Of a stretch of DNA of 64,000 bases, positions 1 to 64,000 are shown in pieces (position 1 is the stretch's first letter; every line of letters starts with the position of its first letter). A model generated the notes under the pieces. That model saw only the letters and a program-made list of their open reading frames with translations, was not told where the DNA came from and searched no databases. This stretch comes from an uncultured Cohaesibacter sp. (lineage in GTDB: Bacteria; Pseudomonadota; Alphaproteobacteria; Rhizobiales; Cohaesibacteraceae). The stretch spans positions 4,481,001-4,545,000 of the forward strand of contig NZ_OY762905.1 in NCBI RefSeq assembly GCF_963666525.1, in the 5' to 3' direction. The position numbers were made by a program, and so were the translations under genes.

Positions 1-794
1 AGCAGGAGATCCATGATCGTGTCACCAAGGCTGCCGACATCCTGCAGTTGACACCTTATCTGGAGCGCCTGCCCAAGGCGCTTTCCGGCGGTCAGCGTCA
101 GCGTGTTGCCATCGGTCGCGCCATTGTTCGCAATCCCAAGGTGTTCCTGTTCGATGAACCGCTCTCCAACCTAGACGCCGCCCTGCGCGTTGCAACCCGC
201 ATCGAGATTGCCCAGCTCAACGAGAGCATGCCTGACACCACCATGATCTACGTGACCCACGATCAGGTGGAGGCAATGACGCTGGCAGACCGTATCGTCG
301 TGCTATCGACGCGCGGCATCATCGAGCAATGTGGTTCTCCGATGGAGCTCTACCAGAACCCGAAAAACGTGTTCGTTGCGCGCTTCATCGGCTCTCCGGC
401 TATGAACGTCTACGAGTGCAAGGTCATGGAAACGGGCGAGCATACACGCGTGGCCTTCGAAGAGGGGGGACATAGCTTCACCGTGAACGTGCCGAGCACG
501 CCGGACCAGAAGGGCAAGGTGGCCAAGTTTGGTGTTCGTCCGGAAGATCTGCGCCTTTGTGAAGAGGGCGACGAACCCCTCTATAAATGTGAAGTGCGCA
601 TTGTCGAGAAGCTCGGTGAAGTCACCCTGCTATATCTCGAGCCGCCACATTCCGGCGAAGAACCGCTGATCGCCAAGATCCCGGGAACACACGACTTTGT
701 TCGCGGTGAGACGGTGACCCTCACGGCAGACGACGACAAACGCCATCTGTTTACCGAGGATGACATTTCCTTCCGCTGGATCGGCAAGGAGTAG
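1..794 (+). CDS. ABC transporter ATP-binding protein, MalK/UgpC type (5' partial)
   Basis: This is the C-terminal part of an importer ATPase. The reading frame is open to the left edge (first full codon at 3), so the Walker A region lies outside the window. Visible are the ABC signature LSGGQRQRV, Walker B VFLFDEPLSNLD, the H-loop YVTHDQ, and then a C-terminal TOBE-like regulatory domain with FIGSPAMN. That domain is typical of ATPases serving sugar, glycerol-phosphate or sugar-alcohol importers (CUT1). The transporter partners and the substrate cannot be seen here. It is probably the last gene of its operon, since a strong hairpin follows about 95 bases after the stop. Confidence 0.9.
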   Translation, partial: QEIHDRVTKAADILQLTPYLERLPKALSGGQRQRVAIGRAIVRNPKVFLFDEPLSNLDAALRVATRIEIAQLNESMPDTTMIYVTHDQVEAMTLADRIVVLSTRGIIEQCGSPMELYQNPKNVFVARFIGSPAMNVYECKVMETGEHTRVAFEEGGHSFTVNVPSTPDQKGKVAKFGVRPEDLRLCEEGDEPLYKCEVRIVEKLGEVTLLYLEPPHSGEEPLIAKIPGTHDFVRGETVTLTADDDKRHLFTEDDISFRWIGKE

Positions 795-887
795 GTGGCT
801 TTTGAGCCATGTCGAAAGGTCCAGGGTCTGGCTGTCTGTGCAGTCAGGCCCTTTTGATTTGTGATCTGCAGATTGGCATGAAAATGC

Positions 888-916
888 AAAAAGGCCAGCG
901 CGGGGGCTGGCCTTTT
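888..916. terminator. Rho-independent terminator, probably bidirectional
   Basis: An 11-bp stem (AAAAGGCCAGC / GCTGGCCTTTT) with a short G-rich loop is flanked by A-runs and T-runs on the two sides. It lies between the ABC ATPase gene and the convergent aminotransferase gene and can serve both. Confidence 0.85.
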
Positions 917-949
917 CACTTCTAAGCATTCGCGTGCGACAGTCGGGCG

Positions 950-2278
950 TCAGTCGATTTCGGCCAACACTGCGGCAACCACGTCAAACAGCTGGTCGAT
1001 GTGGGGTTTTTCGATGATCAGTGGTGGCGACAGGGCGATGATATCGCCGGTGACACGGATCATCGCACCCTTTTCCCATGCCTTGATCATGGCTTCCATG
1101 CCGCGAGCGCCCGGAGCACCTTCACGCGGGGCAAGCTCAATGCCGCCGACAAGGCCAAGGTTGCGAATGTCGATGACATTGCGTGCACCCTTGAGATTGT
1201 GGATGGCGTCTTCCCAGTAGGTGGACATTGCTGCCGCATTCTCGAACAGACCGTCTTCCGCATAGGTGTCAAGCGTCGCAAGACCGGCAGCCGCTGCCAG
1301 CGGATGACCAGAGTAGGTGTAGCCGTGGAACAGTTCAATGGCTGCATCGGCATGATCCATTGCAGACTGGTAGATGGCATTGGAGACGATGACGGCGCCT
1401 GCAGGAACGGTGGCATTGGTCAGCCCCTTGGCGGTGGTGATGATATCCGGTGTGACCCCGAAGAATTCCGAAGCGCTGGCTGTGCCAAGGCGACCGTAGC
1501 CGGTGATGACCTCGTCGAAGATCAGCAGGATACCATACTGGGTGCAGATTTCGCGTAGGCGCTGCAAATAGCCCTTCGGCGGCATCAGAACACCTGTGGA
1601 GCCTGCCATCGGTTCCACGATCACTGCAGCGATGGTGGACGGATCATGCAGGGCAATGATGTCGAGCAGGGCGTTGGCCTTTTCGATGCCGCCATGCTCT
1701 GGGCAGCCGCGAGAGAATGCGTTTCTGGCGATGTCATGGGTGTGTGGCAGATGATCAACGCCTGTCAGCAGCGAGCCGAAATGCATACGGTTCTTGGAAA
1801 TGCCGCCAACGGAAATGCCGCCAAAGCCGGTGCCGTGATAGCCGCGCTCGCGACCGATGAGGCGGGTACGAGCCGCATCACCACGGGCGCGATGATAGTG
1901 TAGAGCGATCTTCAGGGCTGTATCGACCGACTCGGAGCCGGAGTTGGTGAAGAAGACATGATCCATGCCTTCAGGGAAGATTTCGGCAACGCGAGAAGCG
2001 AATTCGAATGCCTTTGGGTGCCCGAACTGGAAGTTCGGCGCATAGTCCATTTCAGCAACCTGCTTCTGCACGGCTTCAACAACGCGTCGAGCGTTATGGC
2101 CGGCGTTCACGCACCACAGACCTGCGGTGCCGTCCAGAATATCGCGTCCATCAGCACTCTTGTAGAACATGCCGTCCGCTGAGACCACCATGCGTGGATC
2201 CTGTTTGAAGCCACGGTTATGGGTGAATGGCATCCAGAAACTGGACAGATCATTAGGCATTTTGCTTTGGTTGTTCAT
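950..2278 (-). CDS. Class III omega-amino acid:pyruvate aminotransferase
   Basis: A PLP-dependent fold-type I aminotransferase of 442 residues, the usual family length. The PLP phosphate-binding SGSES lies at residues 113-117, the cofactor aspartate at 255 (IFDEVITGYGR) and the Schiff-base lysine at 284 (TTAKGLTNA). The N-terminal FWMPFTHNR block is typical of beta-alanine/omega-amino acid:pyruvate transaminases. These move an amino group from beta-alanine, taurine, putrescine-like amines or similar donors to pyruvate. The exact donor cannot be read from the sequence. The divergent XRE-cupin regulator next door is the likely controller, which fits polyamine or omega-amino acid catabolism. Confidence 0.88.
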   Translation of the reverse strand: MNNQSKMPNDLSSFWMPFTHNRGFKQDPRMVVSADGMFYKSADGRDILDGTAGLWCVNAGHNARRVVEAVQKQVAEMDYAPNFQFGHPKAFEFASRVAEIFPEGMDHVFFTNSGSESVDTALKIALHYHRARGDAARTRLIGRERGYHGTGFGGISVGGISKNRMHFGSLLTGVDHLPHTHDIARNAFSRGCPEHGGIEKANALLDIIALHDPSTIAAVIVEPMAGSTGVLMPPKGYLQRLREICTQYGILLIFDEVITGYGRLGTASASEFFGVTPDIITTAKGLTNATVPAGAVIVSNAIYQSAMDHADAAIELFHGYTYSGHPLAAAAGLATLDTYAEDGLFENAAAMSTYWEDAIHNLKGARNVIDIRNLGLVGGIELAPREGAPGARGMEAMIKAWEKGAMIRVTGDIIALSPPLIIEKPHIDQLFDVVAAVLAEID

Positions 2279-2452
2279 AAAGACCTCGTGGGAAAGCGAT
2301 TATTTTTATCGCGCAAGTGTGCTGCGCTTGCCCAAAATGAACAAGTCTTTATTTTCGTCCTTGTAACCTATTGAAAATACGTAGGCCAATAGTAAAGTGT
2401 TTGATATATTGAACAGGTGAACAGTTTGCGAATGAGGAGGCCTTCGAACGCC

Positions 2453-3061
2453 ATGGCAGACACGATATTGCCGCACACGGATTTGCTGCATGCCGCAGAA
2501 GTCAACCGCGACGTCGGGGCCGATATCGGCGAGAGATTACGTCAGGTGCGCATGGGCGCGGGCCTGTCTCAAAGGGCGCTTGCCAAGAAGACCGGCGTTG
2601 CCAACGCCACCATATCACAGATCGAGAGCGGCCAGTCCAATCCTTCCGTCGGAGCTTTGAAGCGCATATTGGATGGCCTGGACATGGATCTGGCGCGTTT
2701 CTTCTCCTTCGAGCTGGCCGCCGAGGGGCGATATTTCTATCGGGCGACGGATCTCAAGGAGATCGGCAAGGGCAAGCTGTCCTTCCGCCTTGTCGGTGCA
2801 GACCGGCCCGACAAGGCAATCCAGATGCTGCATGAGAAACTGATGCCCGGGGCTGATACCGGGCGGGTTGCGCTCAGCCACAGAGGCGAGGAATGCGGCA
2901 TTGTCATTTCTGGAAGCCTTGAGGTGACAGTGGGAGACGAACGTCAGATCTTGCGGCCCGGCGATGCCTGGTATTTCGAGAGCGCCCAGCCTCACAGATT
3001 TCGCAATACAGGAGCCGAACCCTGCATTTGTATCAGTGCCTGTTCCCCGCCGACCTTCTGA
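2453..3061 (+). CDS. XRE-family regulator with C-terminal cupin domain
   Basis: A 202-residue transcription factor in the PuuR/SutR style. The N-terminal helix-turn-helix (about residues 22-76, with LSQRALAKKTGVANATISQIESGQSNPS) is followed by a cupin_2 ligand domain (SHRGEECGIVISGSLEVTVGDERQ...PGDAWYFES...PHRF). I chose the ATG at 2453, downstream of AGGAGG at 2435-2440. In-frame alternatives are ATG 2432 and GTG 2417. It is divergent from the aminotransferase gene and probably regulates it in response to an amine or amino acid bound in the cupin. That role is inferred from position. Confidence 0.87.
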   Translation: MADTILPHTDLLHAAEVNRDVGADIGERLRQVRMGAGLSQRALAKKTGVANATISQIESGQSNPSVGALKRILDGLDMDLARFFSFELAAEGRYFYRATDLKEIGKGKLSFRLVGADRPDKAIQMLHEKLMPGADTGRVALSHRGEECGIVISGSLEVTVGDERQILRPGDAWYFESAQPHRFRNTGAEPCICISACSPPTF

Positions 3062-3086
3062 GTGTGCAGGGGAGTAGGCAAACAAA

Positions 3087-3132
3087 GGGCGAGACAGCCG
3101 ATCCCCTCGCAATGAGGGTAAGCTGTCTCGCC
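3087..3132. terminator. Long nested hairpin between convergent genes
   Basis: An 11-bp outer stem (GGCGAGACAGC / GCTGTCTCGCC) encloses an inner CCCTC / GAGGG hairpin. On the minus strand it is followed by a T-rich stretch (CTTTGTTTG). It separates the XRE-cupin gene from the convergent transporter gene. Confidence 0.75.
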
Positions 3133-3192
3133 TGATTGGCTGTGCCGGTTCGCGCGGCGCGGACCATCAGGTCCGCCCGCACAGTACGCGCG

Positions 3193-4086
3193 CTATTTGT
3201 TTTTCACACGCACTTCGCTCTTTTCTTCCGACAGCTTGTTGCCGACTGCGATGAGGATCAGAACCGAAACGTTCATCACCAGCGCATAGATCGATGATGG
3301 CACCATGAAGCGACCATTCCCCAGAAACTGGGCTATCACCAACGCCAGAGCCACGTTCTGCAATCCGCATTCAATCGCAATGGTGATGGCCTGCTTGGCG
3401 CTGAGGTGGAACAGGCGGCTGAACAGCAGGGCCGAGCCGATGGCGAGGACGTTGAGCAGGATGACGGCAGGTCCGACGGTGGACCAATGCGACATGATGC
3501 TGCTCCACTCGCTGTAGAAGGAGTTGACCACGATGGCCGCAAAGATGGCCGAGGCGATGAACTTGGCTGGCTTTTCGATGCGGTTCGCAAAATTGGGCAG
3601 GAACCGGCAGACCAGCATTCCAATGGCCAGTGGCAGAGCGGAAATCGCCAAAACCTTGATGGCGGTTTCGCCAAACGGCAGGGAATGAAGCGCTTCGGTG
3701 CTCGGTCCTTCAAGGCCTGACCCACGGAAAATGAGGAAGGCGATGGAGAGAACCGTGGGAATGGTGATGAAGGCGACGAGATTGGTCAGGATGGTCAGCG
3801 AAATGGAAAGCGCTGTCTTGCCGCGCGCCAAAACCGTCAGCAGGTTGGACGAAATGCCGCCCGGTGCCGAGGCCAGAATGATCAGGCCAATGGCGTAAAC
3901 CGTATCAAGACCGGTAACCAGCGCCACTACAAGGGCGATGAGAGGCAGGAAAACCAGCTGGGCAAGCAGGCCAGCTGCGACCGCATTGAGCTGATGGGGC
4001 AGGGCTTTGAAGTCGGACAACCGGACAGACAGTCCGACCGTCATCATGATGAGAGCGAGGCCGATGGGAATAAGGGGTGTATTCAC
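3193..4086 (-). CDS. SBF/BASS-family (bile acid:sodium symporter-like) transporter
   Basis: An integral membrane protein of about 297 residues with 8-10 hydrophobic segments. It has the SBF-family pattern: an N-terminal IGLALIMMTVGLSVRLSDF helix, the ILASAPGGISSNLLTVLARG crossover region, and a second repeat with ECGLQNVALALVIAQF. Family members carry organic anions such as bile acids, pantoate or keto-acids by sodium symport. The substrate here is unknown. I chose the GTG at 4086 because AAAAAGG stands just upstream. The longer frame to 4209 would add 41 hydrophilic residues with no family resemblance. Confidence 0.85.
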   Translation of the reverse strand: MNTPLIPIGLALIMMTVGLSVRLSDFKALPHQLNAVAAGLLAQLVFLPLIALVVALVTGLDTVYAIGLIILASAPGGISSNLLTVLARGKTALSISLTILTNLVAFITIPTVLSIAFLIFRGSGLEGPSTEALHSLPFGETAIKVLAISALPLAIGMLVCRFLPNFANRIEKPAKFIASAIFAAIVVNSFYSEWSSIMSHWSTVGPAVILLNVLAIGSALLFSRLFHLSAKQAITIAIECGLQNVALALVIAQFLGNGRFMVPSSIYALVMNVSVLILIAVGNKLSEEKSEVRVKNK

Positions 4087-4391
4087 GAGTTGACCTTTTT
4101 GTGATTTCGAGAGAGTTGCAGTCTCGTGTCGGGGACGATCATACTCGCCAGACAAAAGCCGGGAGAGTCGTGGTAGGTCTATTGGATACGTCTTAGGGCT
4201 TAAATACAATGACCTAAGTCATCGCACGTATTTTGATAGTTTAATCAACAAAGCTGCATTAATAAAGTGGTCAGACGTGACAAAAGTTTGCGTTTAATGG
4301 CCAGTGTTGAGCTTGAAACGCTCCAATTTGCAGGCATGAGGAGCACATGGCTGATCCGGATTTGACCAACAAGAACAGGAAAAGAGCTGGT

Positions 4392-4844
4392 ATGAAAAGA
4401 TTGATCATCGGTTCGTTTGTATTGGGTATGTCGTGCCTTTCAGCAACCGCGAGCGAATGGAAAGTTGGAGACATTACGGTTTCCGCTCCGTTTGCCCGCG
4501 CGACCGCTGGCATGGCAAGAGCCGGTGGCAGTTTCATGCAGATAACCAATGTTGGCGAGGCAGACCGACTGCTATCGGCACATGCTGAGGTTGGCGCGGT
4601 AACCGAACTGCATACGCACATCAAGGAAGGCGACATCATGCGGATGCGTCCGGTGGACGGTATCGATATTCCGGCCCATGCCGAGTTGGCGCTCAAACCT
4701 GGCAGCTATCATGTGATGCTGATGAAGCTCAAGGCTCCGCTCAAGGAGGGAGAGAGCTTTCCGCTAGAGTTGACTTTCGAGAAGGCTGGGACTGTCACGA
4801 TCGAGGTGCCTGTCGCCAGCGTAGGAGCCAGCATGGCGCCTTGA
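4392..4844 (+). CDS. PCu(A)C-type periplasmic copper chaperone
   Basis: A small secreted copper-binding protein of 150 residues with a signal peptide (KRLIIGSFVLGMSCLSATAS). The family motif H-x10-M-x21-H-x-M is exact: His74, Met85, His107 and Met109. PCu(A)C proteins deliver Cu(I) to the Cu-A/Cu-B sites of haem-copper oxidases, usually with Sco. The start at 4392 puts the signal peptide at the N-terminus; an upstream ATG at 4347 would add 15 hydrophilic residues. No Sco or oxidase genes lie nearby, so it stands alone here. Confidence 0.9.
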   Translation: MKRLIIGSFVLGMSCLSATASEWKVGDITVSAPFARATAGMARAGGSFMQITNVGEADRLLSAHAEVGAVTELHTHIKEGDIMRMRPVDGIDIPAHAELALKPGSYHVMLMKLKAPLKEGESFPLELTFEKAGTVTIEVPVASVGASMAP

Positions 4845-4895
4845 TGAGGCTCTGCGCGTGTTGCTGACAAGGCGGGCGACTGCCCGAGAATCTGG

Positions 4896-5843
4896 TCAGC
4901 TGACAAGCATGATGATGACGAAAAAGACGAGCCATTGCAGCTGGAAAACCGAGGTGCCAAGCAGACATTTGTTTTGCAGCGGTGCGGTGTCAGCCAGAAA
5001 GAATTTCCGGATTGGCATGGCCAGGCAATAGATCATCAGAAGGCCTGCCATGACAAGGCTTACAAGGCTCAGTGTGCCTGGGTTGATGAGGCTGTTGACA
5101 TGGACCAATCCGGCACAGCACAGCAGCAGAAGGATTGCATAGAGGCGTTTGGCAGCCTTGGGGCCGATCTGGATGACGAGAGTCCGCCGTCCGCCCTGTT
5201 CATCTCCAACCCGGTCCCTGTAGTTGTTGACCACCAGCACGGCGGCCGCCGGCAGGCCGATGTAGAAGCCTGCCCAGAAGCTGGCCTCGGTCCATGTGCC
5301 GGTCAACAGATAGGCGCTGCCCATCACCGCCATGATGCCGAAAAAGCAGATGACAAAGACTTCGCCGAAGGGCGAGCCGGAAATCGGGTAGGGGCCTGAT
5401 GAATAGCCGAAGGCACACAGAATGCCGACGATACCGATCAGCAGGATTGGCCAGCCGCCGATATAAACCAGATAAAGGCCGCAGAGAGCGGCAAGGAGAA
5501 GAAACAGGAATGCGGCCAGCCGCACTTGCCATGCCTTCAAAAGACCCATGCTGGTAACGCGCGGAGGTCCCAGACGGTCACTGGCCTTGTCCAGTCCTGT
5601 GGAGGCGTCTGTTGCATCGTTCCAGAGATTGGTCGCGATCTGGATGCAAACTGAAGACAGGATGATGATGGGAAACACAAGCCAGTCCGCAGGATGGCTA
5701 CTGCCAAACACAATCAGTCCCGCGAGCAAAACCGGGCTAAGCGACAACAGAAGCGTCTTGGGACGCATCGCCATCAACCAAACCGACGACCAAGTATAGT
5801 CATTTAGCGGGCGGGCGGCCATATTCACATCAGTACCAGACAA
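4896..5843 (-). CDS. UbiA-family prenyltransferase, MenA-like
   Basis: A membrane prenyltransferase of about 315 residues with some nine hydrophobic helices. Two Asp-rich sites are visible: NLWNDATD (first, prenyl-diphosphate/Mg binding) and NNYRDRVGDEQGGRRTL (second). The second matches the pattern of 1,4-dihydroxy-2-naphthoate polyprenyltransferase (MenA) better than UbiA. A TTG at 5843 preceded by GAGAGAGG is the best-supported start. The ATG at 5822 is the alternative, and an ATG at 5891 also exists. It stands alone, convergent with the copper chaperone gene. No other menaquinone genes are in the window, so the real acceptor is open. Confidence 0.78.
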   Translation of the reverse strand: MSGTDVNMAARPLNDYTWSSVWLMAMRPKTLLLSLSPVLLAGLIVFGSSHPADWLVFPIIILSSVCIQIATNLWNDATDASTGLDKASDRLGPPRVTSMGLLKAWQVRLAAFLFLLLAALCGLYLVYIGGWPILLIGIVGILCAFGYSSGPYPISGSPFGEVFVICFFGIMAVMGSAYLLTGTWTEASFWAGFYIGLPAAAVLVVNNYRDRVGDEQGGRRTLVIQIGPKAAKRLYAILLLLCCAGLVHVNSLINPGTLSLVSLVMAGLLMIYCLAMPIRKFFLADTAPLQNKCLLGTSVFQLQWLVFFVIIMLVS

Positions 5844-6168
5844 AAGGTATCCTCTCTCGGCTCCAGACTTGGGGCTGTGCAAAGCTGTCACGCAGTGTTG
5901 CTACACTACTTTTGGTCTAAATAAAATTCCTGAATGAAAAAACTGGCGGGGAAACGGCGGTCAGTATCGAAAAAGTGAATAAAGGCGATAAGTGATCAAC
6001 TTGTACTCGTATCGAGGATTGATGTGCCCGTTTATGCTGAAATGCTGTTGTATGAAGACTGAAGGGCTGGGTTTGAACCAACCTGTTTAAGGGCAAAGGC
6101 CCTGTACGGACCCCGGCGGTGTCGGGCATTATTGCCCTTTACTACAGCGCGATGAAGCAAGCGCTTCG
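5844..6168. other. Intergenic region with a long inverted repeat
   Basis: No convincing gene. Positions 6089-6096 (AAGGGCAA) pair with 6132-6139 (TTGCCCTT) around a GC-rich loop that can itself fold. It could be a terminator-like structure between the two minus-strand genes, but there is no clean T-run. The leader of the MenA-like gene lies at the left end. Confidence 0.4.
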
Positions 6169-6792
6169 TCAGTCAAGATAATAGACCGACTTCTTTTGGG
6201 GACTGAGGTTCTTGCGGATGGACTGAATGGAGCCGGTGATGATCGGATCGTCGGTCACTTGCCATGCAAAACTGAGGGCTTCGTCACTCATCTTCGACAG
6301 CGCGTTTCTGAGAAGCTGTGGCAGATTTGCCTTGTCGAATTTTGCGATGGCCTGTTGGGCATGAAACTGCACGAAGACCAGGCCGTTGAGGTCTTCGAGC
6401 AACTGCAAACGCCCGTCCGAGGCATCCTGAGATCCCAGTAGCAGATTGCGAACCGTGTTGCACGCTTGATCGTCATAGCCGTTGGCGGCCATAATCTTGG
6501 CCAGCTTGTCCGCACTGTGGGCACGCTGCTGCTCGTCCGTCGGAGCTGGGCTGGAAGGGCTCTCCTCGCTCGCCAGCGTCTCATCAAACAGCCAGCTTTC
6601 AAGATATTGCCCGCGCGCTGCGATCTTGACGCAGTCATCGGCCATCGGGGCGAACCGGTCGCAGACAAGACTCATCCGCAAGCCATATATCAGATCGGAT
6701 GGCACGACTGCGGCGCCAACGGTTGCCGTCATGCGCGGGTCTTGTGCGTTGATCTGATCAATGATTTCCAGAACTTCATCAAGCATGGACAT
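6169..6792 (-). CDS. DUF4202-family protein
   Basis: A 207-residue soluble protein resembling DUF4202, which has no firmly established function. Family-like blocks are IDQINAQDPRM at the start, LIYGLRMSLVCDRFAP, the ARGQYLESW block, HSADKLAKIMAANGYDD and LEDLNGLVFVQF. The ATG at 6792 has GGGAG upstream. A longer frame to 6915 would add a basic stretch with no family resemblance. It is divergent from the hybrid kinase gene. In other genomes DUF4202 genes have been noted near sulfur metabolism genes, but nothing nearby supports that here. Confidence 0.7.
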   Translation of the reverse strand: MSMLDEVLEIIDQINAQDPRMTATVGAAVVPSDLIYGLRMSLVCDRFAPMADDCVKIAARGQYLESWLFDETLASEESPSSPAPTDEQQRAHSADKLAKIMAANGYDDQACNTVRNLLLGSQDASDGRLQLLEDLNGLVFVQFHAQQAIAKFDKANLPQLLRNALSKMSDEALSFAWQVTDDPIITGSIQSIRKNLSPQKKSVYYLD

Positions 6793-7051
6793 GGACCGCT
6801 CCCACTGTCGGATTTGCCGTCGTCGACATCTCTTGCCGAAGATCTCCCCAATAGAGACACAATCCACACTAGCGATAAAACGAAGAAGTGGCAAATTATG
6901 AAATAAATCGTACAAATACTTAGGATTGCAGAAATAAATTCAATTGAAAAAGCGGCAAATTATATGCAAATATGATCTTCCAAAGTGTTCAGGCAAGGTA
7001 TTGCACAGCAGGAACGGACTTAAAGGCAATCAATCAATACAAGTGAGTAAA

Positions 7052-8854
7052 ATGTACCTTCTCGATGCCTTCAAAACACCTCTTCCTGCGAACACTGTTC
7101 ATGAACACGTCAATGTTTTCCTGAAAACACCAGATTCCATCTATCTCGGGCACATCGCCAGTGCCAGCGTTCTGATTTTCATCGCCAGCAGCAATCCTGC
7201 CGTCTACACTTGGTTTCTCGTGATGTGGGGTGTGCTTGAGATCATATTCTATCCGCTCCTCATGGAAGTCTGGCGGCGCAGCTATACCCAGGTATCCGAG
7301 GAAAAGCGATCACCCTATCTCTGGATCAGGTTGATGGATTACCTGAGCTGTCTGGTCGGGATCAGTTGGGGCGTGATGACCTACGTCAGCCTCAATCCGG
7401 GCGACGTTGCCCACTTCGCAATCCAGATGTCCATTGCGGCCGGAGCCACGGCCGCAGCCGTGCGGTCACTGGCGGTATTTCCACGCTCGTTCGTCCTCTA
7501 TGCCGTGCCGTATCTGGGGTTGCTGTCCTTGCGCCTTTTCCTTCTCGGTGATGAGTTCATCCTGCTGGGCGGGCTGGTGCTCATTTTCCTGTCGATGATG
7601 ATGCGCTTTGGCCATGATGTACTGGAATCCGTCGCGCAATATATCGAAATCAGCAATGAGAATCTCGATCTCGCCCAGCGCTACCGGGAGGCAGCAGAAG
7701 CTGCCCGTCATGCCAACCGCGAGAAGACCCGCCTGCTGGCCGCAGCCAGTCATGATTTGCGCCAGCCTCTGCACGCGATCGGGCTGCATATCGAAACGCT
7801 GCCATTCAGCAAGCTGGACGGCAAGAGCCGCGAGACGCTGAACCGCATCCGAAATTCCCTGCAAACCCTTTCCAAGCTGTTCAATTCCCTGCTTGATGTC
7901 AGCCTTCTCGACAGTGGCAAGGTTCAGGTTCGCCCGACGGCTTTCGACCTTGAGGACATGCTCAACCATGTGCTCGATGATTATGAACCGCTGGCCGAAA
8001 TTGCCCATGTCACCTTGATGCTCGAAGGGCCGAAGGTAGGGGTGGTCGCCGATCCGATATTGGTGCGGCGCATGGTACAGAACCTTTTGTCCAATGCCAT
8101 CCGCCACTCCGGGGGCGGCTTTGCTAGGATCATCGTGGAAAAGGAAGGCTCCGATGTCAGCATCACCGTCTGTGATGATGGTCCGGGTATTCCCGTCGAA
8201 CATCAATCGGTGATCTTTGAGGAGTTCACCCAGATCAAGCAGCGCTCAAACCGCATGACGCCGGAGGTCGGGTGCTCGGATCACGTGGAAAAGGGGCTTG
8301 GGCTTGGTCTGGCGATTGTCCGCCGTCTCGCCGATTTGCAGACGCTGTCGATCGGTCTTGATACCAGCCCGGCCGGTACCTGTATCAAGATTGGCGGTCT
8401 GCGCAGCGCGCCCTTGTCGGAAACCGTTGAAAAGACGTCCAGTCCCTCTGACAGGATCGGAGCACTTTTCCATCAGAAGATGGTGCTCGTTGTCGATGAC
8501 GACGAGGAAACACGGCGAGCGACGGTCAGCCTGCTTCAGACATGGGGTTGCCGGATCCGAGCGGCTGAGAGCCTTGAGCAAATGCGTCTCATCGAAGGGC
8601 CGGTTGATCTCATCATCTCCGATTATTCCTTCCCGCATGGCTATACCGGACTGGAAATCGTCAGGGAAGCCAGAGAGCGCTATGGTAAAGGCCTGAAGGC
8701 ATTGGTTATTTCAGGGGATCTGACGTCTGAGGTTCAGCAAAGGGTCAAGACAGCCAACCTGCTGCTTGTGCACAAGCCGGTTCAGCCAGTGCAGCTGCGT
8801 TCAGCAATGCTCGGACTATTCTCGCTTTCCAGCGATGCACAAGTCATTTCCTGA
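7052..8854 (+). CDS. Hybrid sensor histidine kinase with C-terminal receiver
   Basis: A 600-residue membrane sensor. The N-terminal part has about five or six hydrophobic segments (to about residue 190) and no recognisable PAS or Cache domain. A HisKA domain follows with phospho-acceptor His234 (AAASHDLRQPLH). Then come HATPase_c (NLLSNAIRH, DDGPGIP, EKGLGLGLAIVRRL) and a receiver domain with Asp524 (LIISDYSFP). ATG 7052 is preceded by only a weak ribosome site; GTG 7043 is an alternative. It resembles the group of hybrid kinases that work with NarL-type regulators. The convergent response-regulator gene next door is the probable partner, 56 bases tail to tail. The signal is unknown. Confidence 0.88.
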   Translation: MYLLDAFKTPLPANTVHEHVNVFLKTPDSIYLGHIASASVLIFIASSNPAVYTWFLVMWGVLEIIFYPLLMEVWRRSYTQVSEEKRSPYLWIRLMDYLSCLVGISWGVMTYVSLNPGDVAHFAIQMSIAAGATAAAVRSLAVFPRSFVLYAVPYLGLLSLRLFLLGDEFILLGGLVLIFLSMMMRFGHDVLESVAQYIEISNENLDLAQRYREAAEAARHANREKTRLLAAASHDLRQPLHAIGLHIETLPFSKLDGKSRETLNRIRNSLQTLSKLFNSLLDVSLLDSGKVQVRPTAFDLEDMLNHVLDDYEPLAEIAHVTLMLEGPKVGVVADPILVRRMVQNLLSNAIRHSGGGFARIIVEKEGSDVSITVCDDGPGIPVEHQSVIFEEFTQIKQRSNRMTPEVGCSDHVEKGLGLGLAIVRRLADLQTLSIGLDTSPAGTCIKIGGLRSAPLSETVEKTSSPSDRIGALFHQKMVLVVDDDEETRRATVSLLQTWGCRIRAAESLEQMRLIEGPVDLIISDYSFPHGYTGLEIVREARERYGKGLKALVISGDLTSEVQQRVKTANLLLVHKPVQPVQLRSAMLGLFSLSSDAQVIS

Positions 8855-8910
8855 ACATAGAGGCAAGCGGTACAAGCTGCATTGGGTGGGCCGCAACGGC
8901 AGCACTGGTG

Positions 8911-9534
8911 TCAGTTAAGCCCATAGGTTGCGGCAATGGCCGAGGCAGCGGCACGGTTTGAAACGCCGAGATTCTTCATCAGTGCCGAAACATGGCTGCG
9001 CACCGTGAATGGTGAAAGATCCAGTTCCCGGGCAATTTCCTTGTTGGACAGGCCGTGGCGCAGCAGCTTGAGAATCTCGATCTGACGCGGGGTCAGCTCA
9101 TCAAGCGCAGGCTTGACCAGACCGTGCATATCCGGCGAGAAACTGTCATCGCTCAGGCGAACCTCTATATTGCCCTGCATCACTTTCTCCACCGCTTCGA
9201 GCATCTGATCGGAGGGTACAGACTTGGAGACATAGCCATTGACCCCGAGTGCCATGATGTGTTCGACCTCCAGCGGGTCGTTCATCATCGAGACCGCGAT
9301 GATCGGGCAAAGGGAAAAGGTCTGGCGCAGGCGCTTCAGGTCACGAATATAATCAAAGCCGGGGAACAGTAGATCGGAAATGATCAGATCTGGCTCCGGC
9401 TGCACCGAAACCTGCGAATTGAGCGTCCCGGCGTCTCCTGCCTCATCAATCGTGGCATCCGGGTACAGCTCTGCGAGCATCTGCTTCATGCCGGACCTGT
9501 ACAAGGGATGGTCGTCAGCCAGGATGATACGCAT
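8911..9534 (-). CDS. NarL/FixJ-family response regulator
   Basis: A 207-residue two-component regulator. The receiver domain has acidic DD at 7-8, phospho-acceptor Asp54 (LIISDLLFPG) and a conserved lysine near 104 (VSKSVP). A LuxR-type helix-turn-helix fills the C-terminus (LTPRQIEILKLLRHGLSNKEIARELDLSPFTVRSHVSALMKNL). It is convergent with the hybrid kinase gene, whose HisKA-HATPase group typically pairs with such regulators. Its target genes are unknown. Confidence 0.9.
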   Translation of the reverse strand: MRIILADDHPLYRSGMKQMLAELYPDATIDEAGDAGTLNSQVSVQPEPDLIISDLLFPGFDYIRDLKRLRQTFSLCPIIAVSMMNDPLEVEHIMALGVNGYVSKSVPSDQMLEAVEKVMQGNIEVRLSDDSFSPDMHGLVKPALDELTPRQIEILKLLRHGLSNKEIARELDLSPFTVRSHVSALMKNLGVSNRAAASAIAATYGLN

Positions 9535-9667
9535 CTGAAATCCTCCCTCGGAATTGTAAAGCTTGAATGGATGGCTAAAGGCAAGGCGAACAATTATTGG
9601 CGATAAGTGTCATCCCATGGCCTCTAGCTGTCCATAGCTACATCTGTACAAGAGCGCAGACTGGGGC

Positions 9668-10015
9668 TCAGTGATCGGACTTCGCTGTGAAGTGATGATC
9701 AAGTCCCGTGTCGTACTCAAGCCCTTCGCGGGTGAGCTGGATCGGCGGGACATCCTTGTCGGCAACCAGACCCTTGCGAGCCAGCGCAGCCCATACGCCG
9801 CGGTTGTTGAAGCCGGTCGCATCAGCGCTGTTGACGACATATTCGCCGACATGCAGATGGTCGCCGTGGGCGTGGGGCAGGCGCAGAATGGTGATGGTGC
9901 CGTCGGCATTCCATGCCTCTTCTGGCTGGGAACGGGCCAGGATCTGGGTCAGTACCAGCGTCTTCAGTTGCAGGTTATTCAATTTGAGTGGGTTGACGCG
10001 CTTCATGAGGGCCAT
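9668..10015 (-). CDS. Conserved hypothetical protein
   Basis: A 115-residue soluble protein that I believe recurs in alphaproteobacteria, with no known function. It has an N-terminal KRVNPLKLNNLQLKTLVL segment and a His-rich LPHAHGDHLHVGE stretch that could bind a metal. ATG 10006 is an alternative start. The opposite strand also has an open frame, but this one reads like a real protein (hydrophobic patterning, family-like motifs). It probably sits alone between the response regulator and the YbhB-like gene. Confidence 0.6.
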   Translation of the reverse strand: MALMKRVNPLKLNNLQLKTLVLTQILARSQPEEAWNADGTITILRLPHAHGDHLHVGEYVVNSADATGFNNRGVWAALARKGLVADKDVPPIQLTREGLEYDTGLDHHFTAKSDH

Positions 10016-10159
10016 GACCTTTCAATGAGCCTTGCGACCAACGAGGGCCCGTGGCACGACTCGCTATCGCAGACAGATGGATTCCAGACAGGAATGGCCG
10101 GAATTGTTCCGGCCACATCCGATATGCTTTATCAAAACAACGATCAAGCGTAAATGTGC

Positions 10160-10624
10160 TTAGCCGTTATTCTTGAAATGTCCCATGATGCTGGCAGAAG
10201 CCAGCTGGTTGCGCATGATGTTGAAGCGCACATAGGCCCCGGTCATGCCCTCGGGGTTGATTTCCTCAAGGCTGAGAGCATGCAGGGTGAAGATATATCG
10301 ATGCGCGGGATCATCTGCTGGCGGATAGGCTCCGGTGTAGCTTTCGGTGCCGGCGTCATTGAGAGCGCTCTTGGCACTGGCAGGCAGATGGTCGCTGGAA
10401 ATTTCACCCGATTCCGATACCGGAATGTTGGTGATGATCATGTGCCAGAATCCCGAGCCGGTCGGAGCGTCAGGGTCGTAGCAGGTCAGGGCAAGGCTCT
10501 TTGCGCCCGCTGGAACATCGCTCCACTGCAACAGCGGAGAGCGGTCTTCCCCGCCAAGGCCCTTTGAAACGCATTTGTTCGGTAGCGGATCGCCATCGTT
10601 GAAATCAGGGCTGATGAGCTGCAT
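10160..10624 (-). CDS. YbhB/YbcL (Raf kinase inhibitor-like, PEBP) protein
   Basis: A 154-residue phosphatidylethanolamine-binding-protein fold. Family motifs seen are SPDFNDGDPLPNKCV at the N-terminus, SPLLQWSDVPAGAKSLALTCYDPDAPTGSGFWHMIITNIP in the centre (the DPDAP-x-x-x-x-x-H anion pocket) and AYPPADDPAHRYIFTLHAL. The role of bacterial members is unclear; a ligand-binding or regulatory role is assumed. The ATG at 10624 follows a strong AGGAGGA. The longer frame to 10720 would add 32 residues with no family match. Confidence 0.88.
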   Translation of the reverse strand: MQLISPDFNDGDPLPNKCVSKGLGGEDRSPLLQWSDVPAGAKSLALTCYDPDAPTGSGFWHMIITNIPVSESGEISSDHLPASAKSALNDAGTESYTGAYPPADDPAHRYIFTLHALSLEEINPEGMTGAYVRFNIMRNQLASASIMGHFKNNG

Positions 10625-10785
10625 GAAATGTCCTCCTGAAAAGATTTGGGCCGCGCGAACCAGACTGGTCAGAGCGCGGACAAAGATAAACTTGATACCG
10701 ATTATGTAGTGTCGGAGCACCGTGGTACAAGCCGGACTTTCTGGCGACGGATCATGTCCCGCAAGGAGTTTCGCTGGCTTGACAC

Positions 10786-11553
10786 TCAGCTTTCGGGCTG
10801 ATGTGGATCCTGGTCGATCTGCAGGCTGACCCTGTCAGCGGAAAACCGGGTCTTGGAATATTGCACTGGCTTGCCGCCAAGATCGGCATTGACGGCATAG
10901 GTCACCAATACGATCGAGCCGGGGGCAAGGCGCAGGATTTCGATGTCATCAAGGGTGGCGTGATAGGCCTCCACCAGTGTGGATACGCGCACATAGTCAT
11001 CAAGCCCCGAGGCGGCAAAAGCCTTGGTGACCGAATTGAACCGCAGGAGGTTGGGCAGCATTTCCGGAAAGCGTTCGGTGTCGAACCAGGCAGTGGCCCG
11101 GCTGATTGGCGTGTTGTCGCCAAACCCCACAGTCCGTACCTGCAACACTGGTGCGCCCGGAAAGAGAGCCAGCGCCCTAGCCACATCTTCGGGGGCCGGA
11201 ACGATGCCATGGGACATGATGCGGGATTCGCCCCTCTGTCCCTGTTCGGCGAGGGTGGCGGAAAAGCGGGTGCGTTTGGAGATCGGATAGGTGAGGCGCT
11301 CGGGCTTGATGATAAAGGTGCCTCGTCCCTGTTCAGCGCGCAGGATGCCTTCTGAGACGAGCGCTGAAATGGCTGAGCGGACGGTGTGCCGGTTGACACC
11401 GAACTGTTCGGCCAGCTCCATTTCAGGCGGCAATCGACCGCTTTCATCGCCAAGGCCGGAGGAAATCCCGGCCCTGATGGCGTCAGCAATCTGTCGCCAG
11501 AGGGCTATGCCCGTGCGGCGTCCGATCCCGCTTCTGATGATATCCGAGGCCAT
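10786..11553 (-). CDS. phnF: GntR/HutC-family repressor of phosphonate genes
   Basis: A 255-residue PhnF-type regulator with an N-terminal winged helix (LWRQIADAIRAGI...LPPEMELAEQFGVNRHTVRSAISALVSEGILRAEQGRGTFI) and a C-terminal UTRA ligand domain. It is divergent from phnG, with an 8-4-8 palindrome in the gap, the form of operator expected for HutC-type repressors. PhnF members repress C-P lyase or phosphonate-uptake genes until a phosphonate or phosphate-starvation signal appears. ATG 11553 is chosen; the open frame extends to 11595. Confidence 0.88.
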   Translation of the reverse strand: MASDIIRSGIGRRTGIALWRQIADAIRAGISSGLGDESGRLPPEMELAEQFGVNRHTVRSAISALVSEGILRAEQGRGTFIIKPERLTYPISKRTRFSATLAEQGQRGESRIMSHGIVPAPEDVARALALFPGAPVLQVRTVGFGDNTPISRATAWFDTERFPEMLPNLLRFNSVTKAFAASGLDDYVRVSTLVEAYHATLDDIEILRLAPGSIVLVTYAVNADLGGKPVQYSKTRFSADRVSLQIDQDPHQPES

Positions 11554-11670
11554 GACCAAGCGTTCCTTTGCGCGTTTGGGCCGGTCTTGATGCATCGTTG
11601 CCTGATTCGGCGCACGACGGCTATCTTTCTTGTTGTTGCCCCTTGCTGACTTGGCGTGAATTGTCTGCCG

Positions 11671-11688
11671 GTGTCATCAGGGCGTCAT
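11671..11688 (+). promoter_or_regulatory. Pho-box-like site
   Basis: GTGTCAT-CAGG-GCGTCAT has the 7-4-7 spacing of the PhoB site (CTGTCAT repeats 11 bp apart), with 6/7 and 5/7 matches. It lies between phnF and phnG. The match is suggestive only. Confidence 0.45.
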
Positions 11689-11718
11689 CATTGCACGATA
11701 GGAACGGCGCAAGTGCGG

Positions 11719-11738
11719 TTGTCTATATAAATAGACAA
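11719..11738. promoter_or_regulatory. PhnF operator candidate
   Basis: A perfect inverted repeat, TTGTCTAT and ATAGACAA, separated by ATAA. The TGTCTA/TAGACA core fits the T-G-T-x-T-A/T-A-x-A-C-A pattern used by HutC-subfamily GntR repressors such as PhnF. It is the only palindrome of this quality in the phnF-phnG gap. Confidence 0.75.
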
Positions 11739-11802
11739 ATATTCATGCAGCGCTTTTTGTCAAGGCCGGGCGGGGTGCCGCGACAAGCGGATAGTCCAGA
11801 CC

Positions 11803-11850
11803 TTGTCAACTGGCCTATCACTGGCCCTGTCAACAGCCCTGTCACTGGGA
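11803..11850 (+). repeat. Four tandem 12-bp repeats upstream of phnG
   Basis: The heptamers TTGTCAA (11803), CTATCAC (11815), CTGTCAA (11827) and CTGTCAC (11839) recur exactly every 12 bp, joined by TGGC/AGCC-like spacers. They resemble Pho-box half-sites (CTGTCAT), but the period is 12 rather than the usual 11. They end about 50 bp before the phnG start. Confidence 0.6.
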
Positions 11851-11899
11851 AGACAAGTCTTGCCCATAGACTTGTGTTTGATGAGGCACACCGGATTGG

Positions 11900-12451
11900 A
11901 TGCGAACTGGAATGGCAAACATGCAAGACCAACACACAACCACGGCAGATACTGCGCCGGGTATCGGGGCTGACAAGCCATTCGGGCAAAGTTCGGATGG
12001 TCTCTCAGGGGACCAGCAGGCGCGACAACAGCGCATGTCAATTCTGGCCAACGCGCCTGCCGCTGAACTGAGCCGCCTATGGAAAGCCATGAAGCTGGAT
12101 CCTGGCTGCGAGTTGCTGCGCGGACCGGAAACCGGACTGGTCGCCCTGCGGGGACGTATTGGTGGCGGCGGAGCGCCGTTCAACTTCGGCGAGGCAACCG
12201 TGACCCGTGCCACGGTACGGATGGAAAATGGCGCCATTGGCCATGCGGTCATGCTTGGGCGAAACCATGGCAAGGCCAAACTTGCCGCCGTGATCGATGC
12301 TCTGGCAGCCGATCCGGCGATGGAGGCTTCCATCGAGCAGGACATTCTGGTGCCGCTGAAGGCGCTGGCGGCAGAGCGGGACAAAACACGCGCAGCCGAG
12401 ACGCAGGCGACCCGCGTCAATTTCTTCACCATGGTCAGGGGGGACGATTGA
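11900..12451 (+). CDS. phnG: C-P lyase core subunit PhnG
   Basis: First gene of the phosphonate C-P lyase operon, 183 residues. PhnG with PhnH, PhnI and PhnJ forms the core complex that attaches methylphosphonate to ATP and cleaves the C-P bond. Family features are the RLWKAMKLDPGCELLRGPETGLVALRGRIGGGGAPFNFGEATVTRATVRM block and a C-terminal NFFTMVRGDD. The start is uncertain: ATG 11900, 11912 and 11921 are all in frame with no clear ribosome site, and the first 40 or so residues are low complexity. The stop overlaps the phnH start (TGATG). Confidence 0.93.
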   Translation: MRTGMANMQDQHTTTADTAPGIGADKPFGQSSDGLSGDQQARQQRMSILANAPAAELSRLWKAMKLDPGCELLRGPETGLVALRGRIGGGGAPFNFGEATVTRATVRMENGAIGHAVMLGRNHGKAKLAAVIDALAADPAMEASIEQDILVPLKALAAERDKTRAAETQATRVNFFTMVRGDD

Positions 12452-13116
12452 TGACACGAACAAGTTTCAGCAGGACACAGCCGGATGCCAGCCTCGAGGC
12501 GATGCAGGGCGGATTGGGTGAACCGGTCTATCAGTCCCAGCGCATTTTCCGCAGTCTCATGGACGCCATGGCTCGCCCCGGAACCATCAAGCCTGTTGCA
12601 ACGGATGCCCGTCCGCCGTTTCCGATGTTGCCACTGACGGCCGCCGTTCTGGCGACCATGGCCGATGCTGATACGCCGGTCTGGCTGGATGGAACCATGA
12701 AGGACAATGGCGCTCTCAAAGACTGGCTGACGTTCTATGTCGGAGCGCCCCTCGCTGACGAACCGGACGTAGCCACCTTTGCCGTGCTCTCCGGCAAGCG
12801 GGACATGCCGGCGCTGGAGAGCTTTGCCAAGGGTTTGCAGGACTACCCGGACCGCTCGGCTACCCTGCTCATTCAGGTCGAGCGCCTTGGCAACAAGCCT
12901 GACTGGAGCCTTTCGGGGCCGGGCATCAAGGACACGCAATTGCTGACGGTCTCGCAGCTTTCCCCTTTGTTCGTTGCCCAGTGGCAGGAGAACCACAAGC
13001 TGTTCCCGCGTGGTGTTGACGTCGTTTTCATCGCCCCGGACGCGATCGTCTGTCTGCCCCGAACCACCGCGATAACGCTTGGTCACCCGGCATCGTCTGA
13101 CAAGCAGGATCATTGA
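12451..13116 (+). CDS. phnH: C-P lyase core subunit PhnH
   Basis: A 221-residue core subunit without catalytic residues of its own, structural in the G2H2I2J2 complex. The N-terminal YQSQRIFRSLMDAMARPGTI and the C-terminal FPRGVDVVFIAPDAIVCLPRTT are typical of PhnH. ATG 12451 overlaps the phnG stop, which points to translational coupling. Confidence 0.93.
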   Translation: MTRTSFSRTQPDASLEAMQGGLGEPVYQSQRIFRSLMDAMARPGTIKPVATDARPPFPMLPLTAAVLATMADADTPVWLDGTMKDNGALKDWLTFYVGAPLADEPDVATFAVLSGKRDMPALESFAKGLQDYPDRSATLLIQVERLGNKPDWSLSGPGIKDTQLLTVSQLSPLFVAQWQENHKLFPRGVDVVFIAPDAIVCLPRTTAITLGHPASSDKQDH

Positions 13117-13117
13117 G

Positions 13118-14254
13118 ATGTATGTAGCTGTAAAAGGCGGCGAAGCCGCCATCAAGGCCGCCCACGATTTGCTGGCGGACAGGCGTCGTGGCAATCGCTC
13201 GCTGCCAGCCATCACGCTGGAGCAGATCACCGAACAGATGGCTCTGGCCGTCGACCGCGTGATGAGCGAGGGCGCTCTCTATGACCGGGAGCTGGCCGCA
13301 TTGGCCATCAAGCAGGCCCGCGGTGACATGATTGAAGCCATTTTCCTGATGCGCGCCTACCGCACCACGTTGCCACGCCTTGGCTATTCCCAACCGATCA
13401 ATACGGGAAAAATGACCATCGAGCGCCGCATTTCGGCGACCTTCAAGGACTTGCCCGGTGGCCAGATTCTCGGGCCGACCTTCGACTATACGCACCGTTT
13501 GCTCGACCCATCGCTGGCAACGGATGAAGCTGTGCCCGCACCGCAGGCTACGGAATTGCCGGAAGATCATGGCAAGGAGCCGATGCCCCGTGTTTCCGAT
13601 CTGATTGCGGGCGAGGGGCTGATGGAACCGGATAGCGCTGCGCCGCAATACGGCAGCGATTGGGATGAGCCGGGTGACCTGACGCGCAAGCCGATGCAAT
13701 TCCCCATGGAGCGGGATCTGCGTCTGCAGGCCCTGTCGCGTGGGGACGAGGGCTTCCTGTTGTCACTGGGCTATTCGACCCAGCGCGGTTTTGGCCGCAG
13801 CCACCCCTTCGCCGGAGAAATCCGCATCGGCGAAGTGGACGTCGAGATGGAGGTGCCGGAGCTGGGATTTGCCGTCTCGCTCGGGCGCATTCAGGTCAGC
13901 GAGTGCCAAATGGTCAACCAGTTCAAAGGGTCAAAGACCGTGCCGCCGCAGTTCACCCGTGGGTATGGGCTGGTGTTTGGCCAGTCCGAGCGCAAGGCCA
14001 TGTCGATGGCTCTTTGCGATCGCGCCTTGCGGGCAAGGGAACTGGATGAAGACATTCTCGCGCCAGCGCAGGACGAGGAATTCGTCATCTCCCATGCGGA
14101 CAATGTTCAGGCTACAGGCTTTGTTGAGCATCTCAAGTTGCCCCATTATGTCGACTTCCAGGCCGAGCTGAAGCTGGTGCGCCGCATGCAATCGGAATTC
14201 TTTGATACCAATTCGCAAAAGGATGCGGATCAGGAACAGGAGGCGGCTCAATGA
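13118..14254 (+). CDS. phnI: C-P lyase core subunit PhnI
   Basis: A 378-residue subunit. PhnI has nucleosidase activity and, with PhnG, PhnH and PhnL, converts ATP and phosphonate to the ribose-1-phosphonate triphosphate. The MYVAVKGGEAAIKAAHDLL start and the family blocks ERRISATFKDLPGGQILGPTFDYTHRLLD and LGYSTQRGFGRSHPFAGEIR are seen. ATG 13118 lies one base after the phnH stop, and the gene ends in an ATGA overlap with phnJ. Confidence 0.94.
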   Translation: MYVAVKGGEAAIKAAHDLLADRRRGNRSLPAITLEQITEQMALAVDRVMSEGALYDRELAALAIKQARGDMIEAIFLMRAYRTTLPRLGYSQPINTGKMTIERRISATFKDLPGGQILGPTFDYTHRLLDPSLATDEAVPAPQATELPEDHGKEPMPRVSDLIAGEGLMEPDSAAPQYGSDWDEPGDLTRKPMQFPMERDLRLQALSRGDEGFLLSLGYSTQRGFGRSHPFAGEIRIGEVDVEMEVPELGFAVSLGRIQVSECQMVNQFKGSKTVPPQFTRGYGLVFGQSERKAMSMALCDRALRARELDEDILAPAQDEEFVISHADNVQATGFVEHLKLPHYVDFQAELKLVRRMQSEFFDTNSQKDADQEQEAAQ

Positions 14255-15198
14255 CGTTCGCGACCCTTCATGACATCGAGGCGCAACAGGGCGCCATCGC
14301 CGACTACAACTTCGCCTATCTTGATGAACAGACCAAGCGCATGATCCGTCGGGCCATCCTCAAGGGCATCGCCATTCCCGGCTATCAGGTGCCCTTTGCC
14401 AGCCGCGAAATGCCCATGCCCTATGGCTGGGGCACCGGCGGGGTGCAGGTGACCGCCTCCATCATTGGCCCGGATGACACCCTCAAGGTGATCGATCAGG
14501 GGGCGGACGATACCACCAACGCAGTGTCCATCCGCGCCTTCTTTGCCCGGATGGCCAAGGTCAGAACGACGACCCATACCACCGAGGCAACCGTCATCCA
14601 GACCCGCCACCGCATTCCGGAAGAACCACTGCATGAGGGACAGGTGATTGTCTTTCAGGTGCCGATCCCGGAACCGCTGCGCTTTCTGGAGCCGCGCGAG
14701 ACCGAAACCCGCAAGATGCATGCAGTGGAAGACTATGGCCTCATGCATGTGAAGCTCTATGAGGATATAGCCCAGAAGGGCCACATCGCCACCAACTATG
14801 CCTATCCGGTCAAGGTCAAGGGGCGCTACATCATGGACCCGTCACCGACCCCGAAATTCGATAACCCGAAGATGCACAGGAGTGAGGCGTTGCAGCTTTA
14901 TGGCGCTGGGCGCGAAATGCGCATCTATGCCATCCCGCCCTATACCGATGTCGTGAGCCTCGACTTCGAGGACTACCCCTTCGAGATACAGCATTTCGAA
15001 GAACCCTGCGCCCTTTGCGGTGGGACGGGCGTGTTTCTCGATGAGGTCATTCTTGATGATCAGGGCGGGCGCATGTTCGTCTGCTCCGACAGTGACTATT
15101 GCGAAGACCGCCGCGCCCATGGCCATCGCGGCGCCTTGTCGCCGGACATCTTGGGTGGCAGGTCTGCAGAGGGAGACAGAGAAGGAACGAAAGCATGA
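14251..15198 (+). CDS. phnJ: Radical SAM C-P lyase PhnJ
   Basis: The catalytic subunit, 315 residues, which splits the C-P bond by radical chemistry to release alkane and the cyclic ribose phosphate. Four cysteines stand at 253, 256, 278 and 284. Their spacing (3, 22, 6) equals that of Cys241, 244, 266 and 272 in the Escherichia coli enzyme, where three bind the 4Fe-4S cluster and the last carries the thiyl radical. A Gly-rich CGGTG follows the second Cys. Start overlaps phnI and stop overlaps phnK (ATGA). Confidence 0.96.
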   Translation: MTFATLHDIEAQQGAIADYNFAYLDEQTKRMIRRAILKGIAIPGYQVPFASREMPMPYGWGTGGVQVTASIIGPDDTLKVIDQGADDTTNAVSIRAFFARMAKVRTTTHTTEATVIQTRHRIPEEPLHEGQVIVFQVPIPEPLRFLEPRETETRKMHAVEDYGLMHVKLYEDIAQKGHIATNYAYPVKVKGRYIMDPSPTPKFDNPKMHRSEALQLYGAGREMRIYAIPPYTDVVSLDFEDYPFEIQHFEEPCALCGGTGVFLDEVILDDQGGRMFVCSDSDYCEDRRAHGHRGALSPDILGGRSAEGDREGTKA

Positions 15199-16076
15199 CA
15201 GCCTGCAATTCTGGCCATATGGAGACGTCCCCCATGAACAAGGCACACACAAGCGATCATCTGCCCAAGTCTTCCCTCGTTCCTCCGCGTCCCATGGATT
15301 TGGGCGAGAAGCCGTTGCTGCAGGTGCGCTCGGTGTCGAAATACTACGGCCGCCGGGTCGGCTGCGAGGATATCAGCTTTGATCTCTGGCCCGGTGAAGT
15401 GCTGGCCATCGTGGGGGAATCCGGTTCGGGCAAGACCACGCTGCTCGATTGTATTTCGACCCGTATGATCCCAACCTCGGGCATGGTCAACTATCGCATG
15501 CGTGACGGCACCATGCGCGAGGTGTTCCGGCTGGGTGAAGCGGAAAAGCGCTTCCTGATGCGCACGGACTGGGGCTTTGTCCATCAGAATCCGGCCGATG
15601 GTCTGCGCATGACGGTGTCCGCCGGGGCCAACGTCGGGGAACGCCTCATGGCGATTGGCAAACGTCATTATGGCGATATCCGCGAGACCGCCGCAGACTG
15701 GCTGGAACAGGTCGAAATCGCTCGGGACCGTATTGATGACCAGCCGCGCGCCTTTTCCGGTGGCATGCGCCAGCGCTTGCAGATTGCCCGCAATCTGGTG
15801 ACCGGCCCGCGCCTGGTCTTCATGGACGAGCCGACCGGTGGCCTTGATGTGTCGGTGCAGGCACGCCTGCTTGACCTCTTGCGAGGTCTTGTGGCCGAGC
15901 TGGGGCTGGCCGCCATTGTCGTGACCCACGATCTGGCCGTCGCCCGTCTTTTGTCCCATCGGATGGTGGTCATGAAAGAGGGGCGGGTGATCGAAACCGG
16001 CCTCACTGACCGGGTGCTCGATGATCCTCAGGCGCCCTACACCCAACTTCTCATCTCGTCCATACTTCAGGTCTAG
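15195..16076 (+). CDS. phnK: ABC-type ATPase of the C-P lyase complex, PhnK
   Basis: An ABC-fold protein of 293 residues that docks on the C-P lyase core instead of driving transport. Walker A GESGSGKTT, signature FSGGMRQRLQIARNL, Walker B LVFMDEPTGGLD and switch VVTHDL are intact. The N-terminus is about 40 residues longer than usual if ATG 15195 (overlapping phnJ) is used. ATG 15234 (NKAHTSD) is a possible later start. Confidence 0.92.
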   Translation: MTACNSGHMETSPMNKAHTSDHLPKSSLVPPRPMDLGEKPLLQVRSVSKYYGRRVGCEDISFDLWPGEVLAIVGESGSGKTTLLDCISTRMIPTSGMVNYRMRDGTMREVFRLGEAEKRFLMRTDWGFVHQNPADGLRMTVSAGANVGERLMAIGKRHYGDIRETAADWLEQVEIARDRIDDQPRAFSGGMRQRLQIARNLVTGPRLVFMDEPTGGLDVSVQARLLDLLRGLVAELGLAAIVVTHDLAVARLLSHRMVVMKEGRVIETGLTDRVLDDPQAPYTQLLISSILQV

Positions 16077-16085
16077 GAGCTAAGG

Positions 16086-16865
16086 ATGCCAGATACCATT
16101 TCTTCCATCGTCAAGACGACCCCGGTGCTGCTGACCGATGTCGCCAAGAGCTTTGTCATGCATCTGCGCGGATCTGTGACCATTCCCGTGGTCTCCGGGG
16201 TCAATTTCGCCCTGCGCGCCGGTGAATGTGCCGTGCTCGGTGGCCCATCCGGGGTAGGCAAAAGCTCCATCCTCAAGATGATCTACGGCAACTACCGTGC
16301 CGACTGTGGGCAGATCATGGTCGCCTATCGCGATACGATGATCGACATCGCCAAGGCCGAACCGCGTACAGTTCTAGCCATCCGCCGCGAGACGGTTGGC
16401 TATGTCAGCCAGTTCCTGCGCGCCATGCCGCGGGTTCCTGCGCTCGATGTTGCCGCCGAGGCGCTGGTGGGGCAGGGGGAAGGCCTCGCCGAAGCCCGCC
16501 TCAAGGCGGGGGAAATGCTCGCCCGCCTCAATCTGCCAGAAACCCTGTGGCAATTGCCGCCAGCGACCTTTTCCGGTGGCGAGCAGCAAAGGGTCAACAT
16601 CGCCCGCGGCTTTCTCACCGACCACCCTGTGCTGCTGCTTGATGAACCGACCGCCTCGCTGGATGCTGCAAACCGTGCTGTTGTCATCGACCTTATTCGC
16701 GAAAAGAAGCGGAAGGGCGTGGCACTGCTCGGGATCTTCCATGATGAGGACGTGCGCGAGCAAATTGCAGATGCCATCATAGATGTTGCCCATTTTGCCG
16801 AACGGGCAAAGAGAAAGGGCCAGAGCCAGAGTCCGATGGTTGGCAGGCCTTTGGAATTGACCTGA
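16086..16865 (+). CDS. phnL: ABC-type ATPase of the C-P lyase complex, PhnL
   Basis: A 259-residue ABC-fold protein needed for C-P lyase function. Walker A GGPSGVGKSS, signature FSGGEQQRVNIARGF and Walker B VLLLDEPTASLD are intact, and the switch histidine lies in GIFHDEDVRE, as usual for PhnL. It follows phnK by nine bases with AGGAGCTAAGG before the ATG. Confidence 0.93.
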   Translation: MPDTISSIVKTTPVLLTDVAKSFVMHLRGSVTIPVVSGVNFALRAGECAVLGGPSGVGKSSILKMIYGNYRADCGQIMVAYRDTMIDIAKAEPRTVLAIRRETVGYVSQFLRAMPRVPALDVAAEALVGQGEGLAEARLKAGEMLARLNLPETLWQLPPATFSGGEQQRVNIARGFLTDHPVLLLDEPTASLDAANRAVVIDLIREKKRKGVALLGIFHDEDVREQIADAIIDVAHFAERAKRKGQSQSPMVGRPLELT

Positions 16866-16952
16866 GCTGGTCCTGATTGAAGGGCACATCATCATCTGGG
16901 CGCAGACCGATAGAACGGGGCGACAATCCAACCCATCCGGAGTAGAGACACC

Positions 16953-17618
16953 ATGAACAACGACAATCACTCGGGCGAGAATGGCACGGAGACGCCAAAG
17001 AAGAAGCTGCACAAGCTAGGCGTTGCACCGACCATTCATCCCAACGCCGAAGTGACCGGCTCCACGCTTGGTCGCTATACCGAGGTGGGAGATCGGACTC
17101 TGATCTCCGAGAGCACCCTTGGCGATTATTCCTACATCGAGCGTGATGGCAATATCTGGTGTGCCACCATCGGCAAGTTCGCCAACATCGCGCAGGCGGT
17201 GCGGATCAACGCCCCCAACCATCCCTATTGGCGGGCAACCCTGCATCACTTCACCTACCGTGCCAATGCCTATTTCGACGATTGCGAGCAGGAAGAAAGC
17301 TTCATTGACTGGCGCCGCGATCATCGTGTGACGATCGGACATGACGTCTGGATTGGCCACGGTGCGACGATCCTGCCCGGCGTGACCATCGGAGATGGCG
17401 CGATCATCGGGGCTGGTGCTGTGGTCAGTCGTGACGTGCCCGACTACATGATCGTCGGTGGCGTCCCGGCCAATCCAATCCGCTCGCGCTTTTCGCCGGA
17501 AATCATTCGTGACCTCAAGGATCTGGCCTGGTGGGACTGGTCACATGAAGCTCTCCGTGCAGCTCTTGACGATTTTCGCAATCTGTCGGTTGAAGCCTTT
17601 GTCGAAAAATACAAATAG
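16953..17618 (+). CDS. Phosphonate-associated hexapeptide-repeat acetyltransferase
   Basis: A 221-residue left-handed beta-helix acyltransferase of the LacA/Cat family, matching the variant found in phn operons. It has hexapeptide repeats at about residues 30-70 and 120-165 ([37 protein letters not shown]) and the [13 protein letters not shown] cap. Probably it N-acetylates aminoalkylphosphonates, a role that PhnO fills in enteric bacteria; this is inferred. It is the last gene before a strong terminator. Confidence 0.87.
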
Positions 17619-17641
17619 ACGTGTTTTCAATCACTTGGCTT

Positions 17642-17680
17642 GGCCCGTGTCTCCTTGTGGAGGCGCGGGCCTTTTCTTTT
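17642..17680 (+). terminator. Terminator after phnGHIJKL operon
   Basis: GGCCCG/CGGGCC and CTCC/GGAG pair in one hairpin, followed by TTTTCTTTT. It marks the end of the C-P lyase transcript before phnC. Confidence 0.9.
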
Positions 17681-17838
17681 AAAAACGGATTTTGTCATGG
17701 AACTGAAACGTTCAAGACAAGCACGTGTCACATAAGGTGCGTAATCCTGCGCTGGCTGGAAAATACCATCTTGCCAAATGCACTGATGCCCGGAAGGCCG
17801 GGATTGGCCCGGAAAAAGGGACTGGAAGGAGAAACCTC

Positions 17839-18684
17839 ATGCTGGAATTGACGAATGTGTCACGTCGTTTTGGGGCCAACACGGCTGTCGATTCAGTCAC
17901 CGTCTCCATTCCCCAAGGACAGATGGTCGGTGTCATCGGTCGATCCGGCGCAGGCAAGTCGACCCTGTTGAGAATGATCAATCGTCTGATCGATCCCTCG
18001 GAGGGGACCATCCGTTTCGGCGACAAGAGGGTCTCCGGCCTCAAGGGGCGCGAGTTGCGTGACTGGCAACGAGACTGTGCCATGATCTTTCAGCAGTTCA
18101 ATCTCGTGCCACGCCTTGATGTTCTGACCAATGTCCTGCTTGGCCGCCTCAACCACCGCAATACGATCCTCAATCTTCTAAATATCTTTTCCGCTGAAGA
18201 GCGCGCAGAAGCCCTGATGGCGCTGGAGCGTCTCGGCATCGAGCAGACTGCCTTGCAGCGGGCAGGGACCCTTTCTGGCGGCCAGCAGCAGCGCGTTGCC
18301 ATCGCGCGCGCCCTTATGCAGAGCCCCAAGGTCATTCTTGCTGACGAACCGATCGCCTCCCTTGACCCTCTGAATGCCAAGATCGTGATGGACAGCCTCA
18401 GGGATATCAACGAACGCGATGGCATTACGGTTGTGACCAACCTGCATACGCTCGATACGGCGCGCACCTATTGCGAGCGCGTGATCGGCATGTTCCATGG
18501 CAAGGTCGTGTTCGACGGGCCAGCTTCGGACCTCACCAACGACGCCGTGAAAATGATTTACGGCTCGACCGAGGGGGCTGAAATCTCCGAGGCCATCACC
18601 TCCACATCCATTCCGGTATCACCAGTCACCAGAGGCGCAATGGTTGCTCCCATGGTCGCTGCAGAGATCGCTTCGCCAGCGTAA
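17839..18684 (+). CDS. phnC: Phosphonate ABC importer ATPase
   Basis: A 281-residue ATPase for phosphonate uptake. Walker [10 protein letters not shown], signature [15 protein letters not shown], Walker [14 protein letters not shown] and H-loop TNLHTLDTA (a PhnC feature) are seen. ATG 17839 follows AAGGAGA. The last 30 or so residues, rich in Pro, Ala and Val, are unlike other PhnC proteins. It leads the phnCDE1E2 operon. Confidence 0.93.
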
Positions 18685-18765
18685 CAGGCCAATAGTCCAA
18701 CACCTAAGCTCATTTCTCGAAATGTATGAGGCCGGCAGAGACCGGCCGACATCAGGAGACGTCAA

Positions 18766-19680
18766 ATGTTCAAGAAAATTGTTCTTGCCGCAGCTTCTGT
18801 GGCTGCGCTGGTTGCCGGCGCTGCTGCTCCTTCCGTCGCAGCTGAAAAAGAATTCCGCATCGGCATTCTGGGTGGCGAAAACGAAGCCGACCGTCTGCGC
18901 AACTTCCAGTGCATGGTCGACAAGCTGCCTGAAGTTCTGGGCGTTGAAAAAGTGTCGCTGTTTCCGTCTGCCGACTACGACGGAACCATTCAGGGCCTGC
19001 TGGGCGGCACGCTCGATTACGCCGAGCTGGGCGCTTCCGGCTATGCCAAGACCTATCTAGCCAACCCGGACGCAGTTGAGCCGATCCTGACCACGGTTCA
19101 GATGGACGGCTCCACTGGCTATCACTCTGTCATGGTTGCCCGCAAGGACTCCGGCATGACCGACGTGATGGAAATGAAGGGCAAGAAACTCGGCTTTGCC
19201 GATCCTGACTCCACCTCTGGTTTCCTCGTTCCTTCCGTAACCCTGCCAGAAGCCATCGGTGCTCCGGTCAACGAATTCTTCGGCTCCACCGGCTTCGGTG
19301 GTGGTCATGAGAACCTCGTTCTTGAAGTCGTCAAGGGGACCTTCGACGCTGGCACCACCTGGGCTTCGGGCGTTGGCAAATTCGAAGACGGCTACACTTC
19401 CGGCAACCTGCGCAAGATGGTCGACAAGGGTATCCTGGACATGAACGATCTGGTGCAGCTCTGGATTTCTCCGCTGATCCCGAACGGTCCGGTTGTTGTG
19501 CGTTCGACGCTTGATGCGGACGTCAAGGCAAAGTTCAAGGCCTTCATGATGAACATGCCAGAAGCCGATCCGGCTTGCTTCTCTGCCATTCAGGGTGGCG
19601 ACTACAAGGGCTTCACCGAAGTCAACGTCGACTTCTACAAGGCGATCATTGCCGCCCGCAAGGCAAAGATCGGCTCTTAA
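18766..19680 (+). CDS. phnD: Phosphonate-binding periplasmic protein
   Basis: A 304-residue binding protein with a signal peptide (KKIVLAAASVAALVAGAAAPSVAA). The PhnD/Phosphonate-bd family pattern is clear: FRIGILGGENEADRLRN, SADYDGTIQGLLGGTLDYAELG, SGFLVPS and AGTTWASG. It delivers phosphonates to PhnE1E2. It lies between phnC and phnE1. Codon use is strongly biased, which suggests high expression. Confidence 0.94.
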   Translation: MFKKIVLAAASVAALVAGAAAPSVAAEKEFRIGILGGENEADRLRNFQCMVDKLPEVLGVEKVSLFPSADYDGTIQGLLGGTLDYAELGASGYAKTYLANPDAVEPILTTVQMDGSTGYHSVMVARKDSGMTDVMEMKGKKLGFADPDSTSGFLVPSVTLPEAIGAPVNEFFGSTGFGGGHENLVLEVVKGTFDAGTTWASGVGKFEDGYTSGNLRKMVDKGILDMNDLVQLWISPLIPNGPVVVRSTLDADVKAKFKAFMMNMPEADPACFSAIQGGDYKGFTEVNVDFYKAIIAARKAKIGS

Positions 19681-19863
19681 GAGTTCCATTGATCTGCATA
19701 GGCGTTTTGGGTGGCCCGGAAATTCCGGGTCATCCTTTTCGCTTTGAAATCCGTTTTCCGAGCCACTCTCTTGTCATCGATCTGACCATCAACCGCGTTC
19801 CGTTTGGCGTGTTCAGTTCAATGACAACGGCACTGGCCCCCTTAGGCAAGAAAGCACAAGGAC

Positions 19864-20823
19864 ATGAAATCACCCGTCGAATTGTCTGCTGCCAGCGTGG
19901 CAACCGAGCGACACTGGCAGGAGCTCAGCCGCAAGAGGCGCTTCTATACCTATCTTTCTCTGGCCATCCTTCTGGTGGCGCTGTTCGGGTCGCTGTGGTT
20001 TGCCAACGAGACCAACGCAGGCAAGTTTTTCGACCGGCTGCCTTATTTCTTCGATTTTTTCGGTGACATGATCCCGCGTGATGGCTGGGAAATCTGGCGC
20101 GCCCTGTTCGATCTGCCTTCGCCCTATTTCGACGGCAGCTTGAAGTTCAACTACCCCGAAGGGCGGGTCTATCTGATCGGGGCGCTCTATCTGCCCGAAT
20201 ATGTCTACAAGATGCTTGAGACGATCAACATCGCCATTTTCTCGACCCTCATTGGCTTCTTCCTCGGCTTTGTCTTGTGCTTCCTTGCCGCCAGCAACCT
20301 GACTACGCAGAAATGGCTGCGCTTTGTCGTTCGTCGCATTCTGGAAGTACTGCGAGCCTTTCCTGAGATCGTGATTGCCGGCTTCTTCGTTGCGGTTCTG
20401 ACCATCGGAGCGGTTCCGGCGATGATTGCCGTGGCCATCCATACGGTTGGCTCGCTTGGCAAGATGTTCTTCGAAGTGGTGGAGAACGCCGACATGAAGG
20501 CGGACGAGGGCTTGCGGGCCGTCGGCGCCAATTGGGTCGAGCGGGTCTGGTTCGGTATCGTGCCACAAGTGCTGCCGAACTTCCTGTCCTATGCGCTGCT
20601 GCGGCTGGAAATCAACGTGCGTGCCTCCACCATCATCGGTGCCGTTGGCGGCGGCGGTATTGGCGAGGCCCTGCGCCTGTCGATTTCCCGCGGTCATGAA
20701 GCCAAGACGCTGGCAATCATCCTGCTGCTGTTCGTCACCATCATTGCCATTGATCAGGTCTCGGCATGGTTGCGCAAGAAGATCGTCGGCAATCAGGCCT
20801 TTGCCTTTGGCGCCAGCATGTAG
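19864..20823 (+). CDS. phnE1: Phosphonate ABC permease, first subunit
   Basis: A 319-residue permease with one N-terminal membrane segment, a periplasmic loop and a BPD_transp_1 core. The EAA-type loop contains EGLRAVGANWVERVWFGIVPQVLPNFLSYALLRLEINVRASTIIGAVGGGGIG. It is followed 11 bases later by a second PhnE gene, so the channel is a PhnE1-PhnE2 heterodimer. Confidence 0.93.
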   Translation: MKSPVELSAASVATERHWQELSRKRRFYTYLSLAILLVALFGSLWFANETNAGKFFDRLPYFFDFFGDMIPRDGWEIWRALFDLPSPYFDGSLKFNYPEGRVYLIGALYLPEYVYKMLETINIAIFSTLIGFFLGFVLCFLAASNLTTQKWLRFVVRRILEVLRAFPEIVIAGFFVAVLTIGAVPAMIAVAIHTVGSLGKMFFEVVENADMKADEGLRAVGANWVERVWFGIVPQVLPNFLSYALLRLEINVRASTIIGAVGGGGIGEALRLSISRGHEAKTLAIILLLFVTIIAIDQVSAWLRKKIVGNQAFAFGASM

Positions 20824-20834
20824 GAGACGGGACC

Positions 20835-22391
20835 ATGAACACCATTGCAGCCACAGACATGCAGGACATAATCGCGCGCTATCCGGCGGTCTTCAATCCG
20901 GGCTTCTTCAAGCGCTTTCGCGGGCTTCTGATTTTCATCGCCATTGTCATCTATGCCTTTGTCGGATCTAGCTTTCTGCATATCGGCAAGGTCTTTTCGA
21001 ATGGCAATTGGGACATTGCCGGAGCCTATCTGGCCGACTGGATCTCTTATGAAGCCCGCCCGGACGTCAAGTTCGAGAATGGTTACCTGAGCATCGAGTT
21101 TCCTCGCTTTTCGCCGCTCGGCGCCAATCCGCAACCGGACTGGATCGTCAAGACCATCGAGACAAAACAGATCACTCCCGAGGCGGAAGTCTTTGAATCC
21201 GCAGCGCCGGCTCAGGCATTCTCCTTCATGGCACCAGACGCGCCGACGGCACAAAGGCCAGCCGAGCCCGTCAAGCCATCCTCAAGCTTTTCCTTCATGG
21301 CACCAGATGCCCCGACGGCCGACAATCCCGCCAATGTAGGCAAATCGACGGGGGCAGCCAAGACGGAAATGAAGTCAGTGACCACACAGGCGGATATCAC
21401 CATCGGCAATGGCCATGTGGTCATTGTTCCGGGGCGGGTCACCATCACCCGGGGTGATGAGACGCTGGTCATCGATGTGGAACGTGACAAGGCTGTTCAT
21501 CCGCGCGGTACCCTGCCTGACTGGGCAGAACAGAAATATGAAAATGAGAAGGTCGTCGCCCGCTTCGGCTTCGACGGTCGCGTCGAGGTTCAGAACTACA
21601 AGGTCAAGGTCCACCACAGGTTCCTTGGCTGGGAGAATTTCATTTTCGATACCAACTCGCCTTTCTGGAACAAGAGTGCAGGTGAGGTGCTGGGTCTGAT
21701 CACCTCCGGCGAGCGGATCAAGCCGGATCAGTCCAACCTAATGCTGGCCCTCGACAATTTCTTCAACAATGCGGAGTGGCAGCATGGCGACGTCTGGATC
21801 AAGTTGATGCAGACCATCGTCATGGCCTTCGTCGGCACGCTGTTCGCTTCGCTGATCGCCTTTCCACTGTCCTTCATGGCGGCCAGAAACATCACGCCCA
21901 ACCGCTTCGTCAATCAGGTCATCAAGCGCTTTTTCGATTTTCTGCGCTCGGTCGACATGCTGATCTGGGCGTTGTTCTTCACTCGCGCCTTCGGGCCGGG
22001 GCCGCTGGCTGGCATCTCGGCAATCTTCTTCACCGACACCGGCACCCTGGGCAAGCTCAACTCAGAAACGCTTGAGAATATCGACGACAAGCAGCGCGAG
22101 GGCGTCAAGTCGCTGGGCGCAAGCCCCGTGCTGGTGCAGCGCTATGGCGTTGTGCCGCAGATTCTGCCGGTATTCCTGTCCCAATCGCTCTATTTCTGGG
22201 AATCCAACACGCGCTCGGCAACGATCATCGGTGCTGTCGGGGCAGGGGGGATCGGCCTCAAGCTTTGGGAAGCCATGCGCACCAATCAGGACTGGGAGAA
22301 TGTCTTCTACATGGTGATCCTCATCCTGATTGTCGTCTATGTGTTCGACACGATTTCCAACAAGCTGCGCTCCAAGCTGACCAAGGGCTGA
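20835..22391 (+). CDS. phnE2: Phosphonate ABC permease, second subunit (long form)
   Basis: A 518-residue permease. A first membrane segment (about 30-52) is followed by a roughly 250-residue extracytoplasmic insert and then the permease core (from about 315), with the EAA loop REGVKSLGASPVLVQRYGVVPQILPVFLSQSLYFWESNTRSATIIGAVGAGGIG. The insert carries a duplicated 11-residue motif, FSFMAPDAPTA, at 129-139 and 152-162, joined by Pro-rich linkers. Ordinary PhnE proteins are about 260-300 residues. ATG 20835 follows GGAGACGGGACC. Confidence 0.9.
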   Translation: MNTIAATDMQDIIARYPAVFNPGFFKRFRGLLIFIAIVIYAFVGSSFLHIGKVFSNGNWDIAGAYLADWISYEARPDVKFENGYLSIEFPRFSPLGANPQPDWIVKTIETKQITPEAEVFESAAPAQAFSFMAPDAPTAQRPAEPVKPSSSFSFMAPDAPTADNPANVGKSTGAAKTEMKSVTTQADITIGNGHVVIVPGRVTITRGDETLVIDVERDKAVHPRGTLPDWAEQKYENEKVVARFGFDGRVEVQNYKVKVHHRFLGWENFIFDTNSPFWNKSAGEVLGLITSGERIKPDQSNLMLALDNFFNNAEWQHGDVWIKLMQTIVMAFVGTLFASLIAFPLSFMAARNITPNRFVNQVIKRFFDFLRSVDMLIWALFFTRAFGPGPLAGISAIFFTDTGTLGKLNSETLENIDDKQREGVKSLGASPVLVQRYGVVPQILPVFLSQSLYFWESNTRSATIIGAVGAGGIGLKLWEAMRTNQDWENVFYMVILILIVVYVFDTISNKLRSKLTKG

Positions 22392-22510
22392 TGCCATTGT
22401 TCTGATGTGCAACAAAACCGCGAAAACATCGCTCGGGGCAATCTGAAATTTGCCCCAATCCGCCGACAGAGTGTCCATCAAGACACCACACTGAATGAAG
22501 GAACCAGTCT

Positions 22511-23200
22511 GTGCCCCGCTACGCCATCTTTTACGCCCCGCTTGCCGAAGACCCGCTCAACACGGCTGCTGCCGAATGGCTGGGCAGGGATGTCTTTACC
22601 GGCAAGGCGTTGGAGTGCTGTTCGCCGGTGGAAGGCCTTGACGATGACGCCTTTGCGGCTCTTGTCTCCGACGCCCGCCGTTATGGCTTCCACGGAACCC
22701 TCAAGGCACCCTTCGAGCTTGCGGAGGGCAAGACGATCGAGGAATTGGAAGTCGCGCTTGCAAGCTATGCTTCGACGCAGCAGCCCTTCTTGCTGCCAAG
22801 ATTTGTCATCGGCCGGTTGGGGGCGTTTTTCGCCCTGAGACCGGCAGAACCCTCCACCGAACTCAAGCAACTGGCCTCCAGCCTCGTGCAGGAGTTTGAT
22901 GGCTTCCGCGCGCCGCTCGAAGACAAGGACATTGCCCGACGCAACCCGGAACGCCTGACCGAAAGCCAGCGGCACAACCTCTTTACCTGGGGCTATCCCT
23001 ATATTTTCGATGATTTCCGCTTCCACATGACCCTGACCAATCCCGTGCCCGATGCACTGGCTCCGGCTTTCACCGAAGCGCTACAGTCCCATTTCGCACC
23101 GGTCATCACCGAGCCGCGCGCACTCCTCTCGCTCTCGCTTTATGAAGAACCTGAACGCGGTGCCCCGTTTGCCGTCCGCCAGCAGGTCCGGATCGGTTAG
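22511..23200 (+). CDS. DUF1045 2H-phosphoesterase-like phosphonate protein
   Basis: A 229-residue protein of the DUF1045 family found in phn clusters. Two H-x-T motifs of the 2H phosphoesterase fold are seen: GFHGTLKAPF near residue 60 and FHMTLT near 172. Such enzymes act on cyclic phosphates. C-P lyase yields 5-phosphoribosyl 1,2-cyclic phosphate, and the usual hydrolase PhnP is missing here, so DUF1045 may open that ring. This function is inferred. GTG 22511 is chosen because AAGGAA stands eight bases upstream. Confidence 0.88.
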   Translation: MPRYAIFYAPLAEDPLNTAAAEWLGRDVFTGKALECCSPVEGLDDDAFAALVSDARRYGFHGTLKAPFELAEGKTIEELEVALASYASTQQPFLLPRFVIGRLGAFFALRPAEPSTELKQLASSLVQEFDGFRAPLEDKDIARRNPERLTESQRHNLFTWGYPYIFDDFRFHMTLTNPVPDALAPAFTEALQSHFAPVITEPRALLSLSLYEEPERGAPFAVRQQVRIG

Positions 23201-23232
23201 GCCATGTTCCGCGACCAAGGATATTTGACACG

Positions 23233-24387
23233 ATGAAGAACGAATTGATTTTGAAAAATGCTGCCATTGTCACGCGGGATGAGATCCTTCACGGCCATAT
23301 CCACATTCGGGATGGCATGATTGATGACATTGCCGAGGGGGCCTTGACCTCGGCTCTGGACAGAACTGCCGAAGACATGGACGGAGAGTTCCTGTTGCCA
23401 GGCTTCGTCGAGCTGCACACCGACCATGTCGAAGGCCACTATGCGCCGCGCCCGAAGGTGCGCTGGAGCGCCATGGCGGCTGTGTTGTCCCATGATGCCC
23501 AGATCGCCACGTCAGGCATAACGACCGTATTTGACGCCCTGCGGGTTGGCATCGATCATGACGCCGATCTTTCCTATGATGACATGAAAACCATGGCCGA
23601 CGCCTTCCAACGCGGTGTCGAAGAGGGCACCCTCAGAGCTGATCACTTCATTCATCTGCGCTGTGAAGTTTCCGCTGATGACTGCCTGACGGCATTCCAC
23701 CAATTCGACAAATATGATCTCATCAAGCTGGTTTCCGTCATGGACCATGCCCCCGGTCAACGCCAGTTCGTCGATATCGAGCAATATGCCATCTACTACA
23801 AGGGCAAGCTGAAGATGTCCGATCAAGACTTTCGGGAGATGTGCAAGCGCCGTGCGGCTGCATCCGAGCGCAATTCGGATCGTCACCGCACCGAAATCGC
23901 CAACATCTGTCGGGAGCGCGGTGTCATTCTGGCGTCGCATGATGACGCGACCATTGCCCATGTCGAGGAGTCCGTCCGTCACGACGTGCATGTGGCCGAA
24001 TTTCCCACCACCATAGAAGCCGCTAGGGCTTCTCATCAGGCCGGGCTCGCCGTATTGATGGGTGCTCCGAACATCGTGCGCGGCGGCTCGCACTCGGGCA
24101 ATATCGCCGCCAGCGATCTGGTGGATCTTGGTGTGCTCGATATTCTGTCATCGGACTATATCCCGTTCTCGCTTGTTCAGGCTGTCTTCCGGCTCGCCGA
24201 TCAGGACCAGAAACTGAGTCTGCCTGAAGCTGTTCGCCTCATCTCCGACACCCCGGCCAAGGCGGTAGGGCTTGATGATCGGGGGGCCATCGAAATCGGC
24301 AAGCGGGCCGATCTGGTGCGAGTCCGGAAATCGCGCAACACGCCGGTCATCCGTCAGGTCTGGCGCACCGGAGCAAGGGTTGCCTGA
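23233..24387 (+). CDS. phnM: Ribose 1-methylphosphonate 5-triphosphate diphosphatase
   Basis: A 384-residue amidohydrolase-fold enzyme that removes pyrophosphate from the ribose-1-phosphonate triphosphate made by PhnGHIL. Metal-binding and family motifs are GFVELHTDHVEGHYAPRP, MDHAPGQRQF, LASHDDATIAHVEE, GAPNIVRGGSHSGN and LSSDYIPFS. It follows the DUF1045 gene by 32 bases and is followed by phnN. Confidence 0.94.
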   Translation: MKNELILKNAAIVTRDEILHGHIHIRDGMIDDIAEGALTSALDRTAEDMDGEFLLPGFVELHTDHVEGHYAPRPKVRWSAMAAVLSHDAQIATSGITTVFDALRVGIDHDADLSYDDMKTMADAFQRGVEEGTLRADHFIHLRCEVSADDCLTAFHQFDKYDLIKLVSVMDHAPGQRQFVDIEQYAIYYKGKLKMSDQDFREMCKRRAAASERNSDRHRTEIANICRERGVILASHDDATIAHVEESVRHDVHVAEFPTTIEAARASHQAGLAVLMGAPNIVRGGSHSGNIAASDLVDLGVLDILSSDYIPFSLVQAVFRLADQDQKLSLPEAVRLISDTPAKAVGLDDRGAIEIGKRADLVRVRKSRNTPVIRQVWRTGARVA

Positions 24388-24424
24388 GGCGATGGTGATG
24401 GAAACAAGGGGGGAGACTGCAGAT

Positions 24425-25021
24425 ATGGGCATGGAACGCCGGCAAGAGAAGGCCCTTTGCGCGAACGGCCGTTTCATTCTGCTCGTTGGCCCCAGCGGGT
24501 CTGGCAAGGACAGTCTGCTGGACTATGCCAGGGCAAGGCTCAAGGACGACCCGCGCATCCTGTTTGTTCGTCGCTGTATTACCCGCCAGCAGGGGGATCC
24601 GTCAGAGGATCACGAAAGCATGAGCATCGTCGACTTCCAGAAAGCGGAGATGCAGGGCCGGTTTGTCATCTCATGGGGCGCGCATGGCCTCTATTACGGC
24701 CTACCGGTGTCGATGCTGGATCATCTTGCCAAGGGCGGCGTTGCCATCGCCAATGGGTCGCGCAAGACCATTCCGCAGCTCAAAACCCGCTTCCCCGACC
24801 TCAGGGTGGTCAATCTGACCGTAGAGGCCGACACATTGGCCCGGCGCCTTGCAAGGCGGGGCAGGGAGAGCGCTGAAGAGATCGAAAAACGTCTGCAGCG
24901 GACAACGGCGCTTGCCGGTGATGTCCATTTTGGCGAGGAGACCGTGCATCTCGACAATTCCGGCTGCCTTTCCTCCGCAGGAGAGGCGCTGGTCGCGCTT
25001 TTGAAGCAATGCTCCGACTAG
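24425..25021 (+). CDS. phnN: Ribose 1,5-bisphosphate phosphokinase
   Basis: A 198-residue P-loop kinase of the guanylate-kinase type that makes PRPP from ribose 1,5-bisphosphate, the last step of the C-P lyase pathway. P-loop GPSGSGKDS lies near residue 22, with RRCITRQ and RLARRGRES downstream. ATG 24425 has a G-rich ribosome site (GGGGGAG) and gives the usual length. ATG 24392, four bases after the phnM stop, is an alternative. Its end overlaps the end of the convergent gene by four bases. Confidence 0.9.
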   Translation: MGMERRQEKALCANGRFILLVGPSGSGKDSLLDYARARLKDDPRILFVRRCITRQQGDPSEDHESMSIVDFQKAEMQGRFVISWGAHGLYYGLPVSMLDHLAKGGVAIANGSRKTIPQLKTRFPDLRVVNLTVEADTLARRLARRGRESAEEIEKRLQRTTALAGDVHFGEETVHLDNSGCLSSAGEALVALLKQCSD

Positions 25022-25695
25022 GGAGCTGCTGCCCGGCTGTCATACAGGTTGCTTCTGCCTGACCAATTCGGACGATGAGGGCCTTTCTGTCCAAGAGGAG
25101 AATGGAACGGCCATTGGTCTGTCGCAAACTGCTCGACGATGGCGGCCATGATGTCATCGGCATTTTCCAGCGCTCGCAGAAACACTGGTCCGATGACCGA
25201 AGATTGCTCTTTCTGCGCCCGGCTTTCAAACTGCAATTCCAGATCATGAACCAGCCCGTTTGGCTGCAGCGAGGCTCGGGAGAGGCGATATTGATCGGCC
25301 CTCACATCGAGGGCTCCCGCGCCTTCAGGAAGCACGATCAACCGTTGATCCGTGAGGGCATAATGGATTCTGGTGGCCCTTGGCGCTGGCATTTGCAGAT
25401 CGAAATATCGGCGCGTCAGATGCAGCCACAGATATCCGGTGATCGAGAAGACGATCGACATGATGGCAATGGCCATCGGTCTGTCTGGGGAGCCGTTGTG
25501 AAGGGATGCGCTTTTCATGACGACAAGCGCTGAAACGAGGCTGGAAAGTACTGTCAGGGTCGTGATCAGCAGAAGGGGCCGAAGGGAACGCTTGCGTCTT
25601 TCCGCCAGATCCCAGTTTGGCGATGCACTCCATTCCAGTCGCTCATCACCGTAAAGGGCTTCCGCAACGGGATCTTCCTTGTTTGTTTCTTCCAT
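25018..25695 (-). CDS. Membrane protein with bacterial PH-like domain
   Basis: A 225-residue protein of unknown function with two membrane segments (about 39-60 and 74-95) and a following segment that looks like a bacterial PH domain (TRIHYALTDQRLIVLPEGAGALDVRADQYRLSRASL). Such proteins are membrane-anchored and poorly characterised. Its 3' end overlaps phnN tail to tail, so it is not part of the phn operon. Confidence 0.65.
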   Translation of the reverse strand: MEETNKEDPVAEALYGDERLEWSASPNWDLAERRKRSLRPLLLITTLTVLSSLVSALVVMKSASLHNGSPDRPMAIAIMSIVFSITGYLWLHLTRRYFDLQMPAPRATRIHYALTDQRLIVLPEGAGALDVRADQYRLSRASLQPNGLVHDLELQFESRAQKEQSSVIGPVFLRALENADDIMAAIVEQFATDQWPFHSPLGQKGPHRPNWSGRSNLYDSRAAAP

Positions 25696-26327
25696 CTTGC
25701 CCGCTACTGAAATTCAAACTACGTGATCCCGAACGGGCAGCGGATGAAGCTGCATGTCCTGATCCTTTGAGGCACCTTATTTGGCGAGGCAGGAATTCTG
25801 ACGAAAACCTACAACGCCCCTCTACTTTATAATAAACCAAAACTAGCGCATTTTGGACAGAATGTACGTCATTTGTGCGAAACTGATCAAATTTCGGTAC
25901 AATATTTAGTGTTTTGGTTACCAACGAGAATTTGACGCAGGTTTTGTTCGCGTTCTGATGCCATTCGTTTTTTGTCTGTTGCCCATCTCCGGTCAAACCA
26001 CTGTTGCAAGCTGTCGGCTTTGAAGACAACCGCATCGATGAATGTTAGCTCGCCATATTTTCCCAAGTGAGTCGCGACAGGGCGGAGTTCCTTAAATGTG
26101 GAATGTGGAGCGGGCGCCGGAGGCCTTGCAAGCACCGCCGAGGCGAGAGGGCATCAACAGCAGAAGTCAAACTCTCACTCTGATTGCTTGAGGAACCATC
26201 ACGTTCCTTGGCACGCACCGGCTTGCGCCTTGACAAGCGATAATCTGTATGACAGAAATTTAAATTAATATGACAGAAAGCAAACCAATGCCTGATGCTC
26301 GGCGGTTTGCATCATGGGAGGAGCCAC
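25696..26327. other. AT-richer intergenic region before the dpp-like operon
   Basis: No supported gene. A minus-strand open frame at 25887-26135 (82 residues, with the segment GELTFIDAVVFKADSLQQWF) has protein-like composition and could be a remnant, but I recognise no family. The right end holds the TATGACA direct repeats and the promoter of the ABC permease gene. Confidence 0.5.
26244..26279. promoter_or_regulatory. Operator candidate: two TATGACAGAAA repeats
   Basis: TATGACAGAAA occurs at 26248-26258 and again at 26269-26279, 21 bp apart (two helical turns), upstream of the transporter operon. An 11-bp stretch here (TCTGTATGACA, 26244-26254) recurs in inverted form at 34217-34227, upstream of the enolase gene. 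This suggests a shared site for the GntR/FCD regulator encoded at 34610. Confidence 0.6.
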
Positions 26328-27350
26328 ATGATTGCGTACAAGAGCCAGGTAAGAGCTGCCGTGTCCAAGGCGGGCACGATAGCTGTTACCCTTCTGGGTC
26401 TTCTTACACTGACATTTATCATTGGCAGAGTCATGCCCAATGACCCGGTGCGGGCCATTGTGGGGGAAGAGGCAACGCGTGAAGTCTATGAGAATGTCTA
26501 TCGGCAGCTAGGTCTTGATCGTCCCATGTGGGAGCAGTTCTACAAGTATCTGCACGATGTGGTTACGCTCGATCTGGGCAATTCGGTTCGGACCGGGCAG
26601 CCCGTTCTGGAAGACATCATCCATGTCATGCCCGCAACCATTGAGCTTGCCCTATTTGCCATCATTATCAGCGCCACACTTGGCGTAACACTGGGCATGG
26701 TCGCTGCGGTCAACAAGGATCGCTGGCCAGATCACCTCATTCGTGTCTTCAGCCTGATGGGTCATTCCATGCCGATCTTCTGGACCGGGATGATTGCGCT
26801 GATCGTCTTCTATGCCAAATTGGGCTGGGTTGGCGGCTCTGGTCGCATGAGCCAGTTCTATATCGGGCTTGAACCCAATACGACGGGCTTCCTGCTGTTA
26901 GATAGCGCCTTGGCCGGTGAATGGGAGATTTTCCGCAGTGCGCTGCAACACATCATTCTGCCTGCCTCGCTACTAGGCTATTCGTCTGCAGCCTTCATCA
27001 CCCGCATGACCCGCAGCTTCATGCTCGACCAGATCAATCAGGAATATATCACCACGGCGCGCGTGAAGGGCCTCAGCCAGTGCCAGACCATCTGGTTTCA
27101 CGCCTTTATCAATATTCGCGTCCAGCTGATCACCATTGTCGCGCTGGCATTCGGTACCTTGCTCGAAGGTTCCATTCTCATTGAAACCGTGTTTGCCTGG
27201 CCAGGTTTCGGCTCCTATCTCGTCGGCAACCTGATGATCGGCGACATGAATTCCCTGATGACCTGTGTGTTGATCGTCGGACTCATTTTCACGGTGCTCA
27301 ACCTGTTGTCCGACATTCTTTATCGCGTGTTTGACCCGAGGACCCGTTAA
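26328..27350 (+). CDS. Dipeptide/oligopeptide-type ABC permease (DppB-like)
   Basis: A 340-residue inner-membrane permease with six membrane helices and the BPD_transp_1 loop (EYITTARVKGLSQCQTIWFHAFINIRVQLITIVALAFGTLLEGSILIETVFAWPGFG), typical of DppB/OppB. The extended N-terminal region also fits. ATG 26328 follows GGGAGGAG. First gene of a four-gene operon with a DppC-like permease and two ATPases. The binding protein is encoded 3 kb away on the other strand. Confidence 0.92.
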   Translation: MIAYKSQVRAAVSKAGTIAVTLLGLLTLTFIIGRVMPNDPVRAIVGEEATREVYENVYRQLGLDRPMWEQFYKYLHDVVTLDLGNSVRTGQPVLEDIIHVMPATIELALFAIIISATLGVTLGMVAAVNKDRWPDHLIRVFSLMGHSMPIFWTGMIALIVFYAKLGWVGGSGRMSQFYIGLEPNTTGFLLLDSALAGEWEIFRSALQHIILPASLLGYSSAAFITRMTRSFMLDQINQEYITTARVKGLSQCQTIWFHAFINIRVQLITIVALAFGTLLEGSILIETVFAWPGFGSYLVGNLMIGDMNSLMTCVLIVGLIFTVLNLLSDILYRVFDPRTR

Positions 27351-27352
27351 TC

Positions 27353-28270
27353 ATGACCGATCTCAATATGACACCCGGCGTCAAGCCTGCAGCACAGAAG
27401 TCAAATGCGCAGAAGCCTCAGTGGCTCATCTCGGCGCAAAATCTGGTGCTGTTCCTGCTGAAGAACCCGACCTCGGCCTATGGCCTGTTCGTTCTTGCCC
27501 TGTTGATCATCCTGGCAATCATCGGGCCGCTGCTGGCGACCCATGATCCGTACATTCAGGACTTGCAGAACGCCTTGCAGGCACCAAGTGCGGCTCATTA
27601 TTTCGGCACCGACGAGCTTGGTCGCGACATCTACAGCCGTCTCTTGTATGGCACGCGTATCTCGCTGACCATCATCGGCATCGTCTCCGTGATTGTCGGC
27701 CCGATCGGTCTCGCTATTGGCACGGTTGCCGGCTATCTCGGGGGTAGGGTCGACACCGTCCTGATGCGGATCACCGATATCTTCCTGTCGTTCCCTTCGC
27801 TGATCCTGTCGTTGGCATTTGTCGCCGCTCTGGGGCCGAGCCTTTACAACGCCATCATTGCCATTTCGTTGACCGCATGGCCGCCGATCGCCCGCCTTGC
27901 CCGTGCGGAAACGCTGACCTTCCGCCAGACCGATTACATCGCCGCCGCCCGCTTGCAGGGGGCATCTAGCTTCCGCATCATCTGGCGCTCGATTGTGCCC
28001 ATGTGCCTGCCGTCGGTGATCATTCGCCTGACCCTCAACATGGCTGTCGTGATCCTCACCGCCGCCGGTCTCGGATTCCTCGGCCTCGGAGCCCAGCCGC
28101 CGCTGCCCGAGTGGGGCGCCATGATCGCCACCGGCCGTCGCTACATGATCGACAGCTGGTGGGTGGTGACATTCCCCGGCATAGCCATCTTCTGCGTCTC
28201 TCTGGGCTTTAACCTGCTTGGTGATGGCCTGCGCGATGCGCTCGACCCCAAACAGCTGAACCGGAGATAG
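27353..28270 (+). CDS. Dipeptide/oligopeptide-type ABC permease (DppC-like)
   Basis: A 305-residue permease. An N-terminal OppC-type segment (NPTSAYGLFVLALLIILAIIGPLLATHDP) precedes HYFGTDELGRDIYSRLLYGTRISL, a DppC hallmark, and then the permease core with DYIAAARLQGASSFRIIWRSIVPMCLPSVIIR. Starts two bases after the DppB-like stop and forms the heterodimeric channel with it. Confidence 0.93.
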   Translation: MTDLNMTPGVKPAAQKSNAQKPQWLISAQNLVLFLLKNPTSAYGLFVLALLIILAIIGPLLATHDPYIQDLQNALQAPSAAHYFGTDELGRDIYSRLLYGTRISLTIIGIVSVIVGPIGLAIGTVAGYLGGRVDTVLMRITDIFLSFPSLILSLAFVAALGPSLYNAIIAISLTAWPPIARLARAETLTFRQTDYIAAARLQGASSFRIIWRSIVPMCLPSVIIRLTLNMAVVILTAAGLGFLGLGAQPPLPEWGAMIATGRRYMIDSWWVVTFPGIAIFCVSLGFNLLGDGLRDALDPKQLNRR

Positions 28271-28274
28271 ACCG

Positions 28275-29129
28275 ATGCAAGAGATGAAGTCCGACACCAT
28301 TCTCGCGGTCGAGAACCTGTCCATCCGCTATCGCGGTACGCCGACGGATGCCGTGCGCAATGTGACCTTCAACCTTGGCCGCGAGCGGCTGGGGATCGTG
28401 GGGGAGAGCGGCTCGGGCAAGTCCACGGTTGGCCGCGCTCTGCTCAAGCTGTTGCCGACGGCTGACATCAAGGCAGACCGCATGCAGTTCCGCGATATCG
28501 ACCTGCTCAATACACCGGAAAAGCAAATGCTGAAGGTCCGAGGGCGGCGGATTTCGATGATCCTGCAGGACCCGAAATTCTCCCTCAACCCGATCCAGAA
28601 GTGCGGGCCACAGGTTGCCGAGGCCTACAGCAATCACATCCGCTGCAGCAAGAAGGAAGCGAAACAGCGCACGCTGGCTATGCTCGAGTCGGTGCAAATC
28701 CGCGATCCTGAACGGGTCTACGGACTTTATCCGCACGAGGTTTCCGGCGGTATGGGACAGCGCATCATGATTGCCATGATGCTGCTTACCGATCCCGATG
28801 TGGTGATTGCCGACGAACCCACCTCTGCGCTCGATGTGACCGTGCGTCTGCAAGTGCTCGATATTCTTGATGCGCTGGTGCGCGACAAGGGTATCGGCCT
28901 CATCATGATTTCGCATGACCTCAATCTGGTGCGCAATTTCTGTGATCGCGTGCTGATCATGTATGCGGGGCAGGTCGTGGAATCGCTCAACGCCAACGAA
29001 ATGCACAAGGCCGAGCACCCCTACACCAGGGGCCTGCTTGCCGCGCAACCCCATATTGGAGGCCCGCGCCAACCCTTGCCGGTTCTCGAACGGCGCCCCG
29101 AATGGCTCGAAGATGTGAAGGTGGTCTGA
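28275..29129 (+). CDS. Oligopeptide-type ABC ATPase (DppD-like)
   Basis: A 284-residue ATPase with Walker A GESGSGKST, signature VSGGMGQRIMIAMML, Walker B VVIADEPTSALDV and the C-terminal oligopeptide/dipeptide extension (KAEHPYTRGLLAAQP) that often carries an Fe-S or structural motif. It is shorter than most DppD proteins (about 320-330). The stop overlaps the next start (ATGA). Confidence 0.92.
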   Translation: MQEMKSDTILAVENLSIRYRGTPTDAVRNVTFNLGRERLGIVGESGSGKSTVGRALLKLLPTADIKADRMQFRDIDLLNTPEKQMLKVRGRRISMILQDPKFSLNPIQKCGPQVAEAYSNHIRCSKKEAKQRTLAMLESVQIRDPERVYGLYPHEVSGGMGQRIMIAMMLLTDPDVVIADEPTSALDVTVRLQVLDILDALVRDKGIGLIMISHDLNLVRNFCDRVLIMYAGQVVESLNANEMHKAEHPYTRGLLAAQPHIGGPRQPLPVLERRPEWLEDVKVV

Positions 29130-29878
29130 TGAAAGCGATCTCGTTTGACAAACTCAGAATTCAGCTCGGATCTGCGCTTATTCTGCCTGATGTGAGTTTT
29201 GAAGTGAAGGCCGGGGAATGCTTCGGACTGGTGGGCGAAAGCGGCTCTGGAAAATCCACCGTTCTGCGCTGCATGTCGCTGTTGTTCCATTCATGGAGCG
29301 GAACCATCGGTATCGATGGCAAGTCCGTGAAGGAGATGAGCCCCTTTGAGAGATGCCGCACCTTCCAGATGGTATTTCAGGATCCTTACGGATCGCTTCA
29401 TCCGCGCCACTCGGTCCGGACGACCCTGTCCGAACCCCTGAAGATCCACAAGCTTGACAATCACATCGAGCGCATGGAACAGGCTTTGATCGACGTGGGA
29501 CTGCCGGTCGACTTCCTCGACCGCTACCCCCATCAGCTCTCCGGCGGCCAGCGCCAGCGCGTAGCCATCGCCCGCGCGCTCATTCTGGAACCGGACATTC
29601 TGCTGCTTGACGAGCCTACTTCGGCTCTTGATGTGTCGGTGCAGGCGGAAATCCTCAATCTGCTGGTCCGGTTGCGCGAGGAAAAGGGCTTCACCTACCT
29701 GATCGTCAGTCACGATCTGGCGGTGGTGGATCACATGTGCGACCGGTTTGCGGTCATGCAGGGCGGCAAGGTCGTCGAGGTTCTGCCGCGTGAAGCCATT
29801 CCCGGCAATGAAGCCACAATGCCCTACGCCCGCGAACTGATTGCAGCCAGCCTGCAATATGAGCGGACAGTGGAATAG
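29129..29878 (+). CDS. Oligopeptide-type ABC ATPase (DppF-like)
   Basis: A 249-residue second ATPase with Walker A GESGSGKST, signature [15 protein letters not shown], Walker B ILLLDEPTSALDV and H-loop IVSHDLAVV. It lacks the long C-terminal extension of typical DppF. ATG 29129 overlaps the preceding stop. Last gene of the operon; a strong terminator follows 48 bases later. Confidence 0.92.
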   Translation: MKAISFDKLRIQLGSALILPDVSFEVKAGECFGLVGESGSGKSTVLRCMSLLFHSWSGTIGIDGKSVKEMSPFERCRTFQMVFQDPYGSLHPRHSVRTTLSEPLKIHKLDNHIERMEQALIDVGLPVDFLDRYPHQLSGGQRQRVAIARALILEPDILLLDEPTSALDVSVQAEILNLLVRLREEKGFTYLIVSHDLAVVDHMCDRFAVMQGGKVVEVLPREAIPGNEATMPYARELIAASLQYERTVE

Positions 29879-29921
29879 CTCCTCATAATAATCCTCCCGG
29901 GGCAATGTCGGTTGCCCAACC

Positions 29922-30935
29922 TCAAGGCCTTTGCTTTTCGGCAAAGGCCTTTTCTCTGCCGCCTCCAAGCCCTAAGTCGGGAGCGATCCAGTCAATGGAC
30001 TGGCCATGTGGCCCGGTCCAGGCAAGCGGCTTGCCATTTCTGCACAGAAGAAATCTGCCGCTTTCCGGCGCAGTCGAGCCGATGGCAAACTGCGGGAAAA
30101 CGCGCTCAGACTCGTTGCTGAGCCAGACTGCGCCGGAGGCCAGCATGTGTCTTGCAAAGTCGTCTCGAAGCGGCTGGTGAGGGATGTAGCTGAGCACGGC
30201 CGTGTGGAAAATGACCAGAGCCGCATCCTGTGGTGCTTGTGCCATAAGAGCGTCAAGATCTCGGGTCAGATCGCCCTTCACCAGCCTTGGCGGATGCTTT
30301 CTGGCGATGCGTATGGCGGCCCTCAGGCGTTCAAGGCGCAGGTGATGCTCTGGCCAGACAAGGGCTTCGAGCCATGCCATGTCCTCGCTCTTCGTCACGT
30401 CAAGCGGATTGAGATCAAGCCCGGCACGCCAGACGATGTCGGGAAAATGCGTCGGTAGTGGTGTGGTTTCCGAGGCTGTGCATTCAAAGATCGGGAAAAC
30501 CCCGTCATCTGTCATGGAAGGGTCAAGGCGCTGCCGTCCCCAATCGTAGCCATAATACTCGGGCAGCAGGCAAAGGCCTGCGGATGCGCCTACCTCGATG
30601 AGGGCGATGGGATCTTCGATCCGGGCGAGGGCGGGTAGAAGGGCGGCGCACCGGGCCGGCTCGTTGGTCTGCGTTGTTCTGCTCAACATGATAGCGGCGA
30701 TGGCGCCTCCATGCGCCAGCAGAGCCCCATCCAGAGCTTCGGGAGAGGTGGGCGTTCCAGTGACAAGCCGCACGGCCCCAAACAGCAGATTGGGCTGCTG
30801 GCGATCCGGAGGCAACTGCTCCAGAAAGCGGAGGCAAACGGAAGATGAGGCCACATGGTGGGCTAGTTTTTCGTAAAGCGGAGACCGGCCAGCAGCCTCG
30901 GTTCGGGCAAATCGTACATATCGTTCCGCAATCAT
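29922..30935 (-). CDS. DUF2332-family protein
   Basis: A 337-residue protein of the DUF2332 family, whose function is unknown. The fold hints at a SAM-dependent methyltransferase-like core: IALIEVGASAGLCLLPEYYGYDW resembles a nucleotide-binding glycine loop. ALVIFHTAVLSYIPHQPLRDDF and GAVWLSNESERVFPQF are family blocks. ATG 30935 with GGAGA upstream fits; the longer frame to 31097 is not supported. It sits between the transporter operon and its binding-protein gene, on the strand of the latter. Confidence 0.78.
   Translation of the reverse strand: MIAERYVRFARTEAAGRSPLYEKLAHHVASSSVCLRFLEQLPPDRQQPNLLFGAVRLVTGTPTSPEALDGALLAHGGAIAAIMLSRTTQTNEPARCAALLPALARIEDPIALIEVGASAGLCLLPEYYGYDWGRQRLDPSMTDDGVFPIFECTASETTPLPTHFPDIVWRAGLDLNPLDVTKSEDMAWLEALVWPEHHLRLERLRAAIRIARKHPPRLVKGDLTRDLDALMAQAPQDAALVIFHTAVLSYIPHQPLRDDFARHMLASGAVWLSNESERVFPQFAIGSTAPESGRFLLCRNGKPLAWTGPHGQSIDWIAPDLGLGGGREKAFAEKQRP
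29926..29956 (+). terminator. Terminator of the ABC transporter operon
   Basis: AAGGCCTTTGC / GCAAAGGCCTT, an 11-bp perfect stem with a TTTTCG loop, followed by TTCT. It overlaps the final codons of the minus-strand DUF2332 gene. Confidence 0.85.
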
Positions 30936-31082
30936 GGTGCTCTCCGGTCGAGCCGTGTCATGTGATAGAATAGGCGTTAGTTGGCAAAGGCCAGCTGGCA
31001 TCAGCGACCCATATCGAAAGCTAGCGGCGGATGTTTCCGTGCGATGACACGCGCTGACTGGCAACCAGAGCAAAACTGAGAC

Positions 31083-31111
31083 AAAAAAAGAGCGCATGGG
31101 ATATGCGCTCT
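31083..31111 (-). terminator. Terminator after the binding-protein gene
   Basis: On the minus strand an AGAGCGCAT/ATGCGCTCT hairpin is followed by a run of seven T. It ends the binding-protein transcript before the DUF2332 gene. Confidence 0.9.
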
Positions 31112-31146
31112 CTTCCGTGGTTTGACTGTTGGTCGATGCCGAGCGA

Positions 31147-32757
31147 CTACTCGGACTTGGTTACGGCCTCGAAACGGCATACCCAAGGGTCAATGATCAC
31201 ATGCTTGACGTTGGCCTGATAGGCGGCCGTGACTACGCGTTCCGAGAAGGGCAGGATCGATGGAATGATGTCCTTGTCCATCTTGACCTGAATGTCCTTG
31301 TAAAGCTCGGTCTGCTTGGCTTGGTCCGGCTCGACAAGGGCCTTTTCGATGATGCTGTTCAGCTCTTCGTTGAAGAAGCTTGTCCGCCAGCCCTGATAGT
31401 TGGTCAGCTTGGCTTCATCAGCGTTGTTGGGGTTGTAGACCATGGCGCGCAGGTTGCTGTCCGGATGCGGGAACTGACCACCGCCACCACGCCCGACAAT
31501 CAGTTCGAATTCGCGGTTGCGCATGGCTCCGTAGATCTGGCTGCCGCCACCGGTGATGATCTCGGCCTTGATGCCTGCCTGTGCCAACGTTGACTGGATG
31601 GCTGTTGCAGAATCGAGGAACTCCTGCGTCGAGATCGCGCGAAGGGTGGTGTTGAACCCATCAGGGTATCCAGCTTCTGCCAAGAGGGCCTTGGCCTTGG
31701 CCACGTCGAATGTGTAGCCCGGATCTGCCATCGCCGAGAAGGCTCCGGAGTTGATCGGCCGCTGACGCTCGACGCCAAAGAACGGCATGATGGTTTCGTT
31801 GATGCCCTTGTAGTCGATCAGATAGCGCAGCGCCTCGCGAACCTTCGGATTGGCAAAACGCTCATCCTTCATCGATACGGCGAGATAGTAGAAACCGGCG
31901 CTCGGGACCGACGTGATGGTCAGATCGGATTTTTCCTTGAGCGCCTTGAGGTCGGCGGCTGCCAGCGAGAAGCCGATGTCCAGATCGCCCTGTTCGAGAC
32001 CGAGGCGTTGGGTCTGGGATTCTGGCAGGTGGCGCATCAAGACGCGCTTCATAGCTGGCGCACCGCCCCAGAAATTGTCATTCCGGGTCAGGATGACATA
32101 TTCGTTGGCACGCCATTTGGTCAGTGAGAAGGCGCCCGAACCGGCTGAATTGTTGGTCAGCCAATCCTTGCCCATGTCGCCGTCTTTCTCGTTGCTCATC
32201 ACAAGCTTGGAATCAAGAATGGAGCCCGGTCCCGCCTGGGTCAGCACCATGATGATGAGCTTCGGGTCGTCGGCTTGCGGCAGGGTGAGCACGAAGGTGT
32301 GGGCATCCTTGGCGACAAAATACTTGTCCACCTCTTCCGATTTGAAACCACGCGATTTCAGATAGGAAGCCTGCGCCAGATTGAGGGTCAGCAGCCTCTT
32401 GAAACTGTAGGCAACATCATCAGCGGTGACCGGATTGCCTGATGCAAACTTGGCGTCGGCGCGCAAATGGAAGGTAACCGACATGTTGTCCGGTGCAATA
32501 TCCCAGCTTTCAGCGAGCCGTGGTTCCAGCGCCCGCGTTTCCGGATTGAGCTGGGCAAGGCTGTCATACACGTTATTCAGGATCTGAACGGCTTCACCGC
32601 CGGTGATGGCGGCAGGGTCCATCGTCAGCACGTTGTTCATGTTGAACGCGACGATCAGCTGGTCTTTTGGCGTTTCTGCCAGCGCGGCAGAGGTGAAGCT
32701 TGCGGTACCAGCCATGAGCATGGCGCCAAAAGCGACAGTAGCGAGCAGTCTTTTCAT
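31147..32757 (-). CDS. Extracytoplasmic peptide/opine-type substrate-binding protein
   Basis: A 536-residue SBP_bac_5 protein (DppA/OppA/NikA fold) with a signal peptide (KRLLATVAFGAMLMAGTASFTSAALA). Family blocks are VLTMDPAAITGGEAVQILNNVYDSL, LEPRLAESW, VTFHLRADAKFASGNPVTADDVAYSFKR and KVREALRYLIDYKGI. ATG 32757 has a strong GGGAGGA site. It most likely serves the permease-ATPase operon at 26328-29878. The ligand may be a peptide, opine or acid-sugar derivative; the enolase gene upstream favours an organic-acid compound, by inference. Confidence 0.9.
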   Translation of the reverse strand: MKRLLATVAFGAMLMAGTASFTSAALAETPKDQLIVAFNMNNVLTMDPAAITGGEAVQILNNVYDSLAQLNPETRALEPRLAESWDIAPDNMSVTFHLRADAKFASGNPVTADDVAYSFKRLLTLNLAQASYLKSRGFKSEEVDKYFVAKDAHTFVLTLPQADDPKLIIMVLTQAGPGSILDSKLVMSNEKDGDMGKDWLTNNSAGSGAFSLTKWRANEYVILTRNDNFWGGAPAMKRVLMRHLPESQTQRLGLEQGDLDIGFSLAAADLKALKEKSDLTITSVPSAGFYYLAVSMKDERFANPKVREALRYLIDYKGINETIMPFFGVERQRPINSGAFSAMADPGYTFDVAKAKALLAEAGYPDGFNTTLRAISTQEFLDSATAIQSTLAQAGIKAEIITGGGSQIYGAMRNREFELIVGRGGGGQFPHPDSNLRAMVYNPNNADEAKLTNYQGWRTSFFNEELNSIIEKALVEPDQAKQTELYKDIQVKMDKDIIPSILPFSERVVTAAYQANVKHVIIDPWVCRFEAVTKSE

Positions 32758-32983
32758 GTTTCCTCCCAATAGTAACCATGAATTACTCTTGCCATGTACG
32801 ACCGACCAGACATGGCTATGACATGCCTGGTCAAGTTTTCTGTTGTCGCACACAGTCTGAATGCGCAGAAACCTCGTCTTTCCTCTTGATGCATGATCTT
32901 CCCGTGAGGCTTCTGCCATGATCCCGGTTGTCCGGGCAGAAAGATCGGGGAGGGCGCAAGTGATGCCCTCTCCCGTAAAGTGT

Positions 32984-34132
32984 CTAGAGAACCCGGTTGT
33001 TCTCGATGAAATCGAAATCGATGTCTTCGCCAAGGCCGGGCCGATCCGGCACATGGACATAGCCGTCCCCGTCCATCGGATCAGACAGGGATTTCAGATA
33101 GTCGAATCCGTCGTCATATTCGAGGAACGGATGCAACAGACCGCGTTCGTACCAGCGGCAATTCTTTGAGGCGGCAACCACATGCAGGTTCATGGCCGTG
33201 TTGCCATGCACTTCGCAATTCATGCCGAAGCATTCTGCCATGCGCATGGTCTTGATGGCTGGAGTGATGCCACCGACATCGTTGACGCCCGTGCGCAGAA
33301 TATCGCAGGCACCAAACCGGACCCACTCGGCGCGATGCCAGTGTTTGCCTGCTGCGCTTTCCGGGCCGAGCACCGGAATGTCGAGATTGTCAGCAAGCCA
33401 TTTGTAGGAAGACAGAGACTGTTCATCGAGAGGTTCCTCGATCCAGTCAAAGTCGAGCTTTTCCAGACCGCGGCCAAGCGCCAGGGCATCTGTGCGGGAA
33501 TACCAGTGGAAGGCATCGATCATCAGACTGATGTCTGGCCCTACAGCCTCGCGGACAGCGGCGCAGGCCTTCAGATCCATTTTCACATCTGGCGCCCAAC
33601 TGACGGGTGGCATCCATGTATGCAGCTTGATGCCCTTGTAGCCGCGCCTGACCAGCGTTTCGGCGAACCGGGCATAATCCTCTGGCGTCGCAAGGCCACC
33701 TTCCAGCTCATCGCCGCACATGATGGAACCGTAGGCCGGCATCTTGTCGCGATAGCCCCCCAGAAGCTTGTAAACCGGCTGATTGAGCGTGCGCCCTGCA
33801 AGGTCCCAAAGGGCACAATCGACAACAGCCAGCGTCCGGTCGGTCAACTGGGCAGCAGAGCCTCGTTGCCAGTGAGCCAGATCCTGCCAGAGCCGTTCCC
33901 TGTCGCGGTGATCCTGACCAATGAGAACCTTTCGCACAAACTTGTCCAGCACATGCGGACGCACGATCTCTGGAGGGCAGAAGGAGTAACCCTTGTTGCC
34001 ATCTTCCGTGCTGATCGTGAGCATTGCCTGCTGGACCTTGTGAGCGGGTCCGGGATGACCATGACCGGCGCTATCGGAATGGCGGCGAGTCGTTGTCGAA
34101 AAGACCGTTGCTGAAACGTCGGTGATAATCAT
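32984..34132 (-). CDS. Mandelate racemase/enolase-superfamily enzyme
   Basis: A 382-residue protein with the MR/MLE capping domain and barrel. Expected active-site positions are KGIKLHTW on the second strand, DAFHWY (metal-binding Asp) on the third, WIEEPLDE on the fourth, LGPES on the fifth and a candidate general-acid/base His in CEVHGNTAMNLH. This fits an acid-sugar dehydratase or related cycloisomerase; the KxH and DxxH patterns differ from the KxK of dipeptide epimerases. The substrate is unknown. ATG 34132 follows GGAAGG; ATG 34150 is also possible. It shares a control region with the divergent GntR gene. Confidence 0.85.
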   Translation of the reverse strand: MIITDVSATVFSTTTRRHSDSAGHGHPGPAHKVQQAMLTISTEDGNKGYSFCPPEIVRPHVLDKFVRKVLIGQDHRDRERLWQDLAHWQRGSAAQLTDRTLAVVDCALWDLAGRTLNQPVYKLLGGYRDKMPAYGSIMCGDELEGGLATPEDYARFAETLVRRGYKGIKLHTWMPPVSWAPDVKMDLKACAAVREAVGPDISLMIDAFHWYSRTDALALGRGLEKLDFDWIEEPLDEQSLSSYKWLADNLDIPVLGPESAAGKHWHRAEWVRFGACDILRTGVNDVGGITPAIKTMRMAECFGMNCEVHGNTAMNLHVVAASKNCRWYERGLLHPFLEYDDGFDYLKSLSDPMDGDGYVHVPDRPGLGEDIDFDFIENNRVL

Positions 34133-34609
34133 ATCAAAAGACCTTCCCATAGCCTTGATGTGGCTACTCTTCTATATGACACATTGTTACGGGCATTTCA
34201 GGCATTCGTCAATATTTGTCATACAGATTTATTGAATTGTTCATATAGATATATGATATGATAGTGAGCGTACTCTCTGAAAACTGATCCTGCTGGCTGT
34301 GGTTTTTCAGGAAAAAGGCGAGGGAAATGCGCAGGATTGTGCTGAAATGCGCAAAAAGGGGTTCAATCTGTGTGTCAAATTTGAATATCGAGGAAAATAT
34401 GATAAATAGTCATATTGATTGCAAATCAGGCATACAGATGCCGAACCGGTTTCATCTTGAGCCGATTTTGGTGTCTTTGCCGGAAAGGTGTCGGGAGGCT
34501 GCCCTGCATGGGTTCGGGGCGGAGCTACCGCGAAAACACCTGTTGCAATGCCCCGATGAAACCGTCGGAAGAAGATTTTGGGTTCCAAGCAACCCTGGAA
34601 AGGCAGACA
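34133..34609. promoter_or_regulatory. Divergent control region with TATGACA inverted sites
   Basis: TATGACA at 34175-34181 and TGTCATA at 34217-34223 form an inverted pair 42 bp apart upstream of the enolase gene. The second is part of an 11-bp match to the transporter promoter. The DNA at 34200-34270 is AT-rich. No gene is supported between here and the GntR start at 34610; the upstream in-frame extension (to 34415) looks like leader. Confidence 0.55.
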
Positions 34610-35353
34610 ATGGACGCTGGACTTGCAGATAAAAAACAGAATGGCGGCAAATCGCAGACATTGGTCAGTCAGATCAGCGATCATCTGAGACGCGAGATTG
34701 CCACGGCGAAATATATTCCCGGAGATCGCCTGCCAAGTGAGGCCGATCTGGGCAAGCGGTATGAGGTGAGCCGGACGGTCGTGCGCGAAGCCATTGCGAT
34801 TCTTCGATCGGATGGCTTGGTTGAGGCACGCAAGGGAGCCGGGGTCTTTGTGCTCGATCCTCAACAGGCGCGCCAGTTCCACCCGTTCGCCGATCTGTCT
34901 TCTGACAGGATCTCCGAAGTCATCGAGCTTTTGGAAATGCGCTCGGCCTTTGAAATCCGCTCCGCCGGACTGGCTGCTGCCCGTCGATCCTCTGCTCAGC
35001 TTGAGAATATCCTCAAGGCCCATGCGGTGGTTGGCGAGGCCATGGATGCCGAAGAGTGGCCCTATGAGGCGGATTTCCAGTTCCACTACGAAATCGCTGT
35101 CGCCACCCAGAACAAGCGCTTCCCGCAATTTCTGGCCATGATCCGCCCGGGCATCATTCCGCGCAAGGATCTGACGGTGGTCAATGACCGGCGCAAGATC
35201 CACCCGAACCCGCATCTGCATCGCGAACATGCAATCATCCTGCAGGCCATTGTCGATGGGGATTCTGAAGCAGCGGAAAATGCCATGAAGACGCACTTGG
35301 AGGGGGCGCTGTCGCGCTATCGCAACATGCTGCGTGAAAGCCTGAAAGTCTAG
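34610..35353 (+). CDS. GntR-family regulator, FadR/FCD type
   Basis: A 247-residue regulator. The winged helix (LVSQISDHLRREIATAKYIPGDRLPSEADLGKRYEVSRTVVREAIAILRSDGLVEARKGAGVFV) is followed by an all-helical FCD ligand domain with the metal-binding pattern D-x3-H (ADFQFHYEIA) and HREHAII. FCD regulators usually respond to organic acids such as uronates, lactate or acid-sugar products, in line with the enolase gene beside it. ATG 34610 is preceded by GGAAAGG. It probably controls the enolase, binding-protein and transporter genes. Confidence 0.9.
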   Translation: MDAGLADKKQNGGKSQTLVSQISDHLRREIATAKYIPGDRLPSEADLGKRYEVSRTVVREAIAILRSDGLVEARKGAGVFVLDPQQARQFHPFADLSSDRISEVIELLEMRSAFEIRSAGLAAARRSSAQLENILKAHAVVGEAMDAEEWPYEADFQFHYEIAVATQNKRFPQFLAMIRPGIIPRKDLTVVNDRRKIHPNPHLHREHAIILQAIVDGDSEAAENAMKTHLEGALSRYRNMLRESLKV

Positions 35354-35761
35354 GAGGGGGCGTTTTCACCCTGAAGGTCGGTCTCGCCCATTCTCTGGCG
35401 GGGACAGGTGACAGGTCTCGAGCCCAGAGAAGGCAGTGGCCTTTGGATGGCTGTTTTCAACAAGGTGGCAGATGCCGCAACGTCAGACGATGGTCGGGCG
35501 TGTATGGGCGCAGTGGCGTCGAAATCATTCTCTCATGTGACTCAATTTTGTGATTCAACCGTTCTCACTTCCGGCTCTGGTTTGCCGGAAGGAGGGCGAT
35601 GTCTCGCAAGGCGAGAAGCGCGTACCTGCTTGTGCGCCCCGGTTTGAGTCTTGGCGGAAAAACAAACTCTCCAAGACTTCGCAACGCAAGCAAGCGGAAG
35701 TATGAATGACGCCATCTGGCGCATTCATTCAACTCTGCAATCAGGATGTGAAGAAGAGAAG
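35354..35761. other. Intergenic region with three hairpins
   Basis: No gene supported. Three perfect inverted repeats lie close together: TTCCGGC/GCCGGAA (35569-35590), TCTCGC/GCGAGA with a 3-base loop (35602-35616) and AGTCTTGG/CCAAGACT (35647-35678). None has an adjacent T-run. They lie downstream of tRNA-Gln in its own direction. Confidence 0.45.
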
Positions 35762-35835
35762 TGGCTGGGGAACCTGGACTCGAACCAGGACCGACGGAGT
35801 CAGAGTCCGCTGTTCTACCATTAAACTATTCCCCA
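35762..35835 (-). tRNA. tRNA-Gln (anticodon CTG)
   Basis: The reverse complement folds into a 74-nt tRNA including an encoded CCA end. The acceptor stem is TGGGGAA/TTCCCCA with discriminator G. The D-arm contains TTTAATGGTA, the anticodon stem GCGGA/TCCGT holds the loop CTCTGAC (anticodon CTG, reading CAG), and the T-arm has GGTTCGAGTCC. It stands alone. Confidence 0.96.
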
Positions 35836-36297
35836 GCAGGAACAAAGGCTTGCGCCAAAGTTTTAAAGAAGCGGTAGAACGTTGTTTTCGAACGTTGTGC
35901 GGGGTTTCTATCCCTGTCCCAACGATGCGTCAAGAGGGGTTTTTGAAAAATATGTGACTGCAGCCTGTTTTTGCTTTTTTCCCACAGGAGCGTTGTGTGG
36001 ATGGCCGGGAAGGGGGCAACTGGCGATTTGGATCATGTCGCAGATTGCGCCTGGAGGACTGTGACGAGGATGCCGGAGAGAGGCTGCGAACAGGGGCGGT
36101 CGGCATGAAGCGGCGGATGGGTCAACACACCGCCTATCCCTGACCCGTGCGAGCGGTACCGATTCTTGGCGCGGTAATTGCATTTCGCGGGTTGCCCTTT
36201 GGCTTCATGCTGCTAGACTAGGGAAGACAACACAATTGAATCACGAGCTGCGCGCCGTGATTTGTCCTCACGATTGCAGCGCAGCAGGAGACAGATA
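35836..36297. other. Intergenic region upstream of the Ppx/GppA gene
   Basis: It holds the promoter of tRNA-Gln (reading left) and the leader of the Ppx/GppA gene (reading right). The stretch 35940-36060 is T-rich. I see no further gene or strong repeat. Confidence 0.5.
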
Positions 36298-38334
36298 TTG
36301 GCACAAGATGGTGGCGAGGCCCCCAAGGGGACTCGTGCATCTGCAGGCCCACGACGTGTGCATAATGGCAAACGCGGTTCCAATCGACAAAGAACAGCGT
36401 ATGCCGGTGAGCAGAACACGGTACCTGTCGGTATAATTGGTGAAAGGGCTGCTCTGTCCAGCAAGCCCGGCGCACCACAGGATACTGAGCAACAGGAGAA
36501 GTTTGCCCAGAACAGGGCAAATGAAACCGATGGCCAGCAGCAAAGGCGAAAGAGTCGGCGCTCGCGCTCTCGCAACAGACGCGACAGTGCCCATGGCAAT
36601 GGGCCCCGACAGGAGCTGCCCAACACGCTTTCTGATGAAAAGCGTTCCCATGGTGGGGATCATTCCCATTCCGTGAACACTCATACTGTAACTAGTCGTG
36701 GCGATGCCGTAGCTGCTTTTCGTGCGCCTCAGTCCACGACAGGGACAGCCGCGCCCGGCTCTACAGGCTCTGCCCATGGTGAGCAGTCCAAAGTCAGTCA
36801 CGAAAGGCCTGCTGCGTCCGACGCCCCTTCTGGACGCAAATCGTCCCGCCGACGCAAGCGTGGTGCTAAAGCCCGCGCCAATGGCAATGGCGAGGCTATC
36901 AAACAGACAACGGGCGTTTCAAGGGACAGCCGCCCGCCCGCTGGCAATGCTCATCAGGCAACCGATGCCCCCACCAGGAGCAAAGCTGCGGCTGAGTTTC
37001 CGATGGGCTCGATCATTGACGAGCAGAACAGGAACCGGTCCGTTCGCAAACGGCGGGAGGCAGCACTCAGCCAGAAGGCGGCCAACCAGAAGGGTCAGCC
37101 CAGCAGTGGTGCGCAAACTGATGCGCGGCGAGCCCAGAACCGGCCTACGGACGTTCCGGCAACGACGCAACGCCTCCATGCCGATCACGCAACCGAGACC
37201 TATGCGGCGCTTGATCTGGGAACCAACAACTGCCGTCTGCTGGTCGCCGAACCATATGGCCAGAGTTTCAGGGTCATTGATGCCTTTTCACGGATTGTCA
37301 GGTTGGGAGAGGGGCTTTCCCAGTCCGGGCGGCTGAGTGAAGAGGCGCAGGATCGTGCGATCGCCGCCCTCAAGGTTTGCCAGTCCAAGCTCAACTATCG
37401 CTCCGTCAAGCGCTTCCGCCTGATTGCGACGGAGGCCTGTCGCCGTGCGGTGAACGGACCATCTTTCCTCAACAGGGTTCATCGCGAAACCGGGCTGCGT
37501 CTGGAAATTGTTGACCGCGAAACAGAGGCCCGTCTGGCCGTTGCCGGCTGCGCCTCGCTGGTGCACCCCGAAGCTGATGGCGTGGTGCTGTTCGACATCG
37601 GCGGCGGTTCGTCGGAAATTGTCTGGCTTGATCTTGACAGGGTGTCCGAGGACAACGCCCTGCATCCGGGGGAAAAACGCAATCGACAGACCCGTCGCGC
37701 CCTGCGTCATCTGTCCGAACGGATACGATGCTGGGCTTCGCTTCAGGTTGGGGTGGTCACCCTGTCCGAAAAGCATGGCGGCAAGGTGGTGACACGCGAG
37801 CATTTCGAGAGCATGGTGGAAGACGTGCGCGGAATGCTGGACCAGTTTGAGGAGCGCGAGGCGCTCGCCAAGGCCATCGAGACCAAGCATATCCATATGC
37901 TTGGCACCTCCGGAACGGTGACGACGCTGGCTGGCGTTCACCTTGGTCTTGAGCGCTATGATCGTCGTCAGGTCGATGGAACATGGCTGACGGCGACCGA
38001 GCTGCGCGACATGATCGGGCGTGTGCTGGACATGAATTTCCAGGAGCGGATGAACAACCCCTGCATCGGTGCCGATCGGGCTGATCTGGTGCTGGCAGGC
38101 TGCGCCATTCTGGAGGCCTTCCACAGGGAGTGGCCATGCTCGCAGTTGCGCGTCGCTGACCGTGGCCTGCGTGAAGGCATCCTGATGGAAATGATGATCG
38201 ACGACGGCGTCTGGAACCCGCAAGTCAATCAACCGGGCAAGAAGGCCGGACCCAAGAAGAAGCGCTCTCGCCGCAGAGGCGGGCGGGGCCATCGTGGTGG
38301 CCACGGTCGGGTCAAGACTGCCGAGAGCAAATAA
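36298..38334 (+). CDS. Ppx/GppA-family phosphatase with long basic N-terminal extension
   Basis: A 678-residue protein. The C-terminal half is a Ppx/GppA ASKHA-fold phosphatase, starting near residue 303 (AALDLGTNNCRLLVAEP) with the phosphate loop VVLFDIGGGSSEIVWLD, LGTSGTVTTLAGVHLGL and RVADRGLREGILMEMM. Such enzymes hydrolyse polyphosphate or pppGpp. The first 300 residues are low complexity, rich in Arg, Lys, Ser, Gln and Gly, and probably disordered. The C-terminus is also basic (KKAGPKKKRSRRRGGRGHRGGHGR). TTG 36298 is chosen because CAGGAG stands seven bases upstream. The rlmE gene follows. Confidence 0.87.
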   Translation: MAQDGGEAPKGTRASAGPRRVHNGKRGSNRQRTAYAGEQNTVPVGIIGERAALSSKPGAPQDTEQQEKFAQNRANETDGQQQRRKSRRSRSRNRRDSAHGNGPRQELPNTLSDEKRSHGGDHSHSVNTHTVTSRGDAVAAFRAPQSTTGTAAPGSTGSAHGEQSKVSHERPAASDAPSGRKSSRRRKRGAKARANGNGEAIKQTTGVSRDSRPPAGNAHQATDAPTRSKAAAEFPMGSIIDEQNRNRSVRKRREAALSQKAANQKGQPSSGAQTDARRAQNRPTDVPATTQRLHADHATETYAALDLGTNNCRLLVAEPYGQSFRVIDAFSRIVRLGEGLSQSGRLSEEAQDRAIAALKVCQSKLNYRSVKRFRLIATEACRRAVNGPSFLNRVHRETGLRLEIVDRETEARLAVAGCASLVHPEADGVVLFDIGGGSSEIVWLDLDRVSEDNALHPGEKRNRQTRRALRHLSERIRCWASLQVGVVTLSEKHGGKVVTREHFESMVEDVRGMLDQFEEREALAKAIETKHIHMLGTSGTVTTLAGVHLGLERYDRRQVDGTWLTATELRDMIGRVLDMNFQERMNNPCIGADRADLVLAGCAILEAFHREWPCSQLRVADRGLREGILMEMMIDDGVWNPQVNQPGKKAGPKKKRSRRRGGRGHRGGHGRVKTAESK

Positions 38335-38507
38335 AACGACGAAATCGGGCGCTTCTTGGCCAGTGAGTTCTGGCCAGGGCTTTGCAGATCGGCTTTCTGC
38401 CCCTATATCGGTGCGTAAATATCAACAGGACAGATCGAAGGAACCGGTCTGCTGCCGGATTGGCGCAGACGACCTATCGGATGACAAAGGCAAGTGGAGC
38501 TCAACAG

Positions 38508-39242
38508 ATGGCGAAAAAACCTGCAGGCGGTGGTGAAGGGCGCAACAGCCGCGGTCTTCGCGTTGAGAAGGTCAGGGTCAAGACAGCGCGCGGACGCAAA
38601 AGCTCCTCGACACGCTGGCTGCAGCGGCAGCTCAATGACCCGTATGTGCAGCGCGCCAAACAGGAAGGTTTTCGCTCGCGCTCGACCTTCAAGCTGATCG
38701 AGATGGATGACCGGTTCCAGTTTCTGAAACCGGGCATGCGCGTCGTTGACCTTGGCTGTGCGCCGGGCGGATGGTGCGACATTGCAGCCCGTCGGGTGCA
38801 GTCCAACAGTGACAATCCTCTGGTCGTAGGCATCGACTATCTCGGCATGGATCCCTTGCCCGGCGTGACCGTGTTGCTCAAGGACTTCCTTGATGATGAC
38901 GCGCCGAAAATGCTGATGGATGCACTTGGCGGTCACAGGCCCGACATTGTTCTTTCGGACATGGCAGCACCGACTACGGGGCATCAGCAGACCGACCATT
39001 TGCGCACCGTGCATCTGTTCGAGGTGGCAGCCCTTTTCGCCAAGGAAAACCTTCGGCCCGGCGGCGTCTTCCTCTCCAAGGTCTTCAGGGGCGGCACGGA
39101 GCATGAAATGTTGGCCGAGTTGAAGCGCGACTATCAGTCTGTATATCATATCAAGCCACCGGCAAGCCGCAAGGAAAGCCCGGAGATGTATGTTTTCGCC
39201 AAAGGTTTCCGTGGGCGTCCGGATGAGGATACGGGAGAATAG
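38508..39242 (+). CDS. rlmE: 23S rRNA 2'-O-ribose U2552 methyltransferase
   Basis: A 244-residue FtsJ/RlmE methyltransferase, which methylates U2552 in the ribosomal A-loop. The SAM motif is [16 protein letters not shown]. The K-D-K-E catalytic set is seen in [37 protein letters not shown] and [19 protein letters not shown] 38508 follows GGAG. A basic N-terminal tail ([32 protein letters not shown]) is longer than in E. coli, as is usual in alphaproteobacteria. Pairing with a Ppx/GppA gene is common in this class. Confidence 0.94.
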
Positions 39243-39247
39243 CTGCT

Positions 39248-39796
39248 GTGATGACCCCGGACATCAGGCCATATGTGACGGAAAAGGCAGACGCATTCTG
39301 CGCCTTTCTCAAGCAGAGCTGGCTTGATACCTATGTTCCTGAGGTTGGCAGGGCGGCAACGGATGGCCTGATCTCCAGCATGTTGGGCAATGGCATCAAG
39401 GCCCTGGTGCCCGGTCACGATGAAATTGCCTCTCTGGCCGAGCAGGGCTCCCGCATCGTCGGATCGGTCATCCATGCCCAGCGGCAGGGCTTTGTCTATG
39501 TCTGGGGGCTCTATGTCGCACGGCAGAAGCAGCGCATGGGCATAGGACAGGCACTGCTGTCACACGCTCTCATTGGCTGTCATGATGATCTGATCGTCGA
39601 GGTCAGCGTTCTTGTAGCAAGCAGGAAAGCTCGAGCCTTCTATGACAAGCTTGGTTTCAGGCAGGTGGCCGAGGAAAGTTTTGAAATGGGCGCGGGCAAC
39701 TTTGTCCCTTCCGGTATCCTTCAGGCTCCCGTTTCGACGATCCGCAAACTCTGCTCCGCATCCCAATCGCTTGCTACGGTGTCCGTTATCGATTGA
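39248..39796 (+). CDS. GNAT-family acetyltransferase
   Basis: A 182-residue GNAT protein. The acetyl-CoA loop is recognisable in YVWGLYVARQKQRMGIGQALLSHAL, followed by VEVSVLVASRKARAFYDKLGFRQVAEESFEMG. The substrate is unknown. GTG 39248 and ATG 39251 are adjacent candidate starts with no clear ribosome site, six bases after rlmE, which suggests translational coupling. Confidence 0.82.
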   Translation: MMTPDIRPYVTEKADAFCAFLKQSWLDTYVPEVGRAATDGLISSMLGNGIKALVPGHDEIASLAEQGSRIVGSVIHAQRQGFVYVWGLYVARQKQRMGIGQALLSHALIGCHDDLIVEVSVLVASRKARAFYDKLGFRQVAEESFEMGAGNFVPSGILQAPVSTIRKLCSASQSLATVSVID

Positions 39797-39888
39797 TCCC
39801 TAGTCTCTGATTTTTTCAACAAGCGGGTGATCCGGGCCGAAAGACATTTCGTATCCTTCAGAAAGACAATTTCAACTTGAGACACAAG

Positions 39889-39966
39889 GCGCTTCACCTT
39901 TCTCCATGTCAGACAAAGATGTCCCCACATCCAAGGCGCATGGGTGAGGTCAAGCGCTTCTCTTTT
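39889..39966 (+). ncRNA. Candidate structured RNA or complex terminator
   Basis: Nested pairings: GCGCTT (39889-39894) with AAGCGC (39952-39957), CACC with GGTG, CCATG (39904-39908) with CATGG (39939-39943), and an inner GATGT-CCCC-ACATC hairpin (39918-39931). A TTCTCTTTTT run follows. It lies between the GNAT and hemH genes. It could be a small RNA, the 3' end of the rlmE transcript, or an attenuator in the hemH leader. The rest of the 39797-40176 gap holds no gene. Confidence 0.45.
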
Positions 39967-40176
39967 TGTCTATCGATAAGGCCACGCATCAATTGAACAA
40001 TTGCAGTATTGCGAGAAATTCATGTATTTTTGGACGGATTTGATGCAACCGTTCATTGGCATTGCTAAGTATAAATTTATAGAGGGGGTAAAGGCTCCTT
40101 CTTGGGATCTGTTGTCGTTTGACCTCGTGCATGGACCCCGTTGAGTAAACTGACCGACCGAGACAAGGACCAAATC

Positions 40177-41211
40177 ATGCAGAAACACTGGCCCGACAAT
40201 CACCCCACCGTTGCATTTGGCAAGGTAGGCATCCTGCTCGTCAACCTCGGCACTCCGGACGGTACCGACTACAAGTCGATGCGTCGATATCTCAAGGAAT
40301 TCCTGTCGGATCAGCGGGTTATTGAAGAGCCGAAGTGGAAATGGTGGCCGATCCTCAATGGCATCATCCTGCAAACCCGTCCGCAGAAATCGGGTAAGGC
40401 CTATGCCTCCATATGGAACAAGGAACGCAACGAAGGCCCGCTTCTGACGATCACGCGCAGTCAGTCCGAGAAGCTTGCAGAGCGCTTTGATAAAATGGAA
40501 CTGGGCCGTCCGGTCGAGGTGGAATATGCGATGCGCTATGGCAATCCATCGATCAGGTCGAAGATCGAGGCGCTGGCGGAGAAAGGGTGTGAGCGACTGC
40601 TCGTCTTGCCGCTCTATCCGCAATATGCCGCCGCGACAACCGCCACGGTCAACGACGCAGTGTTTGACGTTCTCAAGACCATGCGTTGGCAGCCGGCCTT
40701 GCGCACCCTGCCTCCCTATCACGACAATCCCGCCTATATTGATGCTTTGGCAGCCTCGTTGAAAAGCAGCCTGGCAAGGCTCGACTTTGAACCGGAGGTC
40801 ATTCTCGCCTCCTACCATGGCATACCGAAGCGCTATTTCGAAAATGGCGATCCCTATCATTGCCACTGCATGAAGACCTCCCGTCTGGTGCGCGAAGCCA
40901 TGGGGTGGTCGGCCGATTACATGCGCACAACCTTCCAGTCGCGCTTTGGGCCTGAAGAATGGCTGCAGCCCTACACTGACAAGACCGTTGAAGGGCTCGC
41001 CCGGTCAGGTACCAAGCGGATCGCGGTGTTCAATCCGGGATTTTCCGCCGATTGTCTTGAAACCTTAGAGGAAATCGATGGCGAAAATCGGCATATCTTT
41101 ATGGAGCATGGTGGTGAGCAGTTCGCCCATCTACCCTGCCTCAACGACAGCGAAGAGGGCATGGAAATGCTCGCGCTGTTGGCCATCAATGAGCTTCAGG
41201 GCTGGGTGTAA
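40177..41211 (+). CDS. hemH: Ferrochelatase
   Basis: A 344-residue ferrochelatase that inserts Fe(II) into protoporphyrin IX, the last step of haem b synthesis. Family blocks are ILLVNLGTPDGTDYKSMRRYLKEFLSDQRV, the catalytic His214 in ILASYHGIPKRYF, CHCMKTSRLV, and the C-terminal VFNPGFSADCLETLEEID with the metal-site glutamate. ATG 40177 has AAGGA seven bases upstream. TTG 40141 would add 12 residues. Confidence 0.96.
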   Translation: MQKHWPDNHPTVAFGKVGILLVNLGTPDGTDYKSMRRYLKEFLSDQRVIEEPKWKWWPILNGIILQTRPQKSGKAYASIWNKERNEGPLLTITRSQSEKLAERFDKMELGRPVEVEYAMRYGNPSIRSKIEALAEKGCERLLVLPLYPQYAAATTATVNDAVFDVLKTMRWQPALRTLPPYHDNPAYIDALAASLKSSLARLDFEPEVILASYHGIPKRYFENGDPYHCHCMKTSRLVREAMGWSADYMRTTFQSRFGPEEWLQPYTDKTVEGLARSGTKRIAVFNPGFSADCLETLEEIDGENRHIFMEHGGEQFAHLPCLNDSEEGMEMLALLAINELQGWV

Positions 41212-41279
41212 AGGCTTGATCCTAACGCCCGCTATCGCTGATGGCGGACTAGGGGAGCAAGTCGAGCGTTGTTTTGTCG

Positions 41280-41311
41280 GGAGGTGTGCCTTGAGGCGTA
41301 CCTCCTTTTTT
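41280..41311 (+). terminator. hemH terminator
   Basis: GGAGGT(GTGCC) pairs with (GGCGT)ACCTCC around TTGA, and a run of six T follows. About 70 bases after the hemH stop. Confidence 0.9.
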
Positions 41312-41490
41312 CTATGACTCTCTCAAAAATTAACAAGTCTCTGTTTTGTCGATGTTTCTTGAATTGGTGGTCATCTCTGTCCTTTGGTCCGGCTACGGCT
41401 CAGTAGGGGGCCGGCAGGATACTAATCTGCCTCATTCGGGCGAATGGTAAAACTCTCCAAGCGCAACAGTAAGTTGGATTGATTGGAGAC

Positions 41491-42705
41491 ATGGAACAGA
41501 CAACTAACCTTGCATTGCCCTACATCGTGGGCAATCAGAACCAGAAGCATATCACCCATAACGAAGCCTTGCGGATGCTGGACGCATTGATTCAGCTGTC
41601 CGTTGAAGATCGTGACCTGTCCGCGCCACCTGCAGAACCGGAAGAGGGCGTCCGCTATATCGTGGCCGATGGGGCAACCGGCGCCTGGAACGGATGGCAA
41701 GGCAGCATTGCCGCCTATCTCGATGGGGCCTGGATGCGGTTTCAGCCATTGGCCGGATGGATGGCGTGGCTTGCCGATGAACAAACGTTGCTGACGTTCG
41801 ATGGCAGCAAGTGGGAAGACCTTGCCTCAGCCAGCTTTGCGAACGCTCTTGCTGGCGGATCGTTTGACCAGATCGGCATCAACGCTGCAGCAGACACGAT
41901 CAACCGCCTTGCCGTTTCATCGGACGCCAGCCTTTTTAACCACGCGGGCAATGGCCATCAGATCAAGGTCAACAAGGCGGCGGTTGCCGACACCAACAGC
42001 CTGTTGTTTCAGACCAACTGGTCAGGCCGGGCTGAAATGGGCTGCGCTGGCGAAGATGACTTTTCCTTCAAGGTCAGTGCCGACGGGACAAGCTGGACAA
42101 CGGCGCTCAAGATCGCTCGTGCGACCGGACTTCTTACGGGCGAAGCGGTGCAAACATCCGCCAGTGATGCGACTAGCGGCAAGCTTTTGACCGTTGGGGC
42201 ATTCGGCCTGGGCGAAGCCGCAAACACGCCGCCGCTCGTTGATATGGACGACCCGGCCACCCCGTGCGGCGTCTGGGCGGTGCTGGGGAGTGCGACTGCA
42301 AACAATGCCAGCTTGCCTGCCAGTCTGGGCGGGACCTCTGGTAGCAAATACGCCGTCATCGTGGTTGAAAAATATAGCGCTGTTCGCGTCAAGCAAACGG
42401 TCTGGTCGACGGTTGCTAATGATACGAGAGTTTTCGAGCGCTGGTATCGCGGAGCGGGTTGGGAAAGTTGGCGGCAGATCTACAGCCAGGGCAATATCCT
42501 CGGGACGACGGCGCAGTCGTCGGGCGTTCCAACCGGGGCCATCATCGAGCGCGGCAGCAACGCCAATGGCGATTATGTGCGCTTTGCCGATGGCACCCAG
42601 ATTTGCACCAACGCCAACGCCGCAATCACAACTGCGCCTGCGGTTTTTTCCAGCACCATCACCAAGATTGACAGCGACAGGCTCTGGCTTGGTCGCTGGT
42701 ACTAG
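41491..42705 (+). CDS. Phage tail fibre/spike-like protein with DUF2793 domain
   Basis: A 404-residue protein. The N-terminus (LALPYIVGNQNQKHITHNEALRMLDALIQLSV, then DGATGAWNGWQGSIAAYLDGAWMRFQPLAGW) matches DUF2793, a domain of prophage tail and gene-transfer-agent spike proteins. The C-terminal part, RWYRGAGWESWRQIYSQGNILGTTAQSSGVPTGAIIERGSNANGDYVRFADGTQICT, resembles tail-fibre tips. First gene of a small cassette with two short genes. No head, tail-tube or integrase genes lie nearby. Start at ATG 41491; a TTG at 41479 is possible. Confidence 0.83.
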   Translation: MEQTTNLALPYIVGNQNQKHITHNEALRMLDALIQLSVEDRDLSAPPAEPEEGVRYIVADGATGAWNGWQGSIAAYLDGAWMRFQPLAGWMAWLADEQTLLTFDGSKWEDLASASFANALAGGSFDQIGINAAADTINRLAVSSDASLFNHAGNGHQIKVNKAAVADTNSLLFQTNWSGRAEMGCAGEDDFSFKVSADGTSWTTALKIARATGLLTGEAVQTSASDATSGKLLTVGAFGLGEAANTPPLVDMDDPATPCGVWAVLGSATANNASLPASLGGTSGSKYAVIVVEKYSAVRVKQTVWSTVANDTRVFERWYRGAGWESWRQIYSQGNILGTTAQSSGVPTGAIIERGSNANGDYVRFADGTQICTNANAAITTAPAVFSSTITKIDSDRLWLGRWY

Positions 42706-42716
42706 GGAGACGCTCC

Positions 42717-43052
42717 ATGAAACTCACCCTGATCCCGCAACGGCGCGACGATGCGCTTGCCCTGTCGCTCTCTGGCAACGTGTTGACCATCAACGGCGAC
42801 GCGCTGGACCTGTCCGGCATCCCGGCCGGGGCCACTCTGCCGCGCGAAGCGGTGGACTGCGAATGGCTGGCATCCGATATCGAGCGAGACGAAGAAGGGA
42901 CGCTTTCTCTGTCCCTCATTCTGCCTCATGGCTTCATTGCCGACCCTTCAAGCGATGCGGCAAAGGCGGTGCTCTATCCTGCCGTGATTGAGGTCACCAA
43001 AGACGGGGAAATCACCTTGCCAGCCTATGAAGAGGAAGGGATTGAAGAATGA
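42717..43052 (+). CDS. Small protein in tail-fibre cassette
   Basis: A 111-residue acidic protein with no function I recognise (MKLTLIPQRRDDALALSLSGNVLTINGDALDLSGIPAG). The pattern is common beside tail-fibre genes of alphaproteobacterial prophages. It follows the DUF2793 gene by 11 bases, with GGGAGACGCTCC before the ATG, and overlaps the next gene by four bases, so the three are co-expressed. Confidence 0.65.
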   Translation: MKLTLIPQRRDDALALSLSGNVLTINGDALDLSGIPAGATLPREAVDCEWLASDIERDEEGTLSLSLILPHGFIADPSSDAAKAVLYPAVIEVTKDGEITLPAYEEEGIEE

Positions 43053-43474
43053 CCATTGCAATAGATCTTGGCCAACTGGTCACTTCAGAGGCGAAACAGG
43101 CGCTTGCCCTTGAGGCTGCAAAGAGCATTGCGCTTGATGCCATCAACACCAAGATTGCAGCGGAACGGGCCGCACTGCTGACGGACATGGTAGGGCAGGA
43201 AATGATTTATCTTGCCAAGGAAGCCGAGGCGAAGGCATGGCAGGCGGAAATCAATCCGGATCTTGCGGATTATCCGCTTTTGGCGGCTGAGGTCGGGATC
43301 ACTGCCGACGATGCGGATGCATTGGCCGCACTCTGGCTTTTGATGGCTGATCAGTGGCGAAAGACGGCGGCGCGCCTTGAAGCGATCCGGCTCAAGGCAA
43401 AAGCCGATATCGCGGCGGCGGAAACGCTGGATGCGATCGAGAGCGTTGAAAGTGGCATCGTGTTGCCCGTTTGA
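43049..43474 (+). CDS. Alanine-rich helical protein in tail-fibre cassette
   Basis: A 141-residue, largely helical protein rich in Ala (KQALALEAAKSIALDAINTKIAAERAALLTDMVGQEMIYLAKEAEA) with a putative DUF4376-like or tail-assembly-chaperone character. The function is uncertain. It overlaps the preceding gene by ATGA and ends the cassette before an inverted repeat. Confidence 0.6.
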   Translation: MTIAIDLGQLVTSEAKQALALEAAKSIALDAINTKIAAERAALLTDMVGQEMIYLAKEAEAKAWQAEINPDLADYPLLAAEVGITADDADALAALWLLMADQWRKTAARLEAIRLKAKADIAAAETLDAIESVESGIVLPV

Positions 43475-43492
43475 GTCGGGCTTGAACAAATA

Positions 43493-43522
43493 TCCATCCC
43501 CGCTCCACAAGTCGGGGATGGA
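43493..43522. terminator. Inverted repeat between convergent genes
   Basis: TCCATCCCCG / CGGGGATGGA, a perfect 10-bp stem with a 10-base loop, between the tail-fibre cassette and the convergent LOG gene. There is no T-run, so termination is likely but not certain. Confidence 0.55.
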
Positions 43523-43539
43523 AGGCTATCCTTTGCGGG

Positions 43540-44295
43540 TTAGACGACCTTGTTCTGGTCAACGGTGTGAAGACCATAGTCAACCATCACCTGCCAGGCT
43601 TCTTCAGGTTCATCGACGATGATGAAATGCTCCACATCTGTCGGCGCTATTGTCCCGTGCTTGATGAGCGTGTCGAAATTGATGAGATTTTCCCAGAAAT
43701 CCTTGCCATGCAGGATGATCGGCATGCCCGACACCTTGCCGGTCTGTTTGAGCGTCAGGATGTCGAACAGCTCATCGAGCGTGCCAAAGCCGCCGGGGAA
43801 GGCGATGAGGGCGTTGGCCCGCATGGCAAAATGCATCTTGCGCAGGGCGAAATACTGAAACTGAAAGCTCAGTCCCGGTGTGACGTAGGGGTTGATGTGC
43901 TGTTCATGCGGCAGCACGATGTTGAGGCCGATATTCTTGGCTCCAGCATCGAACGCGCCCCGGTTGGTCGCTTCCATTATGCCGGGGCCACCACCTGTGC
44001 AGATCACGTTACGATGGGTGCCATTGGTCGGATTGAGAGCCCCGCCGCGCTCGGAGACGATCCGCCCCAGTTCGCGGGCCTGCTGGTAGAAGGGGTGGTC
44101 TTCCTTGAAGCGTGCGCTGCCGAAAACCACGACCGTTGAAAGAATGCCATGATCCCGCATCCCAAGATCAGCCTTGGTAAACTCTAGCTCAAGCCTCGCG
44201 CCGCGGACCTCTTCTCGTCTGAGGAAGTCGACGTCTTCATAGGCAAGCAAATCATTGTCCATCGGATGCTCGGGTTTTGGCGAATTTGAAATCAT
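43540..44295 (-). CDS. LOG-family (TIGR00730) phosphoribohydrolase-like protein
   Basis: A 251-residue Rossmann-fold protein of the LOG family, which releases cytokinin bases from their nucleoside monophosphates or acts as a nucleotide 5'-monophosphate nucleosidase. Motifs are VVVFGSARF, VICTGGGPGIMEATNRGA and IAFPGGFGTLDELFDILTLKQTGK (PGGxGTxxE). It is divergent from the MBL ribonuclease gene. ATG 44262 (MDNDLL) is a possible later start. Confidence 0.9.
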   Translation of the reverse strand: MISNSPKPEHPMDNDLLAYEDVDFLRREEVRGARLELEFTKADLGMRDHGILSTVVVFGSARFKEDHPFYQQARELGRIVSERGGALNPTNGTHRNVICTGGGPGIMEATNRGAFDAGAKNIGLNIVLPHEQHINPYVTPGLSFQFQYFALRKMHFAMRANALIAFPGGFGTLDELFDILTLKQTGKVSGMPIILHGKDFWENLINFDTLIKHGTIAPTDVEHFIIVDEPEEAWQVMVDYGLHTVDQNKVV

Positions 44296-44519
44296 TGTTC
44301 GGAATCACTTCTGTTGTGGGATGCATGAAATATGCGGTCTTTAGGCTTCCTCTATAAGTATAGATAGAACTTATTGCCGCCAATTTAACCATTTATGATT
44401 TAATTATTTCAAAGAGATGTTGCATTCCTCCGCCACCGTGAAAGGATGGGAGGGAACTGGCCAAGGAGCGGGAGACAACGATCTGGGCCAGCAGTCTGAG
44501 GAGAAAGGAAGAAGCAAGA

Positions 44520-46115
44520 ATGGACGTAAAGCTCAAATTTTGCGGCGCCGCAGGCATCGTAACCGGTTCATGCTATCTGGTTCAGACGGCGGGACATAAA
44601 TTTCTTGTCGATTGCGGAATGTTCCAGGGAACCAAGGCAGTCCGGTCCCTCAATTACGACGGCTTCCCCTTCGAGCCAGCCGAGATTGATTTCGTGCTGT
44701 TGACCCATGCCCATATCGACCATTCCGGCCTGTTGCCAAAGCTCTACAAGCAGGGTTTTACGGGGCCGACCTACATGACCGAGCCGACCGTCGATTTGCT
44801 CGCAGCGATGCTGCCCGACAGTGGTCACATCCAGGAAATGGATGTGATGAACCTCAACAGGCGCAACACCCGTCGTGGCAAGCCCGAGATCGAGCCGATC
44901 TACACCCAGCAGGACGCCTATGAATGCCAGACCTATTTCAGATCCGTCCCCTCGGAGGAATGGATCGATATCGAAGGTATTCGGGCCAAATACTGGAATG
45001 CTGGTCACATTCTGGGTTCGGCCTCCATTGCTCTGGAAATCCCGTCCGATGATCCGAACGAAGAGAGCCTGCGGGTGCTGTTCTCCGGCGACCTCGGCCC
45101 AGATCACAAGCTCTTCTATCCGGACCCGGCGGCCGCTTCGGACTATGACTATGTCATCTCCGAGAGCACCTATGGCGGGCGCAATCGTCCGACCGTGACA
45201 CCAGAGCAGAAACGCCAGACTCTGCTGGAGGAAATTCAGCTAGGCCTCAAGGATAACGGCCTGTTGCTCATCCCGTCCTTTGCCGTGGAACGGACGCAGG
45301 AACTGCTGGCTGATATTCTGATCCTGCAGCACACAGGCCAATTGCAGGATGTGCCGATTTTCCTTGATAGTCCTCTGGCGATCAAGGCTACCGAAGTGTT
45401 CATCAAGCACGCGGGGGAACTGGAGGATGTCGGAGATTTCGTCAATAAGCTCGATACCTCTCGCATTCGCTTCACCGAGTCTGTGGAAGAGAGCAAGGGC
45501 CTCAACCGCATCAAGTCCGGCGCCATCATCATGGCGGGCAGCGGCATGTGCGATGCCGGTCGCATTCGTCACCACATCAAGAACCACATGTGGCGGACCA
45601 ACACGACGCTGCTGTTGGTGGGCTATCAGGCTGAAGGGTCTCTAGGTCGGCTGCTCGCCAACGGCGCTGAGAAGGTGCGTATTCAGGGCGAGGAAATCAG
45701 GATCCGTGGCAAGGTACGCCAGCTTGAAACCTATTCCGGTCACGCCGATGGTGATGAACTGATCGAGTGGATCCTCGAACGCCAGCCAATCCGCCACGGC
45801 CTGTTCCTCTGTCATGGCGAGCAGGAAGCCTCGGAAGCCTTGAAGGCGGCTCTGGTCGAGAAGGGGCTGCCGGAAAAGATGATCACGATTCCGGCCATTG
45901 ACGACGAAGTGAATCTGTCGGTCAAGGGCCTGGCAGAATACGCGCCAAACATCAAGCATCGTGTCCAGCAGTGCGATGTCTGTGGCTGGGACGCCCACAA
46001 CGAGTTTGCCGAATTGCAGATCGACCTCAAGGAGGCATTCGACAAACTGGCCGACGAAAAGTCTCGCAAGGCACTGGCGCGGCGTATCAAGCGTGCGCTG
46101 GAAGCTGCTGAATGA
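44520..46115 (+). CDS. MBL-fold RNA-specific ribonuclease (CPSF73/Int11 type)
   Basis: A 531-residue metallo-beta-lactamase with beta-CASP and RMMBL parts. The zinc motif is LLTHAHIDHSG; further ligands are in GHILGSASI and FSGDLGPD. The beta-CASP region runs from about 185 to 400 (VERTQELLADI, IIMAGSGMCDAGRIRHHI), and the RMMBL block is VRQLETYSGHADGDELIEW. These proteins act as ribonucleases in RNA processing. ATG 44520 follows GAGGAGAAAGGAAG. Confidence 0.9.
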   Translation: MDVKLKFCGAAGIVTGSCYLVQTAGHKFLVDCGMFQGTKAVRSLNYDGFPFEPAEIDFVLLTHAHIDHSGLLPKLYKQGFTGPTYMTEPTVDLLAAMLPDSGHIQEMDVMNLNRRNTRRGKPEIEPIYTQQDAYECQTYFRSVPSEEWIDIEGIRAKYWNAGHILGSASIALEIPSDDPNEESLRVLFSGDLGPDHKLFYPDPAAASDYDYVISESTYGGRNRPTVTPEQKRQTLLEEIQLGLKDNGLLLIPSFAVERTQELLADILILQHTGQLQDVPIFLDSPLAIKATEVFIKHAGELEDVGDFVNKLDTSRIRFTESVEESKGLNRIKSGAIIMAGSGMCDAGRIRHHIKNHMWRTNTTLLLVGYQAEGSLGRLLANGAEKVRIQGEEIRIRGKVRQLETYSGHADGDELIEWILERQPIRHGLFLCHGEQEASEALKAALVEKGLPEKMITIPAIDDEVNLSVKGLAEYAPNIKHRVQQCDVCGWDAHNEFAELQIDLKEAFDKLADEKSRKALARRIKRALEAAE

Positions 46116-46124
46116 CAATGACTT

Positions 46125-46160
46125 TTGCCCGGTGGCCGCGTGGCCATCGGGCAATTGTTT
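46125..46160 (+). terminator. Terminator after the MBL ribonuclease gene
   Basis: TTGCCCG / CGGGCAA with an inner GTGGCC/GGCCAT pairing, followed by TTGTTT, just after the stop codon and before the convergent phosphatase gene. Confidence 0.8.
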
Positions 46161-46187
46161 CTCGCCGTTGGCTGGCGTGAGCCGACC

Positions 46188-46844
46188 TCAGCTTGATTGC
46201 TTCACATAGTCCAGAAGCGCTGCATAGTCGGTAAAGCTGAAGGCGTGCGGCAACTCGGCAAGCGGCGTCTGCCGATAGCCTTCCTCATAGAGCGCGCACG
46301 CCACACCGGCGGCATCGGCTGTGGCTGCGTCCACTTCGCTGTCCCCGACAAACAGGCAGTCTGCAAGGTCAAACCCTTCATAACAGGCCCACAGGGGTTC
46401 CGGTGCCGGTTTGCGCTGAGAGAGGCTATCTCCACCGATCACCTTGCTGAAGAAGGGGGTGAAGTTGAGATCCTCAAGAATGATGCGGGTCGGTGCTTCC
46501 GGCTTGTTGGTGCAAAGGCCAAGGGTAATTCCCATATCTATAAAGGCCTCAAGGCACTCCCTCACTCCCGGGAAGGGTTGGGTGTTCTTGTCTTCAAGCA
46601 CCAGATCATAGAGCGCGAGATATTCCCCGTTGATGGCGCTGCGATTGGATTCATCGATCGGCAGTCCTGCGGCCTTGCAGATCTTGTCGACCAGAACCGG
46701 GATGCCATTGCCCACGAACGAACGCACCTGCGCCTGTTCCAGAGGCTTGCAACCATTTGCGGCAAGCAGTTTGTTGGCGGTGATGTGCAGATCAGGCACA
46801 CTGTCGACCAGAGTCCCGTCCAAATCGAATACAATTGCTTTCAT
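46188..46844 (-). CDS. gph: Phosphoglycolate phosphatase, HAD family
   Basis: A 218-residue HAD hydrolase. Motif I is VFDLDGTLVDSVPDL, motif II is GLCTNKPE, the lysine is in LSQRKPAPEPL and motif IV is CLFVGDSEVDAATADAAG. This matches Gph, which dephosphorylates 2-phosphoglycolate from DNA repair or photorespiration-like chemistry. Related HAD substrates are possible. ATG 46844 gives the canonical N-terminus. It is divergent from the second PhnM-like gene. Confidence 0.85.
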   Translation of the reverse strand: MKAIVFDLDGTLVDSVPDLHITANKLLAANGCKPLEQAQVRSFVGNGIPVLVDKICKAAGLPIDESNRSAINGEYLALYDLVLEDKNTQPFPGVRECLEAFIDMGITLGLCTNKPEAPTRIILEDLNFTPFFSKVIGGDSLSQRKPAPEPLWACYEGFDLADCLFVGDSEVDAATADAAGVACALYEEGYRQTPLAELPHAFSFTDYAALLDYVKQSS

Positions 46845-47147
46845 TCTGGTTTTTCCTTTTTTAGGGTCAAACCCCGGCTCTATCGGGCCAACCTGTTCAA
46901 GGGATAAAGGCTGGAGGGGGAGGATGCAATGCCGCTGGCGTGTCGCTGTGCGTTTTGCTCCGATTCCTTGGTGGAATCCGTGCGCGACGCATTGACCGCC
47001 GTCAGGCAAACATGTGCGGTGCAATCCCACTGTGGCCTATCTGTAATCAAAGTGACATCTTTGGGGTGTCCCTTGATCCTCTCGACCGGCTTGACATCCG
47101 GTTCCCGTCCCGTCGCATCATGTCGTTTCCCTTCAAGGATCAAATCC
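46845..47147. promoter_or_regulatory. gph / second phnM divergent region with Pho-box-like site
   Basis: No gene. At 47041-47058 CTGTAAT-CAAA-GTGACAT has the 7-4-7 layout of a Pho box (6/7 and 5/7 matches to CTGTCAT). It lies about 90 bases before the amidohydrolase start. Confidence 0.4.
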
Positions 47148-48362
47148 ATGCTCGAATTCACAATCGTCGGTGCCAAGGTCTTTCTGCCCGATCAGATCGT
47201 TGAAACCACGGTCACCGTCACCAATGGTGTCATCTCGGCTATCGGTGACACAGTAACGGGCAGGGAGATCGACGGCAGGGGACATCTGCTGGCCCCGGCT
47301 CTAATCGATATTCATGGTGATGCCTTCGAACGGCAATTGATGCCGCGCCCCAATGTGTTCTTTCCCATGGAGGCGGCCCTTCTGGAAACCGATCGGCAAC
47401 TGGCTTCGAACGGCATCGCCACGGCCTACCACGCCCTGTCAATCAGTTGGGAGCCGGGACTGCGCAGTGTTGAACGGGCGCGTGAAATGATCCGGGCCAT
47501 CATGACCCGGGCTGAGCGGTTGACCGTCGAAAACCGGATCCAGTTGCGATGGGAAACATTCTGCCTTGAGGGGATAGACCTCCTCAGGGAAACTCTGGAA
47601 GGACCGCTGACCCCATCGCTGGCATTCAATGACCACACCTCCATGGCCATGCTGCACCCGGACATGCCGCTGCAACGCCGCCCATTCGAACACTCGTCGC
47701 AGTTCCCGGTGGTGAACGCAGATGACTCCGCCTTTCGTGCCAAAATGGCCGGACGAGCCGAGCGCTCCGGCCTTTCCACCACCGACTATGCCGAGCTGCT
47801 CAAAGACCGCTGGCGGATGCGTCCACTCGTCAGGGACGCCATCTCAGAGGTGGGGCAGCTGGGACGCAGCAGGAATGCGCCAATGCTCAGCCATGATGAT
47901 ACACAGGACGAGACCCGCGACTTCTACCGCAGCCACGGCGCGACGATTTCAGAATTCCCGATGGCCGTGTCGGTTGCCGCCGTAGCCCAGGAGCGGGGCG
48001 ACATGGTGGCCTTTGGTGCTCCCAATGCGGTGCGCGGAGGCAGCCACCTTGGCGCGTCGCCCAATGCCGGAGACATGGTGGAAGCGGGGCTCTGCACCAT
48101 TCTGGCCTCGGACTACTACTATCCGGCGATGCTGGCCGCCGTGGCCCGTCTGGATGCTGAAAAGCGGTCTGATCGGCTGAGCCTGTGGAAGCTTGTCTCG
48201 ACCAATCCCGCAAGGGCCATGAAGCTTTATGACCGCGGCGATATCGCCATTGGCAGGCGAGCCGATCTGGTTCTTGTCGATTGGCCCGATGGCCATGTGC
48301 CCGCTGTCCGGCATACATGGGTTGCCGGTCGCACCGCCTATAGCGCCACCCCGCGGGGCTAG
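47148..48362 (+). CDS. Second PhnM-family amidohydrolase
   Basis: A 404-residue paralogue of PhnM outside the phn cluster. Shared blocks are DIHGDAFERQLMPRP, FNDHTSMAM, LSHDDTQDETRDFY, GAPNAVRGGSHLGASPNAGD and LASDYYYPAML. The first metal motif reads HGDAFERQ where the cluster PhnM has HTDHVEGH, so it belongs to another branch. It could be a second ribose-phosphonate triphosphate diphosphatase or act on a related substrate. ATG 47148 has AAGGAT upstream. Confidence 0.87.
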   Translation: MLEFTIVGAKVFLPDQIVETTVTVTNGVISAIGDTVTGREIDGRGHLLAPALIDIHGDAFERQLMPRPNVFFPMEAALLETDRQLASNGIATAYHALSISWEPGLRSVERAREMIRAIMTRAERLTVENRIQLRWETFCLEGIDLLRETLEGPLTPSLAFNDHTSMAMLHPDMPLQRRPFEHSSQFPVVNADDSAFRAKMAGRAERSGLSTTDYAELLKDRWRMRPLVRDAISEVGQLGRSRNAPMLSHDDTQDETRDFYRSHGATISEFPMAVSVAAVAQERGDMVAFGAPNAVRGGSHLGASPNAGDMVEAGLCTILASDYYYPAMLAAVARLDAEKRSDRLSLWKLVSTNPARAMKLYDRGDIAIGRRADLVLVDWPDGHVPAVRHTWVAGRTAYSATPRG

Positions 48363-48494
48363 GCCGGAAAAGGAGAGAGGGAGGCCTTTTCAGCCTGAGG
48401 TCCGGACCCGATCCGAACCGCGCTTTTGGACGCGCGACCGGCTAGACGTGTTGCTTTCGCTCCAGCCCGAAGGGAATGATAGATCGGTTCGACT

Positions 48495-48755
48495 TCATTG
48501 GTCCCGCCGCTCGACCTGATCCGGGTCGGCAGTGATCGGCCGGTAGATCTCGACCCGGTCACCATCTTCCAGCACCTTGTTGAGCTTGGCGATGCGTCCG
48601 AATATGCCGACCTTCTGCGTCTTGAGATCGATGTCGGGGAACTGGTTGAGCACGCCGGAGCGGTGAATGGCTTCCTCTATGGTGCAGCCATCAGGCATTT
48701 CCATCCGTAGCCAGACCTTGTGCGTGGGAGTGACATAGGCAACGCCGATATTCAT
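48495..48755 (-). CDS. rnfH: RnfH-family protein
   Basis: An 86-residue ubiquitin-fold protein (UPF0125/RnfH) with the blocks VAYVTPTHKVWLRMEMPDGCTIEEAIHRSGVL, VGIFGRIAKLNKVLEDGDRVEIYRPI and a basic C-terminus. It is the last gene of the rnf operon, a position known from Rhodobacter; its role in the complex is unclear. Follows rnfE by 11 bases. Confidence 0.9.
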   Translation of the reverse strand: MNIGVAYVTPTHKVWLRMEMPDGCTIEEAIHRSGVLNQFPDIDLKTQKVGIFGRIAKLNKVLEDGDRVEIYRPITADPDQVERRDQ

Positions 48756-48766
48756 GAAGGTCTCTC

Positions 48767-49462
48767 CTATATCGTGATGTGTTCGCCGATGAGGTCAGTC
48801 TCGTCCTGCCGGGCCTTGCGGGCTTTTTCAAACTGGTTGTCGATCATCCGCTTGCCGACGAGGATGAGGCTCAGCATGATGAACCCGCCCGGTGGCAGGA
48901 TGAAGATGAGAAAGCCGGGGTAATCCGGAATGACGGTCACTTCCAGAAAGCTGAAGGCCGGTCCGAGCAACAGCGAGGCACCTGAAAAGAGGGTGCCGGA
49001 CCCCACAATCTCGCGCACCGCGCCGAGCAGGACAAGGGCAAGGGTGAAACCCACCCCCATCATCAGACCATCAAGCACCGAGGGCAGGATACGTGCCTTG
49101 GAGGCAAAGCTCTCAGCACGGCCGAGAATGGCACAGTTGGTGACGATCAGCGGAATGAACAGGCCGAGGATCTTGTAGAGGTCATGCAGATAGGCATTCA
49201 TGTAGAGATCGACTATCGTCACCAGCCCGGCGATGATCAGCACATAGGCGGGAATGCGGATTTCCGGCTCGATGAAATTGCGCAAGAGGGAGATGAGCAG
49301 GCCCGAGGCCACCAGCACGGCAGTGGTGGCCAACCCCAGACCAAGGCCGTTGGTGGCGGTGCCGGTAACGGCCAGCATCGGGCAGAGCGCCAGCGTTTGC
49401 GAAAACAGGATCGTATTGGTCCAGAGGCCCTCGAGAGTGATCTCGCGATAGCTTTTTGTCAT
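48767..49462 (-). CDS. rnfE: Rnf electron transport complex subunit RnfE
   Basis: A 231-residue integral membrane subunit of the Rnf complex with about six helices. Its paired sequence with RnfA is typical: SQTLALCPMLAVT, VTNCAILGRAESFAS and PPGGFIMLSLIL. The two subunits share a membrane Fe-S cluster with Cys from each (TLALCP and VTNCAI here). ATG 49462 overlaps the rnfG stop. Confidence 0.94.
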   Translation of the reverse strand: MTKSYREITLEGLWTNTILFSQTLALCPMLAVTGTATNGLGLGLATTAVLVASGLLISLLRNFIEPEIRIPAYVLIIAGLVTIVDLYMNAYLHDLYKILGLFIPLIVTNCAILGRAESFASKARILPSVLDGLMMGVGFTLALVLLGAVREIVGSGTLFSGASLLLGPAFSFLEVTVIPDYPGFLIFILPPGGFIMLSLILVGKRMIDNQFEKARKARQDETDLIGEHITI

Positions 49463-50184
49463 GATCGGTTTCCTTTGCATGACCCGTCAGGGCAGGTGAG
49501 GATCTCGTCCTTGTGGGCCTTGAAGAATTCCAGCCCGCTACGCACAGAAAGCACCACTGCGCGCGGGGTGATGGTCGCCCCTGACAGCTGGTCGAAATAG
49601 CCCCCGTCCTTCTTGACCTTCCACTGGGCCTCGGAGGGTTCAGCGAGCGAGCGCCCGGAAAACTGCTTGATCCAGTCGCCGCGCTTGGATTCGATCCGGT
49701 CGCCAAGTCCCGGTGTTTCGGTGTGTTGCAGCACCTCGACGCCAAGCAGGGCACCGTTCGGATCCACCCCGATGATCGACAGGATCGGCCCGCCATATCC
49801 CACTGCGCTGACCTGATAGGCAACAGCTGTCAGTGTTCCCTGCCGGTAGGCGGGATAGACGGTGCGGGCGCCATTCGTGTCCTTGATGGCAAAGGCGTCG
49901 TGGACCAAGTCATTGTCATGCAGGCTTGCTGGGATGACCAGCGCCAGAGAGGATTGCAGATCTTCCTTTTGCCTCAGGGCAATCGGGTCCAGCGTCGCCA
50001 TGTAGCTGGAGGCAAGGATAAGGGCCGAGATCAGGCAGAAGCCGCCCAGAACCGTTGCCAGATAGGCCGGATTGTCGTGATACCTGAGATAGAGCGCCTT
50101 GATCCTGCCGCCAATCGTATCTCCAGCGTCTGGTTGGCCTTGTGGTGCTCCGAGGGCATCGGCGTTCAATTCGCTCCCGCTCAT
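49459..50184 (-). CDS. rnfG: Rnf complex subunit RnfG (covalent FMN)
   Basis: A 241-residue subunit with one membrane helix (about residues 43-65) and a periplasmic FMN-binding domain. The flavinylation motif is SGAT in DQLSGATITPRAV, where FMN is attached to Thr. GLGDRIESKRGDWIKQFSGRSL is also typical. The start at 50184 overlaps the rnfD stop by four bases. Confidence 0.93.
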   Translation of the reverse strand: MSGSELNADALGAPQGQPDAGDTIGGRIKALYLRYHDNPAYLATVLGGFCLISALILASSYMATLDPIALRQKEDLQSSLALVIPASLHDNDLVHDAFAIKDTNGARTVYPAYRQGTLTAVAYQVSAVGYGGPILSIIGVDPNGALLGVEVLQHTETPGLGDRIESKRGDWIKQFSGRSLAEPSEAQWKVKKDGGYFDQLSGATITPRAVVLSVRSGLEFFKAHKDEILTCPDGSCKGNRS

Positions 50185-51272
50185 CGTGCCTCTCCCTTCC
50201 TGGTTTCCTTGAGCTTGATCGGGTCGCCCTTGCGGGTTCGGCCATAGATGCGTGGCTTGATATAGGTGTCGATCAGAGGCACCGTGGCGTTCATCAGAAG
50301 GATCGCGAAGGCCACGCCCTCCGGATAGGCTGCCCATGTCCGGATGATGAAGGTCAGGGTGCCGACACCAGCCCCGAAGATGATCTTGCCCAGAGGCGAG
50401 CCGGGGGCAGTGACATAGTCGGTCGCGATGAAGAAAACGGCAAAGGCGAAGGTGCCCGAGACCAGATGCACCAGCGGGCTGGCAAAGTGGGCAGGATCGA
50501 GAAAATGGGCAAGGCCGGAGAGGGCACACATGGCCCCGATCATTGCCACGGGAATGTGCCAGGTGATGATGCGGGTGGCCAACAGGAACAGGCCGCCGAT
50601 CAGTGCCAGAATGGCTGATGTTTCACCCATCGAGCCCGGAGCGAAACCAATGACCATGTTCCTGAGGTCGAACGATTGGGCAAGGATCTGTTGCAACACC
50701 TCGCCGCGCCCGAGCTCGGTCTTGATCGTGCCGAGCAGCGAGGCGCTGGTGATGGCATCAATCTCCGGATGGCCGCCGAAGGTGATTGCCAGTCCGCGAA
50801 TGAAATCGGGCGCTGCGCCGCTATAGATCGGCTGGGGTCCCAGAAACTGGGTCATCTGGATTGGGAAGGAAATGAGCAGCACCGTACGGGCCACCATCGC
50901 CGGGTTGAAGACATTCTGCCCGAGGCCGCCAAAGGCCTGCTTGGCCAGCATGATGGCAATCAACGAGCCAACGGCCCCAATCCACCAGGGCGCCCAAGGT
51001 GGCAGGGTCATGGCCAACAGCCAGCCGGTCAGGATGCCCGAGCCATCGAGCAGGTGGAGTTTCACCGGTTTGCCCGCCAACTTGAGGCACAAGGCCTCGG
51101 CGATGAGGGACGCCGCCACCGTAACCAGAAACAGATAGATCGAAGGCCAGCCAAACTGGACAAAGCCGAACAGGGTGGAGGGCAGCAGTGCCACCATGAC
51201 GAGCCCCATGGTGCGGGAAACACTGGCTCCCGAGTGGGAAAACGGTCCGGCTGTGATATTGACGTCACTCAT
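50181..51272 (-). CDS. rnfD: Rnf complex subunit RnfD
   Basis: A 363-residue membrane subunit with 9-10 helices. Family blocks are LDGSGILTGWLLAMTLPPWAPWWIGAVGSLIAI, AFGGLGQNVFNPAM and FAFAVFFIATDYVTAPGSPLGKIIFGAGVG. The flavinylation region reads DAITSASLLG (residues 172-181), with Ser178 at the place usually held by the FMN-carrying Thr. The start overlaps the rnfC stop (ATGA). Confidence 0.93.
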   Translation of the reverse strand: MSDVNITAGPFSHSGASVSRTMGLVMVALLPSTLFGFVQFGWPSIYLFLVTVAASLIAEALCLKLAGKPVKLHLLDGSGILTGWLLAMTLPPWAPWWIGAVGSLIAIMLAKQAFGGLGQNVFNPAMVARTVLLISFPIQMTQFLGPQPIYSGAAPDFIRGLAITFGGHPEIDAITSASLLGTIKTELGRGEVLQQILAQSFDLRNMVIGFAPGSMGETSAILALIGGLFLLATRIITWHIPVAMIGAMCALSGLAHFLDPAHFASPLVHLVSGTFAFAVFFIATDYVTAPGSPLGKIIFGAGVGTLTFIIRTWAAYPEGVAFAILLMNATVPLIDTYIKPRIYGRTRKGDPIKLKETRKGEAR

Positions 51273-52825
51273 GCATTCGCCCTTGCTTTGTGATGGTCCG
51301 GTTCGGAGATGACATCCTCTGTCATAACTCCGGCCACACCCTCTGATCCCATGGTTGCCTCCTCCTGTTCCTCCTTGCGCTTCTTGGCTTCCCGTTCAGC
51401 CTTCATGCGTGCCATCGCAGCCTGCTTTTCCTTCTTGATCTTCTCCATGCGAGCGTCGTGGAACTGCACCAGCCGCTTGGTCTCCTCCTGCTTGTGGGCG
51501 GCGCGCTGCTTGGCGGTGAGGCTGCCTTTGGCATAGTTGAAATACTGCACCAGCGGGATGTTGGCCGGGCAGACAAAGGAGCAGGAGCCGCAGGCGATGC
51601 AATCCCTGAGGCCGATATCAACCGCACTCTCCAGCTCATCTGCCTTGATACGGGCCGCCATTTCATAGGGCATCAACCCGCAGGGGCAGGCGGCAACACA
51701 GGAGGTGCAGCGAATGCAGGGCATGATCGGCTTTTGCGAGGTCTCCTTGCGTCCCAGCGCCAGAATGCCATTCGAGCCCTTGACGACCGGTGCGCGGGTG
51801 CTGGAAACAGGGTCGCCCATCATCGAGCCACCCAGCAGCAGTTTTTCCGGCTCATCAATGAAGCCGCCGCAATGCTCGATGATGTGGGAGATCGGGGTGC
51901 CGATCGGCACCTCGAAATTACCCTTTCGCCGGATCATTTCGCCGCTGACGGTCACTATGCGGGAAATGAGCGGGCGGCCAAACCGGACGGCCTGCTGGAT
52001 GGCATAGGTGGTGGCGACATTCTGCACGATCACGCCAACGTCGGCGGTCAGCGCCCGCGCAGGAACCTCCTGTCCGGTGAGAATCTGCACCAGATGCTTG
52101 GCAAAACCGGTCGGGTAGCGGGTCGGCACCTCCACGACCTTGATGTCGTAGCGGTTCTGCTCCTGCGCTTCCCTTTTGAGCGCCTTGATGGCATCAGGCT
52201 TGTTTTTCTCCACGCCAATCAGCGCCTTGGTGACACCAATGGTGTGACAGATGATGGCAACGCCATCGAGAATTTCGGCTGCCCGTTCGCGCATCAGGCG
52301 ATCATCGCAGGTGATGTAGGGTTCGCACTCGGCCGCATTGATCACCAGCGTATGCAGCGGTCCTCGGGTGCGCAGGTTGAGTTTGACAGCCGCCGGGAAG
52401 GCCGCGCCGCCAAGGCCCACGACACCGGCCTCGGCCACACGCCGGGCAATCTCGTCCGGTTCGGTTGCAAACGGATCGAGGGGCGGCGGCAGGTCTCCCC
52501 ATTCGTCCTTTCCATCAGGTCTGAGCGTGATGGTCGGTTCTGGCAGGCCCGAGGCATGCGGCGCGACAAAGCGGCCGATGGCGATGACCCGACCAGAGGT
52601 TGGGGCATGAATGGTGGCTGACACCGATCCGCGGGAAAGCGCCAACACCTGTCCCTTCTTGACCGTATCGCCTTTTTCGACGATCGGATTGGCAGGCGCC
52701 CCTGTGTGCTGCTTCAGGGGAATGCGCATCAGGGTCGGCAGCGGGATCTGTTCGATCTTTTCGTTCTCGGCCAGTTCCTTGCGCCCGTCGGGGTGAATGC
52801 CCCCTTTGATCTTGAATAGTCTCAT
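51269..52825 (-). CDS. rnfC: Rnf complex subunit RnfC (NADH/ferredoxin side)
   Basis: A 518-residue subunit. The N-terminal RnfC barrel-sandwich (GGIHPDGRKELAENEKIEQIPLP) is followed by the NADH/FMN-binding region (VVGLGGAAFPAAVKLNLR, INAAECEPYITCDDRLM) and an SLBB region. Two 4Fe-4S motifs, CIRCTSCVAACPCGL and CIACGSCSFVCP, lie near 372-420. The C-terminal tail is a charged KE-rich coiled segment. It links cytoplasmic NADH to ferredoxin reduction. Confidence 0.95.
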   Translation of the reverse strand: MRLFKIKGGIHPDGRKELAENEKIEQIPLPTLMRIPLKQHTGAPANPIVEKGDTVKKGQVLALSRGSVSATIHAPTSGRVIAIGRFVAPHASGLPEPTITLRPDGKDEWGDLPPPLDPFATEPDEIARRVAEAGVVGLGGAAFPAAVKLNLRTRGPLHTLVINAAECEPYITCDDRLMRERAAEILDGVAIICHTIGVTKALIGVEKNKPDAIKALKREAQEQNRYDIKVVEVPTRYPTGFAKHLVQILTGQEVPARALTADVGVIVQNVATTYAIQQAVRFGRPLISRIVTVSGEMIRRKGNFEVPIGTPISHIIEHCGGFIDEPEKLLLGGSMMGDPVSSTRAPVVKGSNGILALGRKETSQKPIMPCIRCTSCVAACPCGLMPYEMAARIKADELESAVDIGLRDCIACGSCSFVCPANIPLVQYFNYAKGSLTAKQRAAHKQEETKRLVQFHDARMEKIKKEKQAAMARMKAEREAKKRKEEQEEATMGSEGVAGVMTEDVISEPDHHKARANA

Positions 52826-52837
52826 TGGGTCAATCCA

Positions 52838-53374
52838 TCAACTTGCCAGAGAGAGTTCTGGTTTTGGCCAGTGCCAGGTTTGGATGGTCGCGGTTTCCTT
52901 GCGCATGGTAATGGCCCCGGTCGGGCAGACCTCGGCGCAATTCTCACAACCGGTGCAGGCGTCATCGACGACACCGTGGATCTGTTTGGATGCCCCCACG
53001 ATGGCATCCGTCGGGCAGCGCTTGGCGCATTTGGTGCAGCCGATGCAGAGGTCTTCAAAGACAAAGGCAATCATCGGCCCGGTGTCCTTCATGGCCGACA
53101 GATCGGCCTCAACTCCGAGCTTTTCCGCCAGAGCCGCAGCAAGCGTCTTGCCTCCGGGTGGGCACAGGGTCACGTTGGCGCTGTGCTCGGCCAGCGCGTT
53201 GGCGGCATCAGAACAGCCCAGAAAGCCGCATTGGCCGCAGTTGGATCCCGGCAGAAGCTCCTCTATTTCCCCGGCGATGGGATTGCCTTCGACGCGCAGG
53301 TAATGCGCAGCCAGCCCGAGACCTCCGCCCAGAAGCACCCCCAAAGCCAGAAGAGCACCCATTGCTGCCAACAT
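52838..53374 (-). CDS. rnfB: Rnf complex subunit RnfB (ferredoxin-like)
   Basis: A 178-residue subunit with an N-terminal membrane anchor, a Fe-S domain of the four-Cys type (GSNCGQCGFLGC, then CPPGG) and two 4Fe-4S motifs, CIGCTKCAKRCP and CTGCENCAEVCP. It passes electrons towards ferredoxin. Start at 53374 with AGAGGA upstream. Confidence 0.95.
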   Translation of the reverse strand: MLAAMGALLALGVLLGGGLGLAAHYLRVEGNPIAGEIEELLPGSNCGQCGFLGCSDAANALAEHSANVTLCPPGGKTLAAALAEKLGVEADLSAMKDTGPMIAFVFEDLCIGCTKCAKRCPTDAIVGASKQIHGVVDDACTGCENCAEVCPTGAITMRKETATIQTWHWPKPELSLAS

Positions 53375-53424
53375 GTCAAAATCCTCTTGTTGCTTGTTGT
53401 CTGTTGCGAATGCAGGCCTTGCGG

Positions 53425-54006
53425 CTAGTGGGAAACCAGTCCGGCAAATCCCATGAAGGACAGGGACAGAAAACCGGCGGTGAGAAAGGCAATCGGCGTC
53501 CCCTTGAAGAGGGTGGGAACTTCCGCCAGCTTGATCCGTTCCCTGAGCCCCGAGAAGAGAACCAGAACCAGCGAGAAGCCGAGCGCCGAGCCCAGCCCGA
53601 ACAGCACGCTTTCATAGAAGGTGTGGTCTTCCTGAATGTTCAGCAGCGCCACGCCCAGCACGGCGCAGTTGGTCGTGATCAGTGGCAGGAAGATGCCAAG
53701 CCGCTGATGCAGCACCGGCGAGAATTTGCGGATCGCCATTTCCGTGAACTGGACAATGGCGGCGATGAGCAGAATGAGTGTCAGGATGCGCAGATACTGA
53801 AGCCCCAGCGGTTCGAGCAAAAACCGCTCGACCACCCAGGCGGCTGTGGCTGCAAGGGTCAGAACGAAGGTCGTGGCAAAGCCCATGCCCAGTGCCGCCG
53901 ACAGCTTGTTCGACACACCCATGAAGGGACATAGACCCAGAAACTTGACCAGCACCACATTGTTGACGAGGGCGGTCTCAAGAAGGATCAGCAGTGTATG
54001 TTCCAT
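53425..54006 (-). CDS. rnfA: Rnf complex subunit RnfA
   Basis: A 193-residue membrane subunit with six helices. [17 protein letters not shown] and [14 protein letters not shown] carry the two Cys that pair with RnfE. It is the first gene of rnfABCDGEH, preceded by its own sigma-54 promoter. In diazotrophs such an Rnf provides reduced ferredoxin or flavodoxin to nitrogenase by using the ion gradient. Confidence 0.94.
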
Positions 54007-54051
54007 GAAGGCAATCCGTTCGCCTGATTGAAAAGGTCTTGCAAGCCCGGT

Positions 54052-54067
54052 TGCATCAACCGTGCCA
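54052..54067 (-). promoter_or_regulatory. Sigma-54 (-24/-12) promoter of rnfABCDGEH
   Basis: On the minus strand TGGCACGGTTGATGCA has GG and GC exactly 12 bases apart, matching the RpoN consensus. Transcription would begin near 54040, giving a leader of about 34 bases before rnfA. The shared UAS at 54203 lies about 170 bases upstream of that start. Confidence 0.85.
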
Positions 54068-54202
54068 AGCGAGGCGACTTCCTGTTGCTGTCAAGGCAAA
54101 GGGGCTGAATTCTGCGCACTCGGCCACCCCTTGCGAGGTATGCCGTGGGGCAGGTCATTTGAGGGGCATTTGCTACAATAATACGCGTGTCGGTTCGCCT
54201 TT

Positions 54203-54218
54203 TGTCGTAAATGCGACA
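54203..54218. promoter_or_regulatory. NifA upstream activating sequence
   Basis: TGT-N10-ACA (TGTCGTAAATGCGACA), with the arms extended to TTGTCG/CGACAA. It lies between the two divergent sigma-54 promoters and can serve both. It is about 75 bases upstream of the predicted start of the NifL-like transcript. Confidence 0.85.
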
Positions 54219-54259
54219 ACACGACACGCAAAACTGGCCAAAATCCTTGCCCTTTCATT

Positions 54260-54275
54260 CGGCACGCAAGTTGCA
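54260..54275 (+). promoter_or_regulatory. Sigma-54 promoter of the NifL-like/nifA operon
   Basis: CGGCACGCAAGTTGCA has GG and GC 12 bases apart and the conserved GGCACG and TTGCA halves. The first transcribed base would be near 54287, so translation must start after that. Confidence 0.8.
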
Positions 54276-54299
54276 TCAGTCAATTTCATCGATTTGACA

Positions 54300-55157
54300 A
54301 TGAAGCGACACACCGCCATGACAGAACAGCTTGCCAAGCGCACCCATGCCCCGCTCTACACCGTAGAATGTGCATCGCACTGCCAACTGGTCGAGTTCCA
54401 GAAGCAGGAATACGAAAAGGCCCGCCTCAACGCGGTCCGGGCGCGGATGGCGGAATCGGAGATGGAGTATCGTACCCGCGAAGTGATCGACGGTGCGCTC
54501 TATCTGTTGCAAAAGCCGCTCAATGTCATGACAGCCCTGTCCAACAATCTGCAGCGCACGGCCTGTGGTCCGAAGTCATCGGAAACACCGGGCTGTCTAC
54601 CCATGGGTGGGGCACTGGACGAGGCGCTGGAGTTTGGCCACGAGGCTGCCCGCACTCTGCGTCTGTCGTTGCCGGAAGACAGAATGGCGGCGCACGTTCC
54701 CATCAACATCAACGAGGCAATAAGGGATTGTCTCATCATTTCTGCCGATCGCATCGATGCCAACGGTATCGAAGTGGATTGGCGAGCCAGTCCGGAACTG
54801 CCAATGATCTACAGTGATGAGATCACGATCCGCGTCATGCTCCGGATATTGCTCGATAATGCCATCAACGCCATAGGGGAGAATGGCGCTACCGCTCGTT
54901 CGGTTGGCGTCATATCGCGCGTTGGTGCCGACAGAATGGTTGAAGTCTGCATTCAGGATTCCGGTCCCGGTATCGACCGGGCCGCCCGAACCAAGGTCTT
55001 CGAGCCTTTCTACACTGCCTGGCAATCCAGCCCGCACCACGCCGGTTTGGGATTGGCCATAGCCCGGCAGATTGTGGCTGACTTGCATGGCGACATCGAA
55101 ATCCGCGAGAGCAACGTACGCGGATCCAACATATGCGTCAGTTTGCCAGCCTGTTAG
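54300..55157 (+). CDS. NifL-like C-terminal transmitter protein (no PAS domains)
   Basis: About 285 residues. The region REVIDGALYLLQKPLN (residues 61-75) corresponds to the degenerate H-box of gammaproteobacterial NifL and has no phospho-accepting His. An ATP-binding GHKL domain follows: LLDNAINAI (N box), DSGPGID, FEPFYTAW and GLGLAIARQIV. NifL binds and inhibits NifA; its two N-terminal PAS domains (redox FAD and signal relay) are absent here. The frame is open upstream to 54039, but the UAS and promoter lie inside that stretch, so ATG 54300 or 54318 should be the start. Ribosome sites are weak. It has eight Cys, including a C-x3-C at 24-28. nifA follows 24 bases later. Confidence 0.72.
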   Translation: MKRHTAMTEQLAKRTHAPLYTVECASHCQLVEFQKQEYEKARLNAVRARMAESEMEYRTREVIDGALYLLQKPLNVMTALSNNLQRTACGPKSSETPGCLPMGGALDEALEFGHEAARTLRLSLPEDRMAAHVPININEAIRDCLIISADRIDANGIEVDWRASPELPMIYSDEITIRVMLRILLDNAINAIGENGATARSVGVISRVGADRMVEVCIQDSGPGIDRAARTKVFEPFYTAWQSSPHHAGLGLAIARQIVADLHGDIEIRESNVRGSNICVSLPAC

Positions 55158-55181
55158 TTCCCCTACTAGATTGCGAGCATC

Positions 55182-56822
55182 ATGAGCATTCAGTGTCCAA
55201 CGACGTCGGATGAAGTTATCAAACACGATGAGGGCTTGTGCCCCAAGCCCGTTTTCTGTTCCTTTTATCGCCGCGAACTGGAAACGCTTTACAAGGTCAG
55301 CCAGTTGCTCGGCCGTTCGCTGGATCTGCACGACACAGCCCGAGAGGTTCTGCGTCTGCTGCACGAGGAAGGCCGACTGCTCTATGGCATGATCTGCCTG
55401 CTCGACAATGACAGCGGTCTGCTGCGGATCATCGACATTCATCAGGACGAAGCGACCTTCACAAAGAATGTCAGCTACATGCCAGGCGAGGGGATTGTCG
55501 GCGCGATCCTCAGCGAAAAGAAACTCATCGTGGTGCCGCGCATCGCCGAAGAACCGCGTTTTCTTGATCGTCTTGGCGTCTATGATCCGAACCGGCCTTT
55601 TATTGGCGCGCCAATCTTTCTGGGCTCCAACGAACCGGTGGGAGTCTTCGCTGCCCAGCCTTTCTTTGCCGACAAGTTTCTGGAAGACAATGCCAAGCTG
55701 ATGCAGATGATCGCCTCGTTGATCGGACAGGCCATTCTGCTGTCCAAGGCTGTTCAGGAAGAACAGGACAAGCTGCGCGAAGAACGCGACAGCCTGCGCC
55801 GTCGGGTCAAGCGCCAGCACGGCTTCGAGAATATCATTGGTGAAACCGATGCCATGCGGCTGGTGTTCGATCAGGTGCGCATGGTGGCGAAATGGAACAC
55901 CACCGTGCTGATCCGTGGCGAAAGCGGCACCGGCAAGGAGCTGATTGCCAACGCCATTCACTATAACTCGCCGCGTGCCACCGCGCCCTATCTCAAACTC
56001 AACTGCGCAGCCCTGCCAGACAATCTTCTGGAATCGGAACTGTTCGGCCATGAGAAAGGGGCTTTCACCGGTGCCGTTTCCCTGCGCAAGGGGCGCTTCG
56101 AGCAGGCCGACGGCGGCACACTGTTTCTCGATGAAATCGGTGAAATCACGCCCGCCTTCCAGTCCAAGCTGCTGCGGGTGCTGCAGGAAGGCGAGTTCGA
56201 GCGTGTCGGTGGCAACAAGACCCACAAGGTTGACGTGCGCATCATCGCAGCCACCAACAAGGATCTGGAAGCCGCAGTGGAAGCGGGTACTTTCAGAGAA
56301 GATCTCTACTATCGGCTCAATGTCATGGCCATCAACATGCCATCACTGCGCGAGCGAATGGACGATATACCCGAACTCGGTCGTTTCCTGATCGGCAAGA
56401 TCGGCCAGCAGCAGGGACGCACTCTCATCCTCAAGGACAGCGCAGTGCGCCTGCTCATGCGTCACAGCTGGCCCGGCAACGTGCGCGAGCTGGAAAACTG
56501 CCTCGAACGTGCCTCCGTCATGAGCCCGGACGGCGTGATCGACCGGGACGTGGTCTCCCTTTCCGGTCTGCCGGAAAAGACTCTTGTCGGTGTTCCGGCC
56601 CAACCCTTGCCGCCGATCCTCAAGATCCCGCAATTCGCAGCCGAAGAACCGGCTGAGGACAACGCCTGGCAGGATGAAACCCTCGACGAACGAGAGCGGG
56701 TGATCGCCGCGCTTGAAGAAGCCGGATGGGTGCAGGCAAAGGCGGCTCGGCTGCTCGACATGACGCCGCGCCAGATCGCATATCGCATCAAGATACTCGG
56801 CATCTCGGTCAGGCGCATCTGA
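55182..56822 (+). CDS. nifA: Nif-specific sigma-54-dependent activator NifA
   Basis: A 546-residue activator: GAF domain (about 30-190), AAA+ domain (about 215-450; Walker A GESGTGKE, GAFTGA loop ELFGHEKGAFTGAV, Walker B GGTLFLDEIGEI, R-finger region), linker (about 455-500) and C-terminal helix-turn-helix (ERERVIAALEEAGWVQAKAARLLDMTPRQIAYRIKI). The linker has no Cys, unlike oxygen-sensitive alphaproteobacterial NifA with Cys-x4-Cys. This is the form that needs NifL for control, in line with the NifL-like gene just upstream. It activates the -24/-12 promoters in this region. Confidence 0.95.
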   Translation: MSIQCPTTSDEVIKHDEGLCPKPVFCSFYRRELETLYKVSQLLGRSLDLHDTAREVLRLLHEEGRLLYGMICLLDNDSGLLRIIDIHQDEATFTKNVSYMPGEGIVGAILSEKKLIVVPRIAEEPRFLDRLGVYDPNRPFIGAPIFLGSNEPVGVFAAQPFFADKFLEDNAKLMQMIASLIGQAILLSKAVQEEQDKLREERDSLRRRVKRQHGFENIIGETDAMRLVFDQVRMVAKWNTTVLIRGESGTGKELIANAIHYNSPRATAPYLKLNCAALPDNLLESELFGHEKGAFTGAVSLRKGRFEQADGGTLFLDEIGEITPAFQSKLLRVLQEGEFERVGGNKTHKVDVRIIAATNKDLEAAVEAGTFREDLYYRLNVMAINMPSLRERMDDIPELGRFLIGKIGQQQGRTLILKDSAVRLLMRHSWPGNVRELENCLERASVMSPDGVIDRDVVSLSGLPEKTLVGVPAQPLPPILKIPQFAAEEPAEDNAWQDETLDERERVIAALEEAGWVQAKAARLLDMTPRQIAYRIKILGISVRRI

Positions 56823-56954
56823 CCGGGAGCCGGTTTTCCCCAAATCTCTTCCCTTCCTGACAGCATGGTGGCCCTTGGTCCTGTGCCTCTTTGCCAAGAC
56901 GTGCAATCGATTGGTCGGTATGTCACAAAGTGAAGGTCGGCCGATCCCTCCCAT

Positions 56955-56970
56955 TGTCGCATCTGCGACA
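56955..56970. promoter_or_regulatory. NifA upstream activating sequence before nifB
   Basis: TGTCGCATCTGCGACA fits TGT-N10-ACA with extended arms (TTGTCGC/GCGACAA). It lies about 100 bases upstream of the predicted start of nifB transcription. Confidence 0.9.
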
Positions 56971-57036
56971 AAGACAAATTTCGGATATCACATATAAAAC
57001 ATATGAATTTCAATGTGATGCAGACTTTTCTTCATA

Positions 57037-57052
57037 TGGCATGCCCCTTGCA
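57037..57052 (+). promoter_or_regulatory. Sigma-54 promoter of the nifB operon
   Basis: TGGCATGCCCCTTGCA has GG-N10-GC spacing and a strong -12 TTGCA. It serves nifB and probably the genes through nifQ. Confidence 0.9.
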
Positions 57053-57096
57053 AAACGGTTCCTATGGACCAATGCTGAAGAAAGGATCGGGGCACC

Positions 57097-58695
57097 ATGC
57101 TGGACGGAACAATCAAGGCCGAAGCATCAGCCGGATGCGCACAAGTTTCCTGCGGCAGCTCGAAGGATCACGTCGATCAGTTGCCCGATGCCATCCGGGA
57201 TCGCGTCAAGAACCATCCTTGCTATTCCGAAGAGGCGCATCACCACTATGCCCGCATGCATGTGGCTGTAGCCCCGGCCTGCAACATCCAGTGCAACTAT
57301 TGCAATCGAAAATATGACTGCGCCAACGAGAGCCGCCCCGGAGTGGTCTCCGAGCTTCTGACACCGGAGCAGGCCGTGCGCAAGACATTGGCAGTAGCAG
57401 CTTCCATCCCCCAGATGACCGTGCTCGGTGTTGCCGGTCCCGGCGACCCACTGGCCAATCCGGCTAGGACTTTCGAAACCTTCCGGATGTTGTCCGAGCA
57501 GGCACCCGACATCAAGCTCTGCGTCTCGACCAACGGCTTGTCGCTGCCAGACTGTGTTGACGAACTGATGCAATATAATGTCGACCATGTGACCCTCACC
57601 ATCAACGCCGTCGATCCTGAGATCGGTGCACAGATCTATCCGTGGATCTATTGGAATAACCGCCGCATGCGGGGCGTCAAGGCAGCGAAGATCCTCATCG
57701 AGCGCCAGCAGAAGGGGCTCGCAATGCTCATTGAGCGTGGTGTGCTGGTCAAGGTCAACTCTGTGCTCATTCCCGGTGTCAATGACGAACATCTCATGGA
57801 AGTCAGCCGCGTGATCAAGGCCAAGGGTGCTTTCCTGCACAATGTCATGCCGTTGATCACAGAGCCGGAACACGGCACCTATTACGGTGTCATGGGACAG
57901 CGTGCCCCGACCCAGCAGGAACTGACCACCCTTCAGGACGCATGTGGGGACATGAACATGATGCGCCACTGTCGCCAGTGTCGCGCCGACGCCGTCGGAT
58001 TGCTGGGTGAAGACCGGGGTGAGGAATTCACCCTCGCAAAGATAGACACCCTTGATGTGGACTACGCCACCGCAATGGAAACGCGCGCCAGAGTGCAGGC
58101 TGACATTGAAGCAAAGCGGGCACAACAGAAGCTGCGGCTTGAAAATCTCAAGGAGCAGATGAAAGCGGCCAATGGCAAGACCCTGTTCACGGTCAATGGT
58201 CTTGCACTGCAACCTCAGACAAGCCTGTCGCAACCTGTTTCTGCGATAGCTGCTGGACGGTTGCAGGAGACAGGCCTGCCGGCGGGCTTGCGATCGGTGC
58301 AGATGGCTGTTGCCAGCAACGGGCAGGGGTTGATCAACCAGCATTTCGGCTCGGCACGGGAATTCATGATCTATGAGGTCTCGCCAACGGGAGCCCGTCT
58401 GATCGGACATCGCAAGACGGCCCAGTATTGCACAGGCCCGGTTCATTGTGGCGATGGTGATGCGGCACTGCCCGAAACCATCGACATGCTCGAGGGCTGC
58501 GAAGTTGTGCTGTGCTCCAAGGTCGGCTTCAAACCGTGGGACCAGCTCGAGGCCGCCGGCATCATTCCCAATGGCGAACATGCGGACAAGCCGATCGTCC
58601 CAGCCCTGATGGCCGTTTATGCCGAACTGCATGCCTCGGGTGCACTGGACAGGAACCTGACCGCGCGTTCTGGTCAGCAGACCGCCAGCGCCTGA
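57097..58695 (+). CDS. nifB: FeMo-cofactor maturase NifB
   Basis: A 532-residue fusion of a radical SAM enzyme and a NifX-like domain. The SAM cluster motif CNIQCNYC is near residues 66-73, with further Cys at 80 and in CRQCRADAVG (near 291-294) that hold the K clusters. The NifX/NafY-like domain (AVASNGQGLINQHFGSAREFMIYEV) spans about residues 400-510. NifB makes NifB-co, the 8Fe core of the cofactor. It opens an operon with fdxN, a flavoprotein, two 2Fe-2S ferredoxins and nifQ. Confidence 0.96.
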   Translation: MLDGTIKAEASAGCAQVSCGSSKDHVDQLPDAIRDRVKNHPCYSEEAHHHYARMHVAVAPACNIQCNYCNRKYDCANESRPGVVSELLTPEQAVRKTLAVAASIPQMTVLGVAGPGDPLANPARTFETFRMLSEQAPDIKLCVSTNGLSLPDCVDELMQYNVDHVTLTINAVDPEIGAQIYPWIYWNNRRMRGVKAAKILIERQQKGLAMLIERGVLVKVNSVLIPGVNDEHLMEVSRVIKAKGAFLHNVMPLITEPEHGTYYGVMGQRAPTQQELTTLQDACGDMNMMRHCRQCRADAVGLLGEDRGEEFTLAKIDTLDVDYATAMETRARVQADIEAKRAQQKLRLENLKEQMKAANGKTLFTVNGLALQPQTSLSQPVSAIAAGRLQETGLPAGLRSVQMAVASNGQGLINQHFGSAREFMIYEVSPTGARLIGHRKTAQYCTGPVHCGDGDAALPETIDMLEGCEVVLCSKVGFKPWDQLEAAGIIPNGEHADKPIVPALMAVYAELHASGALDRNLTARSGQQTASA

Positions 58696-58711
58696 AGAAA
58701 GGGACCAGACC

Positions 58712-58987
58712 ATGAGCTATGAAATCACCAGCCTCTGCGTCAATTGCCACGCCTGCATGGATGTCTGCCCGTCGGATGCCATCAGCGCCGGTGCCGAGAC
58801 GTTCGTGATAGCCGCCAGCGACTGCACCCAGTGTGAAGGCGACTATGCCGTTGCCCAGTGCGCCAGCATCTGTCCGGTGGAGGGAGCCATTCTCAACGAA
58901 TTCGGAGAGGCTGCCAATCCTCCTGGAAGCCTGACCGGTATTCCGCCCCAACGCATCGCCGAACTCGTCGCACAGGGGATCTTGTAA
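58712..58987 (+). CDS. fdxN: 2[4Fe-4S] ferredoxin of FdxN type
   Basis: A 91-residue ferredoxin with CVNCHACMDVCP and CTQCEGDYAVAQCASICP; the second motif has the longer spacing of nif-associated FdxN/FdI proteins. FdxN usually lies beside nifB and donates electrons to nitrogenase or NifB. Starts 17 bases after nifB. Confidence 0.92.
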   Translation: MSYEITSLCVNCHACMDVCPSDAISAGAETFVIAASDCTQCEGDYAVAQCASICPVEGAILNEFGEAANPPGSLTGIPPQRIAELVAQGIL

Positions 58988-58991
58988 GGTC

Positions 58992-60260
58992 ATGACTGCG
59001 CAGCTCGCGTCCAAACCGGCAGAAGAAATTGCCCCTGGAGTCCACTGGATCGGCGCGTTCGATCCGGATCTGCGCACCTTTGATCTGATCCTGAAGACGG
59101 CGAACGGCACAACCTACAACGCCTATCTGGTCGAAGGGGCTGAGGGTGTCGCCGTCATCGACACGGTGAAAGAGGAATTCTCGGACCAGTTTTTTGCTCG
59201 ATTGGAGGCGGTAACCAGTTATGACCGGATCAGGGCCGTCGTCCTCAATCACCTCGAGCAGGACCACGCCGGAGCCCTGCCGGAGCTGATGCGCCGAGCG
59301 CCACAGGCGCATATCTATGTTTCCCAGCGTGGTCTCAAACTGCTGCAGGCCACCCTCAAGGATGCGCTCGATACCTATGCCTTTACCCTGACCGATGATG
59401 GGGATCGGCTCGATCTCGGCGGACGGACGCTCAGCTTCGTTCACACGCCCTATCTGCACTGGCCAGAGACAAAATGTACCTTTCTGGTTGAAGATCGGAT
59501 CCTCTTTTCCTGCGATGTGTTCGGCGCCCATTTTTGCGACGGGCGGTTCTACAATGATCTGGTCGGCGATTTCCGCTTTTCCTTCGAATATTATTTCAAG
59601 CACATCATGCGCCCGTTCAAGAAATGGGTGCTGTCCGCCATGGATAAGCTCGAGCCGCTTGCGCCGCTGATGATCGCACCTTCACATGGCCCGATCCTGC
59701 GCCATCGGCCGATGGATTACATCAGGAGCTATCGGCTGCTCTCCGGCTCGCACTTGCCCAACGAGGTTGCCGGCAAGGACAAGAGCCTGCTGATCTTCTA
59801 CATGAGCGCCTACGGCGCCACGGCCGACATGGCCCGGTCCGTCTACGAAGGCGCAAGTGCCGTCGAAGGGGTGCGCGTTTCCCTCTATGACCTTCAGGGC
59901 GGAGAAGTGGACCCCTTCGTCGATCTCATCGAAGAGGCTGATGGCCTGATCTTCGGCTCGCCTACCATCAACGGCGATGCGGTCAAACCCATCTGGGACC
60001 TGCTTGCCTCGCTAGTCGCCATCGAGACCCGCGGCAAGGTCGGGGCCGCCTTTGGTTCCTATGGCTGGTCTGGCGAAGCCGTGCCGATGATCGAGGATCG
60101 GCTGCGTGGCCTCAAGATGCGCGTTCCGGAAAAGGGCAAGCGCATCAAGTTTCACCCCACAGAACAGGAGCTGGAAGACTGCCGCGACTATGGCCAGTCG
60201 ATTGCCGAGCTGCTGGCTGGCAAGGCAAAGCCGAAAGTCATCGACTTTGCTTCACTCTGA
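58992..60260 (+). CDS. A-type flavoprotein (FprA/ROO-like diiron flavo-oxidase)
   Basis: A 422-residue protein with an MBL-fold diiron domain and a C-terminal flavodoxin domain. Diiron ligands appear intact in NHLEQDHAG, YLHWPET, SCDVFGAHFCD and APSHGP. The flavodoxin part starts near 265 (LLIFYMSAYGATADMARSV). Such proteins reduce O2 to water or NO to N2O. In a nif operon it may protect nitrogenase from oxygen or act with the neighbouring ferredoxins. Starts four bases after the fdxN stop. Confidence 0.9.
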   Translation: MTAQLASKPAEEIAPGVHWIGAFDPDLRTFDLILKTANGTTYNAYLVEGAEGVAVIDTVKEEFSDQFFARLEAVTSYDRIRAVVLNHLEQDHAGALPELMRRAPQAHIYVSQRGLKLLQATLKDALDTYAFTLTDDGDRLDLGGRTLSFVHTPYLHWPETKCTFLVEDRILFSCDVFGAHFCDGRFYNDLVGDFRFSFEYYFKHIMRPFKKWVLSAMDKLEPLAPLMIAPSHGPILRHRPMDYIRSYRLLSGSHLPNEVAGKDKSLLIFYMSAYGATADMARSVYEGASAVEGVRVSLYDLQGGEVDPFVDLIEEADGLIFGSPTINGDAVKPIWDLLASLVAIETRGKVGAAFGSYGWSGEAVPMIEDRLRGLKMRVPEKGKRIKFHPTEQELEDCRDYGQSIAELLAGKAKPKVIDFASL

Positions 60261-60264
60261 ATGA

Positions 60265-60576
<312 letters not shown>

Positions 60577-60665
60577 CAAACCCATGGGCAGGGCAGAGCC
60601 GCCCAGCCTCGAAAATCCGCAAGGGACCTTTCTGCATATCCTCTTGACCCGAAGGACCAGGTAGA

Positions 60666-61025
60666 ATGCCAAAGATCATTTTTCAGCATCCCGAATTCGA
60701 AGAAATGGAAATCTACGCCCCGGCCGGCAGCCACAGGAAAACCGTGCTGGAGCTCGCCAGGGAATACAAGGTGCCGATTCATTTCGACTGTGGCGACGGG
60801 GAGTGTGGCTCCTGTGTCATCCATGTGACCGACGCCGACGGTGGGCCGACCCACATGGGCGTGCACATGACCGACAAGGAAAAGACAGTTCTGCAGGAGC
60901 TTGGCAAATTGACCAGGGACGAACTGGAGAAGGTTGTCGTCAATGACATGCCCAGCGAATGGCGCCTAGCGTGCCAGATGATCGTTCGCGATGAAGATAT
61001 CCGCATCACCTACGAGAGCGCATGA
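60666..61025 (+). CDS. 2Fe-2S ferredoxin (FdxD-like)
   Basis: A 119-residue plant-type ferredoxin with CGDGECGSC and a distal Cys in RLACQMIV. The insert between them (about 45 residues) fits the FdxD-like form of Rhodobacter. It overlaps nifQ by four bases, so the two are translationally coupled. Confidence 0.85.
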   Translation: MPKIIFQHPEFEEMEIYAPAGSHRKTVLELAREYKVPIHFDCGDGECGSCVIHVTDADGGPTHMGVHMTDKEKTVLQELGKLTRDELEKVVVNDMPSEWRLACQMIVRDEDIRITYESA

Positions 61026-61630
61026 TGTTCATTGCACGGGAAGACAAGGAGGACGGCCCCGTCCTCCCCAACCATCAGGCGCTCTACCAGCGCCTGATGA
61101 TCTATGCCACAGGGTCGGGCAACGGTCCGTTTGTGGCGCAGATGCTGTCGAGCTGGATGACCGGACGTGGCAGTCTGCCCCGGTGCATGGGACTCGATGA
61201 AGACCGGATCAAGGCGATGGTGGTCGGACTTTTTCCCGGATATCACGCAGTCGAACTCCAGTCCTGCCCGGATGAGGAGCCTGATCGCGCAAGTGAACTT
61301 GATGACGTCCGCTCACTCTTGCTTGCCCATCGCAGCAATCGTTCCGACGAGGAATTCTGGATTGCCGATATCGTGGCGACAGGCTGCATGGGGGATGATC
61401 ATCTCTGGTCGGATCTCGGGCTGTTCGAGCGCAAATACCTGAGCGAGATGCTTCTCTACAATTTCAGGCCTCTGGCAGAGCAGAACACCAACAACATGCG
61501 CTGGAAGAAATTCTTCTACCGTCAGCTTTGCGCCCGGGAAGGGTTCATCCTGTGTCGTTCGCCCAGTTGCGAAAGCTGCTCGGAATTCTCGGAATGCTTC
61601 GCCCCGCAAGAATGCGAGCAAAAGAAATAG
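61022..61630 (+). CDS. nifQ: Molybdenum-processing protein NifQ
   Basis: A 202-residue NifQ, which holds a Mo-Fe-S cluster and donates molybdenum to NifEN/NifH for cofactor assembly. The C-terminal motif C-x4-C-x2-C-x5-C is seen as CRSPSCESCSEFSEC, preceded by RWKKFFYRQLCAREGFILC. The start is the ATG of the ATGA overlap; a second ATG follows at 61025. Last gene of the operon. Confidence 0.94.
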   Translation: MMFIAREDKEDGPVLPNHQALYQRLMIYATGSGNGPFVAQMLSSWMTGRGSLPRCMGLDEDRIKAMVVGLFPGYHAVELQSCPDEEPDRASELDDVRSLLLAHRSNRSDEEFWIADIVATGCMGDDHLWSDLGLFERKYLSEMLLYNFRPLAEQNTNNMRWKKFFYRQLCAREGFILCRSPSCESCSEFSECFAPQECEQKK

Positions 61631-61646
61631 CCAGTTTGGCTTTTCT
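61629..61646 (+). terminator. Short terminator after nifQ
   Basis: AGCCA-GTT-TGGCT followed by TTTCTT, overlapping the nifQ stop codon. The stem is only five base pairs, so the call is moderate. Confidence 0.5.
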
Positions 61647-62107
61647 TAGGGGGCTGTGGGAGAAGGAGACGGATCCGCAATGATGTCCGTTGCCGTATCG
61701 GCGAGGGAAATTTCAAATCCGGTCGCTTTCAGATAGGATGCAAGCGCATTGTCCATCATCACAGCATGAACATCGAACCACCGCGGCAAATCCTCGACAA
61801 AAGCCCGGCCAAAGGCGATCTTGCCAGCCTGAACCTTTTCGTTGATGTAGCTCATCTGCTTGAGGACTCTTGCGTGCTCGTGCCGGTGTTCTTCACATCC
61901 GTTGAAGCCGCTTTCCTCCATGATTCTCTCTTCGATCGCAAAATGCTCTTGCGTATGATCCAGCAACTGGATGAAAAGTGATTTGAAAATGGAAGGGTCG
62001 AGGGTCTCCCCCAACCGGTTTACGATGAGCGTGAAGCCCTGATGGATATCATCCATCTCCTCGACGCCCACAAGATGCTTGCCTTCGTCCCACTCGATTA
62101 ATGCCAT
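61646..62107 (-). CDS. Bacteriohemerythrin
   Basis: A 153-residue four-helix diiron oxygen-binding protein. The ligands are in the expected order: DDIHQGF, HTQEHFAIEERIM (H-x3-E type), HRHEHARVL and FDVHAVMMDNAL. Single-domain bacteriohemerythrins bind O2 and may carry it or scavenge it. Lying next to nif genes, it may shield nitrogenase or signal oxygen. ATG 62107 follows GGGGA; ATG 62122 is an alternative. It follows the SIR2-like gene by 33 bases and is probably in one operon with it. Confidence 0.92.
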   Translation of the reverse strand: MALIEWDEGKHLVGVEEMDDIHQGFTLIVNRLGETLDPSIFKSLFIQLLDHTQEHFAIEERIMEESGFNGCEEHRHEHARVLKQMSYINEKVQAGKIAFGRAFVEDLPRWFDVHAVMMDNALASYLKATGFEISLADTATDIIADPSPSPTAP

Positions 62108-62140
62108 ATTGTGTCCCCACACACTTTGGAATTACTATAT

Positions 62141-63004
62141 CTATACCACAGAGTGAATAGATACGGGAATACCCGCTGCTTCAAGAAAGTCGGCAATATC
62201 CAATTCCATGATTTCAATTGCCTTTTTCTTGCAATAGCGGCGTTCTTTGTCTGTAGGTTCCTTGATCAACGCCCAGCCGGCGGACTCATTCGCGCCAAAG
62301 GTGATGTCCGACATCACCATCCGTTCGGTATCGCGTGTGAAGCGCATTCCCAGAAACAGATACTGCTTTCCCTGTCTGTAGCTCTTGAGGAAGGGCGGCA
62401 CACCGAACCCGCCCATCAGTTCGGTGAGATAGTCGACAAAGTCGGCGTCCGAGGCGATGTAGGTCGGCTGCGGCTCTGGCGACCCAAGCGGCTTGAACAG
62501 GATCGGCAGATCTGATGTGAGTGCCTCTGGTTCTATCGGCTGATAGGTCTTGCCGTCATGGTGGTGAATGATGAAGCGATTGTTCGTCCCGCCGATCCGG
62601 GCGATGCCGCGCACCAGATAGTGGGGCTTGTCGGCAAAGCCCTGTTGCAGCTGCAGGTCCCGGTTGATGTCGATGACATAAGGCGGCGCGCAATCCCTGA
62701 TCCAGTCATGCAGGGCAGCCCGTGTCCATTGCTGCTGCTGGTAGAGCTGGGTGAGGAATTGTTCGATGAAACGGCGACCGCGCTTGAGTTCCAGGTTCAT
62801 CGCTGCTCGGGAGAATTCATACATCAGCTTTGGTGCCATGGGGCGGCCCTTGTTCATGGCAAGGATCAGGCTGTCGCTGCTCGCAGGCATAGGCTCGCCT
62901 GTTGTGTTGTTGGTCACATCGAACAGTGCTCCGGGGCCAAGATAGGGGATGACGTCGCCGCTGCCGACTTTTCTCACGATCTCATCTAAGAGTGCCTTGG
63001 TCAT
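62141..63004 (-). CDS. SIR2-like domain protein divergent from nifH
   Basis: A 287-residue protein that resembles the SIR2_2 family. GSGDVIPYLGPGAL stands for the NAD loop, LPILFKPLGSPEPQPTYIASDADFVDYLTELMGGFG for the family core, and YLFLGMRFTRDTERMVMSDI for the second half. In SIR2_2 proteins the core usually reads K-L-H-G; here it reads K-P-L-G, so the catalytic His seems lost. The function is unknown. It faces nifH across a region with two NifA sites, so co-regulation with nitrogen fixation is likely. Confidence 0.68.
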   Translation of the reverse strand: MTKALLDEIVRKVGSGDVIPYLGPGALFDVTNNTTGEPMPASSDSLILAMNKGRPMAPKLMYEFSRAAMNLELKRGRRFIEQFLTQLYQQQQWTRAALHDWIRDCAPPYVIDINRDLQLQQGFADKPHYLVRGIARIGGTNNRFIIHHHDGKTYQPIEPEALTSDLPILFKPLGSPEPQPTYIASDADFVDYLTELMGGFGVPPFLKSYRQGKQYLFLGMRFTRDTERMVMSDITFGANESAGWALIKEPTDKERRYCKKKAIEIMELDIADFLEAAGIPVSIHSVV

Positions 63005-63127
63005 GACTGTGCCTGCCATTCTGTTGTTGGTGCAATGTCTGGTTCCTTAAGACAAGCAAGAAGCAAACCAAGTCATGAAATTCATTTAAAACATTGAAAT
63101 TGATTAGATAATTGAAGTTTTGAGGAG

Positions 63128-63143
63128 TGTCGTGTTTACGACA
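63128..63143. promoter_or_regulatory. NifA upstream activating sequence 1
   Basis: TGTCGTGTTTACGACA fits TGT-N10-ACA. It lies about 245 bases before the nifH start of transcription but only about 100 before the likely start of the divergent SIR2-like gene. Confidence 0.85.
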
Positions 63144-63238
63144 ACGGCTGCCCTTGTCGAGGCGGGCATGGCGCAATCAGTGTCGTTTGTCGCTTTTCTG
63201 CAAGCCGTGAGAAAACACGACAATATTGGCAAACATTC

Positions 63239-63254
63239 TGTCGCCTATACGACA
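63239..63254. promoter_or_regulatory. NifA upstream activating sequence 2
   Basis: TGTCGCCTATACGACA fits TGT-N10-ACA, about 130 bases upstream of the predicted nifH transcription start, the usual distance. Confidence 0.9.
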
Positions 63255-63337
63255 AAGAGCCTTTTGTCATGTCGGTGTTCTGACGCAACGAAAAGACACC
63301 CGGAGAAAATTATTATCACATGAAATCAAATGGTTAA

Positions 63338-64000
<663 letters not shown>

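Follow-up and report, generated by a model that had tools for sequence, protein, structure and literature searches.

A NifL without PAS domains beside a NifL-type NifA in Cohaesibacter

NifL is described as joining oxygen, nitrogen and energy signals. The window analysed here (the whole 64-kb stretch of DNA, C1:4481001-4545000 of a one-contig Cohaesibacter genome of 5.18 Mb) carries a short nifL-like gene directly before nifA. An earlier note on this DNA had read its product as the H-box and ATPase part of NifL only, next to a NifA with no Cys between its AAA+ and HTH domains, and had concluded that oxygen and nitrogen signals must arrive by another route. This raises the question of whether the oxygen-sensing half of NifL is truly missing, which signals the remaining half may still convey, and where oxygen would then be sensed.

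The short NifL and its missing half

The features of the locus, in the order in which they occur, are as follows.

53425..54006, minus strand: putative rnfA, named as in the earlier note, first of the divergent rnf genes; 8 of 10 full-length loci have a homologue in front of nifL
54052..54067, minus strand: sigma-54-like site TGGCACGGTTGATGCA, directed towards rnfA, one mismatch
54203..54218, plus strand: upstream activator site of the NifA type, TGT-N10-ACA, with a counterpart in all 12 Cohaesibacter loci
54260..54275, plus strand: sigma-54-like -24/-12 site CGGCACGCAAGTTGCA, predicted for nifLA, one mismatch, with a similar site in all 12 Cohaesibacter loci
54318..55157, plus strand: PAS-less NifL, 279 aa, with an N-terminal stub (E-C-A-x-x-C-Q-L), a signalling helix/H domain and a GHKL ATPase domain
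54369..54383, plus strand: codons for Cys24-Ala-x-x-Cys28 of the short NifL (P0001 numbering, 285-aa reading), at the head of predicted helix 20-87
54504..54506, plus strand: codon for Leu69 of the short NifL, at the place of R306 of A. vinelandii NifL (mapping inferred via the 9qq6 alignment)
55182..56822, plus strand: nifA, 546 aa, with GAF, AAA+ and Fis-type HTH domains, an N-terminal Cys20-x5-Cys26 and no Cys-x4-Cys linker
57097..58695, plus strand: nifB, next after nifA, with Radical SAM and Nitro_FeMo-Co domains

Profile searches placed the short protein in the NifL family and not among unrelated kinases. Its best NCBIfam match was the NifL equivalog model TIGR02938 (E 6e-54, 183 bits), confined to positions 250-492 of 494, and the next model reached 82 bits. 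The score lies below the TIGR02938 cut-off of 242.45, as expected for half a protein measured against a cut-off that was set on the whole one. Pfam returned HATPase_c and no PAS family for either PAS1 (FAD) or PAS2. By sequence, the closest PDB entry was chain A of 9qq6 (E 5e-37), and NifA matched chain C of the same entry best (E 2e-184). The entry probably represents the NifL-NifA complex of A. vinelandii: by our count, its chain C has Glu at residue 356, as in a passage of PMC8219145.

The H-box, LYLLQ(K/A)PLN, is without His in all 13 PAS-less proteins described below, and so lacks the phosphorylatable residue of a true histidine kinase. Nine residues (187, 220, 222, 224, 234, 236, 237, 249 and 251), which we assign to the N, G1, F and G2 boxes of the GHKL domain, are kept in the same 13 proteins; each is shared by 24 or all of 25 full-length NifLs. 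Judged from these matches, the gene before nifA encodes the NifL transmitter only, that is, the H domain and the GHKL ATPase domain, as the earlier note had read it. Its length of 285 residues needed correction. The Met at base 54318 (Met7 of the 285-aa reading) is common to all 12 members of the genus, while a near-identical locus (L044) has Thr at the position of the first Met; the start is therefore likely to be base 54318, giving 279 aa. An AlphaFold model of modest quality (mean pLDDT 64.9, pTM 0.57, from 7 sequences), used as supporting evidence only, predicts helix 20-87, with low confidence near Cys24/28, followed by helix 102-119 and an alpha/beta part.

The absence of the PAS half is genuine and does not reflect a misreading. 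Between the start of rnfA and the equivalent of Lys35 in the short NifL, the distance is 385-421 nt in all 12 Cohaesibacter loci (396 nt in the window), against 1042-1228 nt in the 8 of 10 full-length loci in which it was measurable (no rnfA was found in L131 and L136, and the contig of the PAS-less relative G014 starts just before the gene). The gap is thus about 0.6-0.85 kb shorter in Cohaesibacter than in otherwise like full-length loci. In the window it is occupied by the two sigma-54-like sites and the upstream activator site, which the earlier note had taken to leave no room for PAS domains. Queried by tblastn with the PAS regions of four full-length NifLs, the window and nine other loci yielded no remnant, the best match having E 0.34.

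Distribution and descent

Among 18 Cohaesibacter genomes, 12 carry nifH and the same 12 carry this NifA, in every case with the short NifL gene directly upstream; both are lacking from the other six, which include one genome that is 64% complete and one with 8% contamination. The gene order rnfA, nifL' (the short gene), nifA, nifB is shared by the window and all 11 other Cohaesibacter loci. The short NifLs of the genus are 58-99% identical to that of the window, and relatives include those of Cohaesibacter haloalkalitolerans JC131 (99%) and C. marisflavi (87%).

A search of 297 genomes of the order yielded 12 with a NifL-model match above 170 bits, the next match scoring 127 bits. These 12 comprise eight Cohaesibacter genomes, G014, and three with full-length proteins (G060, G097 and G086), which match TIGR02938 over positions 1-490 to 1-492 of 494 and keep both PAS domains. 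G014 is the MAG Hyphomicrobiales BM303, a member of another family that also encodes a PAS-less NifL directly before nifA; an in-frame stop stands just before its short nifL frame, and the contig begins there, with the upstream region out of view. In a NifL tree of 22 rows, the 13 PAS-less proteins group with full-length NifLs and form one clade (ultrafast bootstrap 100, SH-aLRT 98), whose neighbours in the tree are the order's three full-length proteins (89/81). A NifA tree built by a quick method agrees with this clade (SH-aLRT 99). One PAS loss is the simplest reading of these trees, the alternative being transfer of a PAS-less NifL between the two families.

Wider searches returned no second group of this kind, within the limits of at most 3 to 5 candidates per genome at E <= 1e-40 or 1e-42, at which diverged short forms may be missed. 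Seven of 398 phylum-wide genomes exceeded the NifL cut-off, all with matches to about the whole model; 385 class-wide genomes gave only the window's own NifL; and in 274 genomes from G649's class, all 16 proteins over the cut-off matched nearly the whole model. In a control with the NifL model at E <= 1e-25, 3 of 14 well-known genomes gave matches, none over the cut-off, and weak matches to this model therefore mean little. Viral contigs held 12 weak matches to the short NifL (24-35% identity), and one plasmid record matched, with a Methylococcus NifL at 33%.

The presence of NifL in this class is itself a matter on which the literature differs. A passage of PMC4999443, citing Boyd et al. 2015, gives NifL as absent in Alphaproteobacteria; NifL-regulated NifA in Alphaproteobacteria is the subject of a general statement in a part of PMC9866876 and, for Martelella endophytica, of a figure legend in PMC8219145. 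What is new here is therefore the missing PAS half only. The literature searched, which covers few of the subscription journals, yielded no description of a natural PAS-less NifL, and none of the papers among the matches listed dealt with how nif genes are regulated in Cohaesibacter. According to an excerpt of PMC8399215, the nitrogenase of Cohaesibacter and Martelella clusters with that of Gammaproteobacteria, a grouping that would agree with acquisition of the nif block.

The type of NifA

The window's NifA scored 667 bits against TIGR01817 (cut-off 529). It has no Cys after Cys440 (in ELENC) to the C-terminal end, which bears out the Cys-less linker described earlier, and no misplaced Cys pair was found there. 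A Cys-x4-Cys between the AAA+ and HTH domains was present in none of 23 NifL-type NifAs and in all 36 other NifAs examined from the order. The order sample derives from 52 genomes with a NifA match, 12 of NifL type and 36 examined of the other 40, with G034 and G174 (below the cut-off) and G190 and G209 (partial) left out; among the seven NifL-type NifAs from outside the class, that of G497 was typed by the NifL profile alone, as BLAST with the short NifL missed its NifL. The Cys-type NifAs of the order form a separate branch of the NifA tree (SH-aLRT 100). The window's NifA, which lacks the Cys-x4-Cys of the oxygen-sensing type and falls on the branch of NifL-partnered NifAs, is thus of the NifL-dependent type. 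The earlier view that the pair has neither usual oxygen sensor accordingly stands as a description, a PAS-less NifL beside a NifA without Cys-x4-Cys; the Cys-less linker, however, is normal for a NifL-type NifA and is no further peculiarity of this pair.

E356 of A. vinelandii NifA was considered as a mark of control by NifL and rejected: the equivalent residue, E363, is Glu in 59 of 59 NifAs and, being kept in both types, is uninformative on this point.

Signals reaching the pair

What, then, could such a NifL still do? With moderate confidence, we favour the reading that it is an anti-activator responsive to nitrogen, energy and carbon status, whose PAS pair has been deleted and whose oxygen control lies elsewhere. 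Both PAS domains would have been deleted, probably once, in an ancestor common to Cohaesibacter and the BM303 lineage, and the shortened NifL kept as a small anti-activator. Its H and GHKL domains may still hold NifA via the AAA+ domain of the latter, in keeping with the cryo-EM contact between NifA AAA+ and NifL GHKL/DHp reported in a passage of PMC12998174. ADP and unmodified PII, of which the genome encodes two proteins, would tighten this grip at low energy or plentiful nitrogen, and 2-oxoglutarate on the GAF domain of NifA together with PII modification would release it. Parts of PMC8219145 assign ADP binding and probably GlnK binding to the GHKL domain and 2-oxoglutarate sensing to the NifA GAF domain. 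ADP and GlnK, which the earlier note had offered as a replacement oxygen route, are instead normal inputs of the retained half.

Laboratory constructs offer the nearest parallel. In the portions of the two papers that bear on them, NifL(143-519) with an additional N147-L151 deletion keeps the nitrogen response and loses the oxygen response (PMC3466315), and NifL(147-519) still forms the complex and does not sense redox (PMC9866876). The first of these results, with the domain roles from PMC8219145, is why we read the short NifL as a brake without a flavin sensor. Both truncated forms have PAS1 removed, as here, but they are man-made and keep PAS2, whereas the short NifL has lost PAS2 as well. 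Compared with A. vinelandii NifL, it shares the H and GHKL domains and a gene directly before nifA, and differs in lacking PAS1 (FAD) and PAS2, in carrying Leu at the R306 place and in having a stub with a Cys pair. The locus resembles those of other full-length NifLs: of ten such loci, eight have rnfA in front of nifL and six show nifB behind nifA, some of the stretches being cut short. The closest branch is that of the full-length NifLs of the order, which retain both PAS domains and whose NifAs share Cys20-x5-Cys26 and the Cys-less linker.

NifL would then have lost its flavin-based oxygen sensing. Given that the PAS half is lost and the short gene is intact, oxygen is probably sensed in another manner or at another place in the cell; under the favoured reading, its control would lie outside the NifL-NifA pair or upstream of it. 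That signals "must" come by another route was the earlier note's inference, made without regard to the neighbouring FixL-, FixJ- and FixK-like genes in this genome. These match their NCBIfam models over at least about 75% of model length, all below the cut-offs (the FixJ-like frame is truncated where the examined stretch begins), and are one example of where oxygen control might lie. A link from them to nifLA is hypothetical, as no FNR/FixK-like box (up to two mismatches) occurs within 54007-54317.

Several other explanations compete with this one. The pair might sense oxygen or redox state by cysteines instead of flavin, through Cys24-x3-Cys28 of NifL, Cys20-x5-Cys26 before the GAF domain of NifA, or both, although we consider this rather unlikely. 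All 12 Cohaesibacter NifLs share E23-C24-A25 and C28-Q29-L30, in a stretch (residues 7-32) where only 8 of 26 residues are invariant, which lends weight to the earlier suggestion that a Cys of the short protein serves as the route. Both Cys are, however, absent from the PAS-less NifL of G014, and C28 may be inherited, as it aligns with a Cys of the last PAS2 strand in full-length G060 and G097. The NifA pair occurs in 16 of 16 NifL-type NifAs of the order (CPxPxxC in 15, CLHPVYC in one) and in none of the seven from outside the class; it is nevertheless also present in the three of three order members with a full-length NifL, and so did not arise to replace the PAS domains. Both pairs are candidate redox sites. 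The aligner places C24 on a PAS2 Cys common to 9 of 9 full-length NifLs, across a long gap where we distrust the alignment. In a related and unlikely course of events, NifA would have gained its N-terminal Cys-x5-Cys redox site while NifL kept its flavin PAS domain; the PAS half, then dispensable, would have been deleted to leave a nitrogen-and-energy-only NifL, with a Cys-x3-Cys of its own in Cohaesibacter.

It is very improbable that NifL is split, with a separate PAS protein acting in trans as the lost N-terminal half. The genome does hold a second match to the NifL model, over positions 13-165, in a 980-aa open frame, the only other one at E <= 1e-25 among the 5 of 48 candidates scored. 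A PAS protein elsewhere in the genome is thus less firmly excluded than one in the window and nine related or neighbouring loci, where the tblastn search speaks against a separate half. By our reading of its sequence, however, the 980-aa protein is a PAS-PAS-GGDEF-EAL protein with an N-terminal membrane segment; a PAS-part match, perhaps in a different gene, also occurs in G256, which has neither nifH nor this NifA, and the nif-bearing G119 has none at E <= 1e-25. Loss of half the protein might equally suggest a decaying, functionless remnant kept only by its position before nifA. This we find scarcely credible: the frame is open, the nucleotide-binding boxes are kept in 13 of 13, and pairwise dN/dS is low across 58-99% identity, at 0.022-0.185 in the 8 of 11 nifL' pairs whose silent sites are not saturated (rough values, as dS exceeds 1 in six of the eight), with 0.022-0.172 for nifA (11 pairs). 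Finally, the short NifL could be locked in the inhibitory state, setting a fixed threshold for 2-oxoglutarate-loaded NifA without GlnK input. At the R306 place (position 69, compared in 13 PAS-less and 25 full-length proteins), Leu stands in all 13 PAS-less NifLs, against Gln (22) or Lys (3) in all 25 full-length ones, and R306C, according to a passage of PMC9866876, makes A. vinelandii NifL inhibit constitutively. A residue seemingly needed to undo inhibition in the long NifL has thus changed along with loss of the sensors, within one clade, and a permanently inhibiting form is conceivable. One clade may nevertheless represent one event, the precedent is Cys and not Leu, and the GHKL domain, the likely GlnK site in a part of PMC8219145, is kept; a locked form therefore seems highly unlikely to us.

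Under the favoured reading, a nitrogen-, energy- and carbon-responsive anti-activator, a natural NifL without its oxygen half, present in each of the 12 nifH-bearing Cohaesibacter genomes examined, would demonstrate that selection acts on the nitrogen/energy branch in its own right. The 279-aa protein would offer a minimal module for structural work and for uncoupling oxygen from nitrogen/energy control, and it allows the site of oxygen sensing in these diazotrophs to be tested directly. It also qualifies the statement in PMC4999443 noted above.

Expression of the pair may in turn depend on NifA. No NtrC-like site (up to one mismatch) was found within 54007-54317. The sigma-54/upstream activator pair recurs before nifL in 12 of 12 Cohaesibacter loci when the pattern is relaxed to accept the first base found in the window, and the TGT-N10-ACA pattern is also given in a passage of PMC4999443. 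Within the window, the counts of sigma-54-like and TGT-N10-ACA patterns were reached by 11 and 14 of 100 shuffles, respectively, and taken by themselves the patterns are not rarer than chance; the weight of the predicted sites thus lies in their position and conservation. Their presence before the start codon in all 12 loci suggests that nifLA transcription probably begins close to the gene and that NifA probably activates its own operon. The activator site stands 57-58 nt upstream of the sigma-54 site in 11 Cohaesibacter loci and 67 nt upstream in L046.

Cysteines at the N-terminus of NifA

The NifA encoded in the window carries a cysteine pair ahead of its GAF domain:

window 55239-55259, Cys-x5-Cys motif, NifA residues 20-26

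This motif was present before the GAF domain in all 16 of the NifL-type NifAs (the NifL-dependent branch, without the Cys-x4-Cys linker) from the order Rhizobiales, versus none of 7 from outside the class, and it also occurs in members of the order whose NifL is full length. The Cys-x5-Cys pair is a possible redox or metal site.

PAS proteins encoded elsewhere in the genome

Outside the window the genome encodes PAS proteins, one of them in a row with two regulators:

L137:362-3301, minus strand, PAS-PAS-GGDEF-EAL protein
L183:613-1941 and L171:2-1764 (about 3403100-3406320 of C1, the genome's single contig), consecutive genes for a FixL-like PAS kinase, a FixJ-like regulator and a FixK-like Crp protein

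The PAS part of the first protein matches the NifL model TIGR02938 (E 2e-29); by our own reading of its sequence, from which the domains were named, the product reads as PAS-PAS-GGDEF-EAL. The FixL-, FixJ- and FixK-like proteins each score under their own NCBIfam cut-off, and we see no membrane part in the FixL-like kinase.

Genes and promoter patterns from nifB to nifH

Further features lie in the window:

58992-60260, flavodiiron-type protein with ODP and flavodoxin domains, two genes past nifB
61646-62122, minus strand, hemerythrin-domain gene adjoining nifQ
62141-63019, minus strand, predicted 292-aa protein, between the hemerythrin gene and nifH
63128-63143, 63239-63254 and 63354-63369, two TGT-N10-ACA sites and one sigma-54-like site ahead of nifH (pattern matches)

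The hemerythrin-domain gene sits within the nif region.
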